The translations under genes and the position numbers were made by a program. This document shows, piece by piece, positions 1 to 36,257 of a stretch of DNA of 36,257 nucleotides. A model generated the notes under the pieces. It was not told where the DNA came from. It was given only the letters and a program-made list of their open reading frames with translations, and did not search any database. Source of the DNA: Candidatus Pacearchaeota archaeon CG_4_10_14_0_2_um_filter_35_33 (GTDB lineage: Archaea; Nanobdellota; Nanobdellia; Pacearchaeales; GW2011-AR1); the NCBI GenBank assembly GCA_002792635.1, contig PFOR01000021.1, forward strand, positions 1-36,257. Reading direction: 5' to 3'. Every line of letters starts with the position of its first letter. Position 1 is the stretch's first letter.

Positions 1-416
1 TGTCCAGGATTTAGTGCAGGAGTTAAAATATATCTAGATTGGAAATTTGTCACAACAAATCCAGTTCTAGAGGCTGTAGCCTTGCCTTGCCCGATATTCC
101 TAACATAAGCCCCCACATCTGCTCTCCACTCACCAGTTCCATTGGAGCCATTTCCACCACCATCGTACCAATAAACACTAGTGTTAAGGTAATCAATCAC
201 AAGGTCAGGCAGTCTAACCACCGTACCATTCCCGTCTCCTGTAGCATTTCCATGAATAACTCCAGTTCCATTAGTTGGATTTTGCAATCCTCCTCCAATT
301 CCCGCAGCTTTAATTTTTCCAGCTTTCGGACTAAACAAGACACCAGAACTGCTGACAAAAGAAACAAGAACCACCACTACAACAATGCCCACCAGCTATA
401 AAAGTCTTTTATCCAT
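1..416 (-). pseudogene. Secreted/membrane-anchored protein, truncated by window edge, with in-frame TAG at codon 7
   Basis: Minus-strand reading MDKRLL*LVGIVVVVVLVSFVSSSGVLFSPKAGKIKAAGIGGGLQNPTNGTG...PDLVIDYLNTS...VGAYVRNIGQGKATASRTGFVVTNF; CARDB-like look; TAG at 398-396. The plus-strand ORF 39..401 is its antisense shadow. Confidence 0.5.
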
Positions 417-523
417 CTTATCACTTCCTTTCATCTCTCCAAATAAGACCAAATATGAAGAACTATTTAAAGATTTGTATAAAAAGAAAAAAATAAAAAT
501 TAAAGCCTTACAAAATTAAAGCC

Positions 524-853
524 TTAAAAACAAGCACCAAGATAACACCCTGATGAATTTAGATTCAAACAGTTCTGAGACCATGCTTGCCCGTATGTGT
601 GGTTTGTTCCGTTTACGTCTCTGACATCACATGCATATTCTATTACAGTGTTATTATTGTAACAGAAATCAAGTTTGGTATAATTCTTTCCGTTAAGAGT
701 CTGCACCATCACTCCGCTAGCATTGTAGAAATCCAAGCCAAAGTCACCATCAGCGCAAGATGCTACTTCCATCTCCTGCTGAAGAGTTGCAGCATATACT
801 AAAGTAGCCACACCCACTAAAACCAAAGCCCCTAGGATAATTTTCTTTCTCAT
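524..853 (-). CDS. Small secreted protein with N-terminal signal peptide, Cys-containing
   Basis: 109 aa, MRKKIILGALVLVGVATLVYA signal; Asn/Cys-rich mature part. Confidence 0.65.
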   Translation of the reverse strand: MRKKIILGALVLVGVATLVYAATLQQEMEVASCADGDFGLDFYNASGVMVQTLNGKNYTKLDFCYNNNTVIEYACDVRDVNGTNHTYGQAWSQNCLNLNSSGCYLGACF

Positions 854-1170
854 ATCAACCCCCTTTCATCTTTCAACATAAGCATAGGTAGTTTTGATAT
901 ATATATATTGGTTATACTTTTAAATAAGATTCGCTTATTGAAATCTCCCCCACACATAGGTTTTGTTTAACTGCGTAACTATGCTACTAGACCTGTCCAT
1001 AAACAGCCATCAAAAGCAAACATACCAAGATTGTCTTTCTTTTCATTTTCGTGCATCCTTTCCTTTTTGGTTTTATTTAACAAGGAGAGTATATATCTTC
1101 CCATTTTATCCCCTCATTATTTTAATCCAAATGCAGATAACCTTTTAAATATCCCAATCTTAATTAAAGC

Positions 1171-2952
1171 ATGAAAAAGATAGGTGTGGCATTATCGATT
1201 TTAATCCTTTTGGCAGTGCTTCCAGTCCTGGCACAAGAGCAGAGTGTGGATGGAGCTTATGCGTGTTTAAACAGCCAAATTGCAAACAAAACTTCTGAAT
1301 CTTTGTCTTTAGAAGAGGCTATATTCTCAACCCTTGCCCTGGGCTCTAAATCAAAATTAACAGATAAAATTGAGAATGAAGCAGGGGAAAATTGCTGGCC
1401 TAGCTCTGGATGTACAATCAAAGACACAGCACAAGCATTAATAGCTTACGATGAAATAAATAAGGCAACGGGAGATATAGAATCCTATCTATTAACCAAA
1501 AATGCTTCCGCAAACGAATTAACCTGGTACCTCCAAATAGACATAGAAGACCATTCCACTTCAACTTGCAACATAAAGTATGATGAAAGAGATTATCAAG
1601 TCCAGGTTCAGGAAGACATGACTCTTTCAGGAGGAGCTGGAGCTTGCCTATCGTTATCATCTTCAGGATATTGGTTACAAGTTTCAAGAAATTGTCACGA
1701 TAAAGAATTCCAAATATCTTGTGATAAAAGTTTCATAACATCATTATTGTATCAAAAAACTGGCTCAGATACAATATATGTCTCTTCAGATACTCATTCC
1801 TCGGCTGCATCAGGCACAAATGTTGAGACCATAAATTCCCAATGTTTCAAAACGTCTAGTACTTGCAATTATGAAGGCTCATTATGGGCAACAATAGCAC
1901 TACAACAAACAGGATATAATGTAGATAACTTTCTTCCATATCTTCTAGCATTTTCCGAAGACTACAGGGATTTATTTCCAGCCTCATTCTTATACATTAT
2001 CACATCGGCAGATGACCAATACACAGAAATTACCAATTCCCAGAAACAAGACGGATATTGGGAAGCGCCAGGCACGGAATACAATAGATTCTATGATACT
2101 GCGTTAGGACTTCTTTCACTACAAGGAACCTCTTCACAAGAAGTAGAGACAGCTAAGAATTATCTCCTAACAATACAAACACCAGAAGGTTGTTGGAATA
2201 ACAATAACATAAGAGACACAGCATTCTTGCTTTATGGGGGTTGGGGAGAAAAAACTATCTTTTCCGACGAACCAGATCAATCAGCCTTGGGATGTGTAGA
2301 ATCCGGATATTATTGTGAAGGTCCTTTCGCATGCACAGATTCAGGCGGAGAAATTCTGAATAACTTGGATTGTGAAGGTCTTCAAGCGTGTTGTACAGTT
2401 GCTCCAATAATAGAAACCTGCTCAGAATTAAATGGAGAGGTTTGTGCATTCGGTGAGACTTGCTCTGGTTCAACATCTCCTAGTTCTGATGGAACTTGTT
2501 GTCTCGGAATCTGCCAGACAGTACAAACCCAAACAGAATGTGAAATCAATGAAGGGCTTTGCAAATCTTCCTGTTCATCAGGGGAAGAAGAATCATTTTA
2601 TGAATGTGAATTCATTAGCGAAGTCTGCTGTTTAGAAGGAGAGGATAAAGGAGGAGGCGGATTGTGGATTTGGATAATAATTTTAGTCATTTTAATCGCA
2701 ATCGTTGTACTCGGAATCATTTACAAAGACAAGATTAAGATGTGGTGGAGAAAGAGAAAAAGCAAAGATAAAGGATCTTCTCAAGGGCCGCCAAGAGGAC
2801 TGCCAAGAGGGCCACCGAGAAGACCCTCAATGGGAATTCCTCAGAGAAGACCACCAATAAGAAGACCTCCAATGATGAGGTACCCAGCAGGATCATCAAG
2901 CAACAAGGAATTAGATGAGACACTCAGAAAATTGAAAGAAATGAGTGAATAA
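1171..2952 (+). CDS. Secreted protein with prenyltransferase/terpenoid-cyclase-like toroid repeats, Cys-rich juxtamembrane region, TM helix and Pro/Arg-rich tail
   Basis: Signal peptide; repeats such as SLWATIALQQTGYN, YNRFYDTALGLLSLQG and CWNNNNIRDTAFLLYGGWGE; TM WIWIIILVILIAIVVLGIIY; tail GPPRGLPRGPPRRP. Confidence 0.75.
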   Translation: MKKIGVALSILILLAVLPVLAQEQSVDGAYACLNSQIANKTSESLSLEEAIFSTLALGSKSKLTDKIENEAGENCWPSSGCTIKDTAQALIAYDEINKATGDIESYLLTKNASANELTWYLQIDIEDHSTSTCNIKYDERDYQVQVQEDMTLSGGAGACLSLSSSGYWLQVSRNCHDKEFQISCDKSFITSLLYQKTGSDTIYVSSDTHSSAASGTNVETINSQCFKTSSTCNYEGSLWATIALQQTGYNVDNFLPYLLAFSEDYRDLFPASFLYIITSADDQYTEITNSQKQDGYWEAPGTEYNRFYDTALGLLSLQGTSSQEVETAKNYLLTIQTPEGCWNNNNIRDTAFLLYGGWGEKTIFSDEPDQSALGCVESGYYCEGPFACTDSGGEILNNLDCEGLQACCTVAPIIETCSELNGEVCAFGETCSGSTSPSSDGTCCLGICQTVQTQTECEINEGLCKSSCSSGEEESFYECEFISEVCCLEGEDKGGGGLWIWIIILVILIAIVVLGIIYKDKIKMWWRKRKSKDKGSSQGPPRGLPRGPPRRPSMGIPQRRPPIRRPPMMRYPAGSSSNKELDETLRKLKEMSE

Positions 2953-3425
2953 TGGATTCCAAACTTCTAAATTATCTTCAAAAACATAAAATACAATATA
3001 ATTTATTTAAGCACCCTGCAGTTTTCACAGTAGAAGAATCTAAAAAAATAAAAAAAATTCCGGGAATGCATTGCAAGGCCTTATTTCTCAAAGATAACAA
3101 AAATATTTTTTATTTAGTTGCAATGAAAGCAGACAAAAGACTGGATACTAAAATGTTAAGGAAACATCTCAAGATAAAAAAATTAAACTTCGCATCTCCT
3201 GAAGAGCTGAATGAAAAATTAAAAGTGAAATCCGGAAGCGTGAGCATATTCAATCTAGTTAATGCAAAGGATGAAATTACATTAATAATTGACGAAGATG
3301 TTTGGAAAGCCCCCTATACAGGATTTCATCCAAACATAAACACGGAAACTCTAATCCTCGACGGGAAAAATCTTCAAAACTATTGCAATTCACTCAGGAC
3401 AAATTTAGAAATCCTATCTCTTTAA
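2952..3425 (+). CDS. YbaK/ProX-type aminoacyl-tRNA deacylase
   Basis: 157 aa; YbaK-like pattern (HPAVFTVEES, K-ALFLKD, SGSVSIFNLVNAKDEITLIIDEDVW, TGFHPNINTETLIL). Confidence 0.8.
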   Translation: MDSKLLNYLQKHKIQYNLFKHPAVFTVEESKKIKKIPGMHCKALFLKDNKNIFYLVAMKADKRLDTKMLRKHLKIKKLNFASPEELNEKLKVKSGSVSIFNLVNAKDEITLIIDEDVWKAPYTGFHPNINTETLILDGKNLQNYCNSLRTNLEILSL

Positions 3426-3734
3426 TCTTCTTTTAGGATTCTTTCCACTCTTAGACTTTTTGTGTTTCTTATCGAGTAGTTCTATTATTCTATCTAGCTT
3501 TACATTCATCTCAACAATGTTCTTCATAGTAGTTCTCAAATCTTTCATAGCTCTTGCCCTGAATAATGCTCTAATTATCAAGAATACCAAATAAATTATT
3601 ACAAGAATTCCAGCAATAGCTGCAAGATTAACTAAAAAAGAAAGTCCACTAGCAAGTCCTGGTGGTGCAAAATCCCAGAAACCTCTCAAAAGTTCTTCAA
3701 CGCTAATCGTCCCATTAAAACTTTCGTTAACCAT
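3414..3734 (-). CDS. Small membrane protein with basic C-terminus
   Basis: 106 aa with hydrophobic segment and KR-rich tail; convergent overlap with upstream CDS end. Confidence 0.6.
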   Translation of the reverse strand: MVNESFNGTISVEELLRGFWDFAPPGLASGLSFLVNLAAIAGILVIIYLVFLIIRALFRARAMKDLRTTMKNIVEMNVKLDRIIELLDKKHKKSKSGKNPKRRLKR

Positions 3735-3782
3735 ATACTAAAGAACAATAATCTCTTTTAATATCTTTCCTTCAGAAGATTA

Positions 3783-4520
3783 ATGGAAAAGAAATATGCG
3801 GCAATAATCGCATTTCTAATAACCGGATTGATAGCAAGCAATTATTTTTTAATAAATTATCAGAAATTACAGCCACAAAGAGAAACGGTGTTAATTTCAG
3901 ATGTTTTAGACGGAGATACAATTAGGCTGGAAGACGGAAGAACAATCCGTTTGTTAAATATAAATTCTCCAGAGAAAAATCAACCATTATCAGAGTTAGC
4001 GACAAACTATCTTAAACAATACGAAAATCAAACTATTCAATTAGAAATACAAGGCACTGGCGTTTATGGAAGACTCTTAGGAAGAATATTTTCTAAAGAT
4101 TACTTAAATTTAGAATTAATAAAAAAAGGATTCGCTCACAAATATATAGTAGATGACTCTGAATTAAAATTATTCATAAAGGAAGAAGAAAAGGCGAGAA
4201 ACGAGGAATTAGGTATCTGGGAACGCTCCCCCCATTATATGTGCCTTGATGTAGAAATCAATAAAAAAGAAGAATACGTAATTATAGTGAATATATGCGA
4301 CCAAGATTTAAACTTGGCATTGAAAGATGAAACCACAAGAACTTTTAATTTTGAGATTAAGGCACTATCTTCGATTACGGTTTATTCTGGAGAAGGCCAA
4401 GACATCGAAAAAGAAATTTATCTCAACAGTAAACGAAATATCTGGAACGACGACAAGGACTCCATTTTTATTCGTGATTCTAATGGTCTTCTTATTTTCT
4501 ATGATTCTTATGGCTATTAA
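3783..4520 (+). CDS. Staphylococcal-nuclease-like (thermonuclease) protein with C-terminal lamin-tail-like domain
   Basis: VLDGDTIRLEDGRTIRLLNINSPE...YGRLLGRIF...LNLELIKKGFAH typical SNase; C-terminal beta-rich segment CLDVEIN...VIIVNICDQDL...WNDDKDSIFIRDSNG. Confidence 0.8.
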   Translation: MEKKYAAIIAFLITGLIASNYFLINYQKLQPQRETVLISDVLDGDTIRLEDGRTIRLLNINSPEKNQPLSELATNYLKQYENQTIQLEIQGTGVYGRLLGRIFSKDYLNLELIKKGFAHKYIVDDSELKLFIKEEEKARNEELGIWERSPHYMCLDVEINKKEEYVIIVNICDQDLNLALKDETTRTFNFEIKALSSITVYSGEGQDIEKEIYLNSKRNIWNDDKDSIFIRDSNGLLIFYDSYGY

Positions 4521-5118
4521 TGTTTCAGCATTAGATTTCACATTTGATTATCCGGAAACAATCGAATTAGAAGAGGAGTTCGAAGTAACAATTAACGCAG
4601 ACACTCAAGAAATTTATGATGTGAAAATATTTGTTCATGATGACGTAAAAGCGTCTTCAGAAATTATGACTGGCGAAGGGTGGAAGAGCACACATTACTA
4701 TCTTCAAGACATATTTCCTGAACAGAAAACGTTCACTTTGATAGCCCACATAGAAGCAGACACTGAAATCTGTGTTAGAATGAGACTACAGGATTCATCT
4801 AATTATGATGAATCTTGCCTTCAAATAACTGTTGAGTCATCCGAGTCTGAGAATCAGGAGCAAGAAGAAGACCAAGAAGACCAAGCAAACCAACAACAAG
4901 AAGAACATTCAGAAAATCAAGAACCTAAAGAACCTAATGAAATGCAGGAGCCTGAAACACAACAACTTTCTCAAAATAATGAAAAAATAATTCTCAGCAG
5001 TCCAAAAAAAGAATCAGAACAAGATTCATTTAATTATGACAAAAGGATTTGGATTCTGATATCTTTTTCCATATTCACAATATTTATCATTATCCTTCTA
5101 GCATTAAGAAAATTATAA
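4483..5118 (+). CDS. Secreted protein, Ig-like N-terminal part, Glu/Gln-rich linker, C-terminal TM
   Basis: Start ATG at 4483 (MVFLFSMILMAINVSA) gives a signal peptide; overlaps SNase 3' end; TM WILISFSIFTIFIIILLAL. Confidence 0.65.
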   Translation: MVFLFSMILMAINVSALDFTFDYPETIELEEEFEVTINADTQEIYDVKIFVHDDVKASSEIMTGEGWKSTHYYLQDIFPEQKTFTLIAHIEADTEICVRMRLQDSSNYDESCLQITVESSESENQEQEEDQEDQANQQQEEHSENQEPKEPNEMQEPETQQLSQNNEKIILSSPKKESEQDSFNYDKRIWILISFSIFTIFIIILLALRKL

Positions 5119-5157
5119 AATCAAAATCTTTAAAACCTCATATTCCCAGAGTAAATC

Positions 5158-5673
5158 ATGGCAAAGATAGAGGCAAGAGCGATTATGGAGATAATGGGTA
5201 GACCTCCTGAACACATAGCAGAATCATTGAATACATTAGTGGTGAAGATGGGTGCAGAAAAAGGTGTAAAAATAGCCAATAAGAAATATCACGACCCGGT
5301 TCCTGTAAAAGAGGTAAATAACTTATATACTGCATTCGCAGAATTGGAACTTGAATTAGACGGCATAACAACTCTTCTAATGATTACGTATATTTATTCT
5401 CCTTCGAACATAGAAGTAGTATCGCCAGAAACTCTGAAACTTTCAAACGACGACATAAATGAATTTTTCAATAATCTATTAGCAAGAATCCACCACTACG
5501 GAGCCCTTCTTAAAAGATCAAACACGGAAAGAGATATATTCCTAAGTCAATTGCAATATTTAAAGAAAAAATTAGGCACAAAAGTTGATAAGACACTTCA
5601 GGATATGGTTAAGGACCTTCAAAAAGGAGCAAAAAAGCCTTCAAAACCAACAAAGAAGAATTCTAAAAAGTAG
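5158..5673 (+). CDS. Conserved hypothetical cytosolic protein
   Basis: 171 aa intact ORF, Lys-rich tail. Confidence 0.7.
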   Translation: MAKIEARAIMEIMGRPPEHIAESLNTLVVKMGAEKGVKIANKKYHDPVPVKEVNNLYTAFAELELELDGITTLLMITYIYSPSNIEVVSPETLKLSNDDINEFFNNLLARIHHYGALLKRSNTERDIFLSQLQYLKKKLGTKVDKTLQDMVKDLQKGAKKPSKPTKKNSKK

Positions 5674-6895
5674 GCAAAACTCCCCCATTACCTTTTTCTG
5701 CTTTCTTTATCCTCTCTTTGAATACATCTTTCTGCCTTTTGTTTCTAAGGTATCTCAAACCGAGAAAGAAAAGACCAGCGACAAGAACCATTCCAATAAG
5801 ATATCCAACCCACGCATAACTTGCCCCCTCTTCAACTCTACATTCACCAATACAACACTCTGCAAAATCAATAGTTCCAATAGTATCCCCTGAACAAATC
5901 TTCCCAGAACCACATCTGCTTCCTTGTAGCTCTGCACAATAAAATCTCGATTCTCCAACAGTGTTGTCATTAACTACAACATCTTCTTGATTCTCAGTAT
6001 ATGAAACATAAACAGGGAATCCAAATTCGTTTTCTCCATATCTCAAATAAATATATTCATTCACCTCTTGGTTTTCCTCTCTTAAACTTAGGCTAAATTC
6101 GTAAACATTGCCAGGTTCAAATATTTCTGGGGGCTCTGGAGTAATAGTAAATATGTTTTCATCATAATCAAAAGCATAATCTTCTAAGGTTTCTTCTCCC
6201 GTATAAATTATTTTGAAACCAAAGTCGCCTTTACTATCTATTAAAAGGACACTATCAATCTCAAAAGGGTCGAACACAAATAATGGTGGAGGTTCAACAA
6301 CCTCTTTAATCAATGAAACAGGCACAATGTAATTACCAACATTAGTCTCATAAAAACCTCCGGAAACATCTTCAACATTAAAATAGATTTTATTTTGCCC
6401 AGGTTTCAAAATGACTTCCCTTTCAAATGGAAAATCAACCATTATTGGCTCATTAATATCCCTGTTCAATACTGCGTTTATCTCAAAATCATCGCTACTC
6501 ACAACTATTCCCGGAGTTATGCTATAAGTTGCTATTTCGCCAGAAACAGAAAAATTCTGTTCAAAATCTATCTCAACATTCTTCCCAAGTTCAGTTGTTT
6601 TAATATCTTCAATAACAAACTTATAATTTCTACTTTCATTAATATTCAAATCCAAATAAGGCATGACGGCATAGACATAATAAGAATCACCCATTTTTTC
6701 AATTCCATAATCAAATACACTTTCTATATGACCATCCCTGAGGAATTTTACATTTTCATCCAGTATTGGCTCAAGAATATTTCCTTGAATCTGAAAAATA
6801 GCCGTTTCAGCCGGATGATAGCCTTCTTCTATGGTGCTACTTATCGCCAAAACTCCAGGGAGCATCAGCAACAACATTATCGCCCCTATTTTCAT
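5663..6895 (-). CDS. Secreted protein with Cys-rich juxtamembrane module and C-terminal TM
   Basis: 410 aa; signal peptide MKIGAIMLLLMLPGVLA; CAELQGSRCGSGKICSGDTIGTIDFAECCIGEC followed by TM. Confidence 0.7.
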   Translation of the reverse strand: MKIGAIMLLLMLPGVLAISSTIEEGYHPAETAIFQIQGNILEPILDENVKFLRDGHIESVFDYGIEKMGDSYYVYAVMPYLDLNINESRNYKFVIEDIKTTELGKNVEIDFEQNFSVSGEIATYSITPGIVVSSDDFEINAVLNRDINEPIMVDFPFEREVILKPGQNKIYFNVEDVSGGFYETNVGNYIVPVSLIKEVVEPPPLFVFDPFEIDSVLLIDSKGDFGFKIIYTGEETLEDYAFDYDENIFTITPEPPEIFEPGNVYEFSLSLREENQEVNEYIYLRYGENEFGFPVYVSYTENQEDVVVNDNTVGESRFYCAELQGSRCGSGKICSGDTIGTIDFAECCIGECRVEEGASYAWVGYLIGMVLVAGLFFLGLRYLRNKRQKDVFKERIKKAEKGNGGVLPTF

Positions 6896-6969
6896 ACCAT
6901 AAATAGAAAAGAGAGTTATATAAATATTTATCTAGGAAAAATTTAAATATATACTCTTTATCTAACAAC

Positions 6970-7920
6970 ATGAAAGAATATGATTTTATTATTTTAGGTG
7001 CAGGCGGAACCGGCCTGGCTGCTGGGATGTACGCTGCCAGATTAGGTCTAAAAACTTTAATCCTTGGTTTCTCGCACGGCTCAGAACTTCCAGTTGGCGG
7101 GGTAATAACAACAACAAATATAGTAGAAAATTATCCAGGATTCAAAAAACTAACAGGAAGTGAGATTGCCAAAAAGCTTGAAGACCACGCAAGGTCGTAT
7201 GATAATGTGAAAATAAGCGAGGAAAAAGCAGAAGATGTCAAAAAGACAAAATCAGGATTCCAAGTAAAAACAGAAAAGTCGAATTACGTTGGAAAAACAA
7301 TCTTATTTGCAACAGGAACAAAATGGAGAAAATTAGATGTTCCAGGAGCAAAAGAATTAGAAAATAAAGGTGTCAATTACTGTGCTCTTTGTGATGGCCC
7401 ATTATTCAAGGATAAAATAGTGGGTGTTGTAGGTGGTTCTGATACTGCAGCAAAAGATGCTTTAGTTTTAGCAGAACATGCAAAGAAAGTTTACCTAATA
7501 TATAGAAAAGAGAAAATTCGAGCAGAACCCATCAACATAAAGAGAGTCGATTCAAATAAAAAGATAGAAATCATAAACAATACAAACATCATAGAGGTAA
7601 AAGGAAAAGATTTTGTAGAATTTGTTATCTTTGACAAACCTTACAAAGAAAAGAAAGAATTTCCAATCCAAGGTTTGTTTATAGCCATAGGTCATATGGT
7701 TCTATCTGATTTAGCTAAACCTCTAGGGGTGAAACTAAATGAAAAAAATGAAATCATTATAGACCATAAAGATTCTTCTACAAATGTTCCAGGAGTCTTC
7801 GCAGCAGGGGATGTTGCAGATAAACCATTCAAACAACTTATTACAGGAGTTGCAGAAGGTTGCACGGCAGCACATTCGGCATTTGAATATATTACTAAGT
7901 CAGCATTAGAAAAAAACTAA
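6970..7920 (+). CDS. trxB: Thioredoxin reductase-like FAD-dependent pyridine nucleotide-disulfide oxidoreductase
   Basis: FAD motif GAGGTGLAAGMYAARLG, redox CALCDG, second Rossmann VGVVGGSDTAAKDAL, C-terminal FAAGDVADKPFKQLITGVAEG. Confidence 0.88.
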   Translation: MKEYDFIILGAGGTGLAAGMYAARLGLKTLILGFSHGSELPVGGVITTTNIVENYPGFKKLTGSEIAKKLEDHARSYDNVKISEEKAEDVKKTKSGFQVKTEKSNYVGKTILFATGTKWRKLDVPGAKELENKGVNYCALCDGPLFKDKIVGVVGGSDTAAKDALVLAEHAKKVYLIYRKEKIRAEPINIKRVDSNKKIEIINNTNIIEVKGKDFVEFVIFDKPYKEKKEFPIQGLFIAIGHMVLSDLAKPLGVKLNEKNEIIIDHKDSSTNVPGVFAAGDVADKPFKQLITGVAEGCTAAHSAFEYITKSALEKN

Positions 7921-7924
7921 TCTC

Positions 7925-8323
7925 TTATTGAAAAAATTGACTGAATCGTTTTCCTTTTTTCTTAGCATTATCCAAACTTACAACCCAATTACTTCCAGAA
8001 TCTTCTAAATCTCTAGGCTCCAAAAAAAGCCACCCTTCATAATTAAACCTCACAGCAATTACAGCCTTTAAACCCATTATATCTGAGAAAACTATGAAAT
8101 CTTCAATCTGCTTTTTCGTAATATAAATCCTATTCTTTTTGCTCGATTTTATCTCAATTGTATATCCTTTATTTTCTTCTACTCCCTTTTTCCCAGCAAT
8201 CAAATCACAAAAAGTATTTTCATTCACTCCGCTTCCTGCTACTCTAGCAGCCATCCACCCCCTATCAGAAAACAGCTTCAATAACTCTCTTTCTACTCTT
8301 GAACCTTTAGATTTATTGCTCAT
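7925..8323 (-). CDS. hjc: Archaeal Holliday junction resolvase Hjc
   Basis: SKGSRVERELLKLFSDRGWMAARVAGSG...CDLIAG...YTIEIKSSKKNRIYI. Confidence 0.88.
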   Translation of the reverse strand: MSNKSKGSRVERELLKLFSDRGWMAARVAGSGVNENTFCDLIAGKKGVEENKGYTIEIKSSKKNRIYITKKQIEDFIVFSDIMGLKAVIAVRFNYEGWLFLEPRDLEDSGSNWVVSLDNAKKKGKRFSQFFQ

Positions 8324-8385
8324 GTCTGGGAAAACCTATTTCCATATATAAAGATAATCAAAAATAAAAAAAAGAAATGAGGCGT

Positions 8386-9186
8386 TTAGCCTCTGCTAAA
8401 TAAACCTTTAAACCAAGAAACTACCTTTGCAACAACGTTTGATTGCCCTGATATCTGTTGCGAATTGCTTGTTTCCAGCTTCAATGGATTCTCTTCTGTA
8501 AGAATCTCCACGCTTGAAACTTCTCCGTTCAATGTCAAATCCCCATTTATTAATCCAGGTTCTTCAACTACATCTAATTCGCCGACTTCAACACCCGCTT
8601 GCACAAGAGAATACTGCTTCTTGTTTGCTTCAACATTTTTTAGTTGTAAGCCATAAATAGTATCTGCAACAACAAGTGTTCCTTTAGAAACTTCTTCAGC
8701 ATTAGAACCATCGTCATTCACATAGGTCTGACTAACAGTCATTACCTGAAGTTGTTTTGTAATCCCATTTGCACTTATAGCACTTCCAGGTCCTGAGACA
8801 GCTACTGCAAATCCAAAAGGCTTTTTCCCATTATCAGGAAATAATTCCTGAGCTTCTTCAAGGACTTCATTATAGGTCTCTTCTACCCTGTTTGCAGGTA
8901 TAGCCGGTGTTGCTTTGACAACTTTCTCAGCATTTACAGCTCTTGCAGCCCCTACACTAACAGGGCTTATTGGTTTCTTACTTGCTACAGCACTTCCAGT
9001 GCTATCAGCTTTCACTCCAGCACTAGCCGCATTTGGAGCCTTAAAAACTACATTAACACCAATACTATCTGCAGACTTTACATTTACTTCTGTAGCATCA
9101 GATGTTTCTGCACCCTGAGCCATTGCAAATCCTGCAACTAAGCTTCCCATTAACAAGGCTACTGCTAATATTGCTATTACTTTCAT
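8386..9186 (-). CDS. Secreted Ala/Val-rich protein
   Basis: Likely start at MKVIAILAVALLMGSLVAGFAMA (9186) within ORF 8386..9240. Confidence 0.6.
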   Translation of the reverse strand: MKVIAILAVALLMGSLVAGFAMAQGAETSDATEVNVKSADSIGVNVVFKAPNAASAGVKADSTGSAVASKKPISPVSVGAARAVNAEKVVKATPAIPANRVEETYNEVLEEAQELFPDNGKKPFGFAVAVSGPGSAISANGITKQLQVMTVSQTYVNDDGSNAEEVSKGTLVVADTIYGLQLKNVEANKKQYSLVQAGVEVGELDVVEEPGLINGDLTLNGEVSSVEILTEENPLKLETSNSQQISGQSNVVAKVVSWFKGLFSRG

Positions 9187-9289
9187 CTTTTCATACCTCC
9201 TTTCAGTTCTTTTACCATGTTTTTTCCTAGGAAAATACATTTATTTAACCTGCCTGGAATTTAAATGGAACGATAATGGAACTATCCTC

Positions 9290-9430
9290 TTAACTTTATT
9301 TCAGAAAGAGTTTTCCTGTAGCTTGTCTTAATCACACACGGCACAATGCCAAGCGCTCAGCTGTAAATCTCATTGGCAATTTATCGTACACAGCTTCGCT
9401 TACAATCAAGGTTATACAAGGATTAAAATT
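9290..9430 (-). pseudogene. Possible frameshifted gene remnant
   Basis: Minus-strand peptide IVSEAVYDKLPMRFTAERLALCRV* continues in another frame as VIKTSYRKTLSEIKLRG*. Confidence 0.3.
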
Positions 9431-9486
9431 TTCTCTGTTTCTTTATTTGAACATTGAAATCCCACTAGACGCAATATTTCCTACCT

Positions 9487-9880
9487 CTATCCTTTTCTGT
9501 AGTACATCTCAGGTGTTGGCTCGTATGTTAAAAATGGTTCAACTTTATCCATAATCTTTTTATGCAATTCCCGCAATTTATTATTTTTTCAACTTCAAAA
9601 AAGTAAATAATATCAGAACCAGACTCAACACGTGATAATTTAGAGATTTCAATCTCAACAAGCATAAAATCCCTGGCTATCTCAGAAACAATCTTCTCTA
9701 TCTCTTCAACATCTTCTTTTTTAGCACAACCCATACATAATGATATATGTGGAATGGAATCTTCTTCATTCATTAAATGATATGCTTTGCCTTTTTCATA
9801 GGCTCTTTGCTAATATCTGTTACAATATCAATAATTTCCTTTGGAGGAATCAAAGCAGTATCAATAGCTATTCTTCCAAT
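9487..9880 (-). pseudogene. 2'-5' RNA ligase/2H-phosphoesterase-like gene broken by two frameshifts
   Basis: RIAIDTALIPPKEIIDIVTDISKEPMKK / KAYHLMNEEDSIPHISLCMGCAKKEDVEEIEKIV...YFFEVEK / NKLRELHKKIMDKVEPFLTYEPTPEMYYRKG*; both breaks near A-runs. Confidence 0.55.
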
Positions 9881-9881
9881 C

Positions 9882-10601
9882 TTATTTATCAATTTCCACA
9901 AACTTATTCCTACCTTCACCAGAAATCTTTACTAGACCTTTTCTTTCCAACTCTCTAATATGTCTGGAAAAACTGGCTTTTGGAATCTCAGTCTTTCTCC
10001 TTAAATAAGAAGATTTTGTCTTTCCTGTTTCTTTAAGCTTTTCTAAAATCCATTTCTCTCTTTCATTTAAAATTCCTTGAACAGCTTTTATTTTGTCATT
10101 CTTTTCATCTTTATGGGTTCTTTCTTTCCTGGTTCTATGGCCCTCTTTAACTAATAAATATACTACAACTATTACCAAAATAGTTAAGATAACTAATAAC
10201 CCAAGGTTTGAATTATCCCCTATATTGCTCGCTTCAATAACATAATCTACTTCAACATACCCTACACCATAAATTACTATTTTGTCCTTGGATAAGGAAA
10301 TTTCTCCATTAGTATTCAATACTCTTGCCCCCTCAGGAAGAAATACCTGCATCTCGCTATCTGTGAGGGAAAATGAGAAGTTCCATATTTCTTCTGTTTT
10401 ACTTGTTAATTCCATTGTCTCCCCCCAAAGTTTTTCATTATCATAATTTATTCCAGAAGGAAGACCTTCTATAGCAGACTCATCGCTTTGTCCTAAAAAT
10501 AAGGCATTTCCTGTATCATCCAGGTTAATATTTAACGAAGTATAAGCCAGGCTATTGGGAATTACAAATATCATTAAAATCAATAAAACAAACTTTTTCA
10601 T
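9882..10601 (-). CDS. Membrane-anchored winged-helix transcriptional regulator
   Basis: Signal/TM plus C-terminal wHTH LNEREKWILEKLKETGKTKSSYLRRKTEIPKASFSRHIRELERKGLVKISGEG. Confidence 0.75.
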   Translation of the reverse strand: MKKFVLLILMIFVIPNSLAYTSLNINLDDTGNALFLGQSDESAIEGLPSGINYDNEKLWGETMELTSKTEEIWNFSFSLTDSEMQVFLPEGARVLNTNGEISLSKDKIVIYGVGYVEVDYVIEASNIGDNSNLGLLVILTILVIVVVYLLVKEGHRTRKERTHKDEKNDKIKAVQGILNEREKWILEKLKETGKTKSSYLRRKTEIPKASFSRHIRELERKGLVKISGEGRNKFVEIDK

Positions 10602-10635
10602 TTAAAATACAGATAAAACACTCTTAAATAATTAA

Positions 10636-10800
10636 CTACAAGTCTCTTGCTTGTAACGTCCTTCTTCCATTAAGCTTTGCCCTCGTTGCAGCATCTTCAA
10701 GCAACCTCAACACTTTTCTATTCAATGCCTCTGCAACATCTCCCGAGACACTCATATCGGGAACAGCTTCCTTTATCTTGCTTTTCACAATTATATCCAT
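10636..10800 (-). CDS. Short histone-fold / DUF1931-like protein (54 aa), absent from supplied ORF track
   Basis: MDIIVKSKIKEAVPDMSVSGDVAEALNRKVLRLLEDAATRAKLNGRRTLQARDL*; typical archaeal histone-fold ending R-R-T-L-Q-A-R-D-L. Confidence 0.75.
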   Translation of the reverse strand: MDIIVKSKIKEAVPDMSVSGDVAEALNRKVLRLLEDAATRAKLNGRRTLQARDL

Positions 10801-10811
10801 TTTACCTCCTT

Positions 10812-11063
10812 TCACCTCAAATAGGTAATATAAACAATGTACCCATCAACTATAAAGCCTAGTATTCCAATTAGGAATATCAAAAATCTAACCCAGTAAT
10901 CAAGTTTATTTCCAGATAACAGGACCCATCCAACAGCAATCAAAAAAATAAAAACTAACAATCCAAAGATATCAAAGAACTCAGGCTCTCTGCCACTAGT
11001 AATAAGGCCAACTGCCACTAAAACAGTAATTACTCCAATAATCCACATGGCTATTTTATTCAT
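10812..11063 (-). CDS. Small multi-TM membrane protein
   Basis: 83 aa, mostly hydrophobic. Confidence 0.55.
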   Translation of the reverse strand: MNKIAMWIIGVITVLVAVGLITSGREPEFFDIFGLLVFIFLIAVGWVLLSGNKLDYWVRFLIFLIGILGFIVDGYIVYITYLR

Positions 11064-11079
11064 TTTACTTTAAAACCTT

Positions 11080-11876
11080 GTTAACCTTCTTCTTAAATTT
11101 TTTCTCTAACTTATCAGACTCTTTTTTAGCCGCGATAAATTTCTTCTTGGCATTTTCATAACCATTCTCCTTTCCTATTCTTTTCCAAATCTCTTCCTTG
11201 TGAAAAATCCCCTTTTCTCTAAACACTCTGTTAGAACACTCTCCTGTGCCATATCCGTTTTATTTATCACGGCTTTCCTAAAATCAGGAGAGTAAATTCC
11301 CACAACAACCCCATAAACTACTAGCTTCTTCCCTTTTTTCTTGGCATAAAATTCAGATAGCCTTGCTTTAGTATAATTATCTTCCACTCTAAAATATTTT
11401 TTTAACCATGCAGAAATCTTTATGTCAAGGTTGCCGATGCAGAAAACCATGTACTTTAGTGCATGGATGAATGCAACCTTGAGCATCCAAAAGTTCAAAC
11501 AAACCCCACACTTTAATGGAGTAAAACACAAGAACTTTTTGATCTTATAAAATTCAAAAATATTTTTTCTTATTGCGTATTCATTAGTCCTAAAAGCTTT
11601 TCCAATTGGCACATCTTTTTATTTCAGAATCAAATTTCTTAACTTCTGATGTCCCCTCTAAGAGAAATGTTATTGTGAATGTTCTTGATACTCTTTTTTA
11701 TCAATCAAATGAGCCAATCTCACTTCATTGTTATGGACCAAAACTTTAGAATTTATTTTACCATACTTCTCTTCTAAAACATCTGTATGCAATCTATCAA
11801 CTAACGGAAAGTGTTCCATCATCAATGAAAAAATTTTCTTTAAATATTTTTCAATAGCTTTAAATAGGCATTTCAA
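11080..11876 (-). pseudogene. Broken gene, apparently one ancestral CDS spread over ORFs 11670..11876, 11175..11612 and a downstream frame
   Basis: Readable pieces in successive frames: VRLAHLIDKK / RVSRTFTITFLLEGTSEVKKFDSEIK / KDVPIGKAFRTNEYAIRKNIFEFYKIKK ... WLKKYFRVEDNYTKARLSEFYAKKKGKKLVVYGVVVGIYSPDFRKAVINK / EKGIFHKEEIWKRIGKENGYENAKKKFIAAKKESDKLEKKFKKKVNKVLK*. Confidence 0.5.
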
Positions 11877-11887
11877 GCTCTATTTGT

Positions 11888-12148
11888 ATGAAAAACCTGA
11901 AAAGATTAGCAATAGCATCTATGTTAGCTTTAAGCTCATGCACATCAATAACAGGAAACAAAAACTATCAATTCACAGATAAGGCGCACGATTATTTAAA
12001 TAATTTTGCAGAACAACAAGGCCATGCTCCAACAGACAAAGATTATCTAATATTCGCAAAAAATGCAGACGCCAATCAAGACGGAATAATCGATTTGGAA
12101 GAAGCTAAGATAGGCTTAGAAGGGTTGATAATCTCAGCAGGAAATTAA
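11888..12148 (+). CDS. Putative lipoprotein with EF-hand
   Basis: Lipobox-like ALSSC; DANQDGIIDLEE EF-hand loop. Confidence 0.65.
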   Translation: MKNLKRLAIASMLALSSCTSITGNKNYQFTDKAHDYLNNFAEQQGHAPTDKDYLIFAKNADANQDGIIDLEEAKIGLEGLIISAGN

Positions 12149-12924
12149 GTTTTCCCATATTTTTCTTTATCGAATAAACAAGCACATAGTCCTGGGTCTC
12201 CACCAATTCTTGTACAAATTCCATTACCTTCGCATTCATCTCCCGTCTCTTTTCCAATACATTCTGTCGCCCCATTAGGATTATTACAAGCCTTGTTAGG
12301 GTCGCTCGGCTCAGGCCATTCTCCCAGGGGGTTATACTCTCCATCAGCACAATGTGCTAATCCAGTGGTTGAAGAAATGCATTGTCCAGAGTTACAACAA
12401 ATGTTAAAATCTTTTCCAGAACATAATTCTTGGTTTTTCGGACATTTTTGAGAGTTACAGGCAGATACTCCAAATCCAATGTTTTTACATGATTGTCCCT
12501 TTCTACAACACAACGTTGGATTATTTCCACAGGTTGTCCCTCCAGATTTTTCACAAATCGAATCATTATAGTCGCATCTTGCATGCCCTCTTAGTTCTGT
12601 ACACTCTTCGTTAACTCTTGTACAACAAGTATTGCTCTTTTTACCTTTACATAGAAACTCCTGAGGAACATCACAAAGTGACTCACTTGTTGGAGAGCAC
12701 CACGCTATTTTTCTCCCAAATCCCGTATATTTTTTACACTCCCAACCGGGTTGACAGCAGGCCACAGAATCTCCATTTCTGCATTCCTTAGTTGTCGGAG
12801 GGCATACGTCTTCTTCTGAGGAAAAAACCACATTTTCCGAGTACAAAATGTACACAAGAAAGATTAATGAAAGTAGAATAAGGACACTAATCAAAATCCT
12901 TTTAGATATCTTAACCTTCTTCAT
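12145..12924 (-). CDS. Secreted protein with four tandem CC-containing Cys-rich (knottin/granulin-like) repeats
   Basis: Repeats CRNGDSVACCQPGWEC, CKGKKSNTCCTRVNEEC, CGNNPTLCCRKGQSC, CSGKDFNICCNSGQC; N-terminal TM/signal. Confidence 0.7.
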   Translation of the reverse strand: MKKVKISKRILISVLILLSLIFLVYILYSENVVFSSEEDVCPPTTKECRNGDSVACCQPGWECKKYTGFGRKIAWCSPTSESLCDVPQEFLCKGKKSNTCCTRVNEECTELRGHARCDYNDSICEKSGGTTCGNNPTLCCRKGQSCKNIGFGVSACNSQKCPKNQELCSGKDFNICCNSGQCISSTTGLAHCADGEYNPLGEWPEPSDPNKACNNPNGATECIGKETGDECEGNGICTRIGGDPGLCACLFDKEKYGKT

Positions 12925-12950
12925 AATTAGATGAAATAACTAACATTTAA

Positions 12951-14435
12951 TTACTTTTTCTCTTCAACAGGCTTCATAAATGGAAATAATATAACATCCC
13001 TTATAGATTCCTGTCCTGTAATTAACATAATCATTCTATCAATTCCCAGTCCAATCCCTCCTGTAGGAGGCATTCCAATCTCTAATGCATTTACAAAATC
13101 CTCATCATGCGGATTCGCCTCATCATCACCCTCTTCCAAATACCTTTCCTGCTCTTTCAATAATGTTCTCTGCAAAACAGGATTATTCAATTCAGAGTAT
13201 GCATTCCCAAGTTCAGCACCCATACAAAATGGCTCAAACCTTTCTATTAATCGGCAAAGTTTGTCATTCCTATGTAATTTACATAAGGGAGTAGTTTCTA
13301 AAGGATGGTCTAAAATAAAAGTTGGCTGTTCTAACTTTTCCTCACAAAAATGTTCAAATATGGATTGCACAGCCCATCCCCAGGTATCTCCCTTCTTTTC
13401 AACACCTTTCTTCTTGATAAAATCAAACAACTCTTTGTCAGTAAGATTCTCAACATCTATTCCAACAAATTTCTTTATTGCCTGGGACATAGTCATCCTC
13501 TTCCAAGGTTTCTTAAAATCTATAGTCTTGCCTCTAAACTTAACTTTTGTAGTCCCAATAGTTTTTTTCATAACATAAATCCATAAATCTTCAAACAATT
13601 CCATCATATCCTTATAATCAGCATATGCCTGATAGATTTCCATCATTGTAAATTCTGGATTGTGCCATCTGTCAATCCCTTCATTTCTGAAATTCCTTGC
13701 AATTGTGAAGACTTTTTCATAACCTCCAACAATTAATCTTTTCAAATACAATTCAGGAGAAATTGCAAGGTACAAATCCATGTCCAATGCATTTAAGTGA
13801 GTCTTAAACGGCTTCGCCGATGCCCCGCCATAAATCGTCTGTAAATACGGAGTATCAACTTCATTAAATTTCCTTTTCTTCATAAAATCTCTAATTGCAT
13901 CCAACGCTTTCTCCCTAATATCAAACACTTTTTTCACATCTGGACTAACAATCAAATCCAAATATCTCTTCCTGTATCTCTCTTCCTTGTCTTTTAGCCC
14001 ATGCCACTTCTCCGGAAGAGACAATATAGATTTACTTAACAAATCAAAGGTTTTAACAATAACACTCAATTCTCCTCTTTTTGTTCTGAATATCTGGCCT
14101 TCAACACCAATAAAATCCCCAGCATCAATATATTTTTTCATAAATTTCCTAAATTTTTCAGGGGTTTCTTTTTCTTGGAGCATTATCTGTATCTCTCCTG
14201 TTCCATCTCTTAAAACACCAAATCCTATTTTTCCTAAATCTCTAAAACTCATCAACCTCCCAGCAATCTTTGCCTTTCCAGACTTCTTCCCCTTAGCAAG
14301 CCCCCTATATTTTTCTTGTAAATCTCCTGCATAATCTTTTTTATCAAATTTATGAGGATAAGGGTTTATTCCAGATTCTTTCAGTTCTTTTAGCTTTCTA
14401 AGCCTTTCACTAATGATCTGGTCTTTCCTTCCCAT
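12951..14435 (-). CDS. lysS: Class II lysyl-tRNA synthetase
   Basis: YRKRYLDLIVSPDVKKVF, TPYLQTIYGGASAKPFKTHLNALDMDLYLAISPELYLKRLIVGGYEKVFTIARNFRNEGIDRWHNPEFTMMEIYQAYADY, GLGIDRMIMLITGQESIRDVILFP. Confidence 0.95.
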   Translation of the reverse strand: MGRKDQIISERLRKLKELKESGINPYPHKFDKKDYAGDLQEKYRGLAKGKKSGKAKIAGRLMSFRDLGKIGFGVLRDGTGEIQIMLQEKETPEKFRKFMKKYIDAGDFIGVEGQIFRTKRGELSVIVKTFDLLSKSILSLPEKWHGLKDKEERYRKRYLDLIVSPDVKKVFDIREKALDAIRDFMKKRKFNEVDTPYLQTIYGGASAKPFKTHLNALDMDLYLAISPELYLKRLIVGGYEKVFTIARNFRNEGIDRWHNPEFTMMEIYQAYADYKDMMELFEDLWIYVMKKTIGTTKVKFRGKTIDFKKPWKRMTMSQAIKKFVGIDVENLTDKELFDFIKKKGVEKKGDTWGWAVQSIFEHFCEEKLEQPTFILDHPLETTPLCKLHRNDKLCRLIERFEPFCMGAELGNAYSELNNPVLQRTLLKEQERYLEEGDDEANPHDEDFVNALEIGMPPTGGIGLGIDRMIMLITGQESIRDVILFPFMKPVEEKK

Positions 14436-14474
14436 CCCCCATCTAAAAAAGTTATATTTAAATAATTATGGAAA

Positions 14475-14918
14475 TCACCTCATAGAGATAGGGCCATTGT
14501 TCTCCGGCTTACATGCGCATTCAAAAATTAGGTCGTAACACAAGGCACAATCCATATCAATTTTTATTTTTCCTTCACTATCTTTATACGCCTCACAAGT
14601 GTCTGGAGGGTATACTTCTTCATCACTCATCCATTTTTTTCTACAAGGGGCTTCAGCATGACACTGAGAAGGAATTTTGTCCAAATTTTTTACGGCTCTC
14701 TTACACTTTAATTCATCTGTCTTATTTTTAAATTTTTCACATGCTTTGTTACACGCATCAACCATATTTGGAGTCAACTTAATATCAGGACTTCCTATCC
14801 AACACCCATCCCCCTTTGCATTTGTTACAGGAGCAAACAAAACACTCTTCTGCCATATCAAAACAGCAACCACAACTAATATAATAATCCCAATAACAAC
14901 CAACCATTTCCTTTCCAT
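14475..14918 (-). CDS. Secreted/membrane-anchored Cys-rich protein
   Basis: 147 aa; N-terminal TM WLVVIGIIILVVVAVLIW. Confidence 0.6.
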   Translation of the reverse strand: MERKWLVVIGIIILVVVAVLIWQKSVLFAPVTNAKGDGCWIGSPDIKLTPNMVDACNKACEKFKNKTDELKCKRAVKNLDKIPSQCHAEAPCRKKWMSDEEVYPPDTCEAYKDSEGKIKIDMDCALCYDLIFECACKPENNGPISMR

Positions 14919-15017
14919 ACCTTTTTTAAATATTCAATGTTTATATATTTTAGCAATTCCCAAGTAAAAACTAACCTTTATATAGCGTATTTTCTTTGGC
15001 AAATTAGGAGGGAAAAA

Positions 15018-15206
15018 ATGGAATGTAAAACATGTGGCAATGAATCAGATAACGTCTGCGAAGGATGTGGAAACTGCGATAGCTGTGGATGTAAGTGTGA
15101 GGGATCCGCAGAAGAAAAAACAGACGAAACTTCAGGAGAAACAAAGACTGAAGAAACTCCAGCAGAAGACGCTTCTGAAGACACAGAAGAAACAAAAGAG
15201 GAGTAA
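15018..15206 (+). CDS. Small Cys-rich (zinc-ribbon-like) acidic-tail protein
   Basis: SD-like GGAGGG before ATG at 15018; MECKTCGNESDNVCEGCGNCDSCGCKCEG. Confidence 0.6.
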   Translation: MECKTCGNESDNVCEGCGNCDSCGCKCEGSAEEKTDETSGETKTEETPAEDASEDTEETKEE

Positions 15207-15238
15207 ATTTTACTTCTTATTTTTCTTATTTTTCCATT

Positions 15239-15514
15239 TTATATTTTTAATATCTTAAATTCAGAAAATCCTTGAAAATTAGAATCCCTTTCCTCAACAT
15301 CCCTTATCATAGAATGTTCAGGCCCTCTCTTGCATAGAGCAGCCATTTTTTTAACAGCTTCAATATCTCCTTCAATAAATATCTCTATCCTTCTATCTTC
15401 AAGAGTCCTGACAAATCCCCTAACTCCCAATTTATCAGCATTCTCCTTTATGAATGCATTAAAGAATATCGGTTGAACGCTTCCAGTTACGAAGAATCTT
15501 TTGCTTTTCTTCAT
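15239..15514 (-). CDS. Acylphosphatase-like protein, catalytic motifs degenerate
   Basis: GSVQPIFFNAFIKENADKLGVRGFVRTLEDRRIEIFIEGD matches acylphosphatase layout. Confidence 0.75.
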   Translation of the reverse strand: MKKSKRFFVTGSVQPIFFNAFIKENADKLGVRGFVRTLEDRRIEIFIEGDIEAVKKMAALCKRGPEHSMIRDVEERDSNFQGFSEFKILKI

Positions 15515-16284
15515 CTCTCTATCAATTCACCCACACTTTTATCTTTATCCCTTTCCTCTGAAAGAGTATCATCTAGCAATTTCAAATATCCTATCTCCTT
15601 CCAGTCAAATCCAAGTAATCTAGCTCCTTGTTTGTCCATCTCTAATGGTTGTCCGGCTAAGATATATCCATGTTCAGAAGCGTCAATTAATGCAAAATCA
15701 GGCATCTTACAAAGATTAATATCATGCACGGAGTACTTCAGGTTCCACTTCCTTATTTTATTCTTTCCTGTCGAAAAGAATCCCTTATAATGTCTAGCAG
15801 GAAATGCACCAATCATGTTGCTTAAAGCTCCTGCCATCTCAAATTCATCATCCCCTTTCAACACAGGCAAGGATACCAGAAACGCATCCTTCAATACAGA
15901 AGGATAATAGATATTATCAAATCTCAAAAACTCTGGATTCCCAACGCTCTCAAAGTCAGTATTATTCAAATCTATCAATCCTACTCCATATTTCTCAGAT
16001 AAACGCCTATATCCAAACTCGTCAAAAATATCATCTGTACTGTGGCCATCACATCCTTCAGCAATAAAGACCTCACTTCCAGGGTTCTTATTCTCCATGC
16101 AATATTTAAGGATAGTTTCAACAAATTCAATGCCTGTGCTAGCCCCTTTAATTCCCTTCATTAAGTCAGGTTTTAACACAATAGACTCATGTTTTTTTAT
16201 TTCCTTATCAAAACCTATCAACTTTAACAATTTAGGAATAGTTTCCTGATAATTACCAAACTTAACAGACACTCCTTTTACCAT
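15511..16284 (-). CDS. DUF362-like protein
   Basis: SIVLKPDLMKG...EVFIAEGCDGHSTDDIFDEFGY...VSLPVLKGDDEFEMAGALSNMIGAFP...LIDASEHGYILAGQP. Confidence 0.75.
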   Translation of the reverse strand: MVKGVSVKFGNYQETIPKLLKLIGFDKEIKKHESIVLKPDLMKGIKGASTGIEFVETILKYCMENKNPGSEVFIAEGCDGHSTDDIFDEFGYRRLSEKYGVGLIDLNNTDFESVGNPEFLRFDNIYYPSVLKDAFLVSLPVLKGDDEFEMAGALSNMIGAFPARHYKGFFSTGKNKIRKWNLKYSVHDINLCKMPDFALIDASEHGYILAGQPLEMDKQGARLLGFDWKEIGYLKLLDDTLSEERDKDKSVGELIER

Positions 16285-16331
16285 CCTACTTCTCAGAATA
16301 ACGGGTTTTTAATGATTATTATACTATAAAA

Positions 16332-16946
16332 TCACAGTTTTCCAGCTTCTTCTCTTCTATCAACCTCATTATTCACAATCGCAATTGTCTGAGAAGCAAA
16401 ATACGTCTTTTTTCCAATAGAAACAGGTTTGCAGATTTTCTTTAGTCTCTTTAATTCCTTGGCTGGAAGCCCAAGGTGATCTCCAATTATGAAAACAGGA
16501 TTCTCCCTTATTTTTTCTTCTCTTATATCCTGGCCTTTTCCATCCAATATATACAGGTTCCTTCCTTCATCAGACATCTCCTTTACAATTTTCATGAAAC
16601 TCTTCTTTTCAATCCAATATCCTGGAAAAACTTCATTTCTAATTCCTGGCTTATACTTGTATAACATCCTCTTTATAACCCAGCCGACATCCTTCTTACT
16701 TAAGTATATTTTATCCATGCCTGTTTTTCCCTCAGTTTTTGGTAATAATTCCAAATGCTTTTCTGGATCTGGAGGTCCAGCAAAACACAAATTTAATTTG
16801 ACATCATCTCTAAAACCATGACTCAAGAAAAAAGTAGCAATTACACTATGGATGACAATATCTAATCTTCCAGACTTCATTAAATCATCTTTAATGTATT
16901 TGCCAGATGTTGGAGCAGTTCTTGAGTAATATATGAATTCCCTCAT
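16332..16946 (-). CDS. trmY: tRNA (pseudouridine-54 N1)-methyltransferase TrmY-like (DUF358)
   Basis: MREFIYYSRTAPTSG...GRLDIVIHSVIATFFLSHGFRDDV...FIIGDHLGLP. Confidence 0.82.
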   Translation of the reverse strand: MREFIYYSRTAPTSGKYIKDDLMKSGRLDIVIHSVIATFFLSHGFRDDVKLNLCFAGPPDPEKHLELLPKTEGKTGMDKIYLSKKDVGWVIKRMLYKYKPGIRNEVFPGYWIEKKSFMKIVKEMSDEGRNLYILDGKGQDIREEKIRENPVFIIGDHLGLPAKELKRLKKICKPVSIGKKTYFASQTIAIVNNEVDRREEAGKL

Positions 16947-16994
16947 AATTAATTGAAAAACACATAGCTTTTAATTTTATCTACCATCAAAATG

Positions 16995-18392
16995 TCAACC
17001 GGCCACATTTCCTCCGGAATTTCCTGCATTGCTTTTGTTCAGCCCACTTAATTCCAATTCAAAAAAGTCAAGTCTATTGTAAATCATTTCACTATTTCCA
17101 CTCGTTATGTCAGTCATCAGCCCAAAAATCCCTTTCTTAAACTCAGAAGAATATTTCTTCTTAAATGTCATAGGATTGTAAGCTCTTATGTATCTCTCTG
17201 AATCTTTGCTTTCTTTGTAGTTTAGCTTCGTCCAGTTTTTTCCAAAATCAATTGTTTTCCAGAATGTTAATTGCCCATCTTCTGGCGCAGCAACAAAAAT
17301 ATCTTCATCAAATTCTCCAAGCGAACCCCCAATATCATATGGGTAATTTTTCCCAGATTGTACCAGATGTGGTCTGAAATTATCCCTACTTGAGGCAAAA
17401 TAAAATCCTTTTTGAGGCAAATTACCTAAACTAGACATGGCTCCTAAACTAGGATCTGCACTAAAAAGAACATTTATTTCTCCCTTAGACTCCATAATAT
17501 CAAGGTTCAAACATCCTTGACCTGTATAAGTCCCATCAAGATACTTTTCATCAACTTTACATAACGTTGCTTTTTCCCAGCTTTTTCCATTATCTTGAGA
17601 TTTATGGATATCTACTTGTCTATAGATATATTTTCCTATATCAAAACTTCTCCAAACAGTAGAAGAAACATAGATATCATTTCCTAATGTCGCTATGCTT
17701 GTATATCCTGTACCTTCCTCAGCATTAACATTGTCTCTGTCTGTGGGAATCTCACTGCCCCTATTCCATTCTCCAGTAATCAGATTAAAATTAGCAAGAA
17801 CAAGTCCACTCGGAATATCGTTTTGCATAGCATATATTGTCAGCAAAATTTGATTTCTTTCAGGATGTAAAGCAATTGAATATCTTTCAGTACAAACATA
17901 ATAATCTAGGGGCCAAATCCCAGAAGTATCAATTTCACCAATAGTGCCATCTAGTGAAACAGTATAATGTTTTATATTCCCTCCAGAATCACACCCCTCT
18001 TGCCCTGCAATCTCTTCAGGATAAATAATATGCAATTTCTCATCATCAGCAACCATTACAGGAGCCGTACGTGCAGGACCAAACTTAACTCCCGGAACTT
18101 TCCTCCAGACTTCATTTTCATTTCTGTACTTCAAATCGAAAAGAAGTTTTTTCCCAGAAGTAGAATCTTCTCTAATCTCAAGAGCAAATATCTTACCACC
18201 TAACATAGCAATCCTCGAAGAACCAGGAGACCAAGTATCCATTTTATTGTATGTGTACCTCTCAACAGAAATTTGCTCAATATCAATTTCATTTCCAGGA
18301 GGTCCAAATTTCACTTGAGCAAAAGAAAAAATAAACCCCCCTATTAGAATAATTAAAACACCAATAACCGCCCAATATGATTTTTTCATCAA
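16995..18392 (-). CDS. Secreted sialidase/BNR beta-propeller-like protein
   Basis: Signal peptide; BNR-like motifs SQDNGKSWEKA, TIDFGKNWTKL. Confidence 0.65.
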   Translation of the reverse strand: MMKKSYWAVIGVLIILIGGFIFSFAQVKFGPPGNEIDIEQISVERYTYNKMDTWSPGSSRIAMLGGKIFALEIREDSTSGKKLLFDLKYRNENEVWRKVPGVKFGPARTAPVMVADDEKLHIIYPEEIAGQEGCDSGGNIKHYTVSLDGTIGEIDTSGIWPLDYYVCTERYSIALHPERNQILLTIYAMQNDIPSGLVLANFNLITGEWNRGSEIPTDRDNVNAEEGTGYTSIATLGNDIYVSSTVWRSFDIGKYIYRQVDIHKSQDNGKSWEKATLCKVDEKYLDGTYTGQGCLNLDIMESKGEINVLFSADPSLGAMSSLGNLPQKGFYFASSRDNFRPHLVQSGKNYPYDIGGSLGEFDEDIFVAAPEDGQLTFWKTIDFGKNWTKLNYKESKDSERYIRAYNPMTFKKKYSSEFKKGIFGLMTDITSGNSEMIYNRLDFFELELSGLNKSNAGNSGGNVAG

Positions 18393-18465
18393 TGGTAAAG
18401 ATTAACATTATTTATAAGCTTTTTTCAATCGTTAATAATAAAGATACCATTTTCTTAAAATAGCG

Positions 18466-18918
18466 ATGACAGTGATAGAGGCAATTTTTTCATATGTGGC
18501 TACTCATCCGGTAATCGTCCCATTCTTAGGTGGAATCTTCGGAGGCGAAGAAGCCATGGTGTTGCTAGCACGTTTATCTAAACAGGGAATCCTTCCATTC
18601 TGGTCAGCGTTCATCTTTTTCACAATCGGAGTTGTATTCATTTTCTTATTCAAACATTCAGGGAAAGTCAAAAAGTTCTGGACAAAAGGTCTGCATCCAG
18701 ACGAAATTATAGACAAAAGCAGATGTTTTTACTATAATCTAATGCCCACTATGTCCATAGGCCTGATTCAGAAAATAAACAAAAAACTAAAGAAAAGCTA
18801 CAAAAAAATAACCTGTCCTTGTTTAGTCCTTTACTCAAAATACGAATTAGTTGCGGACTGGAGGGCTATCAGAAAAAACAGAATTTGGAGTTTTAGATGG
18901 GGGGATATTTTTGGTTAA
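18466..18918 (+). CDS. DedA/SNARE-associated-like membrane protein, possibly truncated
   Basis: N-terminal FLGGIFGGEEAMVLLARLSKQGILPFWSAFIFFTIGVV resembles DedA; C-terminal part poorly matching. Confidence 0.5.
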   Translation: MTVIEAIFSYVATHPVIVPFLGGIFGGEEAMVLLARLSKQGILPFWSAFIFFTIGVVFIFLFKHSGKVKKFWTKGLHPDEIIDKSRCFYYNLMPTMSIGLIQKINKKLKKSYKKITCPCLVLYSKYELVADWRAIRKNRIWSFRWGDIFG

Positions 18919-19071
18919 GGGAAAGATTTAATTATAAAGAATATTTAGTGAGGGTATGAGTTTATTTAGATTTAATATAAGGGAGAATACGAAACTGAAA
19001 GAAATCCAGAAACAACCCTTAGTTCATAAGTTTTAAAAGGTTCCCAAGATTAACTTATTCAAGTAAACAAA

Positions 19072-19668
19072 ATGGGAGCGATAGATTTAATAGTCAACCT
19101 TTTTGGAGCTTACTCTTATCTTCTTTATTTCATAGCCGGGTTGTTCACCGGAGAAGCAGGAATTGTCTTTCTGATGGTGTTAGTTGTTCATGGAACAATA
19201 CCTTTTCTACCAATGATTCTATTATTTTTGCTTGGAGCATTAGTTATAGATATTGTCATATATATAATTGCGACAAAAGGATTATCCAAACTAAAGAAAT
19301 ACCATCTAATTTCAAAGGGCTCTGAAAAACTTGGAATGGTCATTGACAAGTATGTAAGGGGAAATGAGTTTTATGCTATTTTAATTGCCAAATTCCTCCA
19401 AGGAACAAACCTCGTTTTGCTTGTTTATCTAAGCGTAGAAAAACTAGACTACAAAAAATACATCAAATACGATCTCTTAGCCACGTTAATTTGGATTACA
19501 GAGATGGCCATAATCGGATGGCTCGTAGGTCAAGGATTCAAAATCGTGCTTACAGTCTTCAAGAGCATACAACTCGCAATATTATTTTTAATTGTAGTTT
19601 TGGTTATTCTTTATTTTATCCAAAAATGGTTAGACAAGAAATTTAAATCAGAAATAAAAATTAAATGA
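19072..19668 (+). CDS. DedA-family-like membrane protein
   Basis: LFTGEAGIVFLMVLVVHGTIPF ... multiple TM segments. Confidence 0.65.
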   Translation: MGAIDLIVNLFGAYSYLLYFIAGLFTGEAGIVFLMVLVVHGTIPFLPMILLFLLGALVIDIVIYIIATKGLSKLKKYHLISKGSEKLGMVIDKYVRGNEFYAILIAKFLQGTNLVLLVYLSVEKLDYKKYIKYDLLATLIWITEMAIIGWLVGQGFKIVLTVFKSIQLAILFLIVVLVILYFIQKWLDKKFKSEIKIK

Positions 19669-20777
19669 AAAAGAAAAGAATACTTTTTTTATATGAGCTA
19701 GTAGGTTTTGGGCATAAACAGATTGCAAATGCTACCGCGAAGAGATTAAAGGAAAAACATCCAGAATTTATCATAAAGTCAGAAGATTTAGGTGGCAAAT
19801 ATTATCCTTTTGTTATTGGCTCTATGAGAATTGGATACTCATTATTTGTCCAGAACGCCTCAGGATTATATAATTACCTCTACCATAAAGGCACCAACAG
19901 AAAAAGCCGTTTTTTCCTAAATTTGCCCACATCAATAGTTAAGGAAAAATTCAAGGAATTTATCCAGGATTTCAACCCTGATTTGATAGTGAGTGCCTAT
20001 GCTCTTGACACCAGTGCAGTTTCTTTGCTTGATGACAAGGAATTAAAGACAAAATTAATAGCAATAGCAACAGATTTCTTTGTACATAGTTATTACATAA
20101 GTAAAAATGTTGACAAGTATTGTGTCGCATCCAAATTTTCTAAAAGAGTCATGGTTGATTCTGGAGCAGATCCAAAAAAGATAGAAATTACGGGCTTGCC
20201 TGTAACAAAAAAATTTCTTATTAAAGGAAACAAACAAAAAGCAAAGAGGAAATTCGGATTCAGCCAGGACAAAACACTAATCTTAATAGTAGGCGGTGGA
20301 TTGGGTCTGGGCAGAATAGAAAAAGCCCTTGAGACCTTAGACAGCATAGATGAAGAAGTGCAAATTGCATTTGTTGCCGGAAAAAACGAAAACCTTTACA
20401 AAAAATTAACTCGCAAGAAATTCAGGAAAAATGTCAAAATATACGGATTTATAAAAGACCTTGATTCACTCATGGATGCAGCAGACATTTACGTTGGAAG
20501 GGCAGGAGGAAATGGGATTTCTGAAGTTTTTGCAAAAAGGATACCTATGATTTATTTTGGCGGATTGCCATCCCAAGAAAGGGCCAATGCAGAATATCTT
20601 GAATCAATAAAAGTAGGTTTTATTGCAAAAACTCCAAAAAAACTAAAAGAAGTTGCATCAAGGATGATTAACAAAAAAGAACTCTTAATTAATATGAAAA
20701 AGAACATTCAAAAAAATAATATGGACAAGGCCTCGGACAATATAATAAAAGTCATAGAAAAAGAACTAAACTTCTAA
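19665..20777 (+). CDS. GT28 family glycosyltransferase (MurG/diacylglycerol glucosyltransferase-like)
   Basis: LFLYELVGFGHKQIANATAKRLKE...KLIAIATDFFVHSYY...LIVGGGLGLGRIEKAL...YVGRAGGNGISEVFAKRIPMIYFGGLPSQERANAEYL. Confidence 0.8.
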   Translation: MKKKRILFLYELVGFGHKQIANATAKRLKEKHPEFIIKSEDLGGKYYPFVIGSMRIGYSLFVQNASGLYNYLYHKGTNRKSRFFLNLPTSIVKEKFKEFIQDFNPDLIVSAYALDTSAVSLLDDKELKTKLIAIATDFFVHSYYISKNVDKYCVASKFSKRVMVDSGADPKKIEITGLPVTKKFLIKGNKQKAKRKFGFSQDKTLILIVGGGLGLGRIEKALETLDSIDEEVQIAFVAGKNENLYKKLTRKKFRKNVKIYGFIKDLDSLMDAADIYVGRAGGNGISEVFAKRIPMIYFGGLPSQERANAEYLESIKVGFIAKTPKKLKEVASRMINKKELLINMKKNIQKNNMDKASDNIIKVIEKELNF

Positions 20778-21347
20778 TTTAAAAATAACATGCTTTATCA
20801 GACTAAATGCACCATCCCTATATTTTTCTTCATCTAGTATTTTTAACTTATTACTCTTAAATATTTTCTTCCACTGCTCCATTCTTAAAAAGTTATATGG
20901 CAATCTAACTCCAAAAAGCTTATTCCCAATATAGTCAGCCATCTGAAGAATCTTAAAGTCAAACCAGTTGCTCCAATAATGGTCCTTTATTAAAATATAT
21001 TTTTTACTAACCCTTTTTGCTTCTTTTATAACTTCATCTATTTCTTCATCATGGTGAAGAACATCAATCAACATAACGCAGTCAAAATAATTTTTTTTGA
21101 AAGGTATTCTCCCACCATCATATTTTTCTATGGGGATAAATGTTTCAGGCTGTACCACGACATCAACCCCGATAAATTTAGTATCTTTAACTTCTTCAGA
21201 AATTGCTTTTGTCAATCGGCCGTCTGAAGAACCTAAATCTAAAACATTTTTACACCCTTTTACATGAGGAAAAAGTTTATTTTTCAATCTTTTGATTCTT
21301 GCAGGAAAAACAAATTTCAAATCTATATATTTCAAAATTGAGCCCAT
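20766..21347 (-). CDS. SAM-dependent class I methyltransferase
   Basis: NVLDLGSSDGRLTKAI...FIGVDVV...PFKKNYFDCVMLIDVLHH. Confidence 0.8.
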   Translation of the reverse strand: MGSILKYIDLKFVFPARIKRLKNKLFPHVKGCKNVLDLGSSDGRLTKAISEEVKDTKFIGVDVVVQPETFIPIEKYDGGRIPFKKNYFDCVMLIDVLHHDEEIDEVIKEAKRVSKKYILIKDHYWSNWFDFKILQMADYIGNKLFGVRLPYNFLRMEQWKKIFKSNKLKILDEEKYRDGAFSLIKHVIFKLEV

Positions 21348-21377
21348 AAAAGATAAGGTGTTTCTAATCTTTTAAAA

Positions 21378-22100
21378 TTATTCTTTTATTTTAAATAACC
21401 ATATCAACAAAACGTGCCCAAAATGAGGGTGTACGCTAAGTTTAACATTTTTCCCTTCTTTTTTCATTTTTCTTGCAAGATTTTGCATCGCCTTGCTTGG
21501 AGCAATATAATCATATTCTCCAACAGAAATTTCGATTTCCCCGTCCATGTTCTCATGATTATATTTTGGACTAATTTCCTTAAATTCTTCCTTAATCCTT
21601 TTTTTAGAATATCCATAATCTTTCGCTCTTATTAACATCATTCGGGTTGCAAGACTTTCTTCTATTTCCCTAGGAAGATCACACACAGGAGCAACAGTTA
21701 CAAACCTTTTACAGCCGTGAGTATTAGCAAGCATGAACGCAGGTATTGAACCCATGCTAGAACTTAGTATTTTGAGATTTTCTTTTTTAATCTTCCTTTC
21801 TCTGACTGTTCTCAATGCGTTTTTATAGAAACTCATAAACATTTTTTTTAATCTAATAGCATCAGGAGAAAGTATAGACCTTGGAAGAGCGTAAATTATG
21901 ACATTTCCTTTCCTCGGAGTAAATCTTTTCCTAGAAATTGGGACATGGTATGCTGTTCCAGGTATAAAAATTATCCAAGTTTCCTTAGATCCTCTTTCTA
22001 TAACATCTACCGGTTCAATTCTCGCGTTATCCAAATCAGCCTCATTATTTCCTAATCTCCAAGCCCAAAATCGGTCAAAAATTTTTAGGAGCTTGTTCAT
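21378..22100 (-). CDS. Alpha/beta hydrolase-like protein
   Basis: IIFIPGTAYHVPIS...ILSSSMGSIPAFMLA...HPHFGHV. Confidence 0.6.
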   Translation of the reverse strand: MNKLLKIFDRFWAWRLGNNEADLDNARIEPVDVIERGSKETWIIFIPGTAYHVPISRKRFTPRKGNVIIYALPRSILSPDAIRLKKMFMSFYKNALRTVRERKIKKENLKILSSSMGSIPAFMLANTHGCKRFVTVAPVCDLPREIEESLATRMMLIRAKDYGYSKKRIKEEFKEISPKYNHENMDGEIEISVGEYDYIAPSKAMQNLARKMKKEGKNVKLSVHPHFGHVLLIWLFKIKE

Positions 22101-22138
22101 CTATCCTTATGTTAAACTCTTTTTAAAAAGTTTATCAC

Positions 22139-22708
22139 TTATCTTAGTTCATCATATCTAAAGCAATTAACTGTGTGATCATTCACCATACCGGCAGCCT
22201 GCATAAATGCGTAACAAATTGTTGAACCAACAAACTTGAATCCTCTTTTTTTCAAATCCTTAGACATTACATCAGATTCTTTGCTTGTAGCGGGAAGCTC
22301 TTTCAAACTCTTAAAATTATTATTAATAACCTTATTTGCTGTAAATTGCCAGATATATCTATCAAAGCTCCCAAATTTTTTTTGAATCTCCAAAAATTTT
22401 TGAGCATTAACAATCACCGCATTAATCTTCAATCTATTCCTGACAATTCCCGAATCTTCCAACAATCTCTCAATATCTTTTTCCTTATATCTGGAAATCT
22501 TCCTAGCATCAAAACCCTGGAAAGCTTTCCTAAAATTCTCTCTTTTATTCAAAATAATTTCCCAACTCAATCCAGCCTGAAAACTATCCAAAATAAGAAA
22601 CTCAAACAACTTATCATCGTCATGCAATGGAACGCCCCACTCTTCATCATGATATTTAATCATCTTACCATTCTTTCCAGGCCATGCGCATCTTTTTATT
22701 TCCATCAA
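22139..22708 (-). CDS. tag: DNA-3-methyladenine glycosylase I
   Basis: RCAWPGKNGKMIKYHDEEWGVPLHDDDKLFEFLILDSFQAGLSWEIILNKRENFRKAF. Confidence 0.9.
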   Translation of the reverse strand: MMEIKRCAWPGKNGKMIKYHDEEWGVPLHDDDKLFEFLILDSFQAGLSWEIILNKRENFRKAFQGFDARKISRYKEKDIERLLEDSGIVRNRLKINAVIVNAQKFLEIQKKFGSFDRYIWQFTANKVINNNFKSLKELPATSKESDVMSKDLKKRGFKFVGSTICYAFMQAAGMVNDHTVNCFRYDELR

Positions 22709-23523
22709 TTATACACAAACTCAGGTCTCGCCAATATTCCGGACTCATCAACCTTACATGCTACCTCCACAAACCGATTATCATAAAATACAGCAAACCT
22801 GTCTTCCTTTGGCATCCTATTCAGCAAGTCTTTTCTCATCAAAGGCTTACCAATTAAAAGCTTATCAACAGCCACTTTCTTAACTTTAACAATAGGCATT
22901 ATTTTTTTTATTGCTTCTTCGGCAGGGATTATCATTTTTCTTAATTCTTCTTTATTATATAATGCCTTCTCGAAATCATACAAATTTATTGCAGGCTCCT
23001 CAAAAATTCCCGCCTTAATCCTTCGTAGTTCTAACATATGTGCTCCACCCATGGTGTCTCCAAAATCGTGTACCAATTTCCTTATGTAAGTCCCAGCCTG
23101 TACTTCCATCCTGAATAAAACATCTTTTTCTTTTCTCTCTAAAATTTCAAAACTCTTAACCTCCCTTTCTCTTTCTTGCCGTTTAACTCTGCTCCTCTTT
23201 GGGGGGGTTTGTTTAATTTTTCCGATAAAATTTTTTATTTCAGAAAAAAGAATCTTGTCGTCTTCCTCCCCATGCAACCTCATTACACCCACATATTCTT
23301 TATTTCTATGCATAAAAAACTCATTCAACTTACATGCTCTGTTTAAGGCAATTGGCAATACTCCAGAAACTTGGGGATCCAAAGTACCTAGATGACCTGT
23401 CTTTCTCAATCCAAGTCTATCCTTAACAAACTGTCCAACTTTGAAAGAAGTCGGACCACTAGGCTTATCAATATTAATAAAACCGAATTCCAACAGTTCT
23501 TTGATATTTTTTTCGCCTTTCAT
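22705..23523 (-). CDS. cbf5: Archaeal tRNA/rRNA pseudouridine synthase (Cbf5/TruB family)
   Basis: FINIDKPSGPTSFKVGQFVKDRLGLRKTGHLGTLDPQVSGVLPIALNRACKL...VQAGTYIRKLVHDFGDTMGGAHMLELRRIKAG. Confidence 0.88.
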   Translation of the reverse strand: MKGEKNIKELLEFGFINIDKPSGPTSFKVGQFVKDRLGLRKTGHLGTLDPQVSGVLPIALNRACKLNEFFMHRNKEYVGVMRLHGEEDDKILFSEIKNFIGKIKQTPPKRSRVKRQEREREVKSFEILERKEKDVLFRMEVQAGTYIRKLVHDFGDTMGGAHMLELRRIKAGIFEEPAINLYDFEKALYNKEELRKMIIPAEEAIKKIMPIVKVKKVAVDKLLIGKPLMRKDLLNRMPKEDRFAVFYDNRFVEVACKVDESGILARPEFVYN

Positions 23524-23526
23524 AGA

Positions 23527-24372
23527 TTATAAGTTATCCAACGGGCTCCTTACATTTTTTATAGATGCTTGTGAAATTTGAGTATAAATCTGGGTGGTTT
23601 TTATATCAGAATGCCCTAATAATTTCTGGATAATTCTCAAATCGGTTCCTTGCTCAAGCAAATGAGTCGCAAAGCTGTGTCTCAATAAATGAGGATAAAC
23701 TCTCTTTTTTATGCTGGCTTTCTTTGCAGAATTCTGAACGATTTTGCCGATTGTCTTTTTGGTTAACTTTCCTTTGCGATTTGAAGGGAATAAAATGTCC
23801 TCGCTTGACAAATCATAGTAGTTTTTCAGATCATTTTTTATAGACGAAGGGATTTTCACAAATCTATCCTTATTACCCTTTGCCAGTCTGATTTTTATCA
23901 ATTCTTCGTTAAAATTAACATCACTCTTTTTAAGGTTAACAATCTCGTTGACCCTTAAACCGCAACCATAAAGCATTTTAATTATCAATTTATGCTTAAT
24001 ATTGGATGTATTATCAATCAATCTTTTTATCTCATTAATTGTTAAGATGTCCGGAATTGTCTTGTTTCTTTTGGGATTTGGTATATCTAATTTCTGGTGC
24101 AAAATTTCCTTAAAAAAATATTTTATTGCAAAAACATTATGCCCAGCAGATGCTGGATTGTTTGTTGATATTTTTGCTAACAGAAAATCTTTTGCACTTT
24201 GCGGATTTATCCCTTTGTTTTTTGAATATTCAAGATAATTTCTGACATGAGATAGATAACCCTTGATTGTTTCTTTAGAATAATTTCTTAATTTAAGATT
24301 TTCCTCTAATTTTCTAAGCAAACCTTCCATGTTCATCAAAAATAATTGTAATATAAAAAGGTTACTAAACAT
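23527..24372 (-). CDS. Tyrosine recombinase, XerA/IntI-like, putative cassette integrase (likely start at 24336 or 24330)
   Basis: Catalytic set intact: R in YGCGLRVNEI, K in LAKGNKDR, HLLRH, LLGH, IYTQ; C-terminus NVRSPLDNL; borders the cassette array and reads away from it. Confidence 0.9.
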   Translation of the reverse strand: MFSNLFILQLFLMNMEGLLRKLEENLKLRNYSKETIKGYLSHVRNYLEYSKNKGINPQSAKDFLLAKISTNNPASAGHNVFAIKYFFKEILHQKLDIPNPKRNKTIPDILTINEIKRLIDNTSNIKHKLIIKMLYGCGLRVNEIVNLKKSDVNFNEELIKIRLAKGNKDRFVKIPSSIKNDLKNYYDLSSEDILFPSNRKGKLTKKTIGKIVQNSAKKASIKKRVYPHLLRHSFATHLLEQGTDLRIIQKLLGHSDIKTTQIYTQISQASIKNVRSPLDNL

Positions 24373-24381
24373 ACTTTAATT

Positions 24382-24423
24382 GGATATATAACCTAAAAAA
24401 GGTTAATATCCGTTATGTTAAGT
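24382..24423. promoter_or_regulatory. Putative attI/dif-like recombination site and first cassette junction
   Basis: Imperfect palindrome GGATATATAACC taaaaaa GGTTAATATCC followed by ATGTTAAGT; GTTAAGT (24417-24423) is the exact complement of cassette 1 R'' ACTTAAC. Confidence 0.65.
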
Positions 24424-25029
24424 CCAATTTTTGTTGGCTCGCAATAGCTAAATCTTCGATTTAGAAATTTAATAGAAAACGGGCGGGCGTCTTAAAAAAC
24501 TACTCTTACTCACTAAGTACTTTCATTAGTCTACTTCGTATAAATGGATCTGATCCTTCCATATAAGAAGTTGCTTGCTCAAATATGTATTTGCTCAAAT
24601 CTTGTACTTCCATAGACGCTTCTTTAAGATTTCCATATTGATTTACAAGTCTTATTCCTTCAACTACTAAATCTAATCTAGACCCTTTGAGCCTATTGGA
24701 AAATTCCTCTGACTGTAAATCTGTGTATATTTCCCTTAATCTTGTTTCTCTTGTATCTTGTACTTCCATTTTATTTACCTTGCATTTAGTAGTATATTAG
24801 TCTTTATAAAGCTTTCGGTTAGTTTACTACTCTTAAAAGACAATAGAACAGACGCCCGCCCTAAAAAAGCTCGCCAACAAAAACTCCTTCGCTCCCGTTG
24901 GTCGCTCGGGCACGTTGCACTCTCGGGCTTTGCCCTCGGCTGACTTAACAGGCATTAACAGGAAACCTCGTTGCACTTCGGTTTCCCAAATTTTGCTCGT
25001 TCCTCGCAAAACTTCTGTTAATGCCGATG
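24418..25029. mobile_element. Integron-like cassette 1 (612 bp)
   Basis: Starts TTAAGT, ends at G of attC-A R'; cassette-specific TIRs TTTTTGTTGGC (24428-24438)/GCCAACAAAAA (24873-24883) and GGGCGGGCGTC (24481-24491)/GACGCCCGCCC (24851-24861). Confidence 0.7.
24506..24769 (-). CDS. Cassette 1 hypothetical helical protein
   Basis: 87 aa intact ORF in cassette body, between TIR arms. Confidence 0.55.
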   Translation of the reverse strand: MEVQDTRETRLREIYTDLQSEEFSNRLKGSRLDLVVEGIRLVNQYGNLKEASMEVQDLSKYIFEQATSYMEGSDPFIRSRLMKVLSE

Positions 25030-25035
25030 TTCATT
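24943..25035. repeat. attC-like site A
   Basis: R'' ACTTAAC, AACA-GGCATTAACAG ... CTGTTAATGCC-GATGTT, R' GTTCATT. Confidence 0.75.
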
Positions 25036-25093
25036 TCAATTTCCAATCTCCTCCTAGTCGTCGGTAAACCAAAAATTCTGATTTTGATATCTT

Positions 25094-25148
25094 CGTTTAA
25101 CGCTCCAATGCGAAATTAAAATTGTCGCATAACATCGCTGATTAAACG
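25094..25148. repeat. 5' inside-out attC-like hairpin, cassette 2
   Basis: CGTTTAA...GCGAAATT aa AATTGTCGC-ATAACA...TTAAACG. Confidence 0.55.
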
Positions 25149-25208
25149 AAATTGCTGAAAATAAAAAACAAAAATTGTCTACCTAACCCCCAAGGAAAGA
25201 GCGCGCGA

Positions 25209-25240
25209 GTTTTCTACGAAAACAAATAGTCGGCTTCGCC
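25209..25240. repeat. Twin-hairpin motif, cassette 2
   Basis: GTTTTC tac GAAAAC - AAATAGTC - GGC ttc GCC. Confidence 0.6.
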
Positions 25241-25245
25241 GAAAA

Positions 25246-25512
25246 TTATTTTAATTCTTTTGCGACTTTTTCGCCTTCTTTTGTTCTTCTGTAAATCCTT
25301 CCTGTTCTTTCTTCAGGATTTACAACTTCAACTAATTTCTTTTCTTTTAATTCAGACAAAGCACGAGAAACAAGATTAAAATAAGTGTTGCTGTTACTTT
25401 TGTAAATTTTCATAACTAATTCAGAGGGCATCATAGGTTTATCTAAATTCATAAAAATTTCTTTTCTATTCTTTCCTCTTTTTATGAAACCTGTTGCTTT
25501 TAGCAATTCCAT
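25246..25512 (-). CDS. Small winged-helix transcriptional regulator (cassette 2)
   Basis: 88 aa; FMNLDKPMMPSELVMKIYKSNSNTYFNLVSRALSELKEKKLVEVVNPEERTGRIYRRTKEGEKV; near-identical to 29961..30233. Confidence 0.8.
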   Translation of the reverse strand: MELLKATGFIKRGKNRKEIFMNLDKPMMPSELVMKIYKSNSNTYFNLVSRALSELKEKKLVEVVNPEERTGRIYRRTKEGEKVAKELK

Positions 25513-25514
25513 AG

Positions 25515-25569
25515 CAATCTATAAGCAATTTGGCTTAAGAAACAAATTCAACAATCTATTAGCAAATTG
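25515..25569. promoter_or_regulatory. Paired operator direct repeat in divergent promoter, cassette 2
   Basis: CAATCTATAAGCAATTTG (25515-25532) and CAATCTATTAGCAAATTG (25552-25569). Confidence 0.65.
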
Positions 25570-25620
25570 TGGGCAAAAAAAGAAAAATTTTTAAAGGAGT
25601 TATTACACATTATTTTATTA

Positions 25621-26129
25621 TGGCTAAAGAAAATCACACCTATCAAATTATTTCGGTGATTCTTTTAGTTGCAGTAATCACTTTTGCAGGATTATATTTT
25701 ACAAAATCTGCTCCTTCTCAAGAAATAAACGAGCAAACTTGTTCAGATTTTATTAACGAATGCCCAGAAATTCCAGCGGAAAAAGCTTTAATGTTTGGTA
25801 TGCTGAATTCTTGGGGAGAAAATCTTTACGATTCTAGTAAAAATCTTTTTACAGTTGGAATATACAACTTCGGAAATGTTGAAGCAAGAAATGTTGAAGT
25901 AATTTGTGAAGTAACAGTGGGAGATGAGGACGGATACGAAGTTTCTGATGTTCCAGTATCAACAGTTACAAAAAGAATAGGAAATGTAGCATCAACTTCT
26001 TACAAATATGTAGAACTTGAAAACGATATAAACAAACAGAAAGAAGGGAACTATCCTCTTGCAAGTTGTCGTATAACTTATTGTGAGAATTGCGAAATAT
26101 TAGCAGATAGAATTCCCGATTTAGAATAA
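25621..26129 (+). CDS. Single-TM secreted protein (cassette 2)
   Basis: Likely ATG start MAKENHTYQIISVILLVAVITFAGLYF at 25621; upstream part of ORF 25569.. is conserved promoter DNA. Confidence 0.65.
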
Positions 26130-26130
26130 A

Positions 26131-26493
26131 ATGTTTTTTATATTTGGTTGGGGTCATAGAAATGTAAAAAATTTTGGCTCTACTCTTGTTCAAAAGTGTC
26201 CTATTTGTTCTCACACATCTCATTATTCTCTTGTAAGAACAAGAGATTGGGCTACTTTGTTCTTTATTCCAATTTTCCCTTATGAAACTAAATATTTTTT
26301 AGAATGTCCTGTCTGTAAAAATGCTTTTGAATTAGAGAATGAAAACAACATAGAAAAATTAAAAGAAATTGCGGAACTTATAGAGAAATTTGATAATAAA
26401 GAAGTAACAAAAAAAGAATTGAATAAACAATACAAGAGTTTAGTAAAGGAAATAAAACCAGAAACAAAAGAAGAAGAAGACGAAGAGGATTAA
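26131..26493 (+). CDS. Zinc-ribbon family protein (cassette 2)
   Basis: FIFGWGHRNVKNFGSTLVQKCPICSHTSHYSLVRTRDWATLFFIPIFPYETKYFLECPVCKNAFEL. Confidence 0.75.
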   Translation: MFFIFGWGHRNVKNFGSTLVQKCPICSHTSHYSLVRTRDWATLFFIPIFPYETKYFLECPVCKNAFELENENNIEKLKEIAELIEKFDNKEVTKKELNKQYKSLVKEIKPETKEEEDEED

Positions 26494-26685
26494 CTTTCTT
26501 TTTTAGAAAAAAAGAAACAAAAAAGCGCGCTCTTTCCACCACCAACGACAATTTTAAAGACAATTTTCAGCAACTACGATATCAAAGAATTTTCGGAGAT
26601 TGGAAACTCACGAGGTCACTCACTTCGTTCGTTCCGCTCGTGCCACGCCTTGCAGGCTCTCGCTCCATTTCATTACGCTCGGGAA

Positions 26686-26795
26686 AATGAACAGCGATTA
26701 AAGAGAAAATCCTTGCAGGATTTTCCCAAATTAATTTCTCAGCCAGCTCGTAAACTCGCGGGAGAAATTAACTTTCTTTAATCCCGATGTTAAAT
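26686..26795. repeat. attC-like site B
   Basis: R'' AATGAAC, GATTAAAG ... CTTTAATC, R' GTTAAAT; hairpin GAAAATCC-TTGCA-GGATTTTC inside. Confidence 0.75.
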
Positions 26796-26859
26796 CGAAT
26801 TTTTTCTTCTGCTAAAAATTTAAATCTCTAATACATATTTCCCGCCCAAAGAAGCGCGC

Positions 26860-26904
26860 AATTTTTCTATCGAAAAATTAGATAGCTAAAAATCAAAGAT
26901 TTTT
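26860..26904. repeat. Twin-hairpin motif, cassette 3
   Basis: AATTTTTC..GAAAAATT - AGATAGCT - AAAAATC aaa GATTTTT. Confidence 0.6.
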
Positions 26905-26907
26905 AGA

Positions 26908-27000
26908 AGAAAAACTTCTTTTATCCGACCAACAAAAACCGAAATGAAATTTTTTAAATTTTACACAACAAAGGATAAAAGGCTTAGCCCAAATTTTTCT
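26908..27000. repeat. 5' inside-out attC-like hairpin, cassette 3
   Basis: AGAAAAACTTCTTTTATCC GACCAAC ... ACAACAAAGGATAAAAGG..CCCAAATTTTTCT. Confidence 0.55.
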
Positions 27001-27047
27001 GATTTACTCAACAATACTTTTTTATATTATCTTTTTCTATTTATTTT

Positions 27048-27518
27048 ATGAGTTTTTTAAAAAAGATATTTGGAGAAAAAAAGAAACCTAAAAAGAAAGG
27101 AGTTAAAGATTATGATTATTATTTGAAAAAAGGAATTATTGAAGAAGATGATGGAGAAACTTATGACTTTTCAAAACCCGGAGACAAAGAAAGGTTACTT
27201 AAAGACCAAAGAGATTTTGAAAAAGTAAGAAAAGAGCAAATAAGAAAAAATAGAGAACAAATAGGAAAAACTAAACTAAAAGGCAAAGTAATCTATAATT
27301 TTCCAGGAAACAAATCTGAAAAATTTACTTTAAAATTCGAGATAACTGAAAAGGGAGTAATTCAAACAGAAGCAGTAGGATTAAAAAATCTTGAAGGATT
27401 ATCAAATCTTTCTGAACAACAGAAAAGTAAGATAATGAATGAAATAGAGAAATTTGATTCAAAAAAATCAAATGGTAAAAATGAAATTAAAATCACTTTT
27501 GAAGGAAAACTAAAATGA
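27048..27518 (+). CDS. Hypothetical Lys-rich protein (cassette 3)
   Basis: 156 aa intact ORF; overlaps next CDS start. Confidence 0.6.
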   Translation: MSFLKKIFGEKKKPKKKGVKDYDYYLKKGIIEEDDGETYDFSKPGDKERLLKDQRDFEKVRKEQIRKNREQIGKTKLKGKVIYNFPGNKSEKFTLKFEITEKGVIQTEAVGLKNLEGLSNLSEQQKSKIMNEIEKFDSKKSNGKNEIKITFEGKLK

Positions 27519-28012
27519 ATGAAAAGTCATTTAGGAAAATTTACTTTATTTTAGGATTTTTAATTTTCTTCTTGATTATTTCTTTATGGAATTACAATAT
27601 CCAACAGGAAAGATATATGGAAGATTATCTTGAATCTTCTTATCAAAATATGATAAATAATACTAGAAACAATATGTCTGAAAAATATCAAAATGAATAT
27701 GGAGTTTCAGAGGAAGAATTTAATGATTATTGGGGGGATTTCAAAAAAACTGAAGATTTTGAAGTTATGAAGTTAAAATATAAAGATGAATTAAGACAAG
27801 AATATGAAAACCTAGAAAGCGATATTCCTTTTCATAAAAAAATATTTTCAAATCTAAGTATTTTTTTCTTAGGAATTCTAAGTTTAATAGTGGGTTTAAT
27901 TTCAACTCCCTTAAATTTAGTTCTTTCAGTCATAATTATTGTTGGTTTTTATTATATTCTTAGATGGGTATATCCTTTAGTTATCTCGAAAAATATTTTA
28001 AAGAAAAAATAG
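27515..28012 (+). CDS. Membrane protein with two hydrophobic regions (cassette 3)
   Basis: 165 aa; N-terminal TM and C-terminal TM pair. Confidence 0.6.
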   Translation: MNEKSFRKIYFILGFLIFFLIISLWNYNIQQERYMEDYLESSYQNMINNTRNNMSEKYQNEYGVSEEEFNDYWGDFKKTEDFEVMKLKYKDELRQEYENLESDIPFHKKIFSNLSIFFLGILSLIVGLISTPLNLVLSVIIIVGFYYILRWVYPLVISKNILKKK

Positions 28013-28074
28013 AAAAACTTCTTGTTGATTTTTAGAATAACAAACCTTAAAACTTATCTTTCTATCATAGTTCT

Positions 28075-28595
28075 ATGAATAATCAAAGAGTTGCTATTTT
28101 CATCAATGGAAGTAATCTTTACCATAATCTAAAAAGATACGACATAAAAACAAATTTTGAAAATATAATAAAAAGAATTGAAACAAAAAGAGAAATTGTA
28201 GATATCTTTTATTATACTGCTTTGTTAGATAAATCAATAGATGAGAAAAAATACAAAGACCATAAAAGATTCTTAGACAAGATTAAAGGAATTCCTAATT
28301 TTAATATAGTTTTATGTAACTTAAGAAAAATTGTTTTACCTGGCGGCTCTGTTGATTTTTCAATAAAAGGGATGATGTTTATTTAGCAACAGACTTAATC
28401 AAAGGTTCTTATGAAAATTTATACGATATTGCAATAATTGTTTCAGGAGATGCAGATTTTATTCCTGCGATAAATCTTGTTAGAAAGAATGGTAAAAAAG
28501 TAATAAACGCTTTCTTCCCAAAAAGTTCTTCATATCAATTAAGAAACTGTTGTGATGGTTCAATTAATTTAAGAAAAGCATTAAATAAAAAGTAG
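28075..28595 (+). pseudogene. NYN-domain (LabA/PIN-like) protein, single frameshift
   Basis: MNNQRVAIFINGSNLYHNLKR... to FSIK, then +1-frame RDDVYLATDLIKGSYENLYDIAIIVSGDADFIPAINLVRKNGKKVINAFFPKSSSYQLRNCCDGSINLRKALNKK*; break near AAAAGGG at ~28366. Confidence 0.75.
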
Positions 28596-28836
28596 TCCCA
28601 ATGTGGCGAACCACACGGGACAGTTATTAATATTATTATATATCTAAACTTTAAAAATCCTTCGGTTGCCTAATTTTCGCCTTTTGTGGCGACTTACTTT
28701 TTAGAAAAAAGTAAGCAAAAAGCGCGCGCTTCCCACCCAAGATAGGAGATTTAAATTTTCTAAACGCAGAAGAAAAAACTCCTTCGCCTTTGGCTTGGTG
28801 CCGTCTTGCAGACTTTCGGCATAAATGCCTCACACG

Positions 28837-28946
28837 ACCTAACAACAGTTATGAGGAAAAATCTTGCAGATTTTTGCCCAAATTAATTTTACGAGGTCAC
28901 TTCGTTCCGCTCTGTAAAATTAACTTCTCATAACCAAATGTTGCTT
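28837..28946. repeat. attC-like site C
   Basis: R'' ACCTAAC, GTTATGAG ... CTCATAAC, R' GTTGCTT; hairpin GAAAAATC-TTGCA-GATTTTTG inside. Confidence 0.75.
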
Positions 28947-29008
28947 GGCTTCGCCCAAATTTTAATTTTTCTTTCTTTCCCGCCCAAGATAGTGAGAGAT
29001 TGCCCGCG

Positions 29009-29046
29009 GTTGCTTCGCAACAGATAGCTTTTGCCTTCGGCAAAAG
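29009..29046. repeat. Twin-hairpin motif, cassette 4 copy 1
   Basis: GTTGC ttc GCAAC - AGATAGCT - TTTGCC ttc GGCAAA. Confidence 0.6.
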
Positions 29047-29147
29047 AGAAAAACTTCTTTTATCCGACCAACGAGAAAACCAACAAAATGCTTTGCACTT
29101 TGTATAACAATGGATAAAAGGTTCGCTTTGCTCTCCCAAATTTTTCT
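29047..29147. repeat. 5' inside-out attC-like hairpin, cassette 4
   Basis: GAAAAACTTCTTTTATCC GACCAAC ... TATAACAATGGATAAAAGG..CCCAAATTTTTC. Confidence 0.55.
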
Positions 29148-29170
29148 ATTTATTTAGGGGGAGTTCCTAA

Positions 29171-29198
29171 TCCTTCGGATAGATTGTCTGGCTTCGCC
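29171..29198. repeat. Twin-hairpin motif, cassette 4 copy 2 (degenerate)
   Basis: TCC ttc GGA - TAGATTGTC - GGC ttc GCC. Confidence 0.45.
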
Positions 29199-29233
29199 GA
29201 AATGATTATAAGGTTTAAGTTTTTTATTCTCTT

Positions 29234-29971
29234 ATGAAGGAAAAAACTTCTCAAGAAAAATTATTCAATCATATTCTTAGTCTAACTCCAATAATTGAAA
29301 TTGAAGAAAAAGAAGAAGGTTTAACTTATTCTGGAAAGAGAAGAGAATATATTTTAGTTAATAGAAATAAAATTAATTTTCATAATTTTAAAGCACATTT
29401 AGACACAATACAAAAAAGAAATTATCTTAATAATTTTTGTCTTTATGAAATATCAAAAGATTGTGATAACAAGGATAATATTACTAAAAAAGAAGTAGAA
29501 TCATTGGATAAAGAAAAAAATAATTATCTTCCAAATTTTATTATTCAATGCGAATATTTTTTATTCTCAACAAAAACTATTTTTGATACGATATTTAAGA
29601 TAATTAAATATATTTTTCCAAATACAAGACACAAAGGTTTCGGAGAAATTGAAATCTGGCAGAGTGGAGATATGATGAACGATTTAATTTCTGATAATTT
29701 AGATTGGTTTATTGAGTTTAACAATTTAAGAAATAGATTAACACATGACACGATTGCGGGAATTTCTACAAGTATTCAACACAAGGCAAAAGAAGGAACA
29801 ATCACTTATTCAAAGAGAAATTTAAATGTTAGAAAAGATGATGAACAAGGAAGAGATTTATTTCAACTACCTGATTATTTTGAAAAATGTTTTTCTAAAA
29901 CAAATAAAGTAATAAAGAATTTTTACGAGCTTTTACTAAAACAAAAAATAGAAGGAAACTCTATTTCTTAA
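29234..29971 (+). CDS. Putative HEPN-like protein (cassette 4)
   Basis: 245 aa; helical C-terminal half with RNRLTH (R-x4-H) in FIEFNNLRNRLTHDTIAG. Confidence 0.45.
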   Translation: MKEKTSQEKLFNHILSLTPIIEIEEKEEGLTYSGKRREYILVNRNKINFHNFKAHLDTIQKRNYLNNFCLYEISKDCDNKDNITKKEVESLDKEKNNYLPNFIIQCEYFLFSTKTIFDTIFKIIKYIFPNTRHKGFGEIEIWQSGDMMNDLISDNLDWFIEFNNLRNRLTHDTIAGISTSIQHKAKEGTITYSKRNLNVRKDDEQGRDLFQLPDYFEKCFSKTNKVIKNFYELLLKQKIEGNSIS

Positions 29972-30233
29972 CTAATTCCTTCGAAACTTTTTCTCCTTCT
30001 TTCGTTCTCTTGTAAATTCTTCCAGTTCTATCTTCGGGATTTACAACCTCAACTAACTTTTTTTCTTTCAATTCAGACAAGGCACGAGAAACAAGATTAA
30101 AGTATGTGTTGCTGTTACTTTTGTAAATTTTCATAACTAATTCAGAAGGCATCATAGGTTTATCTAAATTCATAAAAATTTCTTTACGATTTTTCCCTCT
30201 TTTTATGAAACCTATTGCTTTTAGCAATTCCAT
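29961..30233 (-). CDS. Small winged-helix transcriptional regulator (cassette 4)
   Basis: Near-identical to 25246..25512. Confidence 0.8.
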   Translation of the reverse strand: MELLKAIGFIKRGKNRKEIFMNLDKPMMPSELVMKIYKSNSNTYFNLVSRALSELKEKKLVEVVNPEDRTGRIYKRTKEGEKVSKELVKK

Positions 30234-30235
30234 AG

Positions 30236-30290
30236 CAATCTATAAGCAATTTGGCTTAAGAAACAAATTCAACAATCTATTAGCAAATTG
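30236..30290. promoter_or_regulatory. Paired operator direct repeat in divergent promoter, cassette 4
   Basis: CAATCTATAAGCAATTTG (30236-30253) and CAATCTATTAGCAAATTG (30273-30290), same as cassette 2. Confidence 0.65.
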
Positions 30291-30340
30291 TGAGCGAAAA
30301 AAGAAAGGTTTTTAAAGGAGTCATTGTATTTTATTTCATT

Positions 30341-31114
30341 ATGGGACATCACCAAGTATCTTCAATTGAAAGAAAGTTTTCAACAACGCTTCTTTTATCA
30401 TTATTTCTTGGATGGCTTGGCGTGGATAGATTTTATTTAGGTCAAGGTGTTGTGGGTTTCTTTAAGTTAATAACTCTTGGTGGTTTTGGAATATGGTATC
30501 TTATTGATGTATTCGTCATTGCAAGCAAAAGCACAAGATGGGTAAAATATGAAAAAGAAGATGGTTGGATTAGCAAGCATCCATATTATACGATTGGAAT
30601 TTTCTTTGGAGCTATTATAATCCTTTCAATGATTTCTAATTTGGGTTCAGATAATTCCTCAAATATTGAAACAAATACAAATTCTGGAAACTCTCTTCCT
30701 ACCGAAAATGGACTTCCTGTTTACTCTGTTGGAGATGAAGTAATAGTTGAAGATTTCAAATATATTCTCCATGGGGTTGAAACAAAATCCGAAATTGAAG
30801 GATACTTTAGTAATGAAAAAGCAGATGGAGTATTCTTAATAATTGATTTAACGATGGAAAACATAGGAAATACGGCGGAATATCTTAATGATGAAATTTA
30901 TATCGTAGATGATAGAGGTAGAGAATTTGAAGAAGACACTGATGCGAAATATAAATTGGATGATAGCGAGCGTTTTGGTTCATTAGATAAAATTAATCCG
31001 GGTTTATCAAAAAGAGGTAAAATGGTTTTTGATGTCCCGGCAGATATTAAGGGAAAGGTCGGAATAAAAAAGAGTATCTGGTCATCTGATTTTAGTGTAT
31101 TTATTTCTTGGTAA
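30341..31114 (+). CDS. TM2-domain plus DUF4352-like protein (cassette 4)
   Basis: LLSLFLGWLGVDRFYLGQGVVGFFKLITLGGFGIWYLIDVF (TM2); C-terminal VGDEVIVEDFKYILHGVETKSEI...KADGVFLIIDLTMENIGNTAEYL; ATG start MGHHQ preferred over supplied GTG start. Confidence 0.8.
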   Translation: MGHHQVSSIERKFSTTLLLSLFLGWLGVDRFYLGQGVVGFFKLITLGGFGIWYLIDVFVIASKSTRWVKYEKEDGWISKHPYYTIGIFFGAIIILSMISNLGSDNSSNIETNTNSGNSLPTENGLPVYSVGDEVIVEDFKYILHGVETKSEIEGYFSNEKADGVFLIIDLTMENIGNTAEYLNDEIYIVDDRGREFEEDTDAKYKLDDSERFGSLDKINPGLSKRGKMVFDVPADIKGKVGIKKSIWSSDFSVFISW

Positions 31115-31309
31115 AATCTTCTTTTAAAAAAAGAAGCAAAATAACGGAACTCCCCCATCTTCTTTTTTAGAAAAAAAGAAGCAAAAAGCGGGCGGGCAAT
31201 CTCTCAAAATTAAATGGTCGTAGTAACCATCCTCCTCCCCCACCCTGAAAGAAAAATTAAAACTCACGAGGTCGCTTCTTGCTCCACTCGTGCCTCACTT
31301 CGTTCGGTC

Positions 31310-31482
31310 AAGCAACAGCAGATTAAGAGGTAATTTCTTTTTGCTTTCGCAAATCGGCTTCGTGCCGACCAGAAATTAGCCCAAATGTCAATCCAGCTCT
31401 CAAAAATTTCTCAGCTCGTCATTTCATTCCAGAGGATAAATTTTTGGAGGGATTGCCACTTCTCTTAATCCCGATGTTAGTT
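31310..31482. repeat. attC-like site D
   Basis: R'' AAGCAAC, GATTAAGAG ... CTCTTAATC, R' GTTAGTT. Confidence 0.75.
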
Positions 31483-31544
31483 TCAATTAAATCGGACTTT
31501 GAAATCCCCTGACCACCCGCCCCTAAAGAGGAGGATTCGCCGTC

Positions 31545-31573
31545 GTCCTTCGGACAAATAGTCTGCTTCGCAG
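31545..31573. repeat. Twin-hairpin motif, cassette 5
   Basis: GTCC ttc GGAC - AAATAGTC - TGC ttc GCA. Confidence 0.6.
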
Positions 31574-31580
31574 AAAGTAA

Positions 31581-31691
31581 AAACCGAAAAATACTTCTTT
31601 TATCGGACCAAAAAAACGGCTATGAAATGCTTCACACTTCATCTAACAGACGATAAAAGATTTCACTTCGTTACACCCAAATATTTTTCTT
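31581..31691. repeat. 5' inside-out attC-like hairpin, cassette 5
   Basis: ACTTCTTTTATCG ... CATCTAACAGACGATAAAAG..CACTTCGTTACACCCAAATATTTTTC. Confidence 0.55.
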
Positions 31692-31741
31692 GTTTTTTAT
31701 TGGGGGCACTTTTCTAAAAAGAAAAAAAGAAAAAAATAAAA

Positions 31742-32479
31742 TTAAGCTAATTCTGCATCAATTATTTGCTTAAATGCACTAAATGGCTGTGCTCCACTTA
31801 ATGGTTTTCCATTAATTATGAAGTAAGGCGTTCCTTGTCCGCCTGCGGAAGTTGCATCAGCTAAATCTTTCTGAACCTCGCTTTTGAATTTTCCAGAATC
31901 AAGACAGCTACTTATATCATAACCAATATCTTTAGCCCATTTCTTTAGTTCTGTTGTTCCAAATTGAGCTGTTCCTTGTACGGGCCCTTTTATCGGGTCT
32001 CCACCATCAAGTATATTTCCTTCTTGAAAGATTTTATCATGCATTTTAAAGTATGCTTCATCTCCGCCTTTCTCTCTTACACACTCGGCAGCCTCAGCCG
32101 CTGGTTGTGCAGCCGGATGAATACTTGTCAATGGGAAATCTCTATAGACAAATTTAACTTTTCCTGTATCAATATATTCAGATTTTATTAATGGTAAAGT
32201 TTCTGTCCAGAATTTCCTACAGAATGGACACTGATAATCACTAAACTCAATTATCTCTACAGGTGCATTTTCATCTCCTAAAAATGCATCATCATCTGCA
32301 CTCGCCTCAACCTGTGAGGGTTGTGAAGGTAATTGTGTCGGCTGTTGTGCAGCTTGCCCTGTTGTTCCATTGCCCCCAGTAAAAACAAAAAATGCCCCAA
32401 CTACCAATATGGCTAAAAGTAAAAAAGTGCTATATTTCCATAATGCGTCTTTTCTTATTGTTAAAGTTGCTTCACTCAT
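31742..32479 (-). CDS. DsbA-family thiol-disulfide oxidoreductase (cassette 5)
   Basis: IIEFSDYQCPFCRKFWTETLPLI...VKFVYRDFPLTSIHPAAQPAAEAAEC...GTPYFIINGKPLSGAQP. Confidence 0.85.
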   Translation of the reverse strand: MSEATLTIRKDALWKYSTFLLLAILVVGAFFVFTGGNGTTGQAAQQPTQLPSQPSQVEASADDDAFLGDENAPVEIIEFSDYQCPFCRKFWTETLPLIKSEYIDTGKVKFVYRDFPLTSIHPAAQPAAEAAECVREKGGDEAYFKMHDKIFQEGNILDGGDPIKGPVQGTAQFGTTELKKWAKDIGYDISSCLDSGKFKSEVQKDLADATSAGGQGTPYFIINGKPLSGAQPFSAFKQIIDAELA

Positions 32480-32500
32480 TTTATACCTCCTTTCATTTTT

Positions 32501-33112
32501 CTAAGTATGACCATGTCCTCCCCCTTCAACGTGCCCACTTCCTCCGCAAGCATCAGAGATGTCCCAAACTTCTGCTATTTGTTCAGAAGTAAAGTTTTCC
32601 TCAACTATTAGATACTTAGCCAAACCTTCATAAGCATACCAATGCCAACATTTACAGCAACAAGGTCCGCCTTCATGAGATAATCCTGTTGCTTCATCAT
32701 AAATGACTTGTTGTTCATTTGATAAAACAATTTCTTTTTGATAACTCAATAATTCCTGAGCAGATTCAACTGACACATCATAAGGGTCAGACGGAATTTT
32801 TTCATATTTTGAATATTTCTTTAATGCTTCTATTTGTTCAGTATATCTATGAAAATTCATTGGTCCACAACACGAACCTTGAATTCTTTGGTCTGGAGAT
32901 TTTGAAGCAACATAATTAAAAGTTCCGCCACATAAATTTGTATTTGCCTTGCTTAAAACTGCAAATTTAGCTTCCAATTCTTTCACATCTGCATCCTGAT
33001 TTGTTGTATAAACAGAAGTTCTGGAATAACTAAAAACAATCAGCCCCACCAAGACTATTACAGCTAATGAAATAAACAATGTTCTCTTTTTTATCTTAAT
33101 TTCTTTACTCAT
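32501..33112 (-). CDS. Secreted Cys-rich protein, possible metal-binding (cassette 5)
   Basis: N-terminal TM; CCGPMNFHRY, GGPCCCKCWHWYAYEGLAKYLI, SDACGGSGHVEGGGHGHT. Confidence 0.65.
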   Translation of the reverse strand: MSKEIKIKKRTLFISLAVIVLVGLIVFSYSRTSVYTTNQDADVKELEAKFAVLSKANTNLCGGTFNYVASKSPDQRIQGSCCGPMNFHRYTEQIEALKKYSKYEKIPSDPYDVSVESAQELLSYQKEIVLSNEQQVIYDEATGLSHEGGPCCCKCWHWYAYEGLAKYLIVEENFTSEQIAEVWDISDACGGSGHVEGGGHGHT

Positions 33113-33151
33113 AATAAAAATATGTTAAAAATACAGCTTATAAGTATAACG

Positions 33152-33180
33152 TGAAACTAGTTCTACTGCCTGAAACTAGT
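33152..33180. promoter_or_regulatory. Operator-like direct repeat near promoter of 32501..33112
   Basis: TGAAACTAGT at 33152-33161 and 33171-33180, adjacent to TATA-like TTATACTTATAAG (minus strand). Confidence 0.55.
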
Positions 33181-33181
33181 C

Positions 33182-33676
33182 CTATTTCAACAAAATAATG
33201 TTAGTCATCCCTCTTCTTTTTCTTTCAACAATTTCTAACCTTTCTAATTTATCTAAAATTCTTGAAACTTTTGATTTTGGCATATTAAATTTTTCAACAA
33301 TATTGCTTTGATAAACCCCTTTATCTTTATTTTCCTTAATAAACAGAAAAATCTCCTTTTCTTCATTATTTAGTTTGGTTAAATCATACTCTTTCTGTTC
33401 AATTAATTTCTCAGCCTTTGTTAAAGTAAGATAAAACCCAATTCCTCCTAAAAAAGCAACCAATAGCCCAATAATAAAAATAAAACCCTCGCTGTTGTTA
33501 TGTTCAATATTAAATGGACACGATTCAATAGAACAAGAAGTTCCTTCCTGTGTACCACAAATTTCAGAACAGCTTTTTAAATTCTGTTGATTTAATATGG
33601 AATTAAAATAAAAGAGCATACCAATTATGACTATGCTAATAATCACAATTGAAATTCCTAAATGTCTTGGTTTCAT
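33182..33676 (-). CDS. Membrane-anchored winged-helix regulator (cassette 5)
   Basis: Two TM segments; wHTH LNNEEKEIFLFIKENKDKGVYQSNIVEKFNMPKSKVSRILDKLERLEIVERKRRG. Confidence 0.75.
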   Translation of the reverse strand: MKPRHLGISIVIISIVIIGMLFYFNSILNQQNLKSCSEICGTQEGTSCSIESCPFNIEHNNSEGFIFIIGLLVAFLGGIGFYLTLTKAEKLIEQKEYDLTKLNNEEKEIFLFIKENKDKGVYQSNIVEKFNMPKSKVSRILDKLERLEIVERKRRGMTNIILLK

Positions 33677-33885
33677 ACAATATAAAATAGATAACTAATT
33701 TATAAATAATACTATTTGAAAAAGTGCCCCATCTTCTTTTTAGAAAAAAGAAGCAAAAAGACGGCGAATCCTCAAATACATTAAGAGTTGATGGTGTTCC
33801 CACCCTCCCAAAGTCCGATTTAACTTTACATTTTTGCCTTCGGCATCGTTGCACTAAAATGTAATCCCTGCAAGTTTTCGGGAGA

Positions 33886-34048
33886 AATGAACAGCAGATT
33901 AAGCGGTTACTTCGCCTTGCAGGCTCATTCACCCATATTTTTGCTACGCAAAAACACTCGAGTGTTCCGCAATTTTTCCAGCTCTGTTTCACGAGGGAAA
34001 AATTTCTACACCTCGAGCCTTTCAGGTCTTTTAATCGCGATGTTAGGC
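33886..34048. repeat. attC-like site E
   Basis: R'' AATGAAC, AACAGCAGATTAAG ... TTAATCGCGATGTT, R' GTTAGGC (fits GTTRRRY). Confidence 0.75.
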
Positions 34049-34121
34049 GACATATTACTCGGTGGGCTCGAAAACAATTACGAATATTTTTCTTTCAGAA
34101 AAATTAGGGGGTCGGCTCGAA

Positions 34122-34163
34122 GTCGCTCACGCGACAGATAGCTGAAAATCTGTGGATTTTCAG
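34122..34163. repeat. Twin-hairpin motif, cassette 6 copy 1
   Basis: GTCGC tcac GCGAC - AGATAGCT - GAAAATC tgtg GATTTTC. Confidence 0.6.
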
Positions 34164-34167
34164 ATTA

Positions 34168-34287
34168 TAAAAACAGAAAAATACTTCTCTTATCGAACCA
34201 ACGAGAGAACTCACGAAATTAAAAATTTCGTCTAACAAACGATAAGAGGTTTCACTTCGTTACACCCAAATATTTTTCTTGTTTTTT
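34168..34287. repeat. 5' inside-out attC-like hairpin, cassette 6
   Basis: ACTTCTCTTATCG AACCAACG ... ACGAAAT taaaa ATTTCGT-CTAACAAACGATAAGAGG..CACTTCGTTACACCCAAATATTTTTC. Confidence 0.55.
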
Positions 34288-34301
34288 TGTTGGTGGGCTG
34301 T

Positions 34302-34856
34302 TTAACTAAAAAACTTTTCTACTTCTGTTCTCTTTAATTTTGAAAATTTGTCGCAAGTTTGTTGTAAATGATAAGAAAATTTATTTTCAAATCCAATATT
34401 TTCTACATTCTTACCTTTCTCTTTAACCGCTTGAACAGCAGGCACAAAATCACCATCACTACTTACAAGAATCGCAGTATCGTAAGCGTCATTATAAGAA
34501 AGTTTAACCATATCAACAGCAAGATGAATGTCATCTTCTTTAGCTTCATAAATTATCTTGTTATTTGATTTCTTCTTTTGCATTCTACATAGGACAAAAG
34601 AGAAATTAGGAATTCTTTGTATTTTGTCAAAAAATCTCTGTTGCTTAATATATGCTTTTTCGTCTTTTCTTCTGTCCAAAGGACAATTATAATAATAGAT
34701 TCTTACAAGTTTTCTATCTCTCAATAGATATTTTGTAAATTTCTCAAAATCAAAATCATTTGGCTTTTTTTCAGGAACAAGCTTTTTTACAAGATGATAT
34801 AAATTGCTTCCATCAATAAAGATTATAACTCTCTCAATACCGCTTTTATCTTCCAT
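34302..34856 (-). CDS. NYN-domain (LabA/PIN-like) putative RNase (cassette 6)
   Basis: VIIFIDGSNLYHLVKKL...IYYYNCPLDRRKDEKAYIKQQRFFDKI...EDDIHLAVDMVKLSYNDAYDTAILVSSDGDFVPAVQAVKEKGKNV. Confidence 0.85.
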   Translation of the reverse strand: MEDKSGIERVIIFIDGSNLYHLVKKLVPEKKPNDFDFEKFTKYLLRDRKLVRIYYYNCPLDRRKDEKAYIKQQRFFDKIQRIPNFSFVLCRMQKKKSNNKIIYEAKEDDIHLAVDMVKLSYNDAYDTAILVSSDGDFVPAVQAVKEKGKNVENIGFENKFSYHLQQTCDKFSKLKRTEVEKFFS

Positions 34857-34905
34857 ATAAAACTAACAAAATTCAGCTTAATAAAACTTTAGAAAATAAA
34901 AACCT

Positions 34906-34932
34906 AGGGTTGCAGTGCAAACCTAGGGGGTA
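34906..34932. promoter_or_regulatory. Operator-like direct repeat upstream of NYN gene
   Basis: AACCTAGGG ttgcagtgca AACCTAGGG next to TATA-like CTATATACC (minus strand). Confidence 0.5.
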
Positions 34933-34976
34933 TATAGTAGTACCATAATTCTTTGATTTAAATAACTTTCGGCAGG

Positions 34977-35186
34977 TCATTTTTTCTTCCAGAAGAATCC
35001 AGCTTTACTCTGTAATCTCTCAATTTTCCCTTGTGATTGAAGTTCCATCAAAACTCTATAAAGTGCGTGCCAATTTATCACTTTATCTGCCTTCTTTTGA
35101 AGTTCATCTAAAATTTGATTTGTGCTTTTTATTTCTGTTTTTGAAAGAACAGATAAAATCATTTCATCGTATTTGCTCATATACAA
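34977..35186 (-). CDS. Small winged-helix/helix-turn-helix protein (cassette 6)
   Basis: 69 aa; KYDEMILSVLSKTEIKSTNQILDELQKKADKVINWHALYRVLMELQSQGKIERL. Confidence 0.7.
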   Translation of the reverse strand: MYMSKYDEMILSVLSKTEIKSTNQILDELQKKADKVINWHALYRVLMELQSQGKIERLQSKAGFFWKKK

Positions 35187-35279
35187 ATGATTGTATCAAA
35201 CCTTTTTAGTAGAATATCCAAACATTTATACTAAAGTTATAGAAAGCTTTATAAGTATATTGTCTCTAATAATCTTATT

Positions 35280-35879
35280 ATGAGTGAGTCAAAGATAAAA
35301 AAAGCTTGGTATAAACGCTGGTGGGCAATAGTTCTTTTCATCTTTATTGGGTTGATAGTTTTAGGCGGTTTGTTTGGAGATGATTCTTCAAATAGCGGAA
35401 CACAAACCACAACAACCCCCTCAAATAATAACAAGGTTGAAGCACCACAGGAAAAAGTTACAACTTATGCTATTGGAGATTCTATTGATGCAGGGGATTT
35501 TATATGGAAAGTTACAGGCGTTTCCACTACAAGTGAAATTGGTCAAGACATCGCTGGAACTTTCTTCGGTGAAAAAGCAGATGGTCTTTTTGTAATTTTA
35601 GATGTTGAAGTAGAAAATACTGCAAACACAGCTAAATATTTAACAGATTCGTATATAAAATTGGTAGATTCTCAAGGCAGAGAATTTTCATCCAATAGTG
35701 TTGCCGCAATTTACCTTAAACCAGAGGGTTCAGCTTTGATATTTGAGGAAGTAAATCCGGGCATAACAAAGAAAGGAAAAATTGTTTATGATGTTCCACC
35801 AAACGTAAATACCTTCACTGTGAAAATTACTTCAAGTCTTTTCTCAAGTAAGACATATAATTTAGAGATTACAATATAA
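35280..35879 (+). CDS. Single-TM DUF4352-like protein (cassette 6)
   Basis: IGDSIDAGDFIWKVTGVSTTSEIG...EKADGLFVILDVEVENTANTAKYLTDSYIKLVDSQGREF; homologous to C-terminal part of 30341..31114. Confidence 0.8.
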   Translation: MSESKIKKAWYKRWWAIVLFIFIGLIVLGGLFGDDSSNSGTQTTTTPSNNNKVEAPQEKVTTYAIGDSIDAGDFIWKVTGVSTTSEIGQDIAGTFFGEKADGLFVILDVEVENTANTAKYLTDSYIKLVDSQGREFSSNSVAAIYLKPEGSALIFEEVNPGITKKGKIVYDVPPNVNTFTVKITSSLFSSKTYNLEITI

Positions 35880-35895
35880 TACAGCCCCCAACTTA

Positions 35896-35924
35896 GTCCT
35901 TCGGACAAATAGTCTGCTTCGCAG
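35896..35924. repeat. Twin-hairpin motif, cassette 6 copy 2 (3' side)
   Basis: GTCCTTCGGACAAATAGTCTGCTTCGCAG, identical to cassette 5 copy at 31545-31573. Confidence 0.6.
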
Positions 35925-36055
35925 TTATTCTATTAATCAGCGACAATCTGAAATCATTTGGACAGCGTCCCGCCATCCCAGAGTTCACTTTAACTCTAAA
36001 ATTTTGCCTTCGGCATCGTTGCACTAAATTTTAGTCCCTGCAAGTATTCGGGAGA

Positions 36056-36184
36056 AACTAACAGCAGATTAAGCGGTTCCAAAACCTTGCAGGTTTTTCC
36101 ACCCATATTTTTGCTGACGCAAAAACACTCGGGGTCGTTTCACTCCGCCCGAGCCCTACGGGTCGCTTAATCGCGATGTTAGTT
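36056..36184. repeat. attC-like site F; start of cassette 7
   Basis: GAAACTAACA-GCAGATTAAGCG ... CGCTTAATCGCGA-TGTTAGTTTC; R'' AACTAAC and R' GTTAGTT fully complementary. Confidence 0.78.
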
Positions 36185-36257
36185 TCAATTTTTGAGAATG
36201 CCTACAAGTTAGAGTTAAAAAAGAAATAGGAAATAATATTTTTTCTCCCACCCAATA

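Follow-up and report, generated by a model that had tools for sequence, protein, structure and literature searches.

Integrons, both the bacterial ones and the archaeal ones of Ghaly et al. 2022 (PMC9668308), have a recombinase gene divergent from a cassette array with the insertion site between the two, folded cassette sites of the order R''-L''-L'-R', a GTTR-like crossover core and cassettes common to several species, and the locus described here is alike in all of these respects. It is unlike them in that its array recombinase carries no IntI-specific insert, with about 40 residues missing relative to bacterial IntI, and falls outside the bacterial IntI clade, and in that its proposed attI is a strong palindrome. 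The 2022 archaeal integron survey found integrases by the IntI-specific domain (PMC9668308), and searches that require this domain would not call the present enzyme an integrase, so that its arrays would appear at best as orphan attC clusters. The archaeal XerA/dif system of Pyrococcus abyssi (PMC2958812) shares with the locus the protein size, the family model and inverted arms of 11-12 bp around a ~6 bp centre, and the start of the array cassettes looks like a Xer arm, whereas here the crossover lies outside the palindrome, the arms are species-specific, the sites in the array are heterotypic and a separate XerA gene is present. The attI1 site of class 1 integrons is likewise a fixed site by the integrase gene, with crossover at its edge and extra recombinase sites upstream, but it consists of L and R plus the direct repeats DR1 and DR2 (PMC8946536) and not of a covarying palindrome. 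Finally, the CTXphi attP hairpin recombined by XerCD (PMC4792948) may be analogous, with a Xer enzyme without the IntI insert and a folded single-strand site beside a duplex site, whereas it serves phage integration by host XerCD, with no cassette array and no dedicated recombinase.

The window, meaning the whole 36,257-nucleotide stretch analysed, is contig C17 of a 27-contig, 777-kb archaeal assembly, and all compared sequences are metagenome assemblies. It holds a recombinase gene, then a palindrome and then an array of small cassettes that runs rightward to the contig end.

The array recombinase

The array tyrosine recombinase (23527-24330, minus strand) is 267 aa long from a conserved Met, which is Met15 of the listed frame, and its catalytic residues R126, K151, H214, R217, H240 and Y249 are invariant in an alignment that includes 19 archaeal rows. 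It scores above the cut-off of the archaeal XerA model NF040815 (239.3 against 220 bits) and below that of the integron integrase model TIGR02249 (206 against 265 bits), and the latter gave no hit above its cut-off in any of 180 family genomes or in the control genomes. Between residues 172 and 185 lie 12 residues where IntI4 has 56, a gap of 40 columns is found in 19/19 archaeal rows relative to four bacterial IntI, and the IntI-specific insert, or additional domain, is absent; by domain definition the enzyme is therefore not IntI. A Foldseek comparison of the modelled recombinase ranked IntI4 first, which is weak evidence because the modelling alignment included four bacterial IntI rows. A C-terminal SPLD motif was considered as a sign of IntI membership and rejected, being present in the housekeeping XerA of this order.

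Relatives at at least 56% identity form a distinct set: 42 of the family's 181 genomes have one, and none of the other genomes searched in the order does. Further related loci are labelled Aenigmatarchaeota and Nanohalarchaeota. Upon building a maximum-likelihood tree, we observe one clade of 41 rows (SH-aLRT 99), with the 17 XerA rows from this order and the 18 bacterial IntI rows falling outside it. The array recombinase belongs to a distinct clade, found in Pacearchaeota and a few further DPANN archaea, that includes neither housekeeping XerA nor IntI, and the genome of the window has a separate XerA gene on contig C12. Additionally, a 93-aa piece of the C-terminus of a related recombinase, ending INVRSPLD (G000:C18:42584-42811; L092), is probably a decayed second recombinase copy.

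Palindrome, junction and promoter geometry

The palindrome occupies 24382-24411 and has the sequence quoted in an earlier sequence-only reading of this DNA, with left arm GGATATATAACC (24382-24393, including one bulged base), loop TAAAAAA (24394-24400) and right arm GGTTAATATCC (24401-24411). Directly 3' of it come GTT (24412-24414) and ATGTT (24415-24419), so that the gap before ATGTT is 3 nt and not the 5 nt given in that reading. The crossover junction TGTT (24416-24419, plus strand) separates cassette 1 from the fixed part of attI. On the other side of the palindrome, 22 bp away, we find a TATA-like box, TATAAAAA (24352-24359, no strand assigned), at -62 to -56 from the junction in the anchored profile of 39 orthologues; it is about 25 bp from the conserved recombinase start codon at 24330, and is therefore probably a leaderless recombinase promoter, while it may also drive rightward transcription of the array. 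The palindrome lies upstream of this fixed box, and the overlap with the recombinase promoter that had been supposed is not confirmed. Between the two lies an R''-like half-site (24369-24379, no strand assigned) with the consensus ACATCCC..TAW at -46 to -36, conserved in position.

Taken alone, the window palindrome is moderately above chance: as a single strand it folds at -7.3 kcal/mol, compared with -2.05 +/- 1.59 in shuffles (z -3.3), an energy matched by 2/200 shuffles. An ungapped repeat search on the locus's own sequence (score 7.6, equalled by 68/300 shuffles) misses the bulged palindrome, and for this reason single-sequence evidence was not relied on. A search of the window for exact GGATAT..ATATCC at one fixed spacing gave no match, and the palindrome region has no Rfam match.

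Next, we read the regions upstream of 40 clade recombinases, of which 39 could be aligned gap-free on xTGTT. The profile of these 39 loci shows the TATA-like box at -62 to -56, ACATCC around -45 to -41, single conserved positions at -20, -15, -13 and -8, TGTT at +1 to +4 and then the cassette start TTANNTGNAAT; TGTT is the boundary between fixed and variable sequence, and the stretch of about 75 bp between TATA box and cassette start shows no gap across the aligned loci. The sequence-only reading had held that absence of the palindrome upstream of orthologous array-linked recombinases would refute it; this check left it standing, as a clear inverted repeat precedes TGTT in 30/40 loci, with differing arm sequences. 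The dyad is centred at -16.5 in 21/30 clear cases, and 0-4 nt separate the end of the repeat and the crossover in 29/30. About nine of the 39 orthologues have a weak repeat (G019, G031, G113, G141, G143, G155, G121 and others), and a perfect palindrome is therefore not required.

When scanning all possible dyad centres in the 39 loci, -16.5 dominates with 67.5% of cells paired (all-centre mean 29.6%, sd 5.1), and the second-best dyad is at -37, which belongs to the R''-like half-site. Dealing the right halves among species lowers the pairing at -16.5 to 41%, with a maximum of 49% in 2000 trials. For most pairs of this dyad several Watson-Crick combinations are seen, and almost all pairs have compensatory changes, demonstrating covariation; own arm partners score 10.35 compared with 5.6 for foreign ones, and in 13/13 representatives the best partner of each left arm is the right arm of the same locus. 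Loops often measure 4-6 nt and contain TAAA or TTTA. In front of 21 related XerA genes comparable repeats are weaker or rare (Mann-Whitney, p 2e-7). Upon examining the arm sequences themselves, we find GGATATGTAAATT in one subclade and ACGGCAT, AGATTATCAATA, ATGGTATCATGA, ATCATATCATAA or TATACTGTTGA in others, and the arm families GGATAT, ACGGCAT, AGATTATCAATA, ATGGTATCATGA and ATCATATC largely track the recombinase subclades, GGATAT-type arms being confined to the ten-member subclade of the window recombinase. Outside the main clade, in locus L118 (Altiarchaeales), a hairpin TTTTTTACGCAGTTTACTGCGTAAAAAA followed by CTAGCTATATTCAAT lies upstream of a recombinase of 44% identity, a sequence which suggests the same attI layout.

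Cassettes and their attC-like sites

Cassette junctions in the window array read ..ATGTT, and six attC-like sites are found, all on the plus strand, at 24938-25040, 26680-26799, 28832-28950, 31305-31487, 33878-34054 and 36048-36189. Most of them fold on one strand with R'', L'', L' and R' in order, whereas the fifth is diverged, with a 6-bp stem and no clean fold. The attC-like hairpins read AACAGCGATTAAG.. on the left and ..CTTAATCGCGATGTT on the right, and we detect 43 such sites compared with 4 in a reversed control (215 kb). In integrons, extrahelical bases give attC a bottom-strand bias; here the R-L spacer has asymmetric bulges of 2 nt and 1 nt, and none was seen within the L stems of sites that fold, among sites picked by a finder that demands perfect 7-bp stems. 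The 777-kb genome has four exact TTAATCNCGATGTT sites, all of them (4/4) within this array and in one orientation, and sites of this type occur in 15/39 genomes with the recombinase compared with 17/126 without it (p 0.002, hand-taken counts). The full attC pattern gave no matches in 20 genomes, its loop length being too strict, and a shorter pattern was used instead.

Furthermore, the outer arm of each attC-like site tends to pair with the start of its own cassette. The R'' of the first site, GACTTAACA, pairs with the cassette-1 start TGTTAAGTC, and overall the 7 nt before AACA match the start of their own cassette at 4.29/7 positions compared with 2.37 after permutation (maximum 3.10 of 5000), as expected from a circular cassette opened at TGTT. 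The R'' of some cassettes (e.g. attC3 and one in G191) mismatches the cassette start assigned by the finder, in part because the finder missed sites; it overlooks diverged ones such as the fifth site of the window, and cassette numbering in other genomes is therefore incomplete.

Cassettes also cross the boundary between species. Window positions 28938-28986, where the cassette following the third site starts, match at 95.9% a sequence in G014 (contig C3) whose start coincides exactly with attI position 0, and homologues of this cassette are directly at attI in G100 and in G083, the junction of the latter being poorly placed. Similarly, the last cassette, following the sixth site (36176-36257), matches at 96.4% a sequence that starts exactly at the attI junction in G153. 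The boundary of cassette exchange is thereby demonstrated to be TGTT.

Several further features were observed in the array. A repeated hairpin in reverse orientation, resembling an attC turned inside out (CTTCTTTTATCCGACCAAC..TAACAATGGATAAAAGG), occurs at 26908-26982, 29047-29121, 31586-31660 and 34172-34240, about 100-130 nt past the junctions of cassettes 3-6, and is also present in other genomes, including Aenigmatarchaeota locus L116. A second inside-out element, TTCGTTTAACGCTCCAATGCG..CGCATAACATCGCTGATTAAACGAA, is found at 25088-25148 and in loci L083 (G024) and L119, and resembles the L'-R'-R''-L'' of a minute reverse-oriented cassette. Positions 25252-25551 and 29973-30272 are 92% identical copies of a cassette part within one array, and their product is a small protein with weak DUF4364/HVO_A0261-like matches. 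The cassette ORFs 28075-28386, 30290-31114, 31742-32479 and 34302-34856 encode two NYN-domain proteins, a TM2+DUF4352 protein and a DsbA-like thioredoxin, and these genes lie in both orientations. Known integron cassettes are mostly co-oriented.

Proposed role of the palindrome at a probable insertion site

We consider it most likely that the palindrome makes up the fixed half of an attI, through which cassettes enter an integron-like system with a Xer-type recombinase, because the fixed/variable boundary is at TGTT, cassettes cross it and attC-like hairpins bound the cassettes. The attI role put forward in the sequence-only reading is borne out in that the palindrome abuts this boundary and the same cassette stands at the boundary in one species and mid-array in another; the site lies beside the recombinase gene at the point of cassette entry, as an attI does.

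In the proposed mechanism, the recombinase (23527-24330) would join a circular cassette, by way of its attC-like hairpin, to attI and exchange strands at TGTT (24416-24419), so that the fixed left part, including the palindrome, would stay beside the recombinase gene while the cassette would bring the right arm TTANNTGNAAT. The proposed attI core (24400-24428, plus strand) would consist of a left arm at 24400-24410 (-15 to -5), a 7-bp spacer ending ATG at 24411-24417 and a right arm at 24418-24428 (+3 to +13), the last being TTAAGTCCAAT in the window and brought by the cassette. Protomers would sit on two arms 7 bp apart, the palindrome's right arm (L', about 24400-24410) and the R arm brought by the cassette, and the left arm of the palindrome may act as an inverted copy, L'', of L'; the arms L'' and L' and the core arms are thus putative recombinase-binding sites. 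Together with L'', the weak outer ACATCC half-site (-46 to -36) would give attI the order R''-L''-L'-R', as in an attC whose loop is very short, about six bases. This protomer layout, in both protein binding and the role of the left arm, is read from sequence patterns, and we give it roughly an even chance.

A related possibility is that attI itself acts as a folded hairpin, the palindrome extruding on one strand and the recombinase reading the stem, so that both partners would be folded DNA. The covariation of the arms, in which pairing is kept while sequence changes, allows this, and the part order shared with attC and the short loop, often of 4-6 nt and containing TAAA or TTTA, agree with it. 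The fixed spacing of about 75 bp from TATA box to cassette, free of gaps, is however what a protein on duplex DNA would give and favours duplex recognition, the arms track the recombinase subclades as in sequence recognition, and canonical attI acts as a duplex (PMC8946536); on balance we judge a folded attI rather unlikely.

For the palindrome, a regulatory role as operator or as 5' RNA hairpin of the recombinase or the array, with its nearness to the junction incidental, is improbable. Its position upstream of the recombinase TATA box would suit such a function, and a rightward transcript could begin near -33, but the repeat ends within 0-4 nt of the crossover in nearly all clear cases, attC sites have the same L'-spacer-TGTT layout and Rfam holds no match.

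At a dif site, strands are exchanged between the two arms. Here the crossover falls at the right arm's outer edge, so strand exchange is not between the arms of the palindrome. The suggestion of a modified dif, with a chromosome-dimer resolution site as the place or source of the array's origin, could draw on the two inverted arms of 11-12 bp around a ~6 bp centre, on the XerA model passed by the recombinase (239 bits, cut-off 220) and on the resemblance of the cassette start TTANNTGNAAT to a Xer arm. The Thermococcales dif is ATTGGATATAATCGGCCTTATATCTAAA in Pyrococcus abyssi (PMC2958812), in agreement with the start given for it in the sequence-only reading, but the region matches it at 15/28 positions, which 50% of shuffles equal, in a comparison made with the Pyrococcus dif, from which the true dif of this lineage may differ. 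The comparison with the chromosomal dif of the same genome, also proposed earlier, yielded no credible dif at the tested stringency: a dif-like pattern occurs at three loci only, each with 3 mismatches, two of them in coding frames and the third imprecisely placed, and none was found in 56 relatives at one mismatch. With arms that vary among orthologues and a separate XerA on contig C12 in addition, we regard this origin as very improbable; only the general dif-like layout of two inverted ~11-12 bp arms and a ~6 bp centre remains. A decayed attC at the array head or a chance repeat, which the moderate score of the own-genome repeat alone would permit, is almost negligible, as the same geometry with compensatory changes recurs in >20 orthologues, the dyad scan largely refutes it and the loops of detected attC sites are tens of nt or more compared with about 6 in attI.

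With the palindrome taken as the fixed half of attI, the platform is most likely integron-like, a prediction from sequence, though its recombinase is not IntI by domain definition. In the open-access journal literature searched, we found no paper describing this recombinase-array pair and none combining integrons and Pacearchaeota. Tentatively, and with some doubt, there may be a DPANN lineage of integron-like platforms, with a Xer-type enzyme without the IntI insert, folded cassette sites and an attI that is a structure-conserved mini-attC. If true, the DPANN platform could represent either an intermediate stage of integron evolution or a route parallel to it, and it would bear on which came first, the I2 domain or attC (PMC4792948), as a cassette platform without the IntI domain makes it testable whether folded sites were usable before the I2 domain existed. 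DPANN archaea would thereby gain a dedicated gene-capture device, with cassettes common to several species.
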